A DNA stretch of 64,000 nt, from positions 310,001 to 374,000 of the forward strand of contig NZ_JAPELL010000002.1 in the NCBI RefSeq assembly GCF_026094475.1, read 5' to 3'. The DNA comes from Homoserinimonas sedimenticola (GTDB taxonomy: Bacteria > Actinomycetota > Actinomycetes > Actinomycetales > Microbacteriaceae). Positions 1 to 64,000 of this stretch are shown here, piece after piece (the stretch's first letter is position 1; every line of letters starts with the position of its first letter). A program made the position numbers and the translations under genes. The notes beneath the pieces are model-generated. The model saw nothing but the letters and a program-made list of their open reading frames with translations. It made no database searches and was not told the origin of the DNA.

Positions 1-97
1 AGAACCTGTTGGTGAGGTGAAGCCGTGCGACGTTGACGATGCGCCGCAGCTCCTCGCCGCCGGCACTGCGATCGATGGGTGCTGTTGTCGTTGTCAT
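1..97 (-). CDS. Partial N-terminus of a probable ABC transporter permease
   Basis: An open frame starts at the ATG at 97 on the minus strand and runs off the left edge, leaving 32 codons (MTTTTAPIDRSAGG then an amphipathic stretch ending HLTNRF). The start overlaps the stop of the upstream ATPase gene as ATGA, so the two are translationally coupled. No membrane segment is reached. The permease call rests on position only: YtrA-type GntR regulator, then ABC ATPase, then membrane subunit is the usual order for this exporter type. Confidence 0.6.
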   Translation of the reverse strand, partial: MTTTTAPIDRSAGGEELRRIVNVARLHLTNRF

Positions 98-984
98 GCG
101 CTCTGCTCGAACTCTCGTGTCGTGGTTCCGGTCTTCCTGATGATGAGCTGCTGCAGCGACACGGGCGAGAGCTCGAGGCCGGCAGCGGCCGCGGCGGCAC
201 GGTCCTGCGCGTCGAGTGTGCCGACGGTGACGGAGGCGAGACCCCCGATGCTCTCCCTGTGCAGCACCTCGTGACCCGCGACGAAGGAATCGACGGCGGC
301 ACGGGTGCCTACGACGGTCGTCGCGGAGTTGCGCAGGTTCTCTGCGTCGTCATCGATCACGATGCGACCGTCATCGATCAGGAGCACATGCTCGAGCAGC
401 ATGCTGACCTCGTCGATGAGGTGCGTCGAGAGCACGACGGTGCGCGGATGCTCGGCGTAGTCCTCGAGGAGGCGATCGTAGAAGAGCTGCCGGGCGACAG
501 CATCCAGCCCCAGGTAGGGCTCGTCGAAGAAGGTGAGAGGGGCGCGGGAGGCGAGGCCGACGATGATGCCGACGGCGGAGAGTTGTCCGCGCGAGAGCTT
601 CTTCACCCGCCGGTCGGTGGGCAGGCGGAACTCGTCGATCAGCTGTGCAGCGAAGTCGGCGTCCCAGTTGGCGAAGAACCAGGGCGCGCTCGCGAAGACA
701 TGCTTGACGACGAAGTCCTCCGGGTAGCGCTGGCTCTCCTTGATGAAGCAGATCTTCTGCAGCACGCTCGCGTTCTCGACGGGCGAGGCGCCGAAGACCC
801 GGATGTCTCCCCGGGTCGCGAACTCCTGCCCCGTGAGCAGGCTCATGAGCGTGCTCTTGCCCGCCCCGTTGCGGCCGAGCAGGCCCGTGATCTTGTTCTC
901 TTCGAGGGTGAAGCTGACGTCGTCGACAGCGCGCACGCTGCCATACGTCTTGCTCAGGCCCGAGACCTGCACGATGGTGCTCAT
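94..984 (-). CDS. ABC transporter ATP-binding protein (YtrB/CcmA-like exporter ATPase)
   Basis: This 296-residue protein is the nucleotide-binding subunit of an export-type ABC transporter at the inner face of the membrane. The Walker A motif GRNGAGKST is at residues 37-45, the signature is the variant LSRGQ, and Walker B is FFDEP with a following LSTH switch histidine. The C-terminal 70 residues form the extra domain usual in exporters of lipids, peptides or antibiotics. It overlaps the GntR gene upstream (ATGA at 981-984) and the partial permease downstream, so the three form one operon. The substrate cannot be read from sequence. In related Ytr systems the operon answers cell-wall antibiotics, but that is inference here. 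Confidence 0.93.
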   Translation of the reverse strand: MSTIVQVSGLSKTYGSVRAVDDVSFTLEENKITGLLGRNGAGKSTLMSLLTGQEFATRGDIRVFGASPVENASVLQKICFIKESQRYPEDFVVKHVFASAPWFFANWDADFAAQLIDEFRLPTDRRVKKLSRGQLSAVGIIVGLASRAPLTFFDEPYLGLDAVARQLFYDRLLEDYAEHPRTVVLSTHLIDEVSMLLEHVLLIDDGRIVIDDDAENLRNSATTVVGTRAAVDSFVAGHEVLHRESIGGLASVTVGTLDAQDRAAAAAAGLELSPVSLQQLIIRKTGTTTREFEQSA

Positions 985-1349
985 CGGCTGGTTCCTTCCG
1001 TGATGTTCTTTGTGATGAGGGCGGTGATCTCCTCGCGGCTCAGGCCGAGCTTGTCGGCCTCGAGGAGGAGGGGGCGTACGTAGTCGTTCTCGAAGCGCTC
1101 GCGTCGCTGGGCGACGATCCGGGCGCGGGATCCTGCGGCGACGAACATTCCGATGCCTCGCTTCTTGTAGAGGATTCCGGCGTCGACGAGCAGGTTGACT
1201 CCCTTGCCTGCCGTCGCCGGGTTGATGCGGTGGAAAGTGGCGAACTCGTTGGTCGAGGGCACCTGGGTTTCTTCGGGCAGCGCACCGCTCAGGATGTCGC
1301 TCTCGATCTGCTCCGCGAGCTGCACGAAGAGGGGGCGGCCTTCGTCCAT
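981..1349 (-). CDS. GntR-family transcriptional regulator, YtrA subfamily
   Basis: At 122 residues this is the short YtrA type of GntR regulator: an N-terminal winged helix (about residues 8-75, including PSTNEFATFHRINPATAGKG) followed by a two-helix dimerisation tail and no large effector domain. Such regulators usually repress their own operon, which contains an ABC exporter. The ATG at 1349 has a strong AGGAGGA ribosome site 3-9 bases upstream. The gene leads a three-gene minus-strand operon with ATGA overlaps. A perfect-arm inverted repeat lies over its promoter (see separate entries), which supports autoregulation. Confidence 0.93.
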   Translation of the reverse strand: MDEGRPLFVQLAEQIESDILSGALPEETQVPSTNEFATFHRINPATAGKGVNLLVDAGILYKKRGIGMFVAAGSRARIVAQRRERFENDYVRPLLLEADKLGLSREEITALITKNITEGTSR

Positions 1350-1365
1350 GGTTCCTCCTACTTCA

Positions 1366-1393
1366 GTGGTTCATTACTTGACTAACTAACCAC
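1366..1393. promoter_or_regulatory. Candidate operator for the YtrA-type GntR regulator
   Basis: GTGGTT (1366-1371) and AACCAC (1388-1393) form an inverted repeat with a 16-base centre that contains tandem TAGT units on the minus strand. It covers the -10 box of the GntR promoter and ends 23 bases before the amidase -10 box. YtrA-type regulators bind long spaced palindromes at their own promoter, so this is the natural operator candidate. Confidence 0.5.
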
Positions 1394-1412
1394 CTAGGCT
1401 GGCCGCTGTCAA
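1383..1412 (-). promoter_or_regulatory. Promoter of the GntR-ABC operon
   Basis: On the minus strand TTGACA (1412-1407, a perfect -35 box) is followed after 18 bases by TAGTTA (1388-1383), a reasonable -10 box. The predicted transcript starts about 25 bases before the GntR ATG and includes its strong ribosome site. Confidence 0.6.
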
Positions 1413-1416
1413 GCCC

Positions 1417-1422
1417 TAGGCT
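1417..1422 (+). promoter_or_regulatory. Leaderless -10 box of the amidase gene
   Basis: TAGGCT lies six bases before the ATG at 1429. This spacing places the transcription start on or next to the start codon, the usual arrangement of leaderless actinobacterial genes. No Shine-Dalgarno sequence is present. Confidence 0.5.
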
Positions 1423-1428
1423 TCTGGC

Positions 1429-2844
1429 ATGTTCGAACTCCACCACCTCAGCGCGCAGGAACAGTGGGACTGGCTTCACCGCCGCGAGATCAGCCCCCGC
1501 GAACTCGTGAGCCACTACCTCGAACGCATCGAGCGCCTCGATCCGCAACTCGGCGCCTTCGTGACCGTGACGGGGGAGGCGGCCCTCGAGCGGGCCGACA
1601 CCCTCGCACACGCCGAAGACCGCACCGCCGCTCTCTGGGGCCTGCCCTTCGCAGACAAAGACCTCACGATGCGCGCGGGGGTACCCGCGAAGTTCGGCTC
1701 CCGACTGCTCGCCGACTTCGTGCCGGATACGAGCGACGAGTTGCCGCAGACGCTCGATGCGGCAGGCGCCATCAGCCTCGGCAAGACCAACACCCCGGAG
1801 TTCGGGATGCCCTCCTACACCGAATCCCGCGTCGCGCCACCCGCCCGCACGCCCTGGAACACCGCGCTCGGGGCCGGCGGATCGAGCGGAGGCGCCGCCG
1901 TCGCGGTTGCCGCAGGCCTGCTTCCCTTCGCCCCCGGCTCAGACGGGGGTGGGTCCATCCGGATCCCCGCGGCAGCGACGGGGCTCGTGGGGCTCAAGCC
2001 CTCGCGCGGACTCGTGCCCGCAGCATCCGGCATCGGCTCGCTTGCGGGCCTGCCCGTCGCGGGGCCCATCGCCCGCACGGTCGCGGACGCGGCCATGCTG
2101 CTCGACGCCATGATCGGCGACGCGCCCTTCCCCTACACCCTGCGTGCGCCCCGCTCACCCGAGGGGCCCCTCCTCGGCAGCGCCGTGCGCGGCGAGGGGC
2201 GCTATCAGATCGCCGTCATGACAACGACGCCCTGGGATGAGGCCTACGAGATCACGATTGCCCCCGAGGCTCGCGACGCACTCGACCGCGCCGTGCGTGA
2301 GGTCAGCGCGATCGGCCACGGGCTCGAGGAGCTTGCGCTCGAGCCCTCGCCCGACTATGCCCCGAACTTCCGCACCATCTGGCAGGCGGGGGCCGCCTCG
2401 ATTCCCGCCGAGGGCGACGCCATGGAACTCCTCGAACCCCTCACGCGCTGGCTCGTGCGCCGGGGTCGCGAGTTGAGCGCCCGGCAGCTCGCCGAGGCGC
2501 TCAGCTGGCTCACGGGCTTCGAGCGCTCCGTCATCCGCCAGTTCGCGCACGTCGATGCCGTGCTCACCCCCACCCTCGCGATGACGCCGCGCCCCCTCGG
2601 CTGGTACGACCAGGAGGACGGCGAGCGCAACTTCGAACAGCAGGTGCAGTACACGCCCTTCACCTCCTTCGTGAACGTCTGCGGCCTCCCCGCCATCACG
2701 CTGCCCGTGCACGAGACCGCGGAGGGAGTCCCCATGGGCGTGCAGCTCATCGGCCGGCCGGGGGGAGAGGCGACACTCCTCGCTCTGGGCGCGCAGCTCG
2801 AACGCCGGGTGGGCTGGCAGCGCCGGCATCCGCCTCAATGGTGA
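1429..2844 (+). CDS. Amidase-signature family amidase
   Basis: A 471-residue amidase of the Ser-cisSer-Lys hydrolase family, hydrolysing an amide to acid and ammonia. The general-base lysine is K77 (LPFADKD), the glycine/serine loop GSSGG is at 151-155 and supplies the cis-Ser, and the nucleophile is S176 in GGGSIRIPA. The length fits the family. It resembles stand-alone amidases more than GatA, since no gatB or gatC is next to it. The substrate is unknown. The gene is divergent from the GntR operon and convergent with the next lipoprotein gene. Confidence 0.9.
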   Translation: MFELHHLSAQEQWDWLHRREISPRELVSHYLERIERLDPQLGAFVTVTGEAALERADTLAHAEDRTAALWGLPFADKDLTMRAGVPAKFGSRLLADFVPDTSDELPQTLDAAGAISLGKTNTPEFGMPSYTESRVAPPARTPWNTALGAGGSSGGAAVAVAAGLLPFAPGSDGGGSIRIPAAATGLVGLKPSRGLVPAASGIGSLAGLPVAGPIARTVADAAMLLDAMIGDAPFPYTLRAPRSPEGPLLGSAVRGEGRYQIAVMTTTPWDEAYEITIAPEARDALDRAVREVSAIGHGLEELALEPSPDYAPNFRTIWQAGAASIPAEGDAMELLEPLTRWLVRRGRELSARQLAEALSWLTGFERSVIRQFAHVDAVLTPTLAMTPRPLGWYDQEDGERNFEQQVQYTPFTSFVNVCGLPAITLPVHETAEGVPMGVQLIGRPGGEATLLALGAQLERRVGWQRRHPPQW

Positions 2845-2878
2845 TGCGGATGCTACTGCTCCCGCCGCGCGCGAAGGC

Positions 2879-3454
2879 TCAGCGGCGATCCGCGACCTCG
2901 CCGCGGATCTCGTCGACACCTTCTGGGTGGTTCGAGTGGTACCAGGCACCCGGCTCGAAGAGGTACGTGTCGTTGTGTCCCAGCATGTTGGTGCTCGGGT
3001 CGATCGTGTAGACGACGTCGCTGCCCTCCTCCGCGCGCAGGTAGCCCTCCGCCTCGAGGCGGGCCTGGGCCTCCGTGGCCTGCGTCTCGGTGATGGGTGA
3101 GTAGGCGGCAGTGAACCAGCCATCGCTGTTGGGCAGGTACCACATGCAGGCGAGGCCGCCGTAGTCGAAGAACAGCTCCTCGATGCTGCCCTCCGAGCGC
3201 ACCTGGGACTCGTAGTCGACCTCGTGCACATAGCCGGCCGCCTCGAAGCCGTCGAGCGTCTCCTGAGTGATGAGCGTGTTGCAGGCGAGAGCGGGCGGAC
3301 CCGTCGGCTCCGGTTCTGCGCTCGGCTCCACCGTTGCGGGGACCGACGCCGTGGGCTCGGTGCTGGGCGATTCCTCACCCGGAGCCTCGCCCGCGCATCC
3401 CGACAGGGCGACCGCGGCGAGAACCGCTCCGGCGACGGCGATGCGGAGCCTCAT
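2879..3454 (-). CDS. Lipoprotein of unknown function (two-cysteine secreted domain)
   Basis: This 191-residue protein begins with a lipoprotein signal peptide ending in the lipobox ALSGC, then a Pro/Glu/Ser/Thr-rich linker of about 35 residues and a compact domain of about 130 residues that has a CNTLIT motif and a second cysteine (LACMWY). The start at 3454 is chosen for the GGAGGAT ribosome site; the open frame extends much further upstream but only as antisense of the neighbour. The architecture and the C-x-x-LIT motif are shared with the lipoprotein at 16264-16887. No function is recognised. Expected location is the outer face of the membrane. Confidence 0.85.
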   Translation of the reverse strand: MRLRIAVAGAVLAAVALSGCAGEAPGEESPSTEPTASVPATVEPSAEPEPTGPPALACNTLITQETLDGFEAAGYVHEVDYESQVRSEGSIEELFFDYGGLACMWYLPNSDGWFTAAYSPITETQATEAQARLEAEGYLRAEEGSDVVYTIDPSTNMLGHNDTYLFEPGAWYHSNHPEGVDEIRGEVADRR

Positions 3455-3559
3455 GATCCTCCAGTCGGGCATCGTGGTGACGCCGGGAAGTGTGCGCGGA
3501 ACGTGATTACTGCCGAGAATAGTGCAGGCGGGCCGCGAGGTCTCCCATCGCCGGGCGGA

Positions 3560-3565
3560 TACAGT
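3560..3565 (+). promoter_or_regulatory. Leaderless -10 box of the glycosyltransferase gene
   Basis: TACAGT is followed by six bases and the ATG at 3572. No ribosome site is present, so a leaderless transcript is predicted. Confidence 0.5.
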
Positions 3566-3571
3566 GTGAGC

Positions 3572-4813
3572 ATGAGGGGCACGGTGAGAAGGGTCGCCCT
3601 CGTGTCGATGCACACGCCTCCCGCGCAGCAGGCCGGCACGGGCGACTCCGGAGGTCTCAACGTCTCGCTGCTCGCGACGGCACACGAACTCGCCGCCCGC
3701 GACATCGAGGTCGAACTCCTCACGCGCGCGGAGGGAGCGCCGGCGGTCACGATCGTTGAGCCGGGGGTGAGCATCCACTCGCTGCCCGCGGGCCCTCAGG
3801 CCGCCGTCGACAAGGCACTCCTGCCGGAGCTCACGGACGAGTTCGGCGAGGCCGTCGCGCGTCTCGCGGGACGGACGGACCCCCGCTACGACATCATCCA
3901 CGCGCACTACTGGCTCAGCGGAATCGCGACGCTGCCCGTGGCCCTCGAGCTGCACATCCCGCTCGTTCAGAGCTTTCACACGCTCGCCGCCATGAAGAAC
4001 CGGAACCTCGCGGGGCAGCAGCGCCCCGAACCGGAGCGGCGGCTGCGCTCCGAGTCCTACCTCGCGGGGCAGGCGAGCGCCGTCGTAGCCGGCTCGAGCG
4101 CCGAGGTCGAGAGCCTCATCGACGATGTGCGAGCCCCCGCCGAGCGGCTCTGGGTGGTGCCGCCGGGCGTCGACGTCGAACTCTTCCGACCCGACCGCGG
4201 CGCCGGGATGCGCGTGCGGCGCGCCTACGACATTGAGGAGGGGCGGCCCGTGCTCGCGGTCGTGGGGCGCGTGCAACCCCTCAAGGACCAGGAGCTCGCC
4301 GTCCGCACCCTTGCGGCCCTACGCGAACTACGCGGCTGGACGCCCGTGCTCGTGATCGCGGGGGAGCCGACGCCCGGCGATGAGCGCTACCTCGCCTCCC
4401 TCCACGCACTCGCGGAACGGCTTGGTGTGGCATCCGACATCCGCTTCGTCGGCGCTCTCAACCGGGAGCAGCTGGCCGACCTGCTCTCCGTCGCGACCCT
4501 GACGCTCATCCCCTCACACTCCGAGACCTTCGGCCTCGTCGCCCTCGAATCCGCCGCGAGCGGCACCCCTGTCATCGGCTACCGCGGCACGGGACTCACG
4601 GATTCCGTCGCCCACGGCGCCTCAGGCCTGCTGCTCGACTCGCGGAATCCGCAGGAGTGGGCGGCCGCCGCCGCCCGACTGCTCGACGACAGCTCAGAGC
4701 GCACCCGCCTCGCCAATGCGGCGCGCGAGCACGCGCTCGGCTTCACCTGGGGTGCGACCGCGACCGCCCTCATCGGGCTCTACAGCAGCCTCGTCGACGC
4801 GCGGCGGCGCTGA
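3572..4813 (+). CDS. GT-B glycosyltransferase family 4, MshA-like
   Basis: A 413-residue GT4 glycosyltransferase. The N-terminal motif GTGDSGGLNV is close to the GDSGGMNV nucleotide-sugar/inositol-phosphate loop of MshA, the enzyme that starts mycothiol synthesis by moving GlcNAc from UDP-GlcNAc to inositol 3-phosphate. The C-terminal domain has the donor-binding segments GRVQPLKDQE and ETFGLVALESAASGTPVI with the EX7E-type acid pair. MshA itself or a sucrose-phosphate-synthase-like GT4 enzyme are the options; no other mycothiol gene is nearby to decide. Starts further upstream are rejected because a leaderless -10 box precedes 3572. Confidence 0.88.
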   Translation: MRGTVRRVALVSMHTPPAQQAGTGDSGGLNVSLLATAHELAARDIEVELLTRAEGAPAVTIVEPGVSIHSLPAGPQAAVDKALLPELTDEFGEAVARLAGRTDPRYDIIHAHYWLSGIATLPVALELHIPLVQSFHTLAAMKNRNLAGQQRPEPERRLRSESYLAGQASAVVAGSSAEVESLIDDVRAPAERLWVVPPGVDVELFRPDRGAGMRVRRAYDIEEGRPVLAVVGRVQPLKDQELAVRTLAALRELRGWTPVLVIAGEPTPGDERYLASLHALAERLGVASDIRFVGALNREQLADLLSVATLTLIPSHSETFGLVALESAASGTPVIGYRGTGLTDSVAHGASGLLLDSRNPQEWAAAAARLLDDSSERTRLANAAREHALGFTWGATATALIGLYSSLVDARRR

Positions 4814-4834
4814 CACGGCGTTGGGGGTCAGCGC
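4807..4834. terminator. Shared bidirectional hairpin between convergent genes
   Basis: GCGCTGAC (4807-4814) pairs perfectly with GTCAGCGC (4827-4834) across a 12-base loop. The stop codons of the glycosyltransferase (plus strand) and the arginase-family gene (minus strand) both lie inside the stem arms. No T-run follows on either strand. Confidence 0.5.
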
Positions 4835-5640
4835 GTGAGCGCCCCGATGATGCGCAGGATCGTCGCGAGATCGTCCTCGGCGGCGTCGGGGGAGGCGGGT
4901 GCGAACTCGGTGAGGCCCGCTCCCGCGAGCGGGAAGCGCGAGACGACGGCCCGCAGCAGCTCGACGAGAGCCTCAGCCGAGATGCCGAAGGGCACGGGGG
5001 CGCCGAGGCCCGCGATGATGCCGGGGTCGAGCACATCCAGGTCAACGTGCACGTAGACCCTTGTCGCCCCCGTCGCGGCAACCGCATCGAGCACGGCCTG
5101 GGCGCTCACCTCCGCCCCGAGCATCCGTATGCCGGAGGCGCGCACGTATTCCTCCTCGGCGTCGTCGAGGGCACGCGCGCCCACCAGCACGACGCGGGAG
5201 GGATCGAGCGGACGCTCTGGCACGAGCGGCGAGGCGCCGTCGCCGAGAAGCGTCCGCAGCACCATCCCGGTGAAGGCGCTCGAGGGTGACGACTCGGGAG
5301 TGTTGAGATCCGGATGCGCGTCGAACCACAGCAGCGCGACGTCGTCCGCTACGACATGCGACACCGCCGCCAACTCCACACCGCAGTCGCCGCCGATCGT
5401 CACGGCCGGCCCGGGCCGCTGGGCGAGAGCCTCCGCCACTCGGTCGCGCACCGTCATGATCGACGAGCAGCGGGCGACACCGCAGCCCTGATCGTCGCCC
5501 GCCTCCGCGGGAACCTCGACCAGTGTCGTCGACGACGACGGCAGGTCGCGGCTGATCGCGAGCGCCCCATCGGCGAGACGCATGGCCCTCGCTGATGCGG
5601 AACCCTGCCACTGGGGGACGACGAAGAACGAGGCGGTCAC
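4828..5640 (-). CDS. Arginase/agmatinase/formiminoglutamase-family hydrolase
   Basis: This 270-residue ureohydrolase-fold protein has the dinuclear-metal motifs in order: GGDCG near residue 99, DAHPD near 127 and DLDVLDP near 200. In classical arginases the first motif is GGDHS, so one His ligand is replaced by Cys here while the Asp/His set of the other motifs is intact. That makes the metal content and the substrate (arginine, agmatine or formimino compound) uncertain. The start is a GTG at 5640. It is convergent with the glycosyltransferase and is a single-gene unit. Confidence 0.82.
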   Translation of the reverse strand: MTASFFVVPQWQGSASARAMRLADGALAISRDLPSSSTTLVEVPAEAGDDQGCGVARCSSIMTVRDRVAEALAQRPGPAVTIGGDCGVELAAVSHVVADDVALLWFDAHPDLNTPESSPSSAFTGMVLRTLLGDGASPLVPERPLDPSRVVLVGARALDDAEEEYVRASGIRMLGAEVSAQAVLDAVAATGATRVYVHVDLDVLDPGIIAGLGAPVPFGISAEALVELLRAVVSRFPLAGAGLTEFAPASPDAAEDDLATILRIIGALTR

Positions 5641-5676
5641 GGCGTCAGTCTGCCACGAGCATCCGGATGCGGGCGC

Positions 5677-6417
5677 TCACTCTCCAGAGGTCACCGCCTT
5701 TGGCGCGTGGCCCGCCTTGAGGGCGGCGAGCCGCGCATCCAGCTCGGACTTCTCCTCCGCATCCTCCAACTCCTCAAACTGGGCGTCGAGGCTCGATGCG
5801 GCCAGCTCCTGCTTGCCAAGCACGCGCGCCTCCTCACGGCGCACCTTCTCCTCGAAGCGGCTGATCTCGCTCGTCGGGTCGAGCAGGTCGATGCTCTTCA
5901 TGGCGTCGAGCACCTGCGACTGCGCCTGCGCCGTCTTGGCGCGCGCGACGAGTTCGTCCCGCTTGGCCGTGAGCTCGCGCAGCTTGCCCCGCATCGCGTC
6001 GAGCCCCGTCTTGAGCTGCGTCACGACGGCCGTTTGATTCGCGATAACCGGCTCTGCCTCGCGCGCCTCCTTCTCCGCCGCAAGCTGCCGGGCGAGGGCG
6101 ATGCGAGCGAGATTGTCGAAACGGTCGGCGCCGCTCGTGTCCCCCGCGGCGCGCAGTTCGTCGGCCTTACGGCTCGCCGCGACCGCCTTGCGGCCCCAGT
6201 CCTCAGCGTTCGCGACATCCTCCGCGTGATCCTGCTCGAGCATGCGCAGGTTGCCGATCGTCTCGGCGATGGCCGCCTCCGCCTCTGAGATGCTGGCGGA
6301 GTAGTCGCGCACCATCTGGTCGAGCATCCGCGCGGGGTCCTCCGCGGCGTCGAGCAGAGCGTTGATGTTCGCCTTGGCGAGTTGCGCGATGCGACCGAAG
6401 ATGGACTGCTTGGCCAT
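5677..6417 (-). CDS. pspA: PspA/IM30-family membrane-stress protein
   Basis: A 246-residue, almost wholly helical coiled-coil protein of the PspA/Vipp1 family. These proteins bind stressed inner membrane and polymerise into rods or rings. The typical start (short amphipathic helix, then LAKANINALLDAAEDPARML) is present. Long charged heptads rich in Ala, Glu, Arg and Lys fill residues 25-220. The ATG at 6417 has AAAGGAT as ribosome site. No pspB, pspC or liaS-type partner is adjacent; the next minus-strand genes upstream are the sigma factor pair. Confidence 0.9.
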   Translation of the reverse strand: MAKQSIFGRIAQLAKANINALLDAAEDPARMLDQMVRDYSASISEAEAAIAETIGNLRMLEQDHAEDVANAEDWGRKAVAASRKADELRAAGDTSGADRFDNLARIALARQLAAEKEAREAEPVIANQTAVVTQLKTGLDAMRGKLRELTAKRDELVARAKTAQAQSQVLDAMKSIDLLDPTSEISRFEEKVRREEARVLGKQELAASSLDAQFEELEDAEEKSELDARLAALKAGHAPKAVTSGE

Positions 6418-6522
6418 GCGGGATCCTTTCGTCGTGGGCCCGGCCGTCGGGCGTCCGAGCCATCCGCTGCGACTGTATCGGAAGCGCCTTGGACGGCACA
6501 GGGAGCACGCTCGTCTGCCCGA

Positions 6523-7311
6523 CTACTCGACCCGGACGGTGAGGGAGGGTGCGATCAGCAGGGTGCTGACGCTGCCCGGTTTCGTCGTGAGTTCGAGCAC
6601 GGCGTCGAGCCGGTACTCGCCGGCCTCGAGCGGCGGCAGTTCGCTGCGGAAGGTTTCGCGTGCCTCATCCTCCGGACCGCACTCGACCGGCACGAGCGCG
6701 ACCTCGAACGACATCGACTCGCCTGGATCCAGCTGCACTGCCTGGCCGGATGCGCTGCCGGCCTGAGTGTGCCAGACCGTTACGCCCTCGCGCGACAGCG
6801 TGAGCGCGGGGCCAGAGCCAACCCTCCCCGTGACGGTCTCCTCCCCGGAATTTTCGAGCGAAACCGTGCCGAACACTGGCGAGTCTCCCGCCGGGATGGG
6901 ATCCGGGAACCGTGCCTCGAGCATCAGATCTCGTGCTGTCGCCGCAAGTGCCGAGACCGGCTCCCCGCACGGATTCAGCTTCTCGACGGGCGCGAGAGCT
7001 GCACCGCCCGCCGAGCTGTCAGTCTCCGCGCTGAAGGCGGAGGCGTCATCGCCTGCGTCGCCCCCCGCATCCGAAGACTCGCTCGCCGTCTGCAGCGGCG
7101 CGGGCGCCGGAATCCCGCCCGCAAGTGCCGCAGCGATCCCGACGACCGCGAGAGCGCCGACGGATGTCGCGGCGAGAGCCCGCACGCGGCGCCTGCGCCG
7201 GCTCTTCCGGATGATCGTGCCCGCGTCGAGCCGGCCGGGAGCCGCAGCATCCGCCAGCATTTCGCGGAGCCGCTTCTCCGTCCTCTCGTTCGGGGTGTGG
7301 TCAGCGGGCAT
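6523..7311 (-). CDS. Membrane-anchored extracytoplasmic protein, partner of the SigE-family sigma factor
   Basis: A 262-residue protein with a cytoplasmic N-terminus of about 48 residues, one membrane helix (about 49-68, ATSVGALAVVGIAAALAGG) and an extracellular part with a Ser/Asp/Ala-rich linker and a beta-rich domain. Its start overlaps the end of the sigma factor gene by 11 bases, so the two are coupled. By position it may be the regulator of that sigma factor, but no zinc anti-sigma HxxxCxxC motif is visible. The outer domain could instead be the effector. No family is recognised with confidence. Confidence 0.75.
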   Translation of the reverse strand: MPADHTPNERTEKRLREMLADAAAPGRLDAGTIIRKSRRRRRVRALAATSVGALAVVGIAAALAGGIPAPAPLQTASESSDAGGDAGDDASAFSAETDSSAGGAALAPVEKLNPCGEPVSALAATARDLMLEARFPDPIPAGDSPVFGTVSLENSGEETVTGRVGSGPALTLSREGVTVWHTQAGSASGQAVQLDPGESMSFEVALVPVECGPEDEARETFRSELPPLEAGEYRLDAVLELTTKPGSVSTLLIAPSLTVRVE

Positions 7312-7855
7312 GGGGACCTCCCAGGGAGACGGAAAGCTTGGCGAGGCCGTCGCTCAGATAGCGCTTGACGGCGCCCGAGCTGAGCTCGAGGGTCGCGGCG
7401 ATGTCGTCGACCTTCAGATCTTCGTAATAGCGCAGCACGATGCAGGCACGCTCCCGCGGGGTGAGGCGTCGAAGTTCGCCCGCGATGTCGATGCGCTCGT
7501 CGCTGGCGGCGGAGGGGGAGGGCGCCTCTTCGCTCTCGGCAGCGAGGTGGGCGATACGACGCCAGCGCGAGACCCGGCGGCCCCCGTCGAGGTGTGCGTT
7601 GACGATGGCGCGGCGCACGTACGCTTCGGCGCTGTGGATACTCACTCCGCTGCGCAGTCGCCCGAAGGTCCTCACGAGAGCGTCCTGCACGAGGTCGGCG
7701 GCATCGTCAGGGCTGCCAGAGACGAGCGCGGCGTAACGCAGGAGGGCGTCACCGCGCTGGGCGACGAGATCGCTCACGACCCTCTCCCACGGTGCCGACA
7801 CGGATGCCCCTTCCCGGCGCGCGACAAACGCCTCCGTCACAGCGTGCACCGTCAT
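7301..7855 (-). CDS. SigE-family ECF RNA polymerase sigma factor
   Basis: A 184-residue group 4 sigma factor with region 2 (LRYAALVSGSPDDAADLVQD) and region 4 (LTPRERACIVLRYYEDLKVD) and no C-terminal extension. It matches the SigE-like family common in actinobacteria, often linked to envelope stress. The start is set at 7855, where a GGGGGTG ribosome site precedes ATG; a longer frame to 7927 would cover the promoter and is less likely. A promoter of the ECF type lies just upstream, suggesting autoregulation. The overlapping downstream gene is probably its membrane partner. Confidence 0.88.
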   Translation of the reverse strand: MTVHAVTEAFVARREGASVSAPWERVVSDLVAQRGDALLRYAALVSGSPDDAADLVQDALVRTFGRLRSGVSIHSAEAYVRRAIVNAHLDGGRRVSRWRRIAHLAAESEEAPSPSAASDERIDIAGELRRLTPRERACIVLRYYEDLKVDDIAATLELSSGAVKRYLSDGLAKLSVSLGGPHAR

Positions 7856-7872
7856 CACCCCCTTCACCCTTA

Positions 7873-7899
7873 CAGACGCACGGTGCGCCTGAAAGGTTG
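7873..7899 (-). promoter_or_regulatory. ECF-type promoter of the sigma factor operon
   Basis: On the minus strand CAACC (7899-7895) is followed by 16 bases and CGTCTG (7878-7873), 17 bases before the start codon. CAACC with CGTC is the common -35/-10 pair recognised by several actinobacterial ECF sigma factors, so this is probably an autoregulated promoter. Confidence 0.55.
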
Positions 7900-7910
7900 G
7901 GTGGACATGC

Positions 7911-7946
7911 GGGAGGGGGTGCCGCACGGATGCGGCACCCCCTCCC
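7911..7946 (-). terminator. Terminator hairpin of pckA
   Basis: GGGAGGGGGTGCCGC (7911-7925) pairs over all 15 bases with 7932-7946 across a six-base loop. It lies 18 bases after the pckA stop and before the sigma factor promoter. There is no U-tract on the minus strand, which is common for terminators in high-GC actinobacteria. Confidence 0.8.
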
Positions 7947-7964
7947 GGTTTCTGACGTCTCGGC

Positions 7965-9821
7965 CTACTCGGCGGCGAGCCGCTCGCGCAGGTCCTTGAG
8001 CTGTTCCCGGAGTGCCGGGGGAACCCGGTCGCCGAAGGTGTCGAAGAAACGCTCGGTGTCGTCGAGCTCGTTCAGCCACGCCTCGGGGTCAATGGCGAAG
8101 AGGTTTTCGACCTGCTCGTCACTCAGCTCGAGACCGTCGACGTTGAGTGCACCCTCCGCGGGGGCGTAGCCGAGTGCCGTCTCGCGCGCGGTTGCGCGTC
8201 CATCGACGCGGTCGAGAATCCACTCGAGCACCCGAGCGTTCTCGGCGAAGCCGGGCCACAGGAACTTGCCGTCGACATCCTTGCGGAACCAGTTGACCTG
8301 GAAGATGCGGGGCATGTTGCCCGCCGAACGCAGGCCTTCGCCCACCCGAAGCCAGTGCGCCCAGTGGTCGGCCATGTTGTACCCGCAGAAGGGCATCATC
8401 GCGAAGGGGTCGCGGCGCAGCTCACCGACAGCGCCCTCGGCCGCCGCGGTGCGCTCCGACGAGACGGTCGCGCCGATGTAGACGCCGTGCTCCCAGTCGC
8501 GGGCCTCGACGACGAGGGGCACGTTGGTTGCGCGGCGCCCGCCGAAGATGATCGCGTCGACGACGACGCCCTGCGGGTCGTTCCAGGTCTCCGCGATCGA
8601 CGGGGCCTGGTGGGCGGCCACCGTGAAGCGGGAGTTGGGGTGTGCTGCCGGCGTCCCGCTCTCCGGGCTCCAGGGGTTGCCCTGCCAGTCCGTGAGGCCG
8701 GCCGGCGGCTTGTCGGTGAGTCCCTCCCACCAGACGTCGCCATCCTCGCGGAGCGCGACATTCGTGAAGATTGTGTTGCCCCACAGGGTCTCGATCGCCG
8801 TCTCGTTGGTCTTGGGGCTCGTGCCCGGGGCGACACCGAAGAAGCCCGCCTCGGGGTTGATCGCGCGGAGGCGACCATCCGGTCCGGGGCGCAGCCAGGC
8901 GATGTCGTCGCCGATCGTCTCGACCTTCCATCCGGGGATGCTCGGCTTGAGCATCGCGAGGTTGGTCTTGCCGCACGCGGAGGGGAACGCCGCGGCGACG
9001 TGGAAGACGCGGCCGCGCGGGTTGGTCACCTTGAGCAGGAGCATGTGCTCGGCGAGCCAGCCCTCGTCGCGGGCCAGCACGGAGGCAATGCGAAGGGCGA
9101 ACGACTTCTTGGCGAGGATCGCGTTGCCGCCGTAGGCCGAACCGTATGACCAGATCTCCCGCGTCTCGGGGAAGTGGCTGATGTACTTGGTGTCGTTGCA
9201 GGGCCACGGCACGTCAGCCTGTCCTGGCTCGAGCGGCGCGCCCACGCTGTGGACCGCGGCGACCCATTCGGTGTCCTCCCCGATGAGCTTGAGGGCCTCA
9301 CTGCCCATGCGGGTCATGACGGCCATGCTCGCGACGACGTAGGGGGAGTCGGTCACCTGCACGCCCAGCTTGGCGAGGGGGCTGCCGAGCGGCCCCATCG
9401 AGAAGGGCATGACGTACATCGTGCGGCCGCGCATCGATCCGTCGAAGATCTCCGAGAAGGTTGCGCGCATCTCTGCGGGCGCGACCCAGTTGTTGGTGGG
9501 TCCGGCATCCTCTTCGCGCTCCGAGCAGATGAAGGTGCGAGACTCCACTCGGGCGACATCGCTGGGATTGCTGCGGGCGAGGAAGCTGTAGGGGCGGTGT
9601 TCCGGGTTCAGCTTGATCAGGGTGCCCGCCGCAACCATCTCCCGAGTGAGCCGATCCCATTCCTGCGGGGAACCGTCGCACCAGACGATGCGTTCCGGTT
9701 TCGTGAGCTCTGCGATGGTGTCGACCCACGCGACGACCTTGGGGTCGGCCCCTTCGGGGACAGCGTGATAGGCGGCTGACGAGATCTCTGTCGTGGCGGG
9801 GGTGGGGGTCGTCAGTGTCAT
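7965..9821 (-). CDS. pckA: Phosphoenolpyruvate carboxykinase (GTP)
   Basis: A 618-residue GTP-dependent PEPCK, which converts oxaloacetate and GTP to PEP, CO2 and GDP in gluconeogenesis. The kinase-1a P-loop with the GTP-type cysteine ([14 protein letters not shown]) and the substrate segment [15 protein letters not shown] are clear. Length is typical of the GTP class. The start at 9821 gives MTLTTPTP; a longer upstream frame is antisense of the divergent gene. The neighbour ramB is a known kind of regulator of acetate and gluconeogenic genes, and the intergenic palindrome may connect them. Confidence 0.97.
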
Positions 9822-9847
9822 GAGGCAATCCGTCCGCTCGGCGCATA

Positions 9848-9867
9848 AGACATGCGCAAAAATGTCT
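9848..9867. promoter_or_regulatory. Palindrome between pckA and ramB
   Basis: AGACAT (9848-9853) and ATGTCT (9862-9867) form a perfect inverted repeat around GCGCAAAA. It lies 27 bases upstream of pckA and 87 bases upstream of ramB, so it is placed to act on pckA. The GCAAA element in its centre recalls the TTTGC-type core of RamB sites described in Corynebacterium, but the match is partial. Confidence 0.4.
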
Positions 9868-9941
9868 GGTGCATAACAGTGTGAAGCGGTGCATCGCGCC
9901 TGTGGTGCTCGATTTGGGAGTAAGAAGTTCGGATCTTTCGC

Positions 9942-9947
9942 TATGCT
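9942..9947 (+). promoter_or_regulatory. Leaderless -10 box of ramB
   Basis: TATGCT is followed by six bases and the GTG at 9954, with no ribosome site. A leaderless transcript is predicted. Confidence 0.5.
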
Positions 9948-9953
9948 CAAGAC

Positions 9954-11390
9954 GTGACCGATCTTGCGACATTGGGCCAGCGCATCCGCCATTTCCGTAC
10001 CGGCGCGGGTCTCACGCTCGATCAGCTGGGCGCCGCCGTCGGCATCGCGGGCAGTCAGCTCTCCCTCATGGAGAACGGGCGGCGGGAACCCCGGCTCTCC
10101 CTCCTCCAGTCGATCGCGGAGGCCCTCGGCATCCCCGTCGCCGAGCTCCTCAGCTCGGAGCCGCCGACCAAGAGGGCGGCCCTCGAGATCGAACTCGAAC
10201 GGATGCAGCAGGGCGCCCTCTACCGCGGGCTCGGACTTCCGAGCATCCGGATCAGTCGCTCCATGTCCGACGAGAACCTCGAGGCCCTCGTGGGGCTGCA
10301 CCGCGAGCTCGCACGGCGTGCCCGGGAGGCGATCGCGACCCCCGAGGAGGCGCGCCGCGCCAACACAGAGCTTCGGCATCACATGCGGGAGCAGAACAAC
10401 CACATCCCCGAGCTGGAGACGCTGGCCGAAGACGTGCTCAAGAGCGTGGGCCACACGACCGGCGCGCTCACGCACCGCTCGGTCGCCCTTATGGCCAAGA
10501 AGCTCGGCTTCGACCTCATCCACGTCGACGACCTACCGCACTCGACGCGCTCCGTCACCGACCTGGAGAACGGTCGCATCTACCTGCCCCCCGCCTCCAT
10601 CCCCGGTGGGCACGGGCTCCGTTCAATGGCTCTGCAGGCGATGGCGCACCGCCTTCTCGATCATCACGAGCCGGAGAGCTACGCGCAGTTCCTGCGGCAG
10701 CGGCTCGAGATCAACTATTTCGCGGCCGCCTGTCTCATGCCCCTCGGTCCCTCGGTTGATTTCCTCTCCTCTGCCAAGAATGACCGCAACCTTGCTATCG
10801 AGGACTTCCGCGATGCCTTCGGCGTGACGCATGAGGCGGCGGCACTGCGGTTCACCAATCTCGCCACGACGCACCTCGGCATGACGGTCCACTTTTTGAG
10901 GGTCGGCGACGATGGCGCCCTCTACAAGGGTTACGAGAACGATGGCCTGCTCCTGCCGACGGATGTCACGGGCTCCACTGAGGGGCAGCTGGTGTGCCGG
11001 CACTGGAGCGCACGGCTCGCGTTCACGCGCACCAATCGCACGACGGAGTTCTACCAGTACATCGACACTCCCTCTGGCACCTACTGGAACTCGACCCAGA
11101 CGGGCACGGGCACTCAGGAGGAGTTCTCGATCACATTCGGGGTGCCCTTCAACGATGCCAAGTGGTTCCGCGGACGGGACACGCGCAATCGCGACACCTC
11201 GACGTGTCCCGATGTGAACTGCTGCCGACGGCCCTCGGGGGAGAAGGCCGAGCGCTGGTCGGGACGCGCCTGGGCGAGCGCCAAGCTGCACGCTCATATC
11301 CTCTCGCCCCTGCCCTCGGGAACCTTCCCCGGCGTCGACGACACGGAGCTCTACGACTTCCTGGAGGCCCATTCGGGCGACACCGACTGA
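9954..11390 (+). CDS. ramB: RamB/ScfR-type regulator (XRE HTH plus IrrE-like and ScfR C-terminal domains)
   Basis: A 478-residue regulator. An XRE helix-turn-helix occupies residues 5-62 ([20 protein letters not shown]), a degenerate IrrE/ImmA-type domain follows in the middle ([16 protein letters not shown]), and a C-terminal domain ends in the cysteine cluster CPDVNCC. This is the architecture of RamB, which represses acetate and glyoxylate genes in Corynebacterium and Mycobacterium. The middle-domain zinc motif HExxH is not intact (AHRLLDHH), as usual in this family. Divergence from pckA fits control of gluconeogenic carbon flux. Confidence 0.88.
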
Positions 11391-11402
11391 ACGGTGAGGA
11401 GC

Positions 11403-12392
11403 TCAGGGGCGAGACCTCCGGCGACGCCCACTCTCGACCGTGTCGGGAAGTGAATCGACGGGGATCAGCACGATGTCCTGCACGCGCCAGTCCATGGCGG
11501 CGCAGGCCTCCCTTGCCTCGCTGAGGTGCTTGAGCGACGGCGCCCGGCCGAAACGCGGCACGATGAAGGCCTCCACGTGAAAGACGTGGCCCTCGTCGCG
11601 CACGCGCACGCCTGCATCCTTCACCCAGGCCAGCCCGCGCAGGTAGTCCTGCACCTCACCGGCCACGGGATGCGGCCGACGGTCGTCGAAAGTCTTGGCG
11701 CGCTCGTCCATCAGGTCGAGTACGGCGCCCTTCATGTTCTTGAGTCCGTCATGCAGGATGCTGCCCGAGATGAAGAGGGCGGCCGCCGAGTCGAGCCACC
11801 ACAGGCCGAGGCCCACGCCGGCGACGCCGATGATGGTGCCGACCGCGGTCATCCAGTCGGCCTTGTTCATATCGGCATCGGCGTAGAGCACCTTGTCATG
11901 CAGCTCGTTCGCGAGTCCCATCTTGATGCGCCCGATGATGACGGGGGGCAGCGCCGTCAAGGCCATGACCGCCATCATGAGCCAGCCGAGCCAGATCACG
12001 TGCCCGAAGAGCACCACCGTGCCGATCGTCGGGTGCTCCGCCTTCACGAGTGACGAGCCGGAATCCACGATGAGAACAACGCCCATCGTGGTGAGGGCAA
12101 CCGCTGCAACTAGGTGCCCCACGCCGACCGAGCGGTGGTAGCCGTAGGGGTGCTCAATCGTGGGGCGCCGGCTTCCCACCCGAACCGCGATGAGGAAGGC
12201 GATGGGTGGGATGAACGAGAGGATGTCCTCGATCCAGGCGGTCTTCATCGCCTGGGAGTTGCCGAGCACAAGGGCGACGAGGGTCACGGTGATCGCGAGG
12301 AAGCCCATCGTGATCCACTCGAGCCGGATCGCACGACGGAGAGTGGCGACCTGGGAGTCACTCAGGGCGTTATGGCCGAAGTGACGTGTCAC
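11403..12392 (-). CDS. Cation diffusion facilitator family transporter with an atypical metal site
   Basis: A 329-residue CDF-like protein with six predicted membrane helices and a cytoplasmic C-terminal ferredoxin-like domain (about 240-310). The N-terminal segment, the GxxRxxxxHPYGYHR loop and the domain order are CDF-like. However, by eye alignment with YiiP the four transport-site positions are not the usual Asp/His/Asp set: helix 2 reads AWIEDILSF where DxxxD is expected and helix 5 reads ADADMNKADW where HxxxD is expected. Metal specificity is therefore open. It starts with GTG overlapping the stop of the upstream solute-binding lipoprotein gene (GTGA). Confidence 0.85.
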   Translation of the reverse strand: MTRHFGHNALSDSQVATLRRAIRLEWITMGFLAITVTLVALVLGNSQAMKTAWIEDILSFIPPIAFLIAVRVGSRRPTIEHPYGYHRSVGVGHLVAAVALTTMGVVLIVDSGSSLVKAEHPTIGTVVLFGHVIWLGWLMMAVMALTALPPVIIGRIKMGLANELHDKVLYADADMNKADWMTAVGTIIGVAGVGLGLWWLDSAAALFISGSILHDGLKNMKGAVLDLMDERAKTFDDRRPHPVAGEVQDYLRGLAWVKDAGVRVRDEGHVFHVEAFIVPRFGRAPSLKHLSEAREACAAMDWRVQDIVLIPVDSLPDTVESGRRRRSRP

Positions 12393-12889
12393 GACGATGC
12401 CTCCTGCCCGCGCTGGGTCAGGAAGGTCTCGAGCTCCGAGAGGAAGGCGTTTTCACCCATCTGCACGAGCATCACCAGCTTGAGCTGCGTGCCGTCTTCT
12501 GTCGTGATCTCCGCGTACGGCCGGGTCACCCCCGTCTTGCTGCTCCACGGCGTTCTGTCGCTGATGCCGCCGATGATGAGGTCGAGCTCGTGGTCCTCCA
12601 GTGCGCGCACATGCTGGCCCTCCGAGCCGGACTGCCAGTCGACATCCGCATCCAGGGTCTCCGCGAAGTCCTTGACCAGTTCAACCTCGACCCCGCTGGG
12701 CGGGCCGTTCTCATGCAGGACAACCCGATCCTCGTAGGGAGTCACGCCCACTCGGAGCACCCCGCCGGTGACGCGATCGAGTGTGCCGTTCGGGTCGGTG
12801 GGCATAGTCAGCGAGCATCCGCCCATCACTGCAGTGACCAGTAAGCAGGATGCTGCCGTGACCACGTTTCGGCGAAACCGGCGTCTCAT
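12389..12889 (-). CDS. Shortened solute-binding (SBP_bac_3-like) lipoprotein
   Basis: A 166-residue lipoprotein (lipobox VMGGC at the signal end). The next part is a clear solute-binding protein lobe 1: LRVGVTPYED, then GVEVELVKDFAETLDADVDW and LDLIIGGISDRTPW. The second lobe, about 90 residues in normal members, is missing; the chain passes straight to a short C-terminal helix segment. It is translationally coupled to the CDF transporter gene. It may sense or present a ligand for that transporter. No ABC subunits are near. Confidence 0.75.
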   Translation of the reverse strand: MRRRFRRNVVTAASCLLVTAVMGGCSLTMPTDPNGTLDRVTGGVLRVGVTPYEDRVVLHENGPPSGVEVELVKDFAETLDADVDWQSGSEGQHVRALEDHELDLIIGGISDRTPWSSKTGVTRPYAEITTEDGTQLKLVMLVQMGENAFLSELETFLTQRGQEASS

Positions 12890-12949
12890 GCCACCGAGGC
12901 TAGACCCGCGACTTCCAGCCTTCGTGGAGCGGACGTCCAGCGTCAGGGA

Positions 12950-14134
12950 TCACTCCGGCGGCTGTGCCTTCGGCAGCTTGCGCACCTTGGCCCGGCGCCG
13001 GTGGCTCGGGATGAGCGAGCGCATCTCCTCCGTCTTGCCGAAGCACAGCAGACGATCCTCGGCCTGCAGCAGCTGCTTCGACTTGGGGTTGGGGATGACA
13101 GAGGTGCCGCGGTTCAACGTGAGCACCGTGATGTCCCGCTCGAGCAGGCCGGATTCGCCGAGAGTCTTGCCCACGAGGTCGGCGCCCGAGTGCACGACGA
13201 TCTCCGCGACGTGGTAGCCGGTGGAGACGGCGAGCCGCTGGCGGATGTCGATGTCGGGGAAGGCGACCTCGTTGGAGATGTAGTCGATGATGGCGCCCGC
13301 CACGTCGAGCTTGGTCGCCGTCTCGATCCCCTGAAGCCCGGGGGAGGAGTTGACTTCCATGATGAGGGGTCCGTCGGCGCCCTCGAGCATGTCGACGCCC
13401 GCCACCTTGAGTCCCATGATCTGCGCCGAGCGCACGGCGGCCCGCTGGTATTCGGCGCTCAGTTCGACGGGCTCGACCGAGCCGCCCCGGTGCACGTTGG
13501 AGCGGAACTCGTCATCGACCGCCCGCCGTCGCATGGCCGCCACGACGCGGTCGCCGACCACGAGGGCACGGATGTCACGGCCGCGGCTCTCTGAGATGAA
13601 GCGCTGGATGAGCACGTTCTGCTTCGTCGAGTGCAGGGTCTCGATGATCGCCTCGGCCACCTTGACGTCGGGCGCCAGGATCACCCCGATGCCCTGCGTG
13701 CCCTCGAGGAGCTTGATGACGACGGGAGCTCCGCCCACCTGCTGGATCGCGGGGCGCACGTCGGCGCGGTTGCGCACGAAGGCGGTCGCCGGCATGTCGA
13801 TGTTGTGGCGCGAGAGGATCTGCGTCGCCCGCAGCTTGTCTCGGGCATTCGCGATGCCGTTGGCGGTGTTGGGCGTGTAGACGTCCATCTGCTCGAACTG
13901 TCGCACGACGGCCGTTCCGAAGTAGGTGATGGAGTTGCCGATGCGGGGCAGGACCGCGTCGTAGCTCGAGAGGGGGCGGCCGCGGAAGTGCAGGTCGGGC
14001 TCTGGGCCCGAGAGGTCGATCGCGAAGCGCAGGGTGTTGAGCACTTTCACCTCGTGCCCGCGCTGCAGTGCGGCGGAACGTAGCCGCTGGGTGGAATACG
14101 ACTGACGCGCGCGGGAGAGGATTGCGAGTTTCAT
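12950..14134 (-). CDS. rimK: RimK-family ATP-grasp ligase with C-terminal RCK_C domain
   Basis: A 394-residue protein. Residues 1-290 match RimK, which adds glutamate to protein C-termini (ribosomal protein S6 in E. coli): MKLAILSR start, ATP-grasp segments PVVIKLLEGTQGIGV and IMEVNSSPGLQGIE with the Mg-binding Glu and Asn. Residues 306-376 form an extra RCK_C/TrkA-C ligand-binding domain (SGADLVGKTLGESGLLE ... LLQAEDRLLCFG), followed by a basic tail. The start at 14134 is the conserved RimK N-terminus. A RimB-type protease gene is divergent with only 26 bases between. The protein substrate here is unproven. Confidence 0.88.
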   Translation of the reverse strand: MKLAILSRARQSYSTQRLRSAALQRGHEVKVLNTLRFAIDLSGPEPDLHFRGRPLSSYDAVLPRIGNSITYFGTAVVRQFEQMDVYTPNTANGIANARDKLRATQILSRHNIDMPATAFVRNRADVRPAIQQVGGAPVVIKLLEGTQGIGVILAPDVKVAEAIIETLHSTKQNVLIQRFISESRGRDIRALVVGDRVVAAMRRRAVDDEFRSNVHRGGSVEPVELSAEYQRAAVRSAQIMGLKVAGVDMLEGADGPLIMEVNSSPGLQGIETATKLDVAGAIIDYISNEVAFPDIDIRQRLAVSTGYHVAEIVVHSGADLVGKTLGESGLLERDITVLTLNRGTSVIPNPKSKQLLQAEDRLLCFGKTEEMRSLIPSHRRRAKVRKLPKAQPPE

Positions 14135-14160
14135 GGTGCGTGCCCTGAGAAGATGGGGGA

Positions 14161-14646
14161 ATGAGACAGGATCCCCATTCAAGCACCACTGTGGGGTGGC
14201 GTGAATGGGTGAGCCTTCCCGATCACGGCGTCCCGTGGATCAAGGCCAAGCTCGACACGGGCGCGCGCACCTCGAGCATCCACGCTTTCGACATCGAGGT
14301 CGTCGAAGCTGAGCAGGGCGAGCGTGTGCGATTCTGGGTGCACCCCTGGCAGGAGTCGGCACGCGATGCGGTGCAGATCGAGTGCCCCGTGCATGACCGC
14401 CGCTCGGTCCGCAGTTCCTCAGGCCACGCCGCGACGCGCATCGTCGTGCACCTCGACGTCTCGATCCACGGTCGGGTCGTCACGGCGGAGTTCACTCTGG
14501 CAAACCGCGACTCGATGGGTTTCAGGATGCTCATCGGCCGGGAGGCGCTGCGCAAGGGCTTCGTCGTGGACTCGGCGCGATCGTTTGTGGGCGGGCGCGC
14601 TCCGCGGGAGGTGCGCCGCATCAACCGGGGACGGCACGGTCACTAG
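14161..14646 (+). CDS. rimB: RimB-type retropepsin-like aspartic protease (RimK-associated)
   Basis: A 161-residue protein of the family annotated as ATP-dependent zinc protease/RimB. The single aspartic-protease-like motif is KLDTGARTSSIHA at about residues 30-42, followed by the conserved NRDSMGFRMLIGREAL segment. In Pseudomonas RimB acts against RimK-modified S6. The gene is divergent from rimK with a 26-base gap, so at least one promoter must lie inside the other gene. GGGGGA immediately before the ATG may serve as ribosome site. Confidence 0.88.
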   Translation: MRQDPHSSTTVGWREWVSLPDHGVPWIKAKLDTGARTSSIHAFDIEVVEAEQGERVRFWVHPWQESARDAVQIECPVHDRRSVRSSSGHAATRIVVHLDVSIHGRVVTAEFTLANRDSMGFRMLIGREALRKGFVVDSARSFVGGRAPREVRRINRGRHGH

Positions 14647-14679
14647 CCTGTTATGGAGATCGAGCGGAAGGAGTGACGG

Positions 14680-15642
14680 ATGCGCAGCATCGTCGTGAGC
14701 GAACGAGGCGGCCCCGAGAAGCTGGTTCTCGAGGAGCGTCCGAATCCTGAGCCGAGGCCGGGCGAGATCCTTGCGCGGACTCACGCTGTGGGAGTCAACT
14801 TCTACGACACGTACGTGCGCTCGGGCGTGTACGACGCGAAGCTTCCGTTCACACCCGGGCGGGAGGCATCCGGCGTGGTGGAGGCGGTTGGCGACGGCGT
14901 CGAGGGCTTCGCGGCGGGCGATCGTGTCGCGACTGTCGACGCCTCGGGCAGCTACGCCGAGTACTTCCGCGTGAAGGCGGATGTTGCGGCCCATGTCCCC
15001 GACGATCTGGACCTGGATGTCGCGGCCGCCGTTCCCCTGCAGGGGCTCACGGCGCACTACCTGGCGACCTCGATCGCGCCGCCGGCTGCGGGGGACTCGG
15101 TCATCGTGCATGCGGGAGCGGGCGGCGTCAGTCTCCTACTCACGCAACTGCTCGTCGCACGGGGCGTCCGTGTCTTCACGACCGTGTCGACCCCCGAGAA
15201 GGCTGCGTTGAGTCGCGAGGCGGGCGCGAGCGCTGTCTTCGCCTACGAGGACTTCCCCGAGCGGGTGCGCGAGGCGACAGGCGGGGAAGGCGTCGCGGTC
15301 GTGTATGACGGGGTCGGTGCGACGACCTTCGACGGCTCGTTGAAGTCACTGCGCGTCCGCGGAACGCTTGCCCTCTTCGGGGGATCGAGCGGCCAGGTGC
15401 CCCCCTTCGATATCCAACGGCTCAACTCCGGGGGCTCGCTGTCGCTCGTCCGGCCGAGCCTCTGGCACTACATGCGCACCCCCGAGGAGCGTGCGTGGCG
15501 CTGGGAGGAGCTGTTCACGGCGCTTGCCGAGGGCTCGCTTAGGGTGCGCATCGGCGCGCGCTTCCCCCTCGCTGATGCGGCCGAGGCGCACGCAGCCCTT
15601 GAGGGGCGTCGCACGACGGGCAAGGTCATCCTTACGGTGTGA
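14680..15642 (+). CDS. NADPH:quinone oxidoreductase, zinc-independent MDR family
   Basis: A 320-residue medium-chain reductase of the quinone oxidoreductase type. The N-terminal GroES-like domain has VGVNFYDTYVRSGVY, and the Rossmann part has VIVHAGAGGVSLLLTQL followed by VVYDGVGATTFDGSL. Catalytic zinc cysteines are absent, as expected for QOR. The ATG at 14680 has AAGGAG as ribosome site, 34 bases after rimB, so both may be cotranscribed. It ends in a clear terminator. Confidence 0.92.
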   Translation: MRSIVVSERGGPEKLVLEERPNPEPRPGEILARTHAVGVNFYDTYVRSGVYDAKLPFTPGREASGVVEAVGDGVEGFAAGDRVATVDASGSYAEYFRVKADVAAHVPDDLDLDVAAAVPLQGLTAHYLATSIAPPAAGDSVIVHAGAGGVSLLLTQLLVARGVRVFTTVSTPEKAALSREAGASAVFAYEDFPERVREATGGEGVAVVYDGVGATTFDGSLKSLRVRGTLALFGGSSGQVPPFDIQRLNSGGSLSLVRPSLWHYMRTPEERAWRWEELFTALAEGSLRVRIGARFPLADAAEAHAALEGRRTTGKVILTV

Positions 15643-15664
15643 CCCCCTGAAAGGGGGTCGTTTT
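15641..15664 (+). terminator. Intrinsic terminator after the quinone oxidoreductase gene
   Basis: GACCCCCT (15641-15648) pairs perfectly with AGGGGGTC (15652-15659) across a GAA loop and is followed by G and TTTT. The stem begins within the stop codon. Confidence 0.85.
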
Positions 15665-15752
15665 CCTAGCACATCTCGCCACAATAAGACAGCCCTGTCT
15701 ACTCCTGTGGGTCGGTCGCATACTGGCCGCCACAAGCTCAAGGGAGTGGACT

Positions 15753-16067
15753 ATGACGACACGACGACACCTCATCCGCGGAGCTCTCGTGGCGGCGGCT
15801 CTCGGCCTCGCCGCGCCGTTCCTGAGTACCCCCGCCCCGGCTCAGGCGGCCGCAACGTGCTGGAGTGCAGGCACGGACGGTGCGCACGCGAGCGCGAACT
15901 GCAGTGGCTACGGCTACGCCCGCCTCATCGTGCAGTGCCATGCGATCTGGCCATTCTCGCCCTGGACCGATTACGGAGCCTGGGTGTGGGTCGGCGGGGC
16001 GGCCACGATCGTGAATGCACACGTGCACTGCGCCGCGCCCATCACGGTCTCGGTGCAGTATCGCTGA
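15753..16067 (+). CDS. Small exported protein with four cysteines, unknown function
   Basis: A 104-residue protein. The N-terminus TTRRHLIRGALVAAALGL has a twin-arginine-like start (RRHLI), a hydrophobic core and a PAQAA cleavage site near residue 33. The mature part of about 70 residues carries four cysteines (TCW, NCS, QCH, HCA), probably two disulfides, and is rich in aromatic residues. GGGAG ahead of the ATG is a fair ribosome site. It is monocistronic between a terminator and the tRNA. No family is recognised; a small secreted cystine-stabilised protein is the safest description. Confidence 0.75.
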   Translation: MTTRRHLIRGALVAAALGLAAPFLSTPAPAQAAATCWSAGTDGAHASANCSGYGYARLIVQCHAIWPFSPWTDYGAWVWVGGAATIVNAHVHCAAPITVSVQYR

Positions 16068-16117
16068 CACGCTCGGCAGGGCAGTCATTAGGGCGCGAGC
16101 CTGAGTGACCTTCACGT

Positions 16118-16193
16118 TGGTGCCCTCGGAGGGATTCGAACCCCCGACCTTCGGTACCGGAAACCGGCGCTCTATCCCCTGAGCTACGAGGGC
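16118..16193 (-). tRNA. tRNA-Arg (anticodon CCG), CCA encoded
   Basis: On the minus strand a full cloverleaf folds: acceptor GCCCTCG/CGAGGGC, D stem GCTC/GAGC, anticodon loop TTCCGGT with anticodon CCG for codon CGG, T arm GGGGG-TTCGAAT-CCCTC, discriminator A and encoded CCA at 16120-16118. The outermost anticodon-stem pair is a C-A mismatch. It lies about 750 bases from argS, the gene for its synthetase. Confidence 0.96.
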
Positions 16194-16263
16194 GGATGCA
16201 CGTGCCGGGTGCTCCCGGAGTGCCTGACTAGGTTAGCAGCCCGCCGCGCTGCCGCTGCTCACC

Positions 16264-16887
16264 TCAGCCGAGGTGCGAGATCGCCGTCGTGGTGAGCTGC
16301 TGGGCGTCGGCGGCGGCCGTGAAGAAGTCCGAGGACGCGGTGACAAGGTAGGGGCCCGAGATGACTGTCGCGGTGCCGTCGCCGAACCAGCCCTCCCCAC
16401 CGAGGCCCTCCGCCGGCGTGGCCGTGCCGGAGAGTTCCGAGCGCACCTGGGCGAGGGCGTCTGGCCCTGGGCTGGAGGCGGAGACGACGATGCTCTCGCC
16501 GCTCGTGAGATTCATGTAGTGGCAGGCGATGCCCTCGGCGGCGACAGCGCGCGCACCCGGCGAGCCGCTCTCGGGGGTCTGCCCGTCGACGAGGGTGAGG
16601 TTGGGGTTGTACGCGTAGATGTCGTCCGCCGTGATGAGCTGCGAACAGGTGATGCCGACCGGCGTCGCCTCGGCAGGCGGAGCGCTCGGCTCCGCGTTCG
16701 GCTCCTCGCTGGGGGAAGGGTTCGCCGAGGGTGAGGAGCTCTGCGTCTCGCTGGGCTTGGGGGCGGGGTCTTCGCCCGCGCAGGCGACGAGACTGAGAGC
16801 GAGCACGACGGCCACGCCGATGCCCGCGGTTCGGTGGAGCATGGATGCCCGCGGCGGGGTCGTGGCGAGGGAGTCGAGGCTGTTCAC
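16264..16887 (-). CDS. Lipoprotein of unknown function, paralogue-like to 2879-3454
   Basis: A 207-residue lipoprotein (lipobox LVAC) with a Pro/Ser/Glu-rich linker of about 35 residues and a C-terminal domain containing CSQLIT and a second cysteine (IACHYM). The GTG start at 16887 has GGAGG too close to it; a start at the ATG at 16842 would place the lipobox cysteine at residue 21, which is more usual for a signal peptide. Domain pattern and motifs match the lipoprotein at 2879-3454 although overall identity looks low. Function is unknown. Confidence 0.82.
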   Translation of the reverse strand: MNSLDSLATTPPRASMLHRTAGIGVAVVLALSLVACAGEDPAPKPSETQSSSPSANPSPSEEPNAEPSAPPAEATPVGITCSQLITADDIYAYNPNLTLVDGQTPESGSPGARAVAAEGIACHYMNLTSGESIVVSASSPGPDALAQVRSELSGTATPAEGLGGEGWFGDGTATVISGPYLVTASSDFFTAAADAQQLTTTAISHLG

Positions 16888-16935
16888 CCCTCCATCATGC
16901 CCTGCTAGGACCGGGGAGGCGGGATGCCCACCCGG

Positions 16936-16941
16936 TAGAAT
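16936..16941 (+). promoter_or_regulatory. Leaderless -10 box of argS
   Basis: TAGAAT is followed by eight bases and the GTG at 16950. No ribosome site and no -35 box are evident. A leaderless start fits, and it supports GTG 16950 over upstream starts. Confidence 0.55.
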
Positions 16942-16949
16942 TGCGAATC

Positions 16950-18599
16950 GTGACTCCCGCCGAACTCTCCGCCGCCCTGCTCGACATCGTCACCGCAACG
17001 ATCGCGGCCCGCGGGGGTGAGGCATCCGTCTCGATCGAGGATGTGCGTCTCGACCGTCCCAAGAATCGCGAACACGGCGACTGGGCGTCGAGCATCGCGA
17101 TGAAGCTTGCGAAGCCGCTCGGCACGAACCCCCGGGAGCTTGCCACCGAGTTGGCGGGCGCCCTCGCGCGGGTCGAGGGTGTGGCATCCGTCGAGGTTGC
17201 CGGCCCCGGTTTCATCAACGTGACCCTCGACGCCGCCGCCGCAGGCACGCTTGCGAAGTCGATCGTCGAACAGGGGGAGGCCTACGGGCACGGAACAGGC
17301 CTCGCGGGGCAGGTCGTCAACCTCGAGTTCGTCTCCGCCAACCCCACGGGGCCCCTCCACATCGGCCACACGCGCTGGGCTGCCCTCGGCGACTCGCTCG
17401 GCCGCGTGCTGCGAGCCGCCGGCGCCGAGGTGACGAACGAGTTCTACATCAACGACGCGGGCAACCAGATGGACAACTTCGGGGCGAGCGTCCTCGCCGC
17501 CGCGAAGGGCGAGCCGACGCCCGAGAACGGCTACCCCGGCCAGTACATCGCCGACCTCGCGAAGGGTGTGCTCGAGCGCGAGCCGCGGCTCCTCGAGCTT
17601 CCCGCGGCCGAGGCGCTCGCGGTCGCCAGGGAGATCGGCTACGAGCTGCAGCTGCAGGAGATCAAGGACTCCCTCGCGCGCTTCAACGTGCACTTCGACG
17701 TGTGGTTCTCTGAACGTCAGTTGCACGCGGGCGAGCCGAGTGCGATCGACGCGGCCGTCGAGCGCCTGCGAGCGCAGGGCCACGTCTACGACGAGGATGA
17801 CGCGATCTGGGTGCGCACGACCGACTTCGGCGACGACAAGGATCGCGTCATCAAGCGCGGCAATGGCGTCTACACCTACTTCGCCGCCGACGCCGCGTAC
17901 TACCTCAGCAAGAGCGACCGCGGCTTCAGCCTCAAGATCTACCTGCTCGGTGCCGACCACCACGGCTACGTGCACCGCATCAAGGCGATCGCGGGCGCGT
18001 CAGGCGATGACCCCGCCAAGAATGTTGAGGTGCTGATCGGGCAGCTCGTCTCGATCAACGGGGCCAAGCTCTCGAAGCGCGCCGGCAACATCATCGAGCT
18101 CAACGACCTGCAGGCGTGGCTCGGAACGGATGCGCTGCGCTACTCCCTCGCGCGGTACCCCGCCGACTCGCCCCTCACACTCGACCCCGAGATCCTGCAG
18201 CGCCGCACCAACGACAACCCGGTCTTCTACGTGCAGTACGCCCACGCGCGCACCAATCAGGTGACCCGCAATGCCGAGAGCGCGGGCGTCACGCGCGACG
18301 CTTTTGATGCGGCCACGCTCGAGCACGAGACCGAGAGCGTGCTGTTGGGCGCTCTCGCGGAGTTCCCGCGGGTCGTACAGCAGGCGGCGGAGCTGCGGGA
18401 GCCGCACCGGGTCGCCCGCTATGCCGAGCAGTTGGCGGGCTCCTACCACCGCTGGTATGACAACTGCCGCGTCACGCCCCTCGGCGACGACCCCGTCACG
18501 CCTGTGCACCACTCCCGCCGCTGGCTCAATGACGCGACCGGTCAGGTGCTGCGCAATGCGCTCGGTCTCCTCGGAGTGACGGCGCCGGAGAGGATGTGA
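16950..18599 (+). CDS. argS: Arginyl-tRNA synthetase
   Basis: A 549-residue class I synthetase that charges tRNA-Arg. The HIGH signature is present in ANPTGPLHIGHTRWAALGD, the KMSKS counterpart is KLSKRAGN, and the ArgRS N-terminal add-on domain and C-terminal DALR anticodon-binding domain are complete. GTG 16950 is chosen for the leaderless box and because the family N-terminus aligns here. It overlaps the following DUF2993 gene and begins a run of same-strand housekeeping genes. Confidence 0.98.
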   Translation: MTPAELSAALLDIVTATIAARGGEASVSIEDVRLDRPKNREHGDWASSIAMKLAKPLGTNPRELATELAGALARVEGVASVEVAGPGFINVTLDAAAAGTLAKSIVEQGEAYGHGTGLAGQVVNLEFVSANPTGPLHIGHTRWAALGDSLGRVLRAAGAEVTNEFYINDAGNQMDNFGASVLAAAKGEPTPENGYPGQYIADLAKGVLEREPRLLELPAAEALAVAREIGYELQLQEIKDSLARFNVHFDVWFSERQLHAGEPSAIDAAVERLRAQGHVYDEDDAIWVRTTDFGDDKDRVIKRGNGVYTYFAADAAYYLSKSDRGFSLKIYLLGADHHGYVHRIKAIAGASGDDPAKNVEVLIGQLVSINGAKLSKRAGNIIELNDLQAWLGTDALRYSLARYPADSPLTLDPEILQRRTNDNPVFYVQYAHARTNQVTRNAESAGVTRDAFDAATLEHETESVLLGALAEFPRVVQQAAELREPHRVARYAEQLAGSYHRWYDNCRVTPLGDDPVTPVHHSRRWLNDATGQVLRNALGLLGVTAPERM

Positions 18600-19333
18600 T
18601 GATGGCGTCGCGGCCGCCTCGGCAGTACATCGGCCAGACCGGACCCAAGCCGAGCGTTGGCAGGCGAATCGCCAAGGCGGTCGTCGGGCTCGTGATCGCC
18701 GTCGCCATGCTGGCAGGCGCCGCCGTGCTCATCGACATGGGACTTCGCGATTTCGCGGAGACCCGCGCCGAAGCCGAGATCAAGCGGCGCGTGCCCGGCT
18801 CCGCGGTCGAGGCGGATGTCACGATCCACGGTTTCTCGATGCTGCAGCAGGTCGTGCAGGGTGAGCTCGACGACGTCGATGTGACCTTCACGCTCGGCGA
18901 GGAGGGTCTCGACCGCCTCGCCGACAATGCGGGCTTCACGGGCGCCGTGCGGATCGACGGTGGCGCGATCGCGCTCGACAACGAGATCGAGGTGCTGGGC
19001 GCCGTGATCCCCTTCTCGGTCGACCTCGAGCCGAGCCTCGATGACGACGGCTACCTCGTGCTGACGGCGGTCGGCATCACAGCCGCCGAGGATGTCACTG
19101 TCGACCTGACCCGCTTCGTCGATCTCGCGTCTGTAGGCGTGCGCGTCTGCTCCGCCTCGCTGCTACCCGAGTCGATTGTCCTCACGGGTGTCTCCGTCGA
19201 CGGCGACACCGTGCGCTTCACGGCCCACGGCGCCGGTGTCCCCACCGATCTCGACGCCCTCGGCACGCGCGGTGAGTGCGCGAGCGAGGGGGCGGGCGAG
19301 GCCGGCGAGGAGGGGGCCGAGCCGAGCGCGTAA
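18599..19333 (+). CDS. DUF2993/LmeA-like membrane-anchored protein
   Basis: A 244-residue protein with one N-terminal membrane helix (about 28-48) and a DUF2993 domain (about 60-220) facing outward. Mycobacterial LmeA, of the same family, binds phospholipids and supports mannan elongation in the periplasm; that role is only an analogy here. The start is at the end of argS; ATG 18599 is chosen because GGAGAGG lies five bases upstream, but GTG 18596 and ATG 18602 are possible. The tail is Glu/Gly-rich. It may be cotranscribed with argS. Confidence 0.82.
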   Translation: MMASRPPRQYIGQTGPKPSVGRRIAKAVVGLVIAVAMLAGAAVLIDMGLRDFAETRAEAEIKRRVPGSAVEADVTIHGFSMLQQVVQGELDDVDVTFTLGEEGLDRLADNAGFTGAVRIDGGAIALDNEIEVLGAVIPFSVDLEPSLDDDGYLVLTAVGITAAEDVTVDLTRFVDLASVGVRVCSASLLPESIVLTGVSVDGDTVRFTAHGAGVPTDLDALGTRGECASEGAGEAGEEGAEPSA

Positions 19334-19437
19334 TAGAATTCGCAGGAAGCGTGCTCGGCGCATCCGCCTTCAGGCACGCGCGGGGGCCGTCTCGGGCCCT
19401 ACCGCGCATCCATCCACCAGCACCCGTATTTTGATCC
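19334..19437 (+). promoter_or_regulatory. lysA upstream region: two possible -10 boxes and a leader hairpin
   Basis: TAGAAT (19334-19339) right after the DUF2993 stop could start a transcript with a leader of about 95 bases. Within it GCGTGC (19349-19354) pairs with GCACGC (19374-19379). A second box, TATTTT (19427-19432), lies five bases before the GTG at 19438 and would give a leaderless message. No known riboswitch fold is recognised. Confidence 0.4.
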
Positions 19438-20880
19438 GTGAGGCCCCTCGTGACCGCCAACCCGCTCGCACCCGACTGGCTCTCCCTACCCGGCGACGCC
19501 AATGCGCTCGAGCCCGCGATCTGGTCGGCGGGGGTCGAGCGCAGCGCCGAGGGAGTCATCCAGGTCGCGGGCGTGCCCGTGACGCAGCTCGCCCGGGAGT
19601 ACGGCACTCCCCTCTATGTCATGGACGAGGCTGACGTCCGCACCCGCGCACGCGAGGCGAAGCTCGCCTTCGATCGTGAGTTCGCGGCGGTCGGCAGCTC
19701 CGCGAAGGTCTACTACGCGGGCAAGGCGTTCCTCTCGACCGAGGTCGCGCGCTGGGTGACGGAGGAGGGCCTGCACATCGACGTCGCGAGCGGGGGAGAG
19801 CTCGCGGTCGCGCTCGCGGCGGGTGTCGACCCGGCGCTCCTCGGCGTGCACGGCAACAACAAGTCCCTTCGCGAGATCGACCGGGCCGTGGCATCCGGTG
19901 CTGGCGTCATCGTGATCGACAGCGTCGATGAGATCGCTCGCGTCGCGGATGCGGCCGAGCAGCACGGCGTGCGCCAGCGGGTGCGCCTGCGCGTGAACAG
20001 CGGGGTGCACGCGAGCACCCACGAGTACCTTGCGACGGCCCGGGAGGATCAGAAGTTCGGCATCGCCCTCGCCGACGCTGAGGACGTCGTCGCCCTCATT
20101 CGCGCGCGTTCGTCTCTCGAGTTCATGGGTTTGCACGCCCACATCGGCTCGCAGATCTTCGAGGCCGTCGGCTTCAGCGAGTCGGCGCGGCGCCTCATGA
20201 CGCTGCAGGCTCGGCTTCTTGGGGACGGGCCCGTGCCCGAGCTCAACCTCGGCGGCGGCTTTGGCATCGCCTACACGAGCGCCGACGAGGCGATGCAGGT
20301 CGCCGATATCGCGCGGGCGCTCGCCGAAATCGTGGCCGCGGAGGCTCGTCGGCTGGGCATCCCGGTCCCTGTCGTCGCGGTCGAGCCCGGCCGAGCGATC
20401 GTGGGCCCCTCCACCTTCACTCTCTACGAGGTGGGCACTGTCAAGGATGTGCTCGTGACGATCGGCGGCACGACGGATGACGCAACCGCCGTTCGCAAGT
20501 ATGTGAGCGTCGACGGCGGGATGAGCGACAACGCGCGCACGGCACTCTATGAGGCCGACTACAGCGTGCGCTTGGCCGCGCGGGTGTCAGAAGCCGAGCC
20601 CGCCCTCGTGCGCGTGGCAGGCAAGCACTGCGAGAGCGGCGACATCGTCGTGCGTGCCGACTACCTGCCGGGGGACGTGCGGCCCGGCGACCTCGTCGCG
20701 GTGCCGGCGACGGGGGCCTACTGCTGGTCACTCTCCAGCAACTACAACTATCTGGCGCGTCCCGCGGTCGTCGCCGTCCGGGACGGCGTCTCGCGCATCA
20801 TCGTGCGCGGCGAGACCGAGGACGACCTGCTCTCACGTGATGCGGGGATCGTCAGGGACACAGCGAGGAACGGAAATTGA
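19438..20880 (+). CDS. lysA: Diaminopimelate decarboxylase
   Basis: A 480-residue PLP enzyme (alanine-racemase fold) that decarboxylates meso-diaminopimelate to L-lysine, the last step of lysine synthesis. The PLP lysine is in VYYAGKAFLS, the phosphate loop is LGGGFGIAYT, and the C-terminal motif KHCESGD with the DAP-binding Cys/Glu is present. Start at GTG 19438 or at the GTG at 19450 cannot be separated by sequence alone. It leads lysA-hom-thrC-thrB, joining lysine and threonine branches of the aspartate family; the hom start overlaps its stop. Confidence 0.97.
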   Translation: MRPLVTANPLAPDWLSLPGDANALEPAIWSAGVERSAEGVIQVAGVPVTQLAREYGTPLYVMDEADVRTRAREAKLAFDREFAAVGSSAKVYYAGKAFLSTEVARWVTEEGLHIDVASGGELAVALAAGVDPALLGVHGNNKSLREIDRAVASGAGVIVIDSVDEIARVADAAEQHGVRQRVRLRVNSGVHASTHEYLATAREDQKFGIALADAEDVVALIRARSSLEFMGLHAHIGSQIFEAVGFSESARRLMTLQARLLGDGPVPELNLGGGFGIAYTSADEAMQVADIARALAEIVAAEARRLGIPVPVVAVEPGRAIVGPSTFTLYEVGTVKDVLVTIGGTTDDATAVRKYVSVDGGMSDNARTALYEADYSVRLAARVSEAEPALVRVAGKHCESGDIVVRADYLPGDVRPGDLVAVPATGAYCWSLSSNYNYLARPAVVAVRDGVSRIIVRGETEDDLLSRDAGIVRDTARNGN

Positions 20881-22202
20881 TGATCGAGTACCGCAATCTC
20901 CGGGTCGCCCTCCTGGGCGCGGGATCCGTCGGGGCGCAAGTCGTGGCCCAGCTCCAGAAGCACGGCGAGGAGCTCGCAAACCGCGCCGGCGCGGGCATCG
21001 AGCTCATCGGGGTGGCGGTGCGGGACATCGACGCACCGCGCACGGCGGAGATCCCGCGGGAACTCCTCACGACTGACGCTGAGGGCCTCATCGTGGGCGC
21101 GGACATCGTGGTGGAGCTCATCGGAGGCCTCGAACCGGCGCGCACGCTCATCCTCGAGGCGCTCAATTCCGGTGCCGACGTCATCACGGCCAACAAGGCG
21201 CTCATCGCGACGCACGGTCCCGAACTGTTTGCGGCGGCGGAGCAGGTCGGCGCGCAGCTCTTCTACGAGGCAGCGGTCGCCGGCGCGATCCCCATCATCC
21301 GACCCCTGCGAGACAGCCTCGCGGGCGACCAGGTGCACCGCATCCTCGGCATCGTCAATGGCACGACAAACTACATCCTCGACCGCATGGACCTCGAGGG
21401 GCAGAGCCTCGAGGAGGCCCTCGCCGAAGCGACAGCCCTCGGCTATGCGGAGGCCGACCCGACCGCTGACATCGAGGCCTATGACGCGGCACAGAAGGCC
21501 GCTATCCTCGCGAGCCTCGCCTTCCACACCTCGGTGCCGATCGAGGCTGTGTACCGCGAGGGCATCACGGCCATCACGGGCGAGCAGGTAGAGGCCGCGC
21601 GTCGCGCCGGCTACGTCATCAAGCTCCTCGCGATCTGCGAGCGGATGATCGACGCTGATGGCGACGCGGGTGTGAGCGCTCGCGTCTACCCCGCGCTCGT
21701 GCCCCGCGCGCATCCGCTCGCGGCCGTTCACGGTGCCAAGAACGCGGTCTTCGTCGAGGCGGAGGCGGCGGGCGACCTCATGTTCTATGGGGCGGGCGCA
21801 GGCGGTGTCGAGACGGCATCCGCTGTGCTCGGCGATCTTGTCTCGGCGGCGCGCCGCCACGTCATCGGGGGCCCCGGCATCGCCGAGTCGACGCACGGCG
21901 ACCTGCCGATCCTGCCGATCGAGAGCGTCACGACCCGCTACCAGATCAGCCTTCTCGTCAATGACCAGCCGGGCGTGCTCGCGGCGGTCGCGACCGTCTT
22001 CAACGAACACGGCGTCTCTGTCGAGACGGTGCACCAGACGGTCAGTTCGCTCGGTGCGGAGGGCGAGTCCGCCACCGCTACCCTTGTCATTGGCACGCAC
22101 GAGGCATCCGAGGCCTCTCTCGCTGACACGGTCGACGCCCTCGCGTCCAACGACACCGTTCGCGCTGTCACATCCGTCCTGCGAGTCGAAGGCTCCGAGT
22201 AG
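20880..22202 (+). CDS. hom: Homoserine dehydrogenase
   Basis: A 440-residue NAD(P)-dependent enzyme reducing aspartate semialdehyde to homoserine. The N-terminal Rossmann motif is [11 protein letters not shown], the substrate domain has [12 protein letters not shown] and [11 protein letters not shown], and a C-terminal ACT domain (about 350-430, [20 protein letters not shown]) is the usual site of threonine feedback. The ATG at 20880 overlaps the lysA stop, indicating coupling. Length and domains are normal. Confidence 0.98.
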
Positions 22203-22225
22203 AAGGTTCAGGGAAAAGGTTCACC

Positions 22226-23308
22226 ATGGCGCATCAGTGGCGCGGAGTCATCCGCGAGTACGCAGACCGGCTCGACGTGACGGATGCCACGCCCGTCGTG
22301 ACCCTCGGCGAGGGCGGCACCCCGCTCATCCCCGCCCCCGCGCTCTCCGCCCGCACGGGCGCGAACGTCTGGGTCAAGTACGAGGGCATGAACCCGACGG
22401 GCTCTTTCAAGGACCGCGGCATGACGATGGCGGTCACGAAGGCTGTCGAGCACGGCGCGAAGGCTGTCATCTGTGCCTCGACGGGCAACACCTCCGCCTC
22501 CGCGGCGGCGTATGCCACCCACGCAGGTATCACGGCGGCCGTCCTCGTGCCCGAGGGCAAGATCGCGATGGGCAAGCTGGCCCAGGCCATCGCGCACAAC
22601 GCCCAGCTGCTGCAGGTGCAGGGCAACTTCGACGACTGCCTCGACATTGCACGCGACCTCGCCGAGAACTACCCCGTCCACCTCGTGAACTCGGTCAACA
22701 ACGACCGCATCGAGGGGCAGAAGACGGCCGCCTTCGAGGTCGTCGAGGTGCTGGAGGATGCGCCAGACTTCCACTTCATCCCCGTTGGCAATGCGGGCAA
22801 CTACACGGCCTACTTCCGCGGCTACAGCGAGGAGCTCGAGCGGGGCGTCTCGACGCGGCTGCCCCGCATGTTCGGCTTCCAGGCGGCGGGCAGCGCCCCC
22901 ATCGTCGAGGGCCACATCGTCAAGGACCCCGACACGATCGCGAGTGCCATCCGCATCGGCAACCCCGCGTCGTGGGAGCTTGCCCTGGCGGCGCGCGAGA
23001 CGAGCGACGGTTATTTCGGCGCCATCAGCGATGACAAGATCCTCGAGGCGCACCGCATCCTCTCGGCCGAGGTGGGCATCTTCGTTGAGCCGGCGTCCGC
23101 CATCAGCGTTGCGGGGCTGCTGGAGCGCTCGGAGGCGGGCATCGTTCCCGCGGGCTCGACGGTCGTCTTGACCGTCACGGGTCACGGGCTCAAGGATCCG
23201 CAGTGGGCGCTCCGCGGCGCGGACGGCGCCGACGTGCAGCCGACCGTCGTGCCCGTTGATACGGCCGAGGTCGCCGGCGTGCTCGGTTTGGAGCGAGCGA
23301 CGGCATGA
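22226..23308 (+). CDS. thrC: Threonine synthase
   Basis: A 360-residue PLP enzyme of the short actinobacterial type, converting O-phosphohomoserine to L-threonine. The PLP lysine is in [10 protein letters not shown] near residue 58 and the phosphate-binding loop is [11 protein letters not shown] near 190. It sits 23 bases after hom and overlaps thrB by four bases (ATGA). Confidence 0.98.
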
Positions 23309-24255
23309 CCCTCATGCCCGCCCCGCCGGTCGGTCGATCGGTCACGGTCAAGGTTCCCGCAACCTCCGCGAACCTCGGCCCCGGCTTTGACACTCTCGGC
23401 CTTGCCCTGTCTCTCTACGACGATCTTGAGGTCCGGGTGCGCGAACAGCCCGGCGCCTCGGTCGAGGTCCGGGGAATCGGGGAGGGCGAAGTGCCGACCG
23501 ACGAGACGAACCTCGTCGTGCGGTCGATCCGCTTTGTCTTCGACCGCTATGGCGTTGAGTTCCCCGGTCTCGAGCTCGTGGCGAGCAACCTCATCCCGCA
23601 CGGCCGCGGCTTGGGCTCCTCGGGCGCGGCGATCGTCTCGGGCATCATGGCGGCGAAGGGCCTGCTCGAGGGCATCATCGAGCTGGACTCGAATGCGCTC
23701 CTCTCCCTCGCTTCTGAGCTGGAGGGTCACCCCGACAACGTCGCGCCGGCGCTGTTCGGCGGCCTCACGATTGCGTGGAGCGGCGAACACGGTCCCCAGC
23801 ACAAGAAGCTCATGGTGCACCGGGGGGTCTCGCCCCTCGTGTGCGTTCCCGACTACACACTGTCGACGGAGCTCGCCCGCAGCCTGCGCCCTGTCTCGGT
23901 GCCGCACGAGGATGCCATCTTCAATGTTTCGCGGTCGGCGCTCCTGATCGCTGCCCTCATCCAGAGCCCCGAGCTCCTCCACGACGCAACGGAGGACCGG
24001 CTTCATCAGAACTACCGGGCGAGCGCCATGCCCGAGACGGTCGCCCTCGTCGAGGAGCTTCGCGGCCACGGCCACGCGGCCGTCGTCTCCGGTGCAGGAC
24101 CTTCCGTTCTTGTGCTCTGCAGCGACCCCGCCGAGCGTCTCGTGGCGGCGGATCTGGTCGCCGCGCACGACGGCTCGCCGTGGCAGGCGCTCATGCTGGC
24201 CGTGGACTTCAAAGGTGCTACAGTGAACCTGCACCCGGCAAAGTCTTTGGCTTAG
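23305..24255 (+). CDS. thrB: Homoserine kinase
   Basis: A 316-residue GHMP kinase that phosphorylates homoserine with ATP. The N-terminal motif [17 protein letters not shown] and the ATP loop [12 protein letters not shown] are textbook. It is the last gene of the lysA-hom-thrC-thrB unit and is followed by the rho leader region. Confidence 0.98.
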
Positions 24256-24444
24256 CCAGGCACGAATCACTCTTTTCGCGCCACGGGTTGCACCATCACC
24301 AGCATCGCTTCGCCGCTCCTCCACTCCCCGTTTAGCCTCTGAGGTCGAAGCCCGGAGTCGAGATCGTCGAGCGACAAGCTCTCCGTCAGGTTCACGCAAC
24401 GTCATTCATCGATTCGGCGCCTGACTGGGAAAGGAACCCTCTTA
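24256..24444 (+). promoter_or_regulatory. rho upstream region (189 bases)
   Basis: The stretch between thrB and rho has a lower GC content than the genes beside it and contains TAGCCT (24333-24338), a possible -10 box about 105 bases before the rho start. AAAGGA (24430-24435) is the ribosome site of rho. Rho genes are often autoregulated through their leaders; no defined attenuator can be proven here. Confidence 0.4.
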
Positions 24445-26586
24445 GTGACTGATCCCACAGTCCGGGCCGAGCGGCCCGACTCCAGTGTCGACCTGGCATC
24501 GATGCGCCTCCCCGAGCTTCAGGCTCTTGCGGCGTCTCTCGGTATCACCGGCGCGACCAAACTTCGCAAAGGAGCACTCGTGGATGTAATCAACGAGACC
24601 CAGAACAGCAACGAATCCGCCGCGGCGGAGACTTCCCCCGTAGCCTCGACCGAGCAGGCTCCGGCCGCTCAGGAGGCGGCCCCCGAAAAGGCGCCGCGCA
24701 AGCGTGCGTCGCGTCGTGCCACAGCGACCGACGGGGTCATTACGACGACCTCCGCGGAAGCTACCGCCGAGCCCGCCGCGACCGCGGCACCGACCGCTGA
24801 GGCGCCCGCAGGGGAGTCCGCTGAGGCAGAGAAGCCTGCTCGCAAGGCTCCGGCGCGCAAGCGCACTGCGCCCAAGTCCGCGGCCGAGCACGCCAACGGC
24901 GGCGAGTCGGGCGTCGAGGCGAGCGGTGACAGCGAGCAGCAACCGCTTGCCGGCGACACGAACAGCGCCACGAGCGGCGACAAGGCCGGCGATAAGGCCG
25001 AGGGTGAGCCCACGGGGCGCTCCCGGCGGGGCCGCGGCGCCCGCGGTGAGTCCGCGCAGGCCGAGCAGGCCGAGCAGAGCGGCGAGGCGAGCCAGCCGAG
25101 CGGCAAGGGCGACAACAACGACGAGCGCCAGGATGCTGCAGCCGCGGCATCCGAGCGCAGTGGCGAGGAGTCGGGCGACGAGTCCAGCGAACGCCCCCAG
25201 CGCAGCCGCAATCGCAACCGTAACCGCTCCAAGGGCGGGGACAAGGGCGGTGACCAGCAGCGCGGCGACCAGCAGCGCGGCGACAAGGGCGGCGAGCAGC
25301 AGCGCGACGACCAGGAGAACGGCGGCAGGGGCAACCGGCAGCAGGACGACTCTGAGCGCGGCGGCCGTGGCCGCTACCGCGACCGCAAGCGCCGCGGTGG
25401 CGACGACTTCGAGCCCGAGATCACCGAGGATGACGTGCTCATCCCCGTCGCGGGCATCCTCGACGTGCTCGACAACTACGCCTTCGTGCGCACGACCGGC
25501 TACCTTCCGGGCAACAACGACGTCTACGTCTCGCTCGGGCAGGTCAAGAAGTACCACCTGCGCAAGGGCGACGCCGTCGTCGGCGCGATCCGCCAGCCCC
25601 GTGAGGGCGAGAACCAGGGCGGTCGTCAGAAGTACAACGCGATCGTCAAGATCGACTCGATCAACGGCCTTCCCGTCGAGCAGGCGGGGGAGCGCGTTGA
25701 GTTCGGCAAGCTGACCCCGCTTTACCCCTCGGAGCGCCTGCGCCTCGAGACGGAGCAGCAGAAGCTGACGACGCGCATCATCGACCTCGTCTCGCCGATC
25801 GGCAAGGGCCAGCGCGGCCTCATCGTGTCGCCGCCCAAGGCGGGCAAGACGCTCGTGCTGCAGGCGATCGCCAACGCGATCGCCAAGAACAACCCCGAGG
25901 TGCACCTCATGGTCGTGCTCGTTGACGAGCGCCCCGAGGAGGTCACCGACATGCAGCGCACGGTCAAGGGTGAAGTCATCGCCTCGACCTTCGACCGTCC
26001 GGCGGAGGACCACACGACGGTCGCGGAGCTCGCGATCGAGCGCGCCAAGCGCCTCGTCGAGCTGGGTCACGATGTTGTCGTGCTCCTCGACTCGATCACC
26101 CGCCTGGGCCGGGCCTACAACCTGGCGGCTCCCGCATCCGGGCGTGTGCTCTCGGGCGGCGTCGACTCCTCGGCGCTCTACCCGCCCAAGCGCTTCTTCG
26201 GCGCCGCGCGCAACATCGAGGACGGCGGCTCGCTGACGATCCTCGCGACGGCGCTCGTCGAAACCGGGTCCAAGATGGACGAGGTCATCTTCGAGGAGTT
26301 CAAGGGCACGGGCAACATGGAGCTCCGCCTCTCCCGCCAGCTCGCCGACAAGCGCATCTTCCCCGCCGTCGACGTGAACGCCTCCGGCACCCGTCGCGAG
26401 GAGATGCTGATGGGCACCGACGAGGTCAAGGTCACCTGGAAGCTTCGGCGTGCTCTCGCGGGCCTCGACACGCAGCAGGCGCTCGAGATCGTGCTCGGCA
26501 AGCTCCGTGAGACGCAGTCCAACGTCGAGTTCCTCATGCAGATCCAGAAGTCCCTCCCGGGCGCTGCGGCGACCAAGGAGGACTGA
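24445..26586 (+). CDS. rho: Transcription termination factor Rho (large-insertion type)
   Basis: A 713-residue hexameric RNA helicase that terminates transcription. Order: Rho_N helical domain (about 10-50), a 270-residue Ala/Glu/Lys then Arg/Gly/Asp/Gln-rich insertion (about 50-325), OB-fold RNA-binding domain (about 330-405) and RecA-type ATPase (P-loop PPKAGKT near 463, Walker [12 protein letters not shown]). The insertion is typical of actinobacterial Rho and holds tandem DQQRG units near residues 268-285. The start is GTG 24445. prfA follows after two bases. Confidence 0.98.
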
Positions 26587-26588
26587 TC

Positions 26589-27668
26589 GTGTTCGAGTCA
26601 GTAGCCGTGCTGCTGGCCGAGCACGAGGATCTGCAGAAGCAGCTGTCCGACCCCGCGGTTCACGCGGATGCGGCCAGGGCCAAGAAGATCAACCGGCGCT
26701 ACGCCGAGCTCAGCCAGATCAAGTCCGCCCATGAGCACTGGGTGCAGGCCCGAGAGGACCTCGCGGCGGCTAAGGAACTCGCGAAGGAGGACGACGCCTT
26801 CGCCGAGGAGGTTCCCGGCCTCGAGGAGGAGCTCGCGTCGGCACAGGAGCGACTTCGTCGCCTCTTGATCCCGCGTGACCCGGATGACGGGCGCGACGTC
26901 ATCATGGAGATCAAGGGTGGCGAGGGCGGGGCCGAGAGCGCCCTCTTCGCGGCCGACCTCCTGCGCATGTACCTCCAGTTCGCCAACCAGATGGGCTGGA
27001 AGACCGAGATGCTCGAGAGCGACGAGAGCGACCTCGGCGGCTACAAGAACGTGCAGGTCGCGATCAAGTCGAACGCGAGCGACCCATCGCAGGGCGTGTG
27101 GGCCAACCTCAAGTACGAGGGCGGCGTGCATCGTGTGCAGCGGGTGCCCGTCACGGAGACGCAGGGCCGTATCCACACCTCGACGACGGGCGTGCTCGTC
27201 TTTCCCGAGGTGGATGAGCCCGAGGAGATGCAGATCAACCAGAATGATCTGAAAATCGATGTCTACCGCTCGAGCGGCCCCGGCGGGCAGTCGGTCAACA
27301 CGACCGACTCGGCCGTGCGCATCACGCACCTCCCGACGGGCATCGTGGTCTCGATGCAGAACGAGAAGAGCCAGCTGCAGAACCGTGAAGCGGCAATGCG
27401 TGTGCTGCGCGCGCGCCTGCTGGCCCGGCAGCAGGAGGAGCTCGCGGCCGCGGCATCCGATGCCCGCAAGAGCCAGATCCGCACGATGGACCGTTCGGAG
27501 CGCATCCGCACCTACAACTTCCCGGAGAACCGCATCGCGGATCACCGCACGGGCTACAAGGCCTACAATCTCGATGCCGTCATGAACGGCGCGCTGGGCC
27601 CCGTCATCGAGTCGTGCATCCGCTTCGATGAGGAGGCTCGACTCGCGGACCTCGGCGACCAGTCCTGA
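26589..27668 (+). CDS. prfA: Peptide chain release factor 1
   Basis: A 359-residue class I release factor reading UAA and UAG. The catalytic GGQ lies in [13 protein letters not shown], and the codon-recognition tripeptide is PVT in [14 protein letters not shown], the PxT form of RF1. The GTG at 26589 has AAGGAGG upstream inside the end of rho. Its Gln in GGQ is the substrate of the PrmC methylase encoded next. Confidence 0.98.
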
Positions 27669-27679
27669 GGCGCTCCGCC

Positions 27680-27714
27680 GGTTGAGTTAGGCGCGTCAGC
27701 GCCGTATCGAAACC
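27680..27714. repeat. REP-like 35-bp palindromic element
   Basis: The element starts GGTTGAGT and ends TATCGAAACC. Outer GGTT/AACC ends and an inner stem GGCGC (27690-27694) with GCGCC (27699-27703) around GTCA make a stem-loop. From memory, dispersed copies with these ends (GGTTGAG... and ...TATCGAAACC) are common in Microbacteriaceae and related genomes. Only one copy is seen in this window. It could also end transcripts from rho-prfA. Confidence 0.55.
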
Positions 27715-27729
27715 CTGTCCCCGAGGATC

Positions 27730-28593
27730 ATGATCTTGCCCACGATCGCCGCACTCCGAGCATCCGCCGCCGCCTCGCTCACGGCGGCGGGCGTGCCCTC
27801 GCCTGACGCCGATGCGGAGCTGCTCCTGGGGCACGTCCTGGGCCTGAGCCGCGGTGAGGTGCAGGCCCGCGTGGTGATGGGATCACAGGTCTCCGACGCG
27901 GATGCCGCGGCCGTCGCCGAGCTCGTGGCGCGCCGCGCGGCTCGCGAGCCGCTGCAGCACATCACGGGGCGGGCGGCGTTTCGCTCCCTTGAGCTTGCCG
28001 TGGGGCCGGGCGTCTTCGTGCCGCGTCCGGAGACGGAGCAGGTCGTGCAGCTCGCGATCGACGCCCTGAACGCCTCCGCCACGCCCGAGCCCATAGCGGT
28101 GGATCTCGGTTCCGGCTCTGGGGCGATCGCATTGGCGATGGCGACGGAGGTTCCCCGTGCACGCGTCTTCGCCGCCGAGAACTCGCCGGAGGCGTACCCC
28201 TGGACCAAGCGCAACTTCGAGGAGAGCGGCGCGACGAACGCGCAGCTCGAGTTCGTCGACCTCGCCGAGGCCTTCCCCAATCTCGACGGCTCGGTCGACG
28301 TCGTCGCCTCGAACCCGCCCTACATCCCGTCGGCGGCGGTTCCGCGCGACCCCGAGGTGCAGCTCTTCGATCCGGAGCACGCGCTCTACGGGGGCGAGGA
28401 CGGGCTCGATGTGGTGCGGCGAGTCTCGACGACAGGGTTGCGGCTGCTGCATCCGGGCGGCCTGCTCGTGATGGAGCACGGCGAGGAGCAGGCGGCGGCC
28501 ATTGCCGAGCTGTTGCGGGCCGATGGCTGGTCGGGGATCTCCTGGCACCGGGATCTCCTGGGTCGCGACCGCGCGACGACGGCCATCCGCTGA
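27730..28593 (+). CDS. prmC: Release factor glutamine methyltransferase
   Basis: A 287-residue SAM-dependent enzyme that methylates the Gln of the release factor GGQ motif. The SAM loop is VDLGSGSGAIALAMA and the catalytic NPPY is in VVASNPPYIPSAA. The N-terminal helical RF-binding domain is present. The ATG at 27730 has GAGG seven bases upstream. Position after prfA matches its role. Confidence 0.96.
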   Translation: MILPTIAALRASAAASLTAAGVPSPDADAELLLGHVLGLSRGEVQARVVMGSQVSDADAAAVAELVARRAAREPLQHITGRAAFRSLELAVGPGVFVPRPETEQVVQLAIDALNASATPEPIAVDLGSGSGAIALAMATEVPRARVFAAENSPEAYPWTKRNFEESGATNAQLEFVDLAEAFPNLDGSVDVVASNPPYIPSAAVPRDPEVQLFDPEHALYGGEDGLDVVRRVSTTGLRLLHPGGLLVMEHGEEQAAAIAELLRADGWSGISWHRDLLGRDRATTAIR

Positions 28594-28631
28594 CGCGCGT
28601 CATCTCCCGCTACCGCAGAGGTCGCGCCCGC

Positions 28632-28637
28632 TAGGAT
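28632..28637 (+). promoter_or_regulatory. -10 box of the tsaC operon, probably leaderless
   Basis: TAGGAT lies nine bases before the ATG at 28647. There is no ribosome site. The transcript would start on or just before the start codon. Confidence 0.45.
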
Positions 28638-28646
28638 TGGGGCGAC

Positions 28647-29306
28647 ATGGCGACGATTCACGACTGCTCGGACCCCTCCGAGCTCCTCACCGGCATGCGG
28701 CTCGCCAGGACGGCGATCGCCCGCGGCGGCCTCGTCGTCATGCCCACAGACACGGTATACGGCGTAGCGGCCGACGCCTTCAGCCCCGAGGCCGTGCAGC
28801 GGCTGCTGGATGCGAAGGGCAGGGGACGCCAGTCGCCCCCGCCCGTGCTGATCCCCGACCTGGCGACCCTCGATGCCCTCGCGGCGGAGGTTCCCGACGA
28901 GGTTCGGGCGCTCGTCGATGCCTTCTGGCCCGGCGGGCTCACGGTCATCCTTCCCGCACGCGAGGGTCTCACCTGGGATCTGGGCGACACGGCAGGCACC
29001 GTCGCGCTTCGCATGCCCGCCAACCCGGTCGCGCTCTCGCTCCTCGCCGAGACGGGCCCGCTCGCGGTCTCCTCGGCGAATCTCACGGGGGAGCCGGCGG
29101 CGACGACGGCCCAGGAGGCTGAGCGGATGCTCGGTGACTCCGTCGCGGTCTACCTCGACGGCGGCGAGGGGGGCACCCTCGGCTCGACGATCGTCGACGC
29201 TTCCCGCATCCGTTCGGAGGGCATCCGCATCGTCCGGCACGGCGCCATCACGGATGCCGCGATCTCCGAGGTGCTCGAGGGGCACGGCGACGGCGCTTCC
29301 GCATGA
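28647..29306 (+). CDS. tsaC: L-threonylcarbamoyladenylate synthase (YrdC/Sua5 family)
   Basis: A 219-residue YrdC-domain enzyme making threonylcarbamoyl-AMP from threonine, bicarbonate and ATP for the t6A37 modification of tRNAs. Motifs: MPTDTVYGVAADAF, then AKGRGRQSPPPVL and SSANLTGEPA. The C-terminal Sua5 domain is absent, so it is the short TsaC form. It overlaps the next gene by ATGA. Confidence 0.95.
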   Translation: MATIHDCSDPSELLTGMRLARTAIARGGLVVMPTDTVYGVAADAFSPEAVQRLLDAKGRGRQSPPPVLIPDLATLDALAAEVPDEVRALVDAFWPGGLTVILPAREGLTWDLGDTAGTVALRMPANPVALSLLAETGPLAVSSANLTGEPAATTAQEAERMLGDSVAVYLDGGEGGTLGSTIVDASRIRSEGIRIVRHGAITDAAISEVLEGHGDGASA

Positions 29307-30547
29307 GGATCGTCTTCTATGTGCTTGTCGGCGGGCTCTCCGCCGTCGTGACGTTCGCGCTGTCGTTCATCATTCTCAAGCTGAGCCTGCGCTTCCGGCT
29401 CTACCCGAAGATCCGCGAGCGGGACGTCCACACGAGGCCCACTCCCAGGCTCGGTGGTGTCGCGATGTTCCTGGGGGTGCTCGTCGCCTTCGGGGTCGCG
29501 TCTCAACTCGACCGTTTCCATCTCGTGTTCGTCAATCCGGAACCCGTCCTCGGGCTCCTTGCGGCCGCCCTCCTGATCGTGCTGATCGGCGTCGCTGACG
29601 ACATCTGGGACCTTGACTGGCTCACGAAGCTCGCGGGCCAGATGATCGCTGCGGGCCTGCTCGTCTGGCAGGGTATCCAGCTCACAACGCTGCCGATCGG
29701 CGGCGTCACGATCGTCCCTCCCGTAACAGGGCTTGTGCTCACCGTCATCGCGGTGGTGCTCGTCATGAACGCCGTCAACTTCATCGACGGTCTCGACGGT
29801 CTCGTCGCGGGCGTCGCGCTCCTCGCCAACGGCGTCTTCTTCATCTACACCTACATCCTCTCCAACGGCATGGGGGAGTCGGAATACTTCAACCTGGCCT
29901 CGCTCATCACGGTGGCCCTCGCGGGCGCGTGTCTCGGCTTCCTTCCCCTCAACTGGCACCCCGCCAGGCTGTTCATGGGGGATGCAGGCGCGCTCCTCGT
30001 CGGGCTACTGATGGCGGCATCCGCAATCTCGGTCACGGGCCAGGTCGACCCCGCCGCCCTCGAGTCGGGCCGGCAGCTGTTGCCCGCCTTCATCCCGATC
30101 CTGCTGCCCTTCGCGGTACTGATCGTGCCGCTGCTCGACTTCGCGCTCGCCGTCGTCAGGCGGCTCAGGGCGGGCAAGTCCCCCTTCTCGGCCGATCGGC
30201 AGCACCTGCACCACCGGCTGCTCGACATGGGCCACTCGCACTTTCACGCCGTGCTGATCTTCTACGCCTGGACCGCCGTCGTCGCGATCGGAACGCTCCT
30301 TTTCATGTTCGTGCCGTGGGGCTGGGCGCTGGCCTTCGTCGCGGCAGGTTTCACCCTGAGCGCGTGGTTCACGCTGGCGCCGCTCACCAAGCGCAAGGTC
30401 CTCGAGGCGAGCGTGCAGCTCGCCCGCCCCGGCTCGGACGCCTCGATCGACGCGAGACTCGACCCGCTCGACGAGGCCGCGAACGAATCCATCCTCGACG
30501 ACGGCCGCCCCCTCCGCCCCCGACACCATTCGAAGGAACCATCATGA
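29303..30547 (+). CDS. wecA: Polyprenyl-phosphate N-acetylhexosamine-1-phosphate transferase (WecA/MraY family)
   Basis: A 414-residue integral membrane enzyme with about ten helices. It moves a sugar-1-phosphate from a UDP-sugar to the lipid carrier decaprenyl or undecaprenyl phosphate, the first step of arabinogalactan-, teichoic-acid- or polysaccharide-type polymers. Conserved loops: VGVADDIWDLDW, NFIDGLDGLVAGV, and the C-terminal SADRQHLHHRLLDMG. The HHRL motif separates WecA/TagO types from MraY. The gene is coupled at both ends by ATGA overlaps, with tsaC and the atpI-like gene. Confidence 0.93.
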   Translation: MRIVFYVLVGGLSAVVTFALSFIILKLSLRFRLYPKIRERDVHTRPTPRLGGVAMFLGVLVAFGVASQLDRFHLVFVNPEPVLGLLAAALLIVLIGVADDIWDLDWLTKLAGQMIAAGLLVWQGIQLTTLPIGGVTIVPPVTGLVLTVIAVVLVMNAVNFIDGLDGLVAGVALLANGVFFIYTYILSNGMGESEYFNLASLITVALAGACLGFLPLNWHPARLFMGDAGALLVGLLMAASAISVTGQVDPAALESGRQLLPAFIPILLPFAVLIVPLLDFALAVVRRLRAGKSPFSADRQHLHHRLLDMGHSHFHAVLIFYAWTAVVAIGTLLFMFVPWGWALAFVAAGFTLSAWFTLAPLTKRKVLEASVQLARPGSDASIDARLDPLDEAANESILDDGRPLRPRHHSKEPS

Positions 30548-30981
30548 GTGCCGTCCCCGTCCTCAAGCGAGTGCTGCTCTTCGGCTCACTCCTCGCCCTC
30601 GTCATCGCCGTGGTGGGCTCGCTCGTGGGCTTCGCGATCGCCGGGATGAGCGGAGTCGCGAGCGCACTGGTCGGCACGGGAATGGCCATGGTCTTCCTGG
30701 GGGTCACCTCGCTCAGCATCATCATCGCCTCGCGTTTCGACCTCGCGGCGTTCTTCGGAATCGTGATGGGGGCGTGGCTGCTCAAGTTCATCGTGTTCCT
30801 CGTGCTCGTCTTCGTGCTGAGGGATCAGCCGTGGGTGCACACCCAGGTGCTCTTCTTCAGCCTCGTGGCCGCGGTCATCGGAACCCTCGTCGTCGATGTC
30901 GTCGTCATCGCAAAGGCGCGAATGCCCTATGTCAGCGATGTCACGCTGCCCGGGGAGAGCGACGAGCGCGAGGGGCGCTGA
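30544..30981 (+). CDS. AtpI-like small membrane protein
   Basis: A 145-residue protein with four predicted membrane helices and a charged tail, just ahead of the ATP synthase genes. This is the place and shape of subunit I, which in other bacteria helps c-ring assembly or Mg uptake. Sequence divergence of AtpI is high, so the call rests mainly on context. The ATG at 30544 overlaps the wecA stop. Confidence 0.75.
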   Translation: MSAVPVLKRVLLFGSLLALVIAVVGSLVGFAIAGMSGVASALVGTGMAMVFLGVTSLSIIIASRFDLAAFFGIVMGAWLLKFIVFLVLVFVLRDQPWVHTQVLFFSLVAAVIGTLVVDVVVIAKARMPYVSDVTLPGESDEREGR

Positions 30982-31148
30982 GTGTACTCCTGTCGCCTCA
31001 ATTATTGATAGGGTTATTCCCGAAGCCCCCCTTTCTCGCCGCGTTCAACGACGCCCGGACTCTGGAGATAGAGCTGCTACTCAACGCTCTGACAACGTTT
31101 GTCCCCCTCGCCGTCGGTGATGATGGCGGGTTCCACTCACCGTCGATC
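30982..31148 (+). promoter_or_regulatory. Region between atpI and atpB, with uncertain atpB start
   Basis: An AT-rich patch around 31000-31020 contains TAGGGT (31009-31014), a possible -10 box for the atp operon. The atpB frame is open upstream of 31149 with no ATG or GTG near the expected N-terminus; TTG 31005 and a CTG at 31074 (GGAG six bases before it) are alternatives. Confidence 0.35.
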
Positions 31149-32190
<1,042 letters not shown>

Positions 32191-32210
32191 TTCTCCCCTA
32201 AGGAATTTCA

Positions 32211-32759
32211 ATGCTCAACGCACTGACTCTCGCCGCGGAGGCTGAGACGAAGAACCCGCTGATCCCCGAGGTCTACGACATCGTGTGGTCGCTGGTCGCC
32301 TTCGCCGTCATCCTCCTCGTCTTCTGGAAGGTCATCATCCCGCGGGTGACGAAGACGCTGGACGAGCGCGCCGAGGTGATTGAGGGCGGTATCGCCCGTG
32401 CCGAGAGCGCCCAGGCCGAGGCCAATGCCCAGCTCGAGAAGTACAACGAGATGCTCGCCGAGGCCCGCGCCGAGGCAGGCAAGATTCGTGAGCAGGCTCG
32501 TGTCGACGGCACCAAGATCCTGACGGAGCTCAAGGAGCAGGCCTCCGCCGAGGCGGCCCGCATCACTGCCAACGCGTCGGCCCAGATCGAGGCCGAGCGC
32601 CAGGCAGCGCTTGTCTCGCTGCGCAGCGAGGTCGGCTCGCTCGCACTTGACCTCGCGGCGGGCGTCGTCGGTCAGAGCCTCAGCGATGACAAGAAGGCGG
32701 CGGCACTCGTCGACTCCTTCCTCGCAGACCTCGAGGCATCCGAGAAGAACGGCAAGTAG
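32211..32759 (+). CDS. atpF: ATP synthase Fo subunit b
   Basis: A 182-residue stator subunit with one N-terminal membrane helix (about 22-42) and a long charged helix rich in Ala, Glu and Arg that dimerises and reaches F1. Downstream atpH follows after three bases. Confidence 0.96.
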   Translation: MLNALTLAAEAETKNPLIPEVYDIVWSLVAFAVILLVFWKVIIPRVTKTLDERAEVIEGGIARAESAQAEANAQLEKYNEMLAEARAEAGKIREQARVDGTKILTELKEQASAEAARITANASAQIEAERQAALVSLRSEVGSLALDLAAGVVGQSLSDDKKAAALVDSFLADLEASEKNGK

Positions 32760-32762
32760 ATC

Positions 32763-33560
32763 ATGGGATCAGCGACACGAGAGGCGACGGCGGCGTCCCG
32801 CGCAGCACTCGACGCCGCGGGAGCATCCGTCAACCTGGGCCTCGCCGAGGAGCTCTTCGCGGCGGGACGCACGATCGGCTCCTCGCTCCAGCTGCGCACG
32901 CTGCTGAGTGAGGCTGCGGGTGATAAGGAGTCGAAGCGCGCCGCGGTGCGCGCCGTCTTCGGATCCTCTCTCACGCCTACCGCTCTCACCTTGCTCGAGG
33001 CGGTCGTGTCGGGCCGCTGGTCATCCGTCGATGACATGCTTGCGGGCATCGAGGATCTCGGGCTTCGCGCCGTGGCGGCCTCGGCTCCCCAGGGTGCCGA
33101 CCTCGAGGGGGAGCTCTTCTCCTTCGGGGCGACGGTGACGTCGAACGCGGAGCTTGAGCTGGCTCTCGGCAGCAAGCTGGGAGACTCGGCGGCCAAAGCG
33201 GCACTCGTGGACCGGCTGTTCACCGCCACGATGTCCCGCGAGGCGCTGGCGGTTGTCCGACACCTCGTGCAGCAGCCGCGCGGACGGCGTGTCGGCCAGC
33301 TGGTGCGCGACGCGGCTCGCACCATTGCGGATGCCTCCGGCTACATCATCGCGACCGTGACGGCTGCGGCTCCTCCGACGGAGAGCCAGAGCTCGAAGCT
33401 GCGGCAGACCCTCGCTGCACGCTACGGCCGCGAGATCAAGCTCAACGTCGTGCTCGACCCCGCGCTGATCGGCGGACTCCGAGTCGCCATCGGCAACGAC
33501 ATCATCGACGGCAGCGTCGCAACCCGCATCGCCGACCTCAGACTGCAACTCGCCGGCTGA
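32763..33560 (+). CDS. atpH: ATP synthase F1 subunit delta
   Basis: A 265-residue delta/OSCP subunit joining the stator to the top of F1. This length, well over the 180 residues of E. coli delta, is usual for actinobacteria without a b-delta fusion. The conserved C-terminal pattern VTAAAPPTESQSSKLRQTL and LNVVLDPALIGGLRVAIG is clear. Confidence 0.96.
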   Translation: MGSATREATAASRAALDAAGASVNLGLAEELFAAGRTIGSSLQLRTLLSEAAGDKESKRAAVRAVFGSSLTPTALTLLEAVVSGRWSSVDDMLAGIEDLGLRAVAASAPQGADLEGELFSFGATVTSNAELELALGSKLGDSAAKAALVDRLFTATMSREALAVVRHLVQQPRGRRVGQLVRDAARTIADASGYIIATVTAAAPPTESQSSKLRQTLAARYGREIKLNVVLDPALIGGLRVAIGNDIIDGSVATRIADLRLQLAG

Positions 33561-33614
33561 GGCCGGCACTCAAGCCACGGTGCCATGAGGTGCCGCGAAG
33601 ACAAGGAAACGCAC

Positions 33615-35252
33615 ATGGCAGACGTAACGATCAGCCCGGATCAGATCCGCGACGCGCTCAAGGACTTCGTCAAGTCCTATGACCCCGCGAAGGCGACGAC
33701 CACCGAGGTGGGACACGTCGTCGACGCAGCCGACGGCATTGCACACGTCGAGGGTCTCCCCGGTGTCATGGCCAACGAGCTCATCAAGTTCCAGGACGGA
33801 ACGCTCGGCCTCGCCCTCAACCTCGACGAGAGCGAGATCGGTGTCGTCGTGCTCGGTGAGTTCAGCGGCATCGAGGCTGGCCAGGAAGTGACCCGCACGG
33901 GCGAGGTCCTCTCGGTGCCCGTGGGCGACGCCTACCTCGGGCGCGTGGTCGACCCGCTTGGCACCCCCATCGACGGCCTCGGCGAGATCGCTGCTGAGGG
34001 ACGCCGCGCCCTCGAGCTCCAGGCTCCTGGCGTCATGGCCCGCAAGTCGGTCCACGAGCCGATGCAGACGGGCATCAAGGCGATCGACGCGATGATCCCG
34101 ATCGGTCGCGGACAGCGGCAGCTCATCATCGGCGACCGCCAGACGGGCAAGACCGCGATCGCGATCGACACCATCATCAATCAGAAAGCCAACTGGGAGT
34201 CGGGCGACGTCAACAAGCAGGTCCGCTGCATCTACGTCGCGATCGGCCAGAAGGGCTCCACGATTGCCGCCGTCAAGGGCGCGCTCGAGGAGGCCGGCGC
34301 GATGGAGTACACGACCATCGTCGCCTCGCCGGCATCCGACCCTGCTGGCTTCAAGTACCTGGCGCCGTACACGGGCTCGGCCATCGGCCAGCACTGGATG
34401 TACGGGGGCAAGCACGTGCTCATCGTCTTCGACGACCTGTCGAAGCAGGCTGAGGCCTACCGCGCCGTGTCGCTCCTGCTGCGCCGCCCGCCGGGACGTG
34501 AGGCTTACCCCGGTGACGTCTTCTACCTGCACTCGCGTCTGCTCGAGCGTTGCGCCAAGCTCTCGGACGAGCTCGGCGCGGGCTCGATGACCGGACTGCC
34601 GCTCATCGAGACCAAGGCGAACGACGTCTCGGCCTACATCCCCACCAACGTGATCTCGATCACGGACGGTCAGATCTTCCTCCAGTCCGACCTCTTCAAC
34701 GCCAACCAGCGTCCCGCGGTCGACGTCGGAATCTCCGTCTCCCGCGTCGGTGGCGATGCCCAGGTCAAGTCGATCAAGAAGGTCTCGGGAACGCTTAAGC
34801 TCGAGCTCGCCCAGTACCGCTCGCTGCAGGCCTTCGCTCTCTTCGCCTCCGACCTCGACGCGGCCAGCCGCCGTCAGCTCGCGCGCGGTGAGCGTCTCAC
34901 GGAGCTCCTGCGTCAGCCGCAGTACTCGCCGTACCCCGTTGAGGACCAGGTCGTCTCGATCTGGGCCGGCACGAACGGCAAGCTCGACGAGGTTCCTGTC
35001 GAGGACGTGCTGCGCTTCGAGCGCGAGCTGCTCGACTACCTGCGCCGCAACACGAAGGTGCTCGACACCCTGCGCGACACCAACGTGCTCGACGACGACA
35101 CCGTCAGCGAGCTCGAGGCGGCCGTGGACAAGTTCAAGCTCGAGTTCCAGACCGGCGAGGGCAAGCCCCTGATCTCTGCCGGCAAGGAGGAGTTCGAGGA
35201 GCTCGAGGCCGAGGACGTCAACCAGGAGAAGATCGTCAGGCAGAAGCGCTGA
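33615..35252 (+). CDS. atpA: ATP synthase F1 subunit alpha
   Basis: A 545-residue non-catalytic nucleotide-binding subunit. The P-loop is [11 protein letters not shown] near residue 175, and the arginine finger region is [14 protein letters not shown]. The start ATG at 33615 ([10 protein letters not shown]) is chosen over an upstream in-frame ATG at 33585 because GACAAGGAAA precedes it. The C-terminus has an acidic extension ([13 protein letters not shown]). Confidence 0.98.
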
Positions 35253-35303
35253 CGAACAGTCGACCGACACGTACCGAACCACTGACTGAGGACTGAGAGA
35301 AAC

Positions 35304-36203
35304 ATGGGAGCGCAACTTCGGGTCTACCGGCAGAAGATTCGTTCTGCCCAGACGACCAAGAAGATCACCCGTGCCATGGAGCTGATCGCGGCGTCCCGCA
35401 TCGCCAAGGCGCAGGCCCGCATGGCCGCATCGACTCCGTACTCGCGAGCGATCACCCGGGCCGTGTCGGCCGTGGCCACGTTCTCGAATGTCGACCACAT
35501 CCTCACGACGGAGCCGGAGAAGGTCGAGCGCGCCGCGGTCGTCATCTTCTCCTCCGACCGCGGACTCGCGGGCGCGTTCAACTCGAACGTGCTCCGCGAG
35601 GCGGAGGAGTTGGCCTCGCTGCTGCGCAGCCAGGGCAAGGAGGTCGTCTACTACCTCGTCGGCCGTAAGGCGGTCGGGTACTTCACCTTCCGCAAGCGCG
35701 ACTTCATCGAGAGCTGGGTCGGCGAGACCGACAACCCCGTCTTCGACACGGCCCAGGACATCGGGCAGCGCCTGGTGGATGCGTTCGTCACGCCGGCCTC
35801 TGAGGGTGGCGTCGACGAGATCCACATCGTCTACAACCGCTTCGTCAGCATGCTGACCCAGAGCCCTGAGGTCGTTCGCCTGCTGCCGCTCGAGGTCGTG
35901 GAGGGCGTCGAGGAGCCGGATTCCTCCGACGTGTTCCCGCTCTACGAGTTCGAGCCCGAGGTGGGAGATGTCCTCGACGGGCTGCTCCCCGTCTACATCG
36001 AGAGCCGGATCTTCAACGCGATGCTCCAGTCGGCGACGGCCAAGCACGCGGCGACGCAGAAGGCCATGAAGTCGGCCAGTGACAACGCCGACAAGCTCAT
36101 CCTCGACTACACCCGGCTGGCGAACAATGCGCGTCAGGCGGAGATCACCCAGCAGATTTCCGAGATCGTGGGCGGCGCTGACGCCCTGTCGAGCTCGAAA
36201 TAG
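35304..36203 (+). CDS. atpG: ATP synthase F1 subunit gamma
   Basis: A 299-residue central shaft subunit. The N-terminal helix ([20 protein letters not shown]) and the C-terminal helix ([20 protein letters not shown]) form the coiled coil that turns inside alpha3beta3. Length is typical for actinobacteria. Confidence 0.97.
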
Positions 36204-37739
<1,536 letters not shown>

Positions 37740-37741
37740 TC

Positions 37742-38011
37742 ATGGCGAGGCCGCTCAGCGTCAGCCTCGTCTCGGCCGACAGCGAGGTGTGGTCCGGCGA
37801 GGCCACCATGGTGGTCGCCCGGACGACCGAGGGTGAGATCGGCATTCTCGCCGGTCACGAGCCGATGCTCGCGATCCTCGGCTCCGGCGAAGTGCGCATC
37901 ACGCTCGTCGACGGGGGCACCGTCTCCGCCGACGCCGCCGACGGCTTCCTCTCGGTCGAGCACGACACGATCACGATCGTCGCGCGTCACGCGGCGCTCG
38001 CGAACGCCTGA
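37742..38011 (+). CDS. atpC: ATP synthase F1 subunit epsilon
   Basis: An 89-residue epsilon subunit consisting of the N-terminal beta-barrel (LSVSLVSADSEVWSGEATMV, then TTEGEIGILAGHEPML). The two C-terminal inhibitory helices of longer epsilon subunits are missing, as in many actinobacteria. The start ATG at 37742 follows the atpD stop by two bases. Confidence 0.95.
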   Translation: MARPLSVSLVSADSEVWSGEATMVVARTTEGEIGILAGHEPMLAILGSGEVRITLVDGGTVSADAADGFLSVEHDTITIVARHAALANA

Positions 38012-38039
38012 TTTCACGCACTCTCACGCCCCGGCGTCG

Positions 38040-38801
38040 ATGCTGCTGATCCTTCCCCCCTCCGAGTCCAAACGGGCCGGAGGGGAGGGGGCAGCGATCG
38101 ACCTGGGGCGTTTGAGTTTTCCCGAACTCACGCCGCAGCGCGCGAGCGTCCTGGCGGCGCTTGAGGAACTCGCCGTCGACCTGGACGCGATGGCGGCCGC
38201 GCTCAAAGTGGGGGAGGGGCTGAGGCAGGAGATCGAGCGCAATCGAGAGCTCGTGACATCCGCGACCCTGCCCGCTCTAGAGCGCTTCACGGGCGTGCTG
38301 TACGACGCCCTCGACGCAGCGACGCTCGGGGAGGGCGAGCGAGCGTTCGCGGGGCGTCACATCGCGATTCACTCGGCGCTCTTCGGGCTGATCGGCGCCA
38401 GCGACGCCATCCCGGCATATCGGCTCTCACACGATTCGCGGATACCCGGCGTCTCGCTCAAGCGCACGTGGGCGCGCGCCATCGCCGATACCCTCGAGCG
38501 GCGGGAGGGCATCATCCTTGACCTGCGCTCCGAGGCCTACGCGGCTCTCGGGCCCGCTCCACGCAGGCCCGATTCGTTCTTCGTCCGGGTGGTCGCGGAG
38601 GACGGAGGGGGGCGACGTCGCGCTCTCAACCACTTCAACAAGAAGGGCAAGGGCGAGTTCGTGCGGGCCGTGATCCAGTCTGGGCAGGTCTTTGCTGACG
38701 CGGATGCGCTCATGCGATGGTCAGCGTCGGCCGGGTTCCCCCTCGACCACGGGCGCGAGGGCGAGCTCGAGCTCGTTGTCGCCAACTCTCTCGCCGCCTG
38801 A
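38040..38801 (+). CDS. yaaA: YaaA-family protein (DUF328, peroxide stress)
   Basis: A 253-residue YaaA-like protein. In E. coli YaaA limits free iron after hydrogen peroxide stress and binds DNA. Conserved motifs: ILPPSESK at the start, VLYDAL, the HSALFGLIGASDAIPAYRL segment and the C-terminal NHFNKKGKGEFVRA. The start at 38040 is set by the conserved MLLILPPSESK. Confidence 0.9.
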   Translation: MLLILPPSESKRAGGEGAAIDLGRLSFPELTPQRASVLAALEELAVDLDAMAAALKVGEGLRQEIERNRELVTSATLPALERFTGVLYDALDAATLGEGERAFAGRHIAIHSALFGLIGASDAIPAYRLSHDSRIPGVSLKRTWARAIADTLERREGIILDLRSEAYAALGPAPRRPDSFFVRVVAEDGGGRRRALNHFNKKGKGEFVRAVIQSGQVFADADALMRWSASAGFPLDHGREGELELVVANSLAA

Positions 38802-38838
38802 ACCGACAGGGGCCACTAGGCCTGGGTCCCATCGCCGC

Positions 38839-38844
38839 TACCAT
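38839..38844 (+). promoter_or_regulatory. Leaderless -10 box of the IclR regulator gene
   Basis: TACCAT is followed by six bases and the ATG at 38851, with no ribosome site. It also argues against longer upstream starts. Confidence 0.5.
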
Positions 38845-38850
38845 TGCGGC

Positions 38851-39651
38851 ATGGCGGATGCGGCGACAGGCTCCATGGTCGCGCGGGTCGCGCTCATCCT
38901 CCGCGCCTTCGACGAGGACCACGATTCGCTGACTGTCTCGGAGCTCGCATCCCGCACAGGACTCCCGGTCGGCACGGCACACCGCATCGCGGGCGATATG
39001 GTCGCGGAGCGGCTTCTCGACCGCAACGGTACGAGGTACTCGATCGGTACGGGCCTGTGGGAGCAGGGGGAGCTCGCGGCAGTGAGCCTGCGCTTTCGTG
39101 AGATCGCCCTTCCCTTCCTGCTGTCGCTCTATGAGGCGTCGGGGGAGAACGTGCATCTGGCGATCCTCGACGAGGGCGAAGCGCTCTACGCCATGCGGCT
39201 GGTCGGCCATCGCTCCGTCCCGACGATCAGTCGGATGGGCGGCCGCCTGCCCCTGCACACGACGGGCGTCGGCAAGGCGCTGCTCGCGTTCCAGGACGAG
39301 GAGTTCCTTCGCGACTTCTTCTCACGTCCGCTCGAACGCCCGACCGTGCATTCCCGCGTCGATGAGGGATCGTTGCGCGCCGAACTCGAGGCAGTGCGTC
39401 GCCACGGCTTCAGCGTGACGAATCAGGAGATGACGCTCGGCAATGCCTCCATCGCGGTCCCCATCTTCGTCGCGGATGGTCCGCCCTACGCGGCGGTCGG
39501 ACTCGTCTCTCACCTGACACGGGCCGACACTCGGCGAGTGGTCCCGATGCTGAAGGATGCGGCATCCGGGATCTCGGAGGCGCTCGGCGTCAGTCTCGAC
39601 GGGGGAAGGCGACGCTGGCGGGATGTCTTCCACACGGCCATTCAGCGCTGA
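38851..39651 (+). CDS. IclR-family transcriptional regulator upstream of the pca operon
   Basis: A 266-residue IclR regulator with an N-terminal winged helix (about 10-70, LTVSELASRTGLPVGTAHRI) and a C-terminal effector domain (GRLPLHTTGVGKALLAF, VTNQEMTLGNASIAVPIF). It lies 71 bases ahead of pcaH on the same strand and is the likely local regulator. IclR proteins sense aromatic intermediates in several pca systems. The second IclR protein at 47390-48229 looks closer to PcaR. Confidence 0.9.
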   Translation: MADAATGSMVARVALILRAFDEDHDSLTVSELASRTGLPVGTAHRIAGDMVAERLLDRNGTRYSIGTGLWEQGELAAVSLRFREIALPFLLSLYEASGENVHLAILDEGEALYAMRLVGHRSVPTISRMGGRLPLHTTGVGKALLAFQDEEFLRDFFSRPLERPTVHSRVDEGSLRAELEAVRRHGFSVTNQEMTLGNASIAVPIFVADGPPYAAVGLVSHLTRADTRRVVPMLKDAASGISEALGVSLDGGRRRWRDVFHTAIQR

Positions 39652-39663
39652 TGGCCAGGATTC

Positions 39664-39681
39664 TTTCCACTGAGTGAGAAA
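39664..39681. promoter_or_regulatory. Candidate operator upstream of pcaH
   Basis: TTTC, CACT, a central G, AGTG and GAAA form a near-perfect palindrome with one extra A between AGTG and GAAA. It is 41 bases before the pcaH start and directly after the IclR gene. The sequence differs from the palindromes before the importer operon, so it may answer to another regulator. Confidence 0.4.
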
Positions 39682-39722
39682 TAACCATTGGCGCTCGGCG
39701 TCCGCGCTGAAAGTCTTCCTTC

Positions 39723-40595
39723 GTGACCGATTCGAACAACCCCACCCCCCAGACTCAGGGCAGTGCAGCCCAGGACGCGGAGGAGACCCAGGAGGGCCCC
39801 ATCCGCGCGACCGATCCTCTCGCCACAACGGCGAGCCAGGAGCAGATCACCGCCGAGATCGTCGAGATCGAGACGGAATACCGTAACGGTGTCGCGGCAG
39901 GCAAGCCGGTCGAGGAGCGCCCGCGCATCGACTACCCGCCCTACCGCAGCAGTCTCCTTCGCCACCCCACCAAGAGCCTCGCCCTTGCGGACCCCGAGAC
40001 GATTGAGCTCCACTCGCCCGCCTTCGGCCACCGGGATGTCTCCTGGGTCGAGTCCGATCTCACGATCCAGCACAACGGGGACCCCATCGGCGAGAGGATG
40101 GTCGTGACCGGCCGTCTGCTCGACGGTGACGGGCGCCCCGTGCCCGGGCAGCTGATCGAGGTGTGGCAGGCCAACTCGGCCGGGCGCTACGTGCACAAGC
40201 GCGATCAGCACCCCGCCCCTCTCGACCCCAACTTCACGGGAACGGGGCGCACCATCACGGACGAGAACGGCTGGTACCGCTTCCAGACCATCAAGCCCGG
40301 CCCATATCCCTGGCGCAATCACACCAACGCCTGGCGGCCCGCGCACATCCACTTCTCGGTCTTCGGCACCGCCATCACGCAGCGCATCGTGACCCAGATG
40401 TACTTCCCGAGCGACCCGCTCTTCGCTCTCGACCCGATCTACCAGTCGATCGTCGATCAGGACGCCAGGGACCGGCTCATCGCAACCTATGACCACTCGC
40501 TCACCTCGCCGGAGTGGGCGCTCGGCTACCGTTGGGATATTGTGCTCAACGGTTCGAAGCGCACGTGGACCGAGCCCGAGGAGGGTGATCACTGA
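39723..40595 (+). CDS. pcaH: Protocatechuate 3,4-dioxygenase beta subunit
   Basis: A 290-residue intradiol dioxygenase subunit carrying the catalytic Fe(III). Iron ligands are recognisable as the tyrosines in GWYRFQTIKPGPYPW and the two His of RPAHIHFSVFG. The first 55 residues are an acidic Thr/Glu/Gln-rich extension absent from Pseudomonas PcaH. It opens 3,4-dihydroxybenzoate to 3-carboxy-cis,cis-muconate with O2. The start is GTG 39723. It overlaps pcaG by one base. Confidence 0.96.
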   Translation: MTDSNNPTPQTQGSAAQDAEETQEGPIRATDPLATTASQEQITAEIVEIETEYRNGVAAGKPVEERPRIDYPPYRSSLLRHPTKSLALADPETIELHSPAFGHRDVSWVESDLTIQHNGDPIGERMVVTGRLLDGDGRPVPGQLIEVWQANSAGRYVHKRDQHPAPLDPNFTGTGRTITDENGWYRFQTIKPGPYPWRNHTNAWRPAHIHFSVFGTAITQRIVTQMYFPSDPLFALDPIYQSIVDQDARDRLIATYDHSLTSPEWALGYRWDIVLNGSKRTWTEPEEGDH

Positions 40596-41155
40596 TGACG
40601 ACGCTTGCTGCGACTCCAGGCCAGACGGTCGGACCCTTCTACGGCTATGCCCTGCCCTTCGAGGGCGGTGAGAGCCTCGTCGACCGAAGCCACCCGGCTG
40701 CCGTGCGCCTGTACGGCCGCGTCTTCGACGGCAACGGCGCGCCAATCCCTGACGCCCTCGTCGAGATCTGGCAGGCGGATGAGCAGGGGCGCGTTCCGGC
40801 AGCCGAGGGGTCCCTTCGCCGGGACGGCTACACGTTCACGGGCTTCGGGCGCGCCGCCGTCGATGACAACGGCATGTTCTCGTTCACGACGGTCGAACCG
40901 GGATCGACACGGGAGGGCGCGCTGCCATTCTTCAGCGTCATTGTGTTCGCCCGTGGTCTTCCCGACCGCCTCTACACACGCGTCTACCTTCCGGAGGCCG
41001 TCGACAGCATTGCGGATGACGCGTTCCTTTCCTCCCTGGGGGAGCGGGCGGCCACCCTCATCGCTCGTCGCGACGCGCGCGGGGACCTGGTGTTCGACAT
41101 CCATATGCAGGGCGATGACGAGACGGTGTTCCTCGAGCACCGGCAAAAGGACTGA
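40595..41155 (+). CDS. pcaG: Protocatechuate 3,4-dioxygenase alpha subunit
   Basis: A 186-residue partner of PcaH. It has the same intradiol dioxygenase fold (QTVGPFYGYALPF, LVEIWQADEQGR, RLYTRVYLPEA) but lacks the iron-binding His pair, as expected for the alpha subunit. Stop and start overlap with pcaH, supporting equimolar expression. Confidence 0.95.
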   Translation: MTTLAATPGQTVGPFYGYALPFEGGESLVDRSHPAAVRLYGRVFDGNGAPIPDALVEIWQADEQGRVPAAEGSLRRDGYTFTGFGRAAVDDNGMFSFTTVEPGSTREGALPFFSVIVFARGLPDRLYTRVYLPEAVDSIADDAFLSSLGERAATLIARRDARGDLVFDIHMQGDDETVFLEHRQKD

Positions 41156-41159
41156 CGGG

Positions 41160-42533
41160 GTGACGACACCGGCCGATGCCGCGGATCACGGCCTGCTGTC
41201 TCCCCAGTGGGCGGGCCTCGAGATCGCTCAGGTGACATCCGATGCCGCGATCGTGCACGCCATGCTCGACGTTGAGGTCGCTCTCGCCTGGGCGTGGGAG
41301 GAGCTCGGCTTCGCCCCGACGGGCACGGGGCAGACGGTGGCAGGCGTGCGGGAGGGCTTCGACGTCGATGTCGCCGAACTCGCCGCCCGGTCGCGTTCGG
41401 GCGGCAACCCCGTCATCCCGCTTGTGAAGGACCTGCGGTCTGCCGTCGCCGAGACGGATGCCGCGGCATCCGTGTGGGTGCACCGGGGCGCGACCAGCCA
41501 GGACATCCTTGACACGGCGCTCATGCTCGTGGCCTCGCGCGCCATCCGGCAGATGCGGCGGGACGCCCGTGCGACCGTCGAGTCGCTCGTGACCCTCGCC
41601 GAGACGCACCGCGACACGCTCATGGTGTCGCGTACCCTGACGCAGCACGGTGTGCCGAGCACCTTCGGGGTCAAGGCGGCGGGCTGGCTGGCGGGGGTTG
41701 TGCGCGCCGCAGCCGCGCTCGAGCGCAGCCACGACGCCCTTCCCGTGCAGTGGGGCGGGGCGGGCGGCACGCTTTCGGCCTACGCCGTCATCGGTGGGGA
41801 GGGGACGGGCCTGCGTGTCGCCTCCCTCGTGGCGGAGAGGCTCGGACTCGCAGACAGCGTCCCGTGGCAGACCCAGCGCGCGCCCGTCGTCGAGCTCGGA
41901 GCGACTCTCGCTCAACTCGCGGGCGCGCTGGGCAAGATCGCGGTCGATGTGCTGCTTCTCGCGCGGCCCGAGCTCGGCGAACTGGGGGAGCCGAGTGCGG
42001 CGGGCCGGGGTGGCTCCTCGGCGATGCCGCAGAAACAGAATCCGGTCCTGAGCGTGCTGATTCACTCGGCCGCACGGCAGGCTCCTGGTCTCGCGGCGGA
42101 ACTGCAGCGCAGCGCACTCGCGGTCGACGAGCGCCCCGAGGGGGCGTGGCACGCTGAGTGGCAGGCCCTGCGTCAGCTGCTGCGACTCGGGGGCGGGGCG
42201 GCCGAGGCGGCCGCGGAGTTGACGGGAGGTCTTCGGGTGTACCCGGAGGCGATGCGGCACAATCTGGGGATGAGCGGGCCCCTGGTCGTGAGCGAGCGGC
42301 TCATGATCGAGTACGGCCCCCGGCTCGGGCGCGATCGGCTTCAGGAGCTCGTGACGCGTGCCGCCGGTGACGCAGACGCCGATCTGGGTGCGCTCCTGCG
42401 TGCGGAGCCGGAGCTCGCGGAGGTCTCCGACTCGGCGCTCGCCGAATCCCTCGATCCCGCGCACTACCTTGGCGACGCCCGACTCATCGTTGATCGGGTC
42501 GTTGCGGGAGTGCGTGAGGGAGGCGAGGCATGA
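41160..42533 (+). CDS. pcaB: 3-carboxy-cis,cis-muconate cycloisomerase
   Basis: A 457-residue member of the fumarase/argininosuccinate lyase superfamily that cyclises 3-carboxymuconate to 4-carboxymuconolactone. Superfamily signature GGSSAMPQKQNPV is near residue 285, and the His/Thr loop GATSQDILDTALML is present. The start GTG at 41160 follows the pcaG stop by four bases; earlier starts are in the pcaG overlap. Confidence 0.94.
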   Translation: MTTPADAADHGLLSPQWAGLEIAQVTSDAAIVHAMLDVEVALAWAWEELGFAPTGTGQTVAGVREGFDVDVAELAARSRSGGNPVIPLVKDLRSAVAETDAAASVWVHRGATSQDILDTALMLVASRAIRQMRRDARATVESLVTLAETHRDTLMVSRTLTQHGVPSTFGVKAAGWLAGVVRAAAALERSHDALPVQWGGAGGTLSAYAVIGGEGTGLRVASLVAERLGLADSVPWQTQRAPVVELGATLAQLAGALGKIAVDVLLLARPELGELGEPSAAGRGGSSAMPQKQNPVLSVLIHSAARQAPGLAAELQRSALAVDERPEGAWHAEWQALRQLLRLGGGAAEAAAELTGGLRVYPEAMRHNLGMSGPLVVSERLMIEYGPRLGRDRLQELVTRAAGDADADLGALLRAEPELAEVSDSALAESLDPAHYLGDARLIVDRVVAGVREGGEA

Positions 42534-43303
42534 CGCGGCCGACACTGGCGGGATTGCGGGTCGAGGGCAGCGCAGGTCCCGCGCTCGTGCTCGGGCAGTC
42601 GCTTGGCACTTCTTCCCTCCTGTGGGACCGCGCCATCCCACTCCTGAGGGAACACTTCGCGGTGCTCAGCGTCGACCTTCCGGGGCACGGCGAGTCGCCC
42701 GCGGCGCGCGAGCCCTTCACGGTCGGGGAGCTGGCGGATGCGGTGGTGGCGACCGCCACGGAGGCACGAATCGACCGCTTCTTCTACGCGGGGGTCTCGC
42801 TCGGAGGCCAGGTCGCGTTGGAACTGGCGCTGCGGCATCCGGACCGCGTCGAGGGCGTGGCGGTCATCTGCTCGGCGGCGAAGATCGGTTCCGAGGACGC
42901 CTGGCGAGAGCGCGCAGCGACGGTGCGTCGCCAGGGCACCCCTGTCATGGTGGAGGGTTCCGCGCAGCGTTGGTTCGCTCCCGGATTCATCGAGGCTCAG
43001 CCGGATGTCGCGGGGGCGCTCCTGCGGTCTCTCGCTTTCGCCGACGACGAGAGCTACGCGTTGTGCTGCGAGGCGCTCGCCGGGAGTGACGTTCGCCCGA
43101 GGCTCTCGGAGATCGCGGTTCCCGTGCTGGCGCTGTGGGGGCAGCACGACCCTGTCGTGAGCGTCGAGCAGGCGCGCGCGGTCGCGGAGTCCGTTGCGAA
43201 TGGCAGAGGTATCGAGATCGCGGGAGCGGGGCATTTGGCTCCCGCCGAGAACCCCGAGGCCGTTGCGGCGGCCCTCATCGACAGCTTTCGTGAAAGGCAG
43301 TGA
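42530..43303 (+). CDS. pcaD: 3-oxoadipate enol-lactonase
   Basis: A 257-residue alpha/beta hydrolase that opens 3-oxoadipate enol-lactone to 3-oxoadipate. The nucleophile is in GVSLGGQ, the acid in WGQHDPVVS, and the His in AGAGHLAPAENPE. It overlaps pcaB by ATGA. It is a separate gene, not fused to pcaC. Confidence 0.93.
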   Translation: MTRPTLAGLRVEGSAGPALVLGQSLGTSSLLWDRAIPLLREHFAVLSVDLPGHGESPAAREPFTVGELADAVVATATEARIDRFFYAGVSLGGQVALELALRHPDRVEGVAVICSAAKIGSEDAWRERAATVRRQGTPVMVEGSAQRWFAPGFIEAQPDVAGALLRSLAFADDESYALCCEALAGSDVRPRLSEIAVPVLALWGQHDPVVSVEQARAVAESVANGRGIEIAGAGHLAPAENPEAVAAALIDSFRERQ

Positions 43304-43304
43304 C

Positions 43305-43706
43305 ATGACGAAGGACAGCCGCAGCAACCAGGAGAGCTATGACGAGGGCATGGCCGTGCGCCGTCAGGTGCTCGGCGCGAACCACGTCGATCGCGCGACG
43401 GAGGGGATCACGGCGGCGACCGCCGACTTTCAGGATCTCATCACGCGTTACGCGTGGGGGGAGATCTGGACGCGCCCCGGCATCGACCGGCGCATGCGCA
43501 GCGCCGTCACGCTCACGGCACTCATCGCGCACGGCCACCTGGAGGAGCTCGCGATGCACTTGCGCGCGGCGCAGCGCAATGGGCTCTCCCGAGAGGAGAT
43601 CGTCGAGGTCGTGCTGCAGTCGGCGATCTACTGCGGCGTGCCGTCGGCCAATTCCGCCTTCGCCGTCGTGAAGCGCGTCTTCGAGGAGGACCCGCCCACC
43701 GACTGA
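43305..43706 (+). CDS. pcaC: 4-carboxymuconolactone decarboxylase
   Basis: A 133-residue AhpD-fold decarboxylase forming 3-oxoadipate enol-lactone. The family segments GEIWTRPGIDRRMRSAVTL and the C-terminal IYCGVPSANSAF are present. One base separates it from the pcaD stop. It ends the pcaHGBDC unit; the later steps (CoA transferase pcaIJ, thiolase pcaF) are not in this window. Confidence 0.94.
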   Translation: MTKDSRSNQESYDEGMAVRRQVLGANHVDRATEGITAATADFQDLITRYAWGEIWTRPGIDRRMRSAVTLTALIAHGHLEELAMHLRAAQRNGLSREEIVEVVLQSAIYCGVPSANSAFAVVKRVFEEDPPTD

Positions 43707-43724
43707 TCCCGGAGCGGGTCATAC

Positions 43725-43753
43725 TTGCGCTCCCGTCGCCACACCGATAGTTT
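43725..43753 (+). promoter_or_regulatory. Promoter of the importer operon
   Basis: TTGCGC (43725-43730), 17 bases and TAGTTT (43748-43753) make a plausible -35/-10 pair. The start of transcription would be near 43760, about 95 bases ahead of the lipoprotein start. Confidence 0.5.
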
Positions 43754-43768
43754 CAATTCGCAATCATT

Positions 43769-43802
43769 GTTTGCCTGGAGAACATTTGTTCGCCAGGCGA
43801 AC
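43769..43802. promoter_or_regulatory. Tandem palindromic operators downstream of the importer promoter
   Basis: GTTTGCCTGGAGAAC (43769-43783) and GTTCGCCAGGCGAAC (43788-43802) are two copies of one 15-base palindrome, 19 bases apart centre to centre. The second is perfect (7+1+7); the first differs at three positions. A half site AGGCGAAC follows at 43823-43830. GTTCGC/GCGAAC arms are of the kind bound by IclR-family dimers. Confidence 0.65.
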
Positions 43803-43853
43803 GGATGCCGCGGCTCGCGGCGAGGCGAACGACACGCACAACGGAGTGGTGAC

Positions 43854-44840
43854 ATGAGCGCTAGGTCTATCGCAGGGATCGGTCTCGTCGGCCTGCTCGC
43901 ACTCACTGGGTGCAGCGGAGGCGCGGACGGCGAGGACGTCGCCGGCGGCGAAGGGGACCTCATCCCGGTCAGCGTCGCCGTCATCCCCATCGCCGATACT
44001 GCCCCGCTCTGGCTCGGCGTCGATCAGGGCTTCTTCGAGGACGAGGGTCTCGACCTCACGATCGAGACGGCGGGCGGCGGTGCCGCGATCGTTCCCGGCG
44101 TCGTGAGCGGCGACTTCGACTTCGGGTTCAGCAACTACGTCTCGCTCATGTTCGCGAACAGCCAGTTCGGGGCCGATTCGCCCATGAGCATGACGGTCGT
44201 CGCCAATGGCGTGACGGCGAGCGAGGACCTCGAGAGGGACTTCGGCTCCGTCGTCGTTCGTGCAGATTCCGACATCGAGACCGCCGCCGACCTCTCGGGC
44301 CGCTCCGTCTCGGTCAACACCCTGGCGAATATCGGGGATAGCACGGTGAGTTACATCGTCGAGGAGGATGGTGGCGACCCCTCGGCAATCGACTTCGTCG
44401 AGGTCGGCTTCCCGGATGCGCCCGCCGCGCTCGAGAACGCGGAAATCGACGCGGCGTGGATCGTCGAGCCATTCCTCACGCAGGCGGTTGACGCGGGGGC
44501 CAGGATCCTCTTCTCCAACTTCAACGGTTTCGACCCCGAGCTCGACATCGCCGGTTACTTCACGAGCGGGCAGACCCTGCAGGAGAGCCCCGAGGTAGTC
44601 GAGGCGTTCCGCGCCGCCATGAACCGCTCGTTGCAGTACGCGGAGGACAATCCCGACGAGGTAAGGCGCATCCTCAGCACCTACACGGAGATCAGCCCCG
44701 AGCTCATCGAGGAGATCGCTTTGCCGCGCTTCCGCGCCGAGGTCGACCTCGACGCGGCGCAGAAGCTCGCGGATGCCGCGGTGAAGTTCAGTGGGCTCGA
44801 AACCGCGCCCGATCTCGACAGCTTCTTCGTTCTGGAATGA
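43854..44840 (+). CDS. ABC importer substrate-binding lipoprotein (NMT1/SsuA-like)
   Basis: A 328-residue lipoprotein (lipobox LTGC) of the NMT1/THI5/SsuA-like periplasmic-binding family. Typical segments: WLGVDQGFFEDEGLDLTI near residue 60 and the DAAWIVEPFLTQA segment. Such proteins bind sulfonates, nitrate, thiamine precursors or aromatic acids. Gene context (pca genes and a PcaR-like regulator) favours an aromatic acid, but that is inference. GGAGTGG before the ATG is the ribosome site. Confidence 0.9.
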   Translation: MSARSIAGIGLVGLLALTGCSGGADGEDVAGGEGDLIPVSVAVIPIADTAPLWLGVDQGFFEDEGLDLTIETAGGGAAIVPGVVSGDFDFGFSNYVSLMFANSQFGADSPMSMTVVANGVTASEDLERDFGSVVVRADSDIETAADLSGRSVSVNTLANIGDSTVSYIVEEDGGDPSAIDFVEVGFPDAPAALENAEIDAAWIVEPFLTQAVDAGARILFSNFNGFDPELDIAGYFTSGQTLQESPEVVEAFRAAMNRSLQYAEDNPDEVRRILSTYTEISPELIEEIALPRFRAEVDLDAAQKLADAAVKFSGLETAPDLDSFFVLE

Positions 44841-44919
44841 CCCGCCGCTCGGCGAACGCCGTGCACCCCCCACCAGCTCGACACACCCTGCACCACCTCG
44901 ATGATGAGAGAGATGTAAC

Positions 44920-45747
44920 GTGACAGCAGCCCAATCCCCGCCCGCCACACGGCGCAGCATCCCCTGGAACCAGCACCCGATCGCCAGCCCGATGCTGGGA
45001 ATCGCGGGCATCCTCCTCTTCCTCGCCGTATGGGAGCTCGCATCCCGCACGGGGATTGTGAACCCACGCTTCCTCCCTCCCGCGAGTGAGGTGCTTCTGC
45101 AGCTCGGTCGCAACTTCGTCTCCGCCGACTTCTGGACAGCGGTGGGCCAGACAATGACGAGCTGGGCGATCGGCCTCGCGATCGCCGCTGCCGCCGCGAC
45201 CGTGATCGGCTTCATCATCGGCGGCAGCGACTTCCTCCGGCGTGCCACCCACACGACGATCGAGTTCCTCCGCCCGATCCCCTCGGTCGCGCTCATCCCG
45301 CTCGCCGTGCTTCTCTTCGGCGTGAGCATCGAGTCGTCACTCCTCCTCATCGTCTACGCCTCGTTCTGGCAGATCCTGATCCAGGTGCTCTACGGAACGG
45401 CGGATGTCGACAACGTTGCAATGGACACGGCGAGGAGCTACGGCCTCGGTTGGTGGGCCCGCGTGCGGCACGTCGTCTGGCCGACGACACTGCCGTACCT
45501 CATCACGGGCCTGCGGCTCGGCGCCGCGGTCGCTCTCGTGCTGGCGATCACGGCCGAGCTCGTGATCGGCACAGAGGGGCTCGGCAAGCAGATCGAGCTC
45601 AACCGCTCGGGAGGCAGCGTCGTGCCCATGTACGCCCTTGTCATCGCGACAGGCCTCATCGGGGTCGTGATCAACATCGGGATGCGATTTGTGGAGCGTC
45701 GCGCGCTGCGCTGGCACTCCTCTGTGAGAGGGGATGTGGCGGTATGA
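44920..45747 (+). CDS. ABC importer permease 1
   Basis: A 275-residue permease of the SsuC/TauC type with six predicted helices. The cytoplasmic EAA loop for ATPase contact reads YGLGWWARVRHVVWPTTLPY. The start is GTG 44920. It overlaps the second permease by ATGA. Confidence 0.93.
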   Translation: MTAAQSPPATRRSIPWNQHPIASPMLGIAGILLFLAVWELASRTGIVNPRFLPPASEVLLQLGRNFVSADFWTAVGQTMTSWAIGLAIAAAAATVIGFIIGGSDFLRRATHTTIEFLRPIPSVALIPLAVLLFGVSIESSLLLIVYASFWQILIQVLYGTADVDNVAMDTARSYGLGWWARVRHVVWPTTLPYLITGLRLGAAVALVLAITAELVIGTEGLGKQIELNRSGGSVVPMYALVIATGLIGVVINIGMRFVERRALRWHSSVRGDVAV

Positions 45748-46511
45748 GCCTCGCCAAGCGCTTGGCCTACTTCGTGGGCCTTCCGATCCTGCTTCTGGTG
45801 CTCTGGTGGGCGCTCACGATCGGCAACACCAACTTCTTCGTGCCCAAGCCGCTCCAGCTCTTCGAGATCTTCGGCGATGTCTGGTTCGGTGACCGGCTCG
45901 TGACCGACGTGCTCCCGAGCATCGGGCGCCTGCTGGCGGGCGTCGCGATCTCGATCGTGCTGGGGATCGTGCTCGGCATCGTGATCGGCTCCGTGCGCCT
46001 GCTTCGCCAGCTCACGGAACCGTCGCTCGAGTTCCTGCGCGCGATTCCGCCGCCCGTGCTGATCCCCGTACTCGCCCTCATCATCGGAATCAATGACCAG
46101 ATGAAGGTCGCTGTCATCATCTTCGGCTGTATCTGGCCCGTGCTGCTCAACACGATCGAGGGTGTGCGCGCGGTCGACCCCGTGCTCAACGACACCTGCA
46201 GTGTCTACGGCATCTCAGGGGGAGCGAGGATGCGTTACCTGGTGCTTCGCTCGGCGAGCCCGCAGATCATGACGGGCATCCGGCAGTCGCTCTCGATCGG
46301 GCTCATCCTGATGGTGATCTCGGAGATGTTCGGATCCTCTTCGGGCCTTGGCTATGCCATCGTGCAGTTCCAGCGCACCTTCTCGGTGCCCGAGATGTGG
46401 ACGGGCATAATCCTGCTCGGACTCCTGGGCGTCGCCCTATCCCTTGTTTTCCAGTTCACCGAGAAGCGGGTCCTCCGCTGGTACCACGGCCTGAGAGAGG
46501 TTGACCGATGA
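45744..46511 (+). CDS. ABC importer permease 2
   Basis: A 255-residue permease homologous in plan to permease 1, with the EAA loop YGISGGARMRYLVLRSASPQ. Two different permeases imply a heterodimeric channel, unlike the homodimeric SsuC. It overlaps the ATPase gene by ATGA. Confidence 0.93.
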   Translation: MSLAKRLAYFVGLPILLLVLWWALTIGNTNFFVPKPLQLFEIFGDVWFGDRLVTDVLPSIGRLLAGVAISIVLGIVLGIVIGSVRLLRQLTEPSLEFLRAIPPPVLIPVLALIIGINDQMKVAVIIFGCIWPVLLNTIEGVRAVDPVLNDTCSVYGISGGARMRYLVLRSASPQIMTGIRQSLSIGLILMVISEMFGSSSGLGYAIVQFQRTFSVPEMWTGIILLGLLGVALSLVFQFTEKRVLRWYHGLREVDR

Positions 46512-47377
46512 GCAACACCACCACGAAGACGAACCGCGGCCCCAAGACGGGTGTGATCGAGGTGCCCGAGGATGTCGCGCTCTCGGTGCAGCACCTGAAG
46601 AAGGTGTACCAGACCGATGGGGGAGAGATCGAGGCGGTCCGCGACCTGCACTTCGACATCAGGGCGGGGGAGTTCGTCTGCCTCGTCGGCCCGTCGGGCG
46701 CGGGCAAGACCACCCTTCTCAAGTGCATCGCCGGGCTGCTCGCGCCCACGTCAGGCCTCGTCGCGCTCGACGGACGGCTTGTGACGGGCCCGCCCAAGGG
46801 GCTCGCGGTCGTGTTCCAGGAGTACGGTCGCAGCCTCTTCCCGTGGATGAACATTCGCGACAATGTCGAGCTGCCCCTCAAGAACCAGGGAGTCGCCAAG
46901 GACGAGCGCGACCGGCTGGTGGACGACGCCCTTGAGGCAGTCGGGCTCGCTCATGTGCCGAAGAGCTACCCGTGGCAGCTCTCGGGCGGTATGCAGCAGC
47001 GCGTCGCGATCGCCCGCGCGATCGCCTACCAGCCCAAGGTGCTGCTGATGGATGAGCCCTTCGCCGCCGTCGACGCTCAGACGAGGGCCGACCTCGAAGA
47101 CCTCGTGCGGCGCGTGTGGAAGCGGCTGGGCATCACGGTCCTCTTCGTCACCCACGATATCGACGAGTCGGTCTATCTCGGCGAGCGCGTGGTCGTGCTG
47201 TCGAGCTCGCCGACCGTCGTGCAGGAGGACCTCACAATCGACCTTCCGGCCGACCGTGACCAGCTCGAGACGCGATCCATGGCGCGCTTCACCGAGCTGC
47301 GCGGCCACGTCTACGAGCAGATCCAGCGGGCAAAGGCCGAGGCGCCGAACAGGACCTCGTCCACGCCGACCGTGTAG
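46508..47377 (+). CDS. ABC importer ATP-binding protein
   Basis: A 289-residue SsuB/TauB-type ATPase. Walker A GPSGAGKTTLLKC, signature LSGGMQQRVAIARAI and Walker B KVLLMDEPFAAVD are intact, with switch histidine in FVTHDIDESVYLG. The last ~60 residues extend beyond the core. Confidence 0.95.
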   Translation: MSNTTTKTNRGPKTGVIEVPEDVALSVQHLKKVYQTDGGEIEAVRDLHFDIRAGEFVCLVGPSGAGKTTLLKCIAGLLAPTSGLVALDGRLVTGPPKGLAVVFQEYGRSLFPWMNIRDNVELPLKNQGVAKDERDRLVDDALEAVGLAHVPKSYPWQLSGGMQQRVAIARAIAYQPKVLLMDEPFAAVDAQTRADLEDLVRRVWKRLGITVLFVTHDIDESVYLGERVVVLSSSPTVVQEDLTIDLPADRDQLETRSMARFTELRGHVYEQIQRAKAEAPNRTSSTPTV

Positions 47378-47389
47378 AGGTCGGTCGAG

Positions 47390-48229
47390 GTGACCCTGGC
47401 TGGGCAGGCGCCCACGGCGGATGCGGCGGACGAGGCAGCGCCAGCCGCCGTCGGCGTGCAGTCGCTCGTGCGCGGCCTCGCGGTGATCCGCGCCTTCGAC
47501 GCCGAGCATCCGGAGATGAGCTTGAGCGAGGTCGCGCGGCGGACAGGGCTCACCCGCGCGACCGCCCGCCGCTTTCTCCTCACGCTCTGCGAACTCGGCT
47601 ACGTTCGCACGGACGGCAAGGTCTTCGCCCTCACGGTGCGCGTGCTCGATCTCGGGTACAGCTACCTTTCGGGGCTGAGGCTGCAGGATCTCGCGATGCA
47701 GCATCTCGAGCGCCTCGCCGCCACTGTGCAGGAGACGACATCCGTATCGGTGCTCGACGGAACCGACATCGTCTATGTCGCTCGCGTGCCCACCAAGCGC
47801 ATCATGAGCATCGGCATCACGATCGGGACGCGCTTTCCCGCGCACGCGACCTCCATGGGGCGCGTGCTACTCGCGGCGCTGCCGCCCGAGGAGGTGGCCA
47901 CGCGCTACGCCTCGGTGCCGCTGGAACGCCGCACGAGCCGCACGATCGCGGCCCTCGCGGACCTGCTTGCCGAGCTCGAACGGGTGCGTGCGCAGGGCTG
48001 GTCGCTGACCGATCAGGAGCTGGAACACGGCCTGCGCTCCATGGCGATGCCGATCGCGGATGCTCAGGGGCGCGTCCTCGCCGCCGTCAACGTCTCCTCC
48101 CATGTGAGTACGCGGGACGCGGCATCCTTCAGGGCACTTGTCGCGGAGCCTCTCGCGGATGCCGTGCGCGGTATTGAGTCCGAACTCGCGCGCACGAGCG
48201 CCGTCTCGCGGCTCATGGCCTCCCACTGA
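47390..48229 (+). CDS. IclR-family regulator, PcaR-like
   Basis: A 279-residue IclR regulator. The HTH (LSEVARRTGLTRATARRFLL), followed by the LDLGYSYLSGLRLQDLA linker and the effector domain (TRFPAHATSMGRVLLA), matches the PcaR/PcaU type that responds to protocatechuate or beta-ketoadipate in other bacteria. The first 25 residues are an Ala-rich extension. It sits 12 bases after the ATPase gene, so it is probably the last gene of the importer operon. It is a candidate binder of the tandem palindromes at 43769-43802. Confidence 0.88.
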   Translation: MTLAGQAPTADAADEAAPAAVGVQSLVRGLAVIRAFDAEHPEMSLSEVARRTGLTRATARRFLLTLCELGYVRTDGKVFALTVRVLDLGYSYLSGLRLQDLAMQHLERLAATVQETTSVSVLDGTDIVYVARVPTKRIMSIGITIGTRFPAHATSMGRVLLAALPPEEVATRYASVPLERRTSRTIAALADLLAELERVRAQGWSLTDQELEHGLRSMAMPIADAQGRVLAAVNVSSHVSTRDAASFRALVAEPLADAVRGIESELARTSAVSRLMASH

Positions 48230-48231
48230 AC

Positions 48232-49320
48232 TCAGCCGGGCGCTACTTCCCCCTCGATCTCGCCGCCGATGTTGAGTCCGCGATAGAGCTGAGCGGCGGT
48301 CTCGTTGACCGTTTCGAGTTCGGCGGTGAGGGCGTCGTACTGATCCACGCGCGCCGTGATGGAGGCGTAGAGGGCATCGAGTTCCTGTCCGCGCGCCACG
48401 AGCCTGGCGCGCGCGAGGGTGAATCCCTGCTCGGTGTAGAAACCGCTCTCGGCGCGCTCGTTGAACTCCTCGATGTCGCTGTTGAGCTCGTCATAGCCGG
48501 CCGTGTAGCTCGCATAGTCGGCTTCCACGGAGGCTTTGAGCGCTTCGAGTTGCGACACGATGGCATCCGCCTGTTCCTGCAGTTCGACGAAGACAGCGTA
48601 GGAGGAGGCGTGCAGATTCGTCACGATCGCGCGGTCGACGAAGTACTGGGAGTAGTACTCCTCGAGCTCGGCCGAGAGATTTGCGACCTCAGTACCGATG
48701 ATCGAGTGCAGTTCGTTGGCACGCTGCCCCGGGGAATGCCGGGCATAGAAGTCCATGCGCTTGGCGAACTCGGGGTCATCGACGAGTACCTCGAACTCGG
48801 CTTCGAGCAGCGTCGTGAGCCGCTCGCGTTCGCCGTCCCCCATCCGATCCCATGCGGCGTGGAGCATCTCGTGCGCCGCGACGACCTCCTCTGCGCCATC
48901 GAGGCGGGGGTCAGTCACGTCGAAGAGGTGGATGGTCTTGTCGGAGTGCACGTAGCATCCGAGCACGCCGAACTCCTGCTCGTTGTGGTCGATGGGGCAC
49001 TGATCGGTGAAGGCATCACCGCTGCTCACGACCGGCTGGCTGGCGTAGTAGAGGAAGCGGCCGTGGTCGCTCAGCTGCAGGCGTTCGACGTGGGCGGCGA
49101 TGACGGCGTCGGGCTCGTACTGCCACACGGTCACCTGGTCGATGATGGGCTGAGGGTTGCGGGCCACCCAGATGCCGGCGGCGGCGAGCACGCCCACGAT
49201 GATGAGACCCGCGATGGTCGAGAGGATGCCGCTGCGCCGACGCCGCCTCGGTCGCCTGGGCAGGGCGGCGCGGTCGTCGTCGAGGTACTCCACCCGCTGT
49301 CTCCCTGCTGTGCCTGGCAT
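48232..49320 (-). CDS. Membrane-anchored HExxH protein with coiled coil (putative metallopeptidase)
   Basis: A 362-residue protein. A cytoplasmic start rich in Arg (PRRPRRRRR) precedes one membrane helix (31-52). The outer part has a cysteine pair (C108, C122), then HEMLH at 150-154, a zinc-binding HExxH, and Glu203, His205 and Glu211 in NELHSIIGTE that could supply a third ligand. Residues 210-345 are mostly helical, with coiled-coil-like Glu/Ala/Leu runs. No named family is recognised. It is convergent with the PcaR-like gene. Confidence 0.78.
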   Translation of the reverse strand: MPGTAGRQRVEYLDDDRAALPRRPRRRRRSGILSTIAGLIIVGVLAAAGIWVARNPQPIIDQVTVWQYEPDAVIAAHVERLQLSDHGRFLYYASQPVVSSGDAFTDQCPIDHNEQEFGVLGCYVHSDKTIHLFDVTDPRLDGAEEVVAAHEMLHAAWDRMGDGERERLTTLLEAEFEVLVDDPEFAKRMDFYARHSPGQRANELHSIIGTEVANLSAELEEYYSQYFVDRAIVTNLHASSYAVFVELQEQADAIVSQLEALKASVEADYASYTAGYDELNSDIEEFNERAESGFYTEQGFTLARARLVARGQELDALYASITARVDQYDALTAELETVNETAAQLYRGLNIGGEIEGEVAPG

Positions 49321-49387
49321 GAGAATACCAGCCGGACCTGTGCGGTCCGGGCGGTGACGCGCTCGTCACACGCGGCAGGATTGGGGC

Positions 49388-50356
49388 ATGAGCATCGAGT
49401 ATCGAAACCTGGGAGATTCCGGTCTTCGCGTGAGCACGATCGGCCTCGGCTGCAACAACTTCGGGCGACCAGGCACGGCAACGGAGGGGCAGGAGGGAAC
49501 GACCGCGGTGATCCACGCGGCCCTCGATGCGGGCGTCACCCTCTTCGACACGGCGGACGTCTACGGCTATGCCTTCGGGCGCAGCGAAACGATGATGGGC
49601 GCGGCGCTCGAGGGGCGCCGCGACGAGATCGTGCTGGCGACGAAGTTCGGGCACGCGGACTTCGACTCGCCGATTGCGAGCGGGGGAGCAAAAGCATCAC
49701 GACGCTATGTGCGTCTCGCTGTCGAGGGGTCGCTGCGGAGGCTCCGCACCGACTGGATCGACCTCTATCAGCTGCACACTCCCGACCCCTTCACCCCCAT
49801 CGAGGAGACGCTCGACGTGCTCGACGACCTCGTTCGCGAGGGAAAGGTGCGCTACATCGGTCACTCGAATCTCGCTGGCTGGCAGATCGTGGAGGCGGAG
49901 TTCTCAGCGCGGATCGCGGGGCATCCGCGGTTCATCTCTGCGCAGAACGAATACAGCCTGCTCGCGCGCGACGTCGAGCGGGAGGTCCTTCCCGCCGTCC
50001 GCGCCTTCGGCCTCGGCTTCCTTCCCTACTTCCCGCTGCACAACGGCCTCTTCACGGGCAAGTTCTCGCGCGCGGGCGGCCCCTCCGACTCGCGCATCAT
50101 GAGGCAGCGCCCGCACATTCTCGAGAACGCACCGTGGGACATCGTCGAGGAATACGAGCGGATGCTCGAGAGCTGGGGCGTCTCGATGCTGGAGGGCACC
50201 TTCGGCTGGTTGCTGGCCCAGCCCGCTCTGACGAGCGTTATCGCCGGCGCGACGACTCCCGAGCAGGTGCGTCAGAACGCGGCGGCGGCGGCCGCGTGGA
50301 CGCCCTCTCCCGAGCAGGTCGACGCCATCTCCCGGCTCTTCAGCACGTCGTCGTGA
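49388..50356 (+). CDS. Aldo/keto reductase
   Basis: A 322-residue NADPH-dependent reductase of the AKR superfamily. The catalytic set is present: Asp and Tyr in FDTADVYGYAFGRSE, Lys in VLATKFG and His in YQLHTPDPF. The C-terminal NADPH phosphate site lies in AGATTPEQVRQNA. The physiological substrate is unknown. It is likely monocistronic; the next gene has its own -10 box. Confidence 0.92.
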   Translation: MSIEYRNLGDSGLRVSTIGLGCNNFGRPGTATEGQEGTTAVIHAALDAGVTLFDTADVYGYAFGRSETMMGAALEGRRDEIVLATKFGHADFDSPIASGGAKASRRYVRLAVEGSLRRLRTDWIDLYQLHTPDPFTPIEETLDVLDDLVREGKVRYIGHSNLAGWQIVEAEFSARIAGHPRFISAQNEYSLLARDVEREVLPAVRAFGLGFLPYFPLHNGLFTGKFSRAGGPSDSRIMRQRPHILENAPWDIVEEYERMLESWGVSMLEGTFGWLLAQPALTSVIAGATTPEQVRQNAAAAAAWTPSPEQVDAISRLFSTSS

Positions 50357-50385
50357 GGCGGCTGTCTGGGTCCTCCGCGAAGGAA

Positions 50386-50391
50386 TAGGCT
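50386..50391 (+). promoter_or_regulatory. Leaderless -10 box of the FHA gene
   Basis: TAGGCT is followed by six bases and the GTG at 50398. No ribosome site. It marks the start of the signalling cluster. Confidence 0.5.
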
Positions 50392-50397
50392 TTAGGT

Positions 50398-50967
50398 GTG
50401 GAGCAGGACACTGAGGAGACGGTTATCCGGCCGCCGCGTCGCGCTGCCGTCGACTCCCATGTCGACTCCGCCGATACGATCCTCCTGACGCGAATGCGTA
50501 CGGGGGCGACGTCCCCAAGTCGTCCGTCGTCACCCGCCGTGAGCGAGCCACCTGCCGTCGCCGTTGCGCCGGCACCAGCCCCGCTCCACTATCGTTTCGC
50601 CGTCAACAGTCACACTCCCATTGACCTTGATCGTCCCGCCCACATCGGCCGCCGACCGAGCCTGCCGCGCGTGCCGCAACGGGTCCGGCCCCGCCTCGTG
50701 CGGGTGCCGTCGCCGCTTCAGGAGGTCTCCGCCACGCACCTCGAGGTGCGACAGGAGGGGGCATCCGTCGTCGTCACCGACCTGCGCTCGACCAACGGCA
50801 CGATCGTTGCCGTCCCCGGGTCGAGGCCGCGCGCCCTACGGCCGGGGGAATCGCTCGTCGTGACGCCCGGGACTGTCATCGATATCGGCGACGGCAACCG
50901 TGTCGAGATCCTTCCGCTGCGGCGGGGGGCGGGGGAGAGTACCCCCAGTGAAGGAGCAGCTCTGTGA
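50398..50967 (+). CDS. FHA-domain protein
   Basis: A 189-residue cytoplasmic protein with a disordered first half and a C-terminal forkhead-associated domain (about 78-178) that reads phosphothreonine. FHA hallmarks: HIGRRPS, the S/H pair in VSATHLEV, and DLRSTNGTIV. The N-terminus has TEETVIR and DTILL, Thr-rich spots that could be kinase targets as in GarA-type proteins. It overlaps the phosphatase gene (GTGA). Confidence 0.9.
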   Translation: MEQDTEETVIRPPRRAAVDSHVDSADTILLTRMRTGATSPSRPSSPAVSEPPAVAVAPAPAPLHYRFAVNSHTPIDLDRPAHIGRRPSLPRVPQRVRPRLVRVPSPLQEVSATHLEVRQEGASVVVTDLRSTNGTIVAVPGSRPRALRPGESLVVTPGTVIDIGDGNRVEILPLRRGAGESTPSEGAAL

Positions 50968-51854
50968 CCGAGATCGGCCGAAACACCTCGCACCATCGTC
51001 TCGAGCTGCCCGACGGCGGTGAGGTCGAGCTGGCCTGGGGGGTCGCGACCCACACGGGGCACCGCCGGCGTCACAACGAGGACAGCTTCGTCGCATCTCC
51101 GCCCCTCTTCGCGGTTGCCGACGGTATGGGCGGCCACTCGGCAGGCGATCTTGCGAGCGCCGCCGTCGTGCGGCGACTTGCGGAGGCTACAGCGGACATC
51201 GTCGGCGCGCCGAGCGAGATTGGCGCCGCCCTCCACCTCGCAACGCAGGACATCGCCGAGGTGAGCGACGAGGCGAGCCTCGGGGTGGGCACGACCGTGA
51301 CGGGCGCGATGTTGACGATCGAGGAGGGGGAGGCCTCGTGGCTCGTCTTCAACGTCGGGGACTCGCGCGTGTACGTCGTTGACGCGGGGGTGCTCGCGCA
51401 GGTAACCGTCGACCACTCCGTCGTGCAGGAGATGGTGGATGCCGGCATGATCTCGGCGAGCGAAGCCGAGGCGCATCCCGACAGCAACATCATCACGAGA
51501 GCCGTCGGGTTCAATGCCGACCCGGTTCCCGACTTCTGGCATATTCCACTGCGCACCGGGATGCGCCTCCTGCTCTGCTCGGACGGTCTCACGAAAGAGG
51601 TCGACCTGGAGACGATCGAGGGTGTACTCACGGCGGGTTCCGCCGCTGCCGTCGTCGTGGACGAGCTCGTGGAGCGAGCCCTTCAAGCAGGCGGCCGAGA
51701 CAACGTGACCGCGGTTGTTGTCGACGTGCTTTCGGCGCCGGGAGGCGACGGGGAGGCGACCGGGCCGCGCGGGGACGACGACGCCGCCGACGAGGAGGAC
51801 ACGCTTCCGCCGACGGGGGAGCTTCCCGCCCCGGGGAGCGACCGCGAGGAGTAA
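50964..51854 (+). CDS. PP2C-family Ser/Thr protein phosphatase
   Basis: A 296-residue PPM phosphatase that removes phosphate from Ser/Thr. Metal-site motifs in order: RRHNEDSF, VADGMGGHSAGD, NVGDSRVYV, LLCSDGL and GRDNVTAVVVD. It has no membrane helix, unlike PstP of Mycobacterium, and ends in an acidic, Pro-rich tail of about 45 residues. The start GTG 50964 overlaps the FHA gene. It should counteract the kinase encoded next. Confidence 0.95.
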   Translation: MTEIGRNTSHHRLELPDGGEVELAWGVATHTGHRRRHNEDSFVASPPLFAVADGMGGHSAGDLASAAVVRRLAEATADIVGAPSEIGAALHLATQDIAEVSDEASLGVGTTVTGAMLTIEEGEASWLVFNVGDSRVYVVDAGVLAQVTVDHSVVQEMVDAGMISASEAEAHPDSNIITRAVGFNADPVPDFWHIPLRTGMRLLLCSDGLTKEVDLETIEGVLTAGSAAAVVVDELVERALQAGGRDNVTAVVVDVLSAPGGDGEATGPRGDDDAADEEDTLPPTGELPAPGSDREE

Positions 51855-52030
51855 ACCCGAGTACTGCCCCCCGAACGGGGGTGGAAAAGTCGTCCTCATC
51901 GGGGATAAAGCGGGTAGTACTCGCAGGGTGCTGACCTAGAATGTAACCTCGCCGAGGACCCTGCGGAGCTCGGTAGTGTCCGTCTGGTCAGGGAATGCTT
52001 CCGACCCATATCCGCCAAGGGGGTGGCTGA
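51855..52030 (+). promoter_or_regulatory. Region between phosphatase and kinase genes
   Basis: A weak hairpin CCCCC/GGGGG (51868-51872 with 51877-51881, GAAC loop) follows the phosphatase stop. TAGAAT (51937-51942) is a good -10 box for a transcript with a leader of about 80 bases into the kinase gene. AAGGGGGTG ahead of the ATG is the ribosome site. Confidence 0.45.
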
Positions 52031-53443
52031 ATGGCGCGACGCCTGCCGTCTCAACCCCCTGTCTTGCCGGGCTTCAGCCACGTGCACATCCTCGGCTCGG
52101 GGGGCTTCGCCGACGTCTTCCTCTACGAGCAGAACATGCCCAGACGCCAGGTGGCGGTCAAGGTGCTGCTCAGCGAGGTCGTCAACGACCACGTGCGCCA
52201 GATGTTCCAGGCCGAGGCGAATCTCATGGCACAGCTGAGCTCGCATCCGTCGATCCTCACCGTGTACCAGGCGAGCGTCTCATCCGACGGGCGGCCCTAC
52301 CTCGTCATGGAGATGTGTTCCTCAGCGCTGAGCGAGCGCTACCGGCGAGAGCCGCTGCCGGTCGCCGAGGTGTTGCGCATCGCCGTCAAGATCGGCAGCG
52401 CCGTAGAGACGGCCCACCGGGCGGGCGTTCTCCATCGTGACATCAAGCCCTCCAACATCCTGCTCACGGCCTATGGGCACCCCGTGCTCTCCGACTTCGG
52501 CATCGCGGCCACACTCGTGACTGCCGACGCCGAGGAGGCGGTCGGCATGTCGATACCGTGGTCGGCGCCCGAGGTGCTCCTGGGCGAGAACTCGGGTTCC
52601 GTCGCCGCCGAGGTGTGGTCTTTCGCCGCGACCGTATATTCGCTCCTGGCGGGGCGATCGCCCTTCGAGGTGCCCGGCAAGTCCAACAAGAGCGCTGACC
52701 TCATCGCGCGCATTGGACGGGGCCGCCCGCAGCCGATCGACAGGGCCGATGTCCCTCACTCGCTCGAGACGGCGCTCGCGCGCGCAATGTCGCGCAACCC
52801 CGAGCATCGCCCCCGCACGATCCTCGAGCTCGTGCACGAGCTGCAGGCGATCGAGTCGGAGCTGGGCCTCGCACAGACGCCCATCGAGGTGGCGATGGAT
52901 GACTGGGCGCTCGGCACCGTCTCCGACCTGGAGGATCGCACGCGAGTGCGGGCACTCAACTCCGATGCCTCGACCTCTACGGGGCGTCCGCGACGTCGGC
53001 GTCGGCGGCGAGCGGCCACTGCCCCCGAGAGCGTTGTGCTTGAGAACGCTCAGCCGAGCCGCAGTGGCTCGATCACGCAGCCCGCATCCCGCAGTGCGAC
53101 GGCTCTCACCTGGACCCTCGTCGTGACGGCCGTGCTCGTGCTGGCCCTCGCGGCGACGGCTGTCTATGTTCTCCTGCGCAACAACTCCTCGATCCCGGTC
53201 GTCACCGACATTGAGGCGCGCGAGCGTGCCGGCGACGTCGTCTTCACATGGCCGGACCCCGGCCTGCGCGAGGGTGACTCCTATCAGATAGAGACCTCCG
53301 ACGGTGCGAGGAGCATGCAGACGAACCCCGCGTTTGTCGTGGCGGGCGACGTCGGCGAGGAGGTGTGTATCACCGTGACCGTGAACCGTTCGGGTACGAC
53401 GGGTTCGCCGAGCAACCAGAAGTGCGCGACCGTCGGCCAATGA
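52031..53443 (+). CDS. Transmembrane Ser/Thr protein kinase with an Fn3-like ectodomain
   Basis: A 470-residue Hanks-type kinase. Motifs: glycine loop GSGGFADVF (22-30), ATP lysine K44, catalytic HRDIKPSN (Asp137), DFG 155-157 and SAPE near 178. A disordered basic linker (TGRPRRRRRRRAA) leads to one membrane helix (about 358-382) and an 88-residue outer domain with the strand pattern of fibronectin type III (VVFTWPDPG, SYQIET, CITVTVNRSG) and two Cys. PASTA repeats are absent. It is followed by the giant surface protein gene. Confidence 0.94.
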   Translation: MARRLPSQPPVLPGFSHVHILGSGGFADVFLYEQNMPRRQVAVKVLLSEVVNDHVRQMFQAEANLMAQLSSHPSILTVYQASVSSDGRPYLVMEMCSSALSERYRREPLPVAEVLRIAVKIGSAVETAHRAGVLHRDIKPSNILLTAYGHPVLSDFGIAATLVTADAEEAVGMSIPWSAPEVLLGENSGSVAAEVWSFAATVYSLLAGRSPFEVPGKSNKSADLIARIGRGRPQPIDRADVPHSLETALARAMSRNPEHRPRTILELVHELQAIESELGLAQTPIEVAMDDWALGTVSDLEDRTRVRALNSDASTSTGRPRRRRRRRAATAPESVVLENAQPSRSGSITQPASRSATALTWTLVVTAVLVLALAATAVYVLLRNNSSIPVVTDIEARERAGDVVFTWPDPGLREGDSYQIETSDGARSMQTNPAFVVAGDVGEEVCITVTVNRSGTTGSPSNQKCATVGQ

Positions 53444-53480
53444 TGCTTGATGTCCGCACCGTGGCAGAGGGACGCGGCCA

Positions 53481-56400
53481 ATGCTGAGGGCCTGGGTCTC
53501 ACGACACGTCTCGGCTGTCATCACGACGACGAGCATCCTTCTCATCGCACTGCTCGTCGCGATCGTGGCGTTCGTCTCCCAGGGCTACACGGCGCAGCGC
53601 CTTGACCTTGGCGACGGCTCCGTCTGGGTCGCCAACGGGCAGCAACAGGTGATCGGGCGTGCGAACACTGAGATCAACCTTCTGAACACGGTCGTGGAGA
53701 GCTCGGGAAGCGAACTCGAGGTGGTCCAGGAGGGCGGCACGGTGCTCCTCGTGGACCGCGCCAACACGCGCCTCGACATCGTCGACCCCGCGACATCCGA
53801 GGTCGTCGACAGCGTCGCGCTGCCGACTGAGGCGCCTCGGGTCGTGCTCTCCGGCAATTCGGCGATCGTGCGAGCGGAGGAGACGGGCGAGGTATGGATC
53901 GTTCCCCGCTCTGAGCTCGGCTCCTTCGATGCGGCGACCGAGCCTATCCTCAGCCTCGGCTCGAACGCTGCGGTCACGGTCGCCCCGGACGGAACCCTGC
54001 ACGCCTTCTCTCCTGACACCTCCCAGCTCTACCGCGTGGACCTGAGTCGAGGCGCCGGGGCCGTGACGTCCGCCGCGGAGAGCCGCGTCATCGACTTTTC
54101 GGGAGAGGGGCAGGATGTCGCGATCACGGCTGTGGGGGAGCGCGCCGTCATCTTTGACTACTCCTCGCGCAGCCTCTGGCTCGACGGAACCGTCGTCGAT
54201 CTTTCAGACGAGCTGAGCCCGGGGGAGCGGCCGCTGCTGCAGCATCCGGGTGACGCGGCCGACTCCGTGCTTCTGGCGTGGGAGGGCGGTCTCTTCGAGA
54301 TCGGTTTCGGCGGCGAGGTGAGCGTCCTCGTTGAGGAGCGTTCCGCCACGGCCGCCGCCCCCATCGTCGTCGACGGATGCGCATTCGCGGCCTGGGCCGA
54401 CGGTCTCGCGTGGCGTGACTGCGAGGGCGCTGCGCCCGTCGAGCTGGAGCTGGCGGGTTCGGATGCCGCGGCCGCCCGTCTGGACTTCGCCCTCAACGAG
54501 GACCGGCTCCTGCTCAACGACCCCAGCTCCGGACGCTCCTGGGCGGTCCAGGGTGACGGCGCGCTCATCAACAACTGGAGCGAGCTCATCACGGTCGAGG
54601 AGAACCAGGAGCAGGTCGAACAGAACGATACGGACACCCCGCCCGAGTTCGAGAAGACCCAGGTCCCTCCCGTCGCGGTCGACGACGTCTTCGGTGCCCG
54701 GCCGGGGCGCGCGACCGTCCTGCCCGTGCTCCTCAACGACTACGACGCCAACGGCGACGTCCTCGTCGTCTCGGAGGTCGGCGAGATCGACGAGACGCAG
54801 GGCCGACTCGATCTTGTGCGCGACCGGCAACAGGTGCAGATCACCCTGAGCGACACGGCGTCGGGCGTCATCACCTTCCCCTACACGATCACTGACGGTC
54901 GCGGCGGTTCGGCCTCGGCGACCGTCACGGTCGAGGTGCGCTCCCCTCAGGAGAATGGGGCCCCCGTGCAGGTGCGGCAGTCGCGCAGCAGCGTCGCACA
55001 GGGCGGGCGCCTCACCGCGAACGTCCTCGGTGACTGGGTCGATCCGGACGGGGACCCCTTCTACCTCGTCGGTGCCTCGACCGCCGACCCGGACGTGGTC
55101 AGCTTCAAGCCAGAGGGGGCCGTCGTCTTCCAGGAGGGCGGGGCAGCAGCAAGCCTCCGAACGGTTGCGCTCGCGGTGACGGATGGGGTCGCCCGGGGTT
55201 CGGGCTCACTCGCCATCACGGTCAGCGCGCCGGGCGAGGTGCCGATCATCGCCGACCCCTTTGCCGTGCGGGCCTACGCGGGCGGCGAGGTGCGGGTCGC
55301 GCCCCTCGAGCATGTGCGCGGCGGAACAGGCACCGTGCGCCTGAGCGCCGTGCCCTCGCGCACGGGGGCCACCATCACGACCAACCTGGACAGCGGCACA
55401 TTCCGCTTCTCGAGCGAGCAGGTGCGCACCTTCTACGTCGAGTACGTCGTGACTGACGGCAGCCAGACGGTGACGGGCATCGTGCGCATCGACGTGGAAG
55501 CGCCGCCCGACGCAAACTCTCCTCCCATCACGATCCCCAAGACCATCTTCATCAAGACGCTCAGCGATGAGACGATCGACGTCGCCTCGATCGACATCGA
55601 TCCTGCGGGCGGCGTGCTCATGGTGACATCCGTCTCGACCGAGCAGGCCATGGGCGTGCGAGCGGAGATCCTCGAGCAGAGGTCGATCCGGCTGACCCTG
55701 GAGGCGCCGCTCGACAGCGGGCCGGTGACCGTGTCGTACCGCATCACGAATGGGCTCGCGTCGGCCGACGGCGCCATCACGGTCATCGAGATCCCGCCCG
55801 CGCAGCTGCAGGCGCCCGTCGCAAGCCCCGACAGCGTCACCGTGCGCGTCGGCGACACGATCGACATTCCCGTGCTCGCCAACGACCTGCATCCCGACGG
55901 CGAGGCACTGACGCTCAACCCGCAGCTCGTGGAAGGGGCCGAGGGTTCCGGCCTCCTCTTCGCCTCAGGCGATCGCCTGCGCTACCTCGCCCCCGAGCAG
56001 ACGGGTGACTTCACGGCGGTCTACGAGATCGCGGGGCCCGACGGGCAGACCTCTCAGGCCGAGGTGCGCATTGCTGTGCGGGAGGTCGTCGAAGCCACCA
56101 ACGGTGCCCCGACGCCTACGACCGTGACGGCGCGCGTCATCGCGGGAGGCACCGTGAGCATCCGTATCCCCCTCACGGGAATTGACCCGGACGGCGACTC
56201 GGTGCAGCTTCTCGGGCAGGAGAGCGCGCCCGAGAAGGGGGCCGTGACGGAGGTCGGCACGGACTTCATCGAGTATGAGGCGGGCCAGTACTCGGCGGGA
56301 ACCGACACCTTCACCTACACCGTCATGGACAGCCTCGGTGCTCGCGCGACGGGAACGGTGCGCATCGGCATCAGCCCGCCCCTTCAGGAGGCACGCAACC

Positions 56401-59321
56401 CCGTCGCTACGGCGGATGAGGTGACGACGAAGCCCGGCGGCACCATCTCGGTGCAGGTGCTCGCCAACGACATCGACCCGGACGGCGGCACGCTCAGCGT
56501 CATTGACGTCGAGCCGAACACGAGCGATGTCGAGGCGGAGATCGAGGGCGAGGTCGTGGTCGTCGTCGTGCCGGAGGAGCCGGGCCAGTACGGCCTCATC
56601 TACACGATCGAGAACGACTTCGGCGGAACCAGCTCCAACTTCATCACGGTGACGGTCGACGCGGAGGCGCCCTACGCACATCCGCTTGCGAACGACACCG
56701 TCCTCACCCTCTCGGACATCCTCGACCGGGAGACGGTGACGGTCGACGTGCTGCAGAACGTCTTCTTCGCCGACGGGCCCGTCGACACCCTGACGGTCGA
56801 GCTCCTCGACCGTTTCAGCGACAACGCCCAGGTGGACGCTGACGGCACCGTGACCGTCACGATCGTGGAGCGGCGGCAGATCATCCCCTTCGCTGTCATC
56901 CACCCCGCCGACCCCGATGTGGTCTCCTACGCGTTCATCCGCGTGCCGGGGCTCGACGACGCCCTACCGCAGCTCGATCGCCGCGCCGCGCCTCTCGTCG
57001 TCGCGAGCGAGTCGCGTCTCGTGATCGACATCAACGACCACGTCATCGCCGTCGGCGGCCAGAAGGTTCGCCTCACCGACCGCACGACGGTGCGTGCCAC
57101 GAACGCCAATGGCGACCCGCTCGTGATCGACGACGACACGCTTGTCTTCACTTCGGCCGACAAATATTTTGGCCCGGCATCCATCTCCTTCGAGGTGACA
57201 GACGGCGTGACAGCGGATGCACCGGGCGCCCGCACCGCAACCCTCGTGCTCCCCATCCGTGTCACCCCGCGGGAGAACCAGCCCCCCGTGTTCGCGGGCG
57301 GAACGATCGAGTTCGAGCCGGCCGAGGAGAAGCCGCTCGACCTTCTCAAGCTGACGAACTATCCCTATCCCGACGACGTCGAGGAGCTCACCTACCGCGT
57401 GCTGGAACCCCTCCCGCGCGACTTCAGTTACACGCTGACGGGGAGCACGCTCACGCTGCGGGCCGCCGCAAACGCCATCAAGGGTTCCGAAACTGCGATC
57501 ACGCTGGGGGTCCGCGACGACGTGAGCGACGGGCAGGCGGGCACGATCACTCTGCGGGTCGTCGCCTCGAGTAGGCCCCTCGCCCGGCCTGCACCCGACA
57601 CGGCGATCACCCCGAGGGGCGAGACGACGACGATCGACGTGCTCGCGAACGACAACGCTGCGAACCCGTTCCCCGGCCAGCCGCTCACGGTAGTCGGCAT
57701 CCGGGGCATCGACGGGGGCGCCCTGCCACCGGGGGTGACGGTCGTGCCGAGCGCCGACCGTAGCAGGCTCACCGTCAGCGTCGCCTCCAACGCTCAGGCC
57801 GCAGACACCCAGTTGCAGTACCAGGTGGCGGATGCGACGCGGGATCCGAGCAGATACACCTGGGGAACCGTGACCATTTCCGTGCAGGACGTGCCTGATG
57901 CTCCCGTCGCGCCCTCCCGGGTCGGCGGACACAGCAACGGCGCGGTGACCCTGCGCATCACTCCGCCCGCCGCCAACAACTCGCCCATCACCTCCTACGA
58001 GATCGTGAGCAGCAGCAATGGCGGCTACCGCAAGAACTGCGGCCTCGAGCAGCTGTGCACCCTCGACGATCTCGCGGTGGGGGCATCCTACGAATTTCAG
58101 GTCATCGCGACGAATGCTCTCGGTTCCTCAGCGCCAAGCCCCTCGAGCGTGCCGCTTCGGGTCGACTACCTTCCGGCGGCGCCGACAGGCGTGACCGCGA
58201 GGGCGACGGGCGGGGCCGAGGGTGAGCTCACGGTGACATGGTCTGCGGTTCCTGACCCCGTGCCGGGCACCCCGGTGACCGGGTACACAGTGCGGATCGC
58301 CGGCCCCGGTGTCGGTCAGGCCGACATCGCGACGACCGCTACGAGCCTCACGACGACGGCGGGCGGTCTCATCCAACCAGGCCAGGTGTATCAGGTCGTC
58401 GTTTTCGCGCGGAACTCGGCGCAGGCGACCGCTGAGGAGTGGAACCGTTCGGCCCCCGTCTCGGTCACCGCCGTCGGCCGGCCGCTCCCCGTCGCCGTGA
58501 GCGCCGCCGTGACAGGCAATGAGGGCGACATCCGCGTCACGTGGACGGGGGGAGGCTGGAACGGCGCAGGCACGGGAAGCTACCACGTCGCCCGCTTCCG
58601 CGGCGAGACCCCGCCCTCCACCTGCACGAGCGGCAACTACCCCAACAGAGTCGCCGGCCCGGTGGCGAGCGGCTGGGTCGACACGAGCGCACAGGACGGG
58701 GTTGCCTACGTCTATGCCGTGTACTCCGACAACGGCATGTTCTGCACTGTGAGCGTCTCGAGTCCCGTCGAAAGCATGCGGGCGCCGGGCCAGGCGAGCG
58801 CGAGCCTGCGAGTCGAACACCAGGGCGGCGGCTACTACGACGTGCGCGTGACCTCGCTCTCTGTCTCGCAGGGCACGGCCGCGCGCTACGAGGTATCCCT
58901 GGGCGGCAGCGGCACATGGAGTCCCGTCGTCCGAGGGCAGTTCGTGACCTCAGCCACGAGCTCCACACGCTATGGCGAGCCCGTCACGGTGCAGGTAAGG
59001 GCCTGCCGCAACGCCGGCACGGACCTCTGCGGACCGCCATCCGAAGTGCTCCAGGCGACCCCCATCGCGACGCGAGCGAGCGTGCTGAGCTGCGCCGAGG
59101 GTGAGGAGTTCACCCCTATCGCACCGCCGAACACGGGCGCCGTCGGCAGTGTGACCTACGAGGTGCTGTTCCGTGCCGCCACGGGGAACTGGCCGCCGGA
59201 TGTGTTCTGGCAGCAGTGGAGTCCCGGCATGACGGTACCCGCCGGATCCACGGCCCTCCGCATCAAGGCGACTGTCGACAGCTACGAGGACCCAGAATAT
59301 GGGGAGACCCAGTGCGAATGA
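53481..59321 (+). CDS. Giant surface protein: propeller-like head, cadherin/Ig-like repeats, Fn3 repeats
   Basis: A 1946-residue, N-terminally anchored protein (membrane helix about 12-33) with its bulk outside. Residues 36-355 show repeated four-strand patterns like a beta-propeller. From about 395 to 1470 come roughly 11 tandem cadherin/Ig-like modules, several with Ca-type loops (VLANDIDPDGGTL, VLLNDYDANGDVL, LTGIDPDGDSV). Fn3-like modules follow (about 1475-1870). No sortase LPxTG is present. GAGGGA before the ATG is the ribosome site. The number of Ca-like loops suggests an extended rod stiffened by calcium. An adhesion or envelope scaffold role is inference. Confidence 0.9.
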   Translation: MLRAWVSRHVSAVITTTSILLIALLVAIVAFVSQGYTAQRLDLGDGSVWVANGQQQVIGRANTEINLLNTVVESSGSELEVVQEGGTVLLVDRANTRLDIVDPATSEVVDSVALPTEAPRVVLSGNSAIVRAEETGEVWIVPRSELGSFDAATEPILSLGSNAAVTVAPDGTLHAFSPDTSQLYRVDLSRGAGAVTSAAESRVIDFSGEGQDVAITAVGERAVIFDYSSRSLWLDGTVVDLSDELSPGERPLLQHPGDAADSVLLAWEGGLFEIGFGGEVSVLVEERSATAAAPIVVDGCAFAAWADGLAWRDCEGAAPVELELAGSDAAAARLDFALNEDRLLLNDPSSGRSWAVQGDGALINNWSELITVEENQEQVEQNDTDTPPEFEKTQVPPVAVDDVFGARPGRATVLPVLLNDYDANGDVLVVSEVGEIDETQGRLDLVRDRQQVQITLSDTASGVITFPYTITDGRGGSASATVTVEVRSPQENGAPVQVRQSRSSVAQGGRLTANVLGDWVDPDGDPFYLVGASTADPDVVSFKPEGAVVFQEGGAAASLRTVALAVTDGVARGSGSLAITVSAPGEVPIIADPFAVRAYAGGEVRVAPLEHVRGGTGTVRLSAVPSRTGATITTNLDSGTFRFSSEQVRTFYVEYVVTDGSQTVTGIVRIDVEAPPDANSPPITIPKTIFIKTLSDETIDVASIDIDPAGGVLMVTSVSTEQAMGVRAEILEQRSIRLTLEAPLDSGPVTVSYRITNGLASADGAITVIEIPPAQLQAPVASPDSVTVRVGDTIDIPVLANDLHPDGEALTLNPQLVEGAEGSGLLFASGDRLRYLAPEQTGDFTAVYEIAGPDGQTSQAEVRIAVREVVEATNGAPTPTTVTARVIAGGTVSIRIPLTGIDPDGDSVQLLGQESAPEKGAVTEVGTDFIEYEAGQYSAGTDTFTYTVMDSLGARATGTVRIGISPPLQEARNPVATADEVTTKPGGTISVQVLANDIDPDGGTLSVIDVEPNTSDVEAEIEGEVVVVVVPEEPGQYGLIYTIENDFGGTSSNFITVTVDAEAPYAHPLANDTVLTLSDILDRETVTVDVLQNVFFADGPVDTLTVELLDRFSDNAQVDADGTVTVTIVERRQIIPFAVIHPADPDVVSYAFIRVPGLDDALPQLDRRAAPLVVASESRLVIDINDHVIAVGGQKVRLTDRTTVRATNANGDPLVIDDDTLVFTSADKYFGPASISFEVTDGVTADAPGARTATLVLPIRVTPRENQPPVFAGGTIEFEPAEEKPLDLLKLTNYPYPDDVEELTYRVLEPLPRDFSYTLTGSTLTLRAAANAIKGSETAITLGVRDDVSDGQAGTITLRVVASSRPLARPAPDTAITPRGETTTIDVLANDNAANPFPGQPLTVVGIRGIDGGALPPGVTVVPSADRSRLTVSVASNAQAADTQLQYQVADATRDPSRYTWGTVTISVQDVPDAPVAPSRVGGHSNGAVTLRITPPAANNSPITSYEIVSSSNGGYRKNCGLEQLCTLDDLAVGASYEFQVIATNALGSSAPSPSSVPLRVDYLPAAPTGVTARATGGAEGELTVTWSAVPDPVPGTPVTGYTVRIAGPGVGQADIATTATSLTTTAGGLIQPGQVYQVVVFARNSAQATAEEWNRSAPVSVTAVGRPLPVAVSAAVTGNEGDIRVTWTGGGWNGAGTGSYHVARFRGETPPSTCTSGNYPNRVAGPVASGWVDTSAQDGVAYVYAVYSDNGMFCTVSVSSPVESMRAPGQASASLRVEHQGGGYYDVRVTSLSVSQGTAARYEVSLGGSGTWSPVVRGQFVTSATSSTRYGEPVTVQVRACRNAGTDLCGPPSEVLQATPIATRASVLSCAEGEEFTPIAPPNTGAVGSVTYEVLFRAATGNWPPDVFWQQWSPGMTVPAGSTALRIKATVDSYEDPEYGETQCE

Positions 59322-59331
59322 GGATGCAGCG

Positions 59332-60330
59332 ATGGACGGCACGACGAGAGGCGACAGCATGACAATGGCACCGGAACAAGCGGCATGGTTCTCCGACATC
59401 TTCGGTCGCCTCGTCGCCAACGTCGAGCAGGTGCTGCTGGGGAAGACCTTCGTCATCAAGCTCTCCTTCACAGCGCTTCTGAGCGAAGGGCACCTCCTGC
59501 TCGAGGACTACCCGGGCACGGGCAAGACCTCCCTCGCGCGCGCGATCGCGCAGAGCGTGCAGGGGACGAGCAATCGCGTGCAGTTCACCCCCGACCTCCT
59601 CCCGGGAGACATCACGGGCGTGAGCATCTACGACCAGCGCTCCGGCGACTTCGAGTTCCACCGCGGCCCCATATTCGCCAACATCGTGCTTGCCGACGAG
59701 ATCAACCGCGCGAGCCCCAAGACCCAGGCGGCGCTCCTCGAGGTCATGGAGGAGGGCCGGGTGACGGTCGACGGTGTCACGCATCCCGTCGGTGCCCCCT
59801 TCATGGTCATCGCGACCCAGAACCCTGTCGAGCAGGCTGGCACCTATCGTCTACCCGAGGCACAGCTTGACCGCTTCCTCATGAAGACGTCGATCGGCTA
59901 CCCCGACCACGCGTCGACCGTCCGCATCCTCGAGGGTGCGGGGGTGCGCGCCCACGACACGGTCGTGCCCTCCATCGTCCCCGCCGAGACCGTCGTCGAG
60001 ATGGCGGCTCTCGCGCGCACCGTGCATGTCGACCCCTCGGTCAACGACTACGTCTCCAGGATCGTCGAGGCGACGCGCTCCTCCGAGGAGGTGCGATTGG
60101 GGGCGAGCGTGCGCGGCGCCCTCGCCCTCATCCGTGCTGCCAAGACGCTCGCGGCGGCAGGGGCGCGCCACTACGTGATTCCCGACGACATCAAGGCGCT
60201 CGCCGAGCCCGTCCTCGCCCACCGTCTCGTGCTCGACCCCGAAGCCGAGTTCGACGGCGTGACCGCCTCGAGCATCATGAGTCAGATCCTCATGGAGGTC
60301 TCGCCACCCAGCGACAGGCAGGCGGTGTGA
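59332..60330 (+). CDS. MoxR-family AAA+ ATPase
   Basis: A 332-residue MoxR ATPase. Walker A is DYPGTGKTSLARA, Walker B is LADEINRASPKTQAALLEVMEE. MoxR proteins often act as chaperones on a partner with a VWA or DUF58 domain. The ATG at 59332 has GAGGA upstream; an earlier ATG at 59299 overlaps the giant gene by 23 bases and cannot be excluded. It overlaps the DUF58 gene (GTGA). Confidence 0.93.
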   Translation: MDGTTRGDSMTMAPEQAAWFSDIFGRLVANVEQVLLGKTFVIKLSFTALLSEGHLLLEDYPGTGKTSLARAIAQSVQGTSNRVQFTPDLLPGDITGVSIYDQRSGDFEFHRGPIFANIVLADEINRASPKTQAALLEVMEEGRVTVDGVTHPVGAPFMVIATQNPVEQAGTYRLPEAQLDRFLMKTSIGYPDHASTVRILEGAGVRAHDTVVPSIVPAETVVEMAALARTVHVDPSVNDYVSRIVEATRSSEEVRLGASVRGALALIRAAKTLAAAGARHYVIPDDIKALAEPVLAHRLVLDPEAEFDGVTASSIMSQILMEVSPPSDRQAV

Positions 60331-61802
60331 GCCGGGATCGTCTCGCGCGCGGCGAGCGCACTCCGTCCGCAACGACACCGGGGACTGCGCGCGTCTCCTC
60401 GAGGACGGCCCTCACAGGCACGGGGCGGAGCCGTTCGCGCGGCGCGACCCGGACCTCGTATCGCGGGGATCCGGGCACCACGACGAGCACCGTCAGCAAC
60501 ACCCGCAGCCGCATCGTCGGCAACCGTGACGGCATTCTCGCTGACCTGATCGTCACCGTCGTCCGCTCCGCCCGAGCCCTTGCCGGCGGATTGGCGACCG
60601 TCTCCGCTCGCGTCGGCTCCGTCGTCACCCCGCTCGGCTGGAGTATGGTCGGCGTCGTCGTCCTCTCCTTCTTCTTCGCCCATCTCGTCGGATGGCCCGA
60701 GCTCCTGGCTGCCGCGTACAGCTCGCTCGTGCTCGTGCTCGTCGCCATCATCTATCTCGTCGGGCGAAACGCCTTCACGATCGATCTCTCCCTGCCGCAC
60801 AGCCGTGTCGTCGTGGGGGAGACGGCGAGCGCCCGCATCACGATCGACAACCCCAGCCGCCACAGAGTCTTCGGTGTCAAGGCCGAGGTCCCGGTGGGCA
60901 CGGGCATCGCCGAGTTCGCTCTGCCGGGATTGACGGGAGGCAGCTCCTTCTCGCACGAGTTCGCCGTGCCGACCTCGCGCCGCGGGATGCTTCCCATCGG
61001 TCCCGTGCGCACGGTGCGTGCCGACCCCATCGGCCTCGTTCGCCGCGAGATCGCCTGGACCGACGTGCACGAGCTCTACGTGCATCCGCGCACGACCGCG
61101 ATCCCCAGCACGAGCACGGGCCTCATTCGCGACCTGGAGGGAAACCCGACGAGGGACATCACGAGCAGCGATGTCTCCTTCCACGCGCTACGCGAGTATG
61201 CGCCGGGAGACGAGCGCCGCTACATCCACTGGAAGAGCACCGCCAAGACGGGCACCTATATGGTTCGACAGTTCGAGGAGACCCGGCGTAGTCACCTCGT
61301 GATCTCGCTGAGTCTCGCGGCGTCGGACTACGCGAGTGACGAGGAGTTCGAGATGGCGGTCAGCGTAGCGGGGTCGCTCGGCATCCGCGCCATCCGCGAC
61401 GTGCGCAACATCTCGGTCGTCGTCGGTGCCTCCACCCCCGAGTTCGCCCGTCACCGCGTCTTCGCCGTGCGCGCGCTCAGCACGCTCAATCCGGGGCGCC
61501 TGCTCGACGACCTGGCTCTCGTGGAGCGGGATGCCGCATCCCTTCCTCTCGGCGACATGGCCAGGGTCGTGGCGGACCAGGTGGCCGGCGTGTCTGTTGC
61601 CTTCCTCATCTGCGGCTCGACGCCGTCGCCCGGAGAGCTGCGGGCCGCCTCGACCCGCTTTCCGTCCGGCGTCGAGGTCGTCGCAATCGTGTGTGATCCG
61701 GAGACCGTGCCCGGACTCCGCCGCGTGCCGGGGCTCAGCGTCCTGACGATCGGCTACCTCGAGGACCTCACGCGGAGCCTCGCCCGCTCGGCGGCGGCCT
61801 GA
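60327..61802 (+). CDS. DUF58-domain membrane protein
   Basis: A 491-residue protein. About 75 Arg/Ser/Thr-rich residues precede two membrane helices (about 110-150). The rest holds an Ig-like part and a DUF58 (VWA-like) domain with the signature REYAPGDERRYIHWKSTAK near residue 290. DUF58 proteins are the usual partners of MoxR. The start is GTG 60327, overlapping the moxR stop. Confidence 0.92.
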   Translation: MSRDRLARGERTPSATTPGTARVSSRTALTGTGRSRSRGATRTSYRGDPGTTTSTVSNTRSRIVGNRDGILADLIVTVVRSARALAGGLATVSARVGSVVTPLGWSMVGVVVLSFFFAHLVGWPELLAAAYSSLVLVLVAIIYLVGRNAFTIDLSLPHSRVVVGETASARITIDNPSRHRVFGVKAEVPVGTGIAEFALPGLTGGSSFSHEFAVPTSRRGMLPIGPVRTVRADPIGLVRREIAWTDVHELYVHPRTTAIPSTSTGLIRDLEGNPTRDITSSDVSFHALREYAPGDERRYIHWKSTAKTGTYMVRQFEETRRSHLVISLSLAASDYASDEEFEMAVSVAGSLGIRAIRDVRNISVVVGASTPEFARHRVFAVRALSTLNPGRLLDDLALVERDAASLPLGDMARVVADQVAGVSVAFLICGSTPSPGELRAASTRFPSGVEVVAIVCDPETVPGLRRVPGLSVLTIGYLEDLTRSLARSAAA

Positions 61803-61809
61803 GGCGCAC

Positions 61810-64000
61810 ATGAGAACGTTCGACCAGGGCTCTGGAGTCTTCACCCTCCTCTCGACGACCTTCTTCGTCGCGGCGACCGCCGTCGCGACGACGGCGTTCT
61901 GGCCGATCTATCAGACCGAACAGTTCATCCTCATGGCTGCCGCGACGATCGTCGTGGGCTGCGCCATCGCCATCGCGGGAGCGCGGTTCCGCTGGCCCGG
62001 GCCCGTCATGGTGGGGGTCACTGTCGCGACCTACCTCCTCCTCGGCGTGCCGCTCGCCATCCCGGACAGCGCGCTCTTCAGGGTCCTGCCCTCGGGTGAG
62101 GGCCTGCTGGAGCTGATCCGTGCGGCGGCGCTCGGCTGGCGGCAACTCCTCACGATCGCGCTGCCCGTGGGCAGCTACCAGTCGCTCCTCGTTCCCGCGT
62201 TCCTCATCATTCTCGTCACGGTCATCATCGGGCTGTCTCTTGCGCTGCGGATCGAGACGGGAGAGCTTGGCGTCCTCGCCCCGACACTCGTGCTCGTGCT
62301 CGGGCTCGCCTTCGGGCCCAGGGAGGCACCCACCGCCGTGCCTCTCGTGCTCGGCTTCCTTGCGGTCGTGCTCGGCTGGCTCAGCTGGCGTCGCTGGTAT
62401 CGACGCCGGGAGAGCATCCGTGCCCTTGCGACGTCGCCTATGCCCGGCAGCGCTCGTCTTGAACGGCTGGGCGGGGTTCGCAGTGCCGCGGCCGCGATCG
62501 CCATCCTCCTCGTCGCTGTCGCGGTCGGGGGTCTGTCCGCGAACGCGGCGCCGCCCGAGCGCGAACGCGAAGTGCTGCGCGACATCGTCGACCAGCCCTT
62601 CGACCCCCGGGACTACTCGAGCCCGCTCAGCAGCTTCCGTCGCTACCAGCAGCCCTCCATCGCAGGCTCGGCCATGTTCACCGTCAGGGGACTTCCGGCG
62701 GGGGCTCGGCTCCGCCTGGCCACCCTTGACACCTACGACGGCGTCGTCTTCAGCGTCGGAAGCGACCTCGCGACGAGCGACTCCGGATCATTCACGAGGC
62801 TTCCCACCTCGATCGAGCGCGACCTTGCGGGCGAACGCGTCGAGCTCGAGGTGGAGATCTCCGGCTATGAGGGCATCTGGGTTCCCACGACAGGCCTGCT
62901 GAGCTCGATCTCCTTCTGGGGAACGGATGCAGCGGCTCTCACGGACAGCTTCTTCTTCAACGATGGGGGGCACTCGGGGGTGGTGCTCGAGGGGCTCGAC
63001 GCGGGCGATCGCTACACTCTCGACGCGGTCATCCCCGCCGAGCCGAGCAGCGGCAGGATCGGCAGCCTGAGCCCCGGCGACGCCGCCGTGCCCCCTGCCG
63101 CGGTCGTTCCCGAGGAGCTGACGGTCGTGCTCGACACGTGGGTGCGGGGCGCCGAGACCGCCGGTGAGCGGCTCGAGGCGATGCTTTCGGCCCTCGCGGC
63201 TGAGGGGTACGTGAGCCACGGCATTCGAGACGACGAGCCGGTGAGCCGCTCGGGCCACGGAGCCGACCGAATCCAGGAGCTCCTCACGAGCCCCCGCATG
63301 ATCGGCGACGAGGAGCAGTACTCCGTCACGGCCGCGCTCATGGCGCGCGCAATCGGCTTTCCCTCGCGAGTCGTCTTCGGCTTCGCGCCCGAGCCCTTAG
63401 GCGGCGAGGACGACACGACCGTCGTCCTCGGCTCCGATGTCTCGGCATGGATCGAGGTGGATACGGCTCAGTTCGGCTGGGTCGCGATCGACCCGACGCC
63501 GCCCGAGCGGGAGATTCCCGAGGAGGAGCCCGAGGATCCGACCGAGGTCGCTCGCCCCCAGAGCCCTGTACCGCCGCCCGCAGTTGAGCCAGACCCGAGC
63601 CGCGACCAGATTCCGCTCGATACAAGCCAGGAGGACGAGGAGCAGGACGACCCCTTCGTGGCGGCCCTGCTCGCAGCCCTCACGGTACTCGCCTGGATTG
63701 CCGCGGGCATCCTCGTCGTGCTTGCTCCCTTCCTCGCGATCGTCATCGCGAAGCTTCGCCGTCGCTATCTGCGGCAGCGCGCCGCATCTGCCGCGGCCCG
63801 GGTCAGCGGAGGCTGGCGGGAGTTCGAGGACATGACCGCGGACTACGGCTACAGCCCGCCGCCGTCACCGACGCGCAGCGAGGTCGCCGAGGCCGTGGGC
63901 GGGGTCCGCCCTCTCGTGCTTGCCGCAGTTGCTGACCGTGCCGTCTTCGCCCCCGAGCGGGTGGATGAGGATGAAGCGCGAGAGGTGTGGGTCGCGGTGC
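61810..64000 (+). CDS. Transglutaminase-fold (TgpA-like) membrane protein, partial, catalytic residues lost
   Basis: Starting at ATG 61810 (GAGG five bases before), 730 codons are open to the right edge. Several N-terminal membrane helices (about residues 8-165, 215-235) are followed by an outer region with a transglutaminase core near 490-565 and another membrane helix near 616-645. Aligned with TgpA-type cores (GTCEYYASA and DAHAWVEV), the Cys position is Glu501 (GDEEQYSVTA) and the His position is Ser545 (DVSAWIEV); only Asp561 of DPT remains. The enzyme activity is therefore unlikely. It completes the MoxR-DUF58-transglutaminase trio. Confidence 0.9.
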   Translation, partial: MRTFDQGSGVFTLLSTTFFVAATAVATTAFWPIYQTEQFILMAAATIVVGCAIAIAGARFRWPGPVMVGVTVATYLLLGVPLAIPDSALFRVLPSGEGLLELIRAAALGWRQLLTIALPVGSYQSLLVPAFLIILVTVIIGLSLALRIETGELGVLAPTLVLVLGLAFGPREAPTAVPLVLGFLAVVLGWLSWRRWYRRRESIRALATSPMPGSARLERLGGVRSAAAAIAILLVAVAVGGLSANAAPPEREREVLRDIVDQPFDPRDYSSPLSSFRRYQQPSIAGSAMFTVRGLPAGARLRLATLDTYDGVVFSVGSDLATSDSGSFTRLPTSIERDLAGERVELEVEISGYEGIWVPTTGLLSSISFWGTDAAALTDSFFFNDGGHSGVVLEGLDAGDRYTLDAVIPAEPSSGRIGSLSPGDAAVPPAAVVPEELTVVLDTWVRGAETAGERLEAMLSALAAEGYVSHGIRDDEPVSRSGHGADRIQELLTSPRMIGDEEQYSVTAALMARAIGFPSRVVFGFAPEPLGGEDDTTVVLGSDVSAWIEVDTAQFGWVAIDPTPPEREIPEEEPEDPTEVARPQSPVPPPAVEPDPSRDQIPLDTSQEDEEQDDPFVAALLAALTVLAWIAAGILVVLAPFLAIVIAKLRRRYLRQRAASAAARVSGGWREFEDMTADYGYSPPPSPTRSEVAEAVGGVRPLVLAAVADRAVFAPERVDEDEAREVWVAV

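Follow-up and report, generated by a model that had tools for sequence, protein, structure and literature searches.

A transglutaminase-fold membrane protein without catalytic Cys and His in an Ig/FN3 rod operon of Homoserinimonas sedimenticola

The window analyzed here, a stretch of 64,000 nucleotides from Homoserinimonas sedimenticola, ends in a row of genes that overlap or lie close together on the + strand and were assigned from the open reading frame list and Pfam. In order, they encode an FHA-domain protein (50398..50967), a PP2C phosphatase (50964..51854), a Ser/Thr protein kinase (52031..53443), a 1946-aa Ig/FN3 rod protein with an N-terminal membrane helix (53481..59321), a MoxR AAA+ ATPase whose start codon is maybe slightly downstream (59299..60330), a DUF58 protein (60327..61802), and Tgm (61810..64000), a TgpA-fold membrane protein without the catalytic Cys and His, for which a structural model and Foldseek were also used. 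The Tgm gene overruns the window end by 129 bases, and its full length in the genome is 772 aa (L003:811-3129). On its 3′ side are genes for a zinc-ribbon/FHA protein and then for a 999-aa FtsK/SpoIIIE-type ATPase. MoxR ATPases work with vWA partners as co-chaperones, and DUF58 is a vWA-associated domain (PMC12067865). Promoter and terminator scans of the region gave no signal above shuffled sequences. A phage-defence system was considered and rejected, since PADLOC gave no match for Tgm, DUF58, or the rod.

Hydropathy and an AlphaFold model of Tgm (mean pLDDT 85.7) agree on the predicted membrane layout: N-terminal membrane helices (residues 8–246; 61831..62547), an acidic outside domain (about 251–612), a C-terminal membrane helix (residues 615–656; 63652..63777), and a cytoplasmic helical tail (63814..63999), whose DUF4129 match is weak and does not reach the Pfam cut-off. 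This is the layout of TgpA-type proteins. Within the outside domain, Pfam detects Transglut_core at residues 461–562 (63190..63495; E 3.4e-12), while TgpA_N is not detected by Pfam in the window Tgm but is in the Bifidobacterium orthologue. Structural comparison with TgpA had been proposed in an earlier note made from the window sequence, and Foldseek against the PDB indeed ranks TgpA of Pseudomonas aeruginosa (PA2873; 6g4h/6g49) first, with E about 2e-11 and a TM-score of 0.66 over the target; beyond TgpA, just one weak relative was returned, and 6g49 is the sole structure matched by the Tgm family profile. For TgpA, which has a Cys/His/Asp triad, transglutaminase activity has been measured (PMC3507681). 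Tgm thus shares the fold, the membrane layout, and Transglut_core with TgpA, but lacks the Cys and His and is accompanied by rod and signaling genes.

The catalytic positions of Tgm can be read directly from the codons. Residue 501 is Glu (GAG, 63310–63312), in a G-D-E501-E-Q motif (63304..63318) that replaces the catalytic G-x-C; residue 545, at the His position, is Ser (TCG, 63442..63444); and residue 561, at the acid position, is Asp (GAC, 63490..63492). In a phmmer alignment with 6g49, E501 pairs with the Cys of ‘GFC’, S545 with the His of ‘DAHAW’, and D561 with the catalytic Asp. In the model, residue 501 is at the N-end of helix 501–515, the place of the Cys in this fold, and residue 545 lies within strand 544–552. 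The statements of the earlier note that Glu501 and Ser545 occupy the Cys and His places and that the fold motifs are retained therefore hold. Its statement that Asp561 stays is correct for the window protein, but not for the family, since this position is D in 34 of 60 rod-clade rows, Y in 12, and other residues in the remainder.

The Cys-His-Asp/Glu triad of TgpA-type enzymes is accordingly absent from Tgm. None of the first 31 aligned Tgm sequences has Cys at 501, and among 112 aligned members this position is A in 43, Q in 31, G in 15, D in 12, E in 10, and a gap in one. Position 545 is S in 54 members, T in 32, Q in 11, H in 10, and other residues in the remainder. Several other explanations were rejected. 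Sequencing error or chance substitution does not fit with the recurrence of the same state in more than 100 relatives. An alternative Cys/His pair, which by the earlier note would have spoken against a pseudo-enzyme, is ruled out because the single Cys of the protein, residue 51, sits inside a membrane helix. Ser at the Cys place (GDSEQ in Bifidobacterium, GYSEQ in others) is not a general nucleophile, as relatives have A, V, or P instead, and the His is frequently missing. Finally, a new pair of Ser479 and His483 was discarded because Ser479 is not conserved across the wider rod clade.

Comparison with catalytically intact relatives separates two kinds of loci. A scan with the GDxEQYA pattern gave 80 loci and is biased against intact triads; genome searches for Tgm relatives are free of this bias, and surveying the same genomes with Pfam yielded 28 TgpA-like proteins with C/H/E. 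About 20 kb around 80 further loci was examined, and the neighbors were typed with profiles built here and seeded from the H. sedimenticola genome; contig ends shorten some of the typed loci. A long Ig/FN3 rod beside MoxR, DUF58, and Tgm was found in 115 loci, none with Cys at 501, and all 17 Cys-bearing relatives typed for context are in rod-less MoxR-DUF58-TgpA loci. These 17 include an intact third copy in the H. sedimenticola genome itself, which is also one of the 28 proteins with C/H/E (Transglut_core at C9:802167-802538; L057, L194; gene at L194:8556-10955, minus strand). In the unbiased genome-search loci alone, the rod/Cys split is 48 to 0 against 0 to 17. The reading as a pseudo-enzyme is thus strongly supported, as none of the 115 rod-linked loci holds the intact triad that, by the earlier note, would have refuted it. 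A third set of 16 rows also lacks the Cys (S in eight, A in five, P in two, V in one); near MoxR, these loci encode a surface protein that is short and of FN3 or PKD type, or none that could be found. Since this set has neither the Cys nor the long rod, the long rod was not required for catalysis to be lost.

In a quick tree of 93 rows, with long branches and with columns 501, 545, and 561 left out, the Cys group forms one side of a branch with SH-aLRT 99, so that a single change accounts for the Cys. Within this group, C and H are present in 17/17 and the acid is E in 13 and D in four. The tree has no inferred root; the Cys is read as lost rather than gained because the superfamily has it. 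Altogether, these sequence comparisons strongly support the view that Tgm of the rod loci represents a branch of the TgpA family that has lost catalysis.

Some loci show further variations. In a large-genome actinobacterium (L189), two MoxR-DUF58-dead-Tgm sets lie in tandem with kinase genes; at the Cys place one Tgm has S and the other A, and the His is kept. In a rod-less dead-Tgm locus, a WD40 beta-propeller protein (L306:3619-6525) is encoded directly upstream of MoxR and a PKD/beta-helix protein downstream. DUF58 varies as well: in the protein of the window (60327–61802; ‘HLVISLSLAASDY’) a MIDAS-like Asp is replaced by S, as in 73 of 127 rod clusters, the window included, while the Asp is kept in 34 of these clusters, in 15/16 Cys-TgpA clusters, and in 15/15 third-set clusters. 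The MIDAS-like site of DUF58 is a second eroded motif in the rod operon, and the MoxR-DUF58 pair may work differently here.

Despite the loss of catalysis, the domain is constrained. Over 60 rod-clade rows, G482, H483, G499, E502, Q503, R520, and G524 are invariant and R487 is kept in 59, while positions 501, 545, and 561 drift. E502-Q503 is also present in some live, Cys-bearing relatives, whereas the H483...R487 motif (63256..63270) is not fixed there and H483 is rare; H483 and R487 are therefore the more clade-specific marks. When the window Tgm is compared with those of four congeners, dN of the transglutaminase domain is 0.09–0.21 and dS 0.64–1.34, and its dN/dS of 0.11–0.21 is the lowest of the four parts of Tgm in all four comparisons. 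The dead domain is thus the part of Tgm under the strongest selection, and decay of an unused gene was rejected on the dN/dS values.

Furthermore, many modules adjoin genes of type VII-like secretion. The 999-aa ATPase of the window cluster matches TIGR03928 (EssC/EccC) at E 1.5e-70, against 8e-15 for FtsK, both below the curated cut-offs, and its best solved relatives are EccC and YukB; it has no FHA domain, which is on a separate protein. A second module in the same genome (L004, C9:832000-850000) consists of a rod, MoxR, DUF58, a dead Tgm, an FHA-EccC, and a WXG100 protein. Its Tgm is 39% identical to that of the window, with GDEEQ and T at the His place; its FHA-EccC (1499 aa) matches TIGR03928 at E 1.1e-159; and its WXG100 matches TIGR03930 at E 2e-5 and Pfam at 0.001, both below cut-offs. 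A second WXG-like ORF in this module (L004, 4163–4405) has no Pfam match. A clear WXG100 gene (L145, C9:2136233-2136487; Pfam E 1.8e-17) lies far from both modules and is possibly that of an orphan export substrate. FtsK/SpoIIIE matches in the genome are the two module ATPases, a strong separate one at C1:456920, taken as the housekeeping FtsK, and a marginal one; both EccC-type ATPases thus adjoin a Tgm module. Among loci with full flanks, an EccC/EssC-type ATPase is present in 60/105 rod loci against 0/15 Cys loci (Fisher p 2e-5, uncorrected for relatedness), and in one locus (L180) a WXG100 above cut-off lies near the Tgm module. Neither EccC nor WXG100 was found within about 20 kb of the Bifidobacterium operon. 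As the ATPase accompanies about half of the rod loci and is missing near this operon, the type VII link is real but not obligatory.

Probably, Tgm catalyzes no reaction but serves as a docking or assembly subunit of a rod apparatus that is under kinase control and often coupled to type VII-like export. Tgm of the rod clade is strictly linked to MoxR, DUF58, and the giant Ig/FN3 rod, usually together with kinase, phosphatase, and FHA genes, and such a role is suggested by the outside domain, dead yet constrained, and by the cytoplasmic tail beside MoxR and DUF58. A putative former substrate cleft, lined near H483, R487, E502, and Q503, would grip a polypeptide. This would most likely belong to the rod, which is the best candidate partner, being the outside protein found with Tgm throughout the rod clade. 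The suggestion of the earlier note that the domain perhaps binds the rod protein has its support in this constant linkage. The complex may be assembled or remodeled by DUF58 and MoxR at the cytoplasmic tail and would be controlled by Thr phosphorylation that the FHA proteins recognize; in many lineages the module would be coupled to type VII-like export. Dead transglutaminase folds that serve as scaffolds are known from EPB42, menin, and Rad4 (reviewed in PMC10318531). Like Tgm they kept the fold and lost catalysis, but they are mostly eukaryotic and soluble or cytosolic, and share neither operon nor membrane layout with it.

A closer tie to secretion is possible, though we hold it as doubtful: Tgm may be an integral subunit of a type VII-like system, replacing EccB/EccD/EccE, with the rod crossing the envelope, a role proposed for TsdI in T7SSd. 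Together with MoxR and DUF58, the dead transglutaminase and the rod would then be the membrane core of an undescribed Actinomycetota variant, and the PFNA operon of Bifidobacterium an unlinked or reduced form. The position of both EccC-type ATPases in the genome, the flank counts, and the occurrence of WXG100 next to EccC and Tgm in some loci fit with this, as does the composition of T7SSd, which has a kinase, an FHA-EccC, a long Ig protein, and WXG100 (Garrett, Higginson and Palmer, 2024, PMC11217815). All four are shared with the L004 module, and the kinase and long Ig protein also with the window cluster. On the other hand, the five published core parts of T7SSd include no MoxR, DUF58, or transglutaminase-fold protein (PMC11217815), all three of which are present in the modules of H. 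sedimenticola; about half of the rod loci, and Bifidobacterium, have no EccC nearby; and no WXG100 was found beside the window cluster. A literature search found no paper joining type VII secretion with transglutaminase and DUF58, or WXG100 with MoxR and transglutaminase.

Cell-wall binding, the other possibility raised in the earlier note, is unlikely; here the Tgm domain would anchor the apparatus by attaching to peptidoglycan or a different wall polymer. Its predicted outside location and the cell-wall roles suggested for TgpA (PMC3507681) would suit an anchor, but no wall-binding domain was found in Tgm, and the alignment gives no pointer to a glycan or stem-peptide site.

One of the genera surveyed (g52, family f4) we take to be Bifidobacterium on the basis of a genus-type 16S primer, which matches exactly in 4/5 of its genomes tested, in 1/4 of g35 in the same family, and in 0/6 from other families. 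Tgm of this genus has GDSEQYAS with T at the His place, while that of g35 has S at the Cys place and Q or E at the His place. In Bifidobacterium the PFNA operon, pkb2-fn3-aaa-atp-duf58-tgm, has been called unique to bifidobacteria, and its Tgm has been presented as an enzyme, either a transglutaminase or a cysteine protease (PMC8430577, PMC6803598). The PFNA Tgm belongs to the same family as that of the window, with the same gene order (kinase, FN3/Ig protein, MoxR, DUF58, Tgm), and falls inside the rod clade on the tree. However, the sequences here lack the Cys and His, and it is common to find the PFNA gene order in genera other than Bifidobacterium, so that both published claims are contradicted.

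These papers also connect the operon with host signals, and by analogy Tgm could be a receptor that signals to the kinase when a ligand, external or from the envelope, binds to its outside domain. The membrane layout, the presence of kinase, phosphatase, and FHA genes in the operon, and positive selection reported in the membrane helices of Bifidobacterium tgm (PMC6803598) would agree with this. Nevertheless, we consider it quite improbable: a sensor would predict variable cleft residues, while those around the putative cleft are invariant, and many bacteria with the rod-Tgm module are free-living, from soil, ice, and water, which excludes host immune ligands as the basic signal and makes host-immune sensing unlikely as the basic role of this widespread actinobacterial operon. 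Very improbable, finally, is that the dead site became a new active or metal site made from H483, E502, and their neighbors; their invariance in the rod clade and the rarity of H483 in Cys-bearing relatives would allow it, but residues 236–581 of the rod clade include no invariant Cys, Ser, or Thr, which makes a replacement nucleophile unlikely, and E502-Q503 is already found in active relatives.

The family ties the MoxR-DUF58-TgpA system to type VII-like secretion genes. The live TgpA and the dead Tgm in one genome form a natural pair for asking what role MoxR-DUF58-TgpA systems have beyond catalysis.
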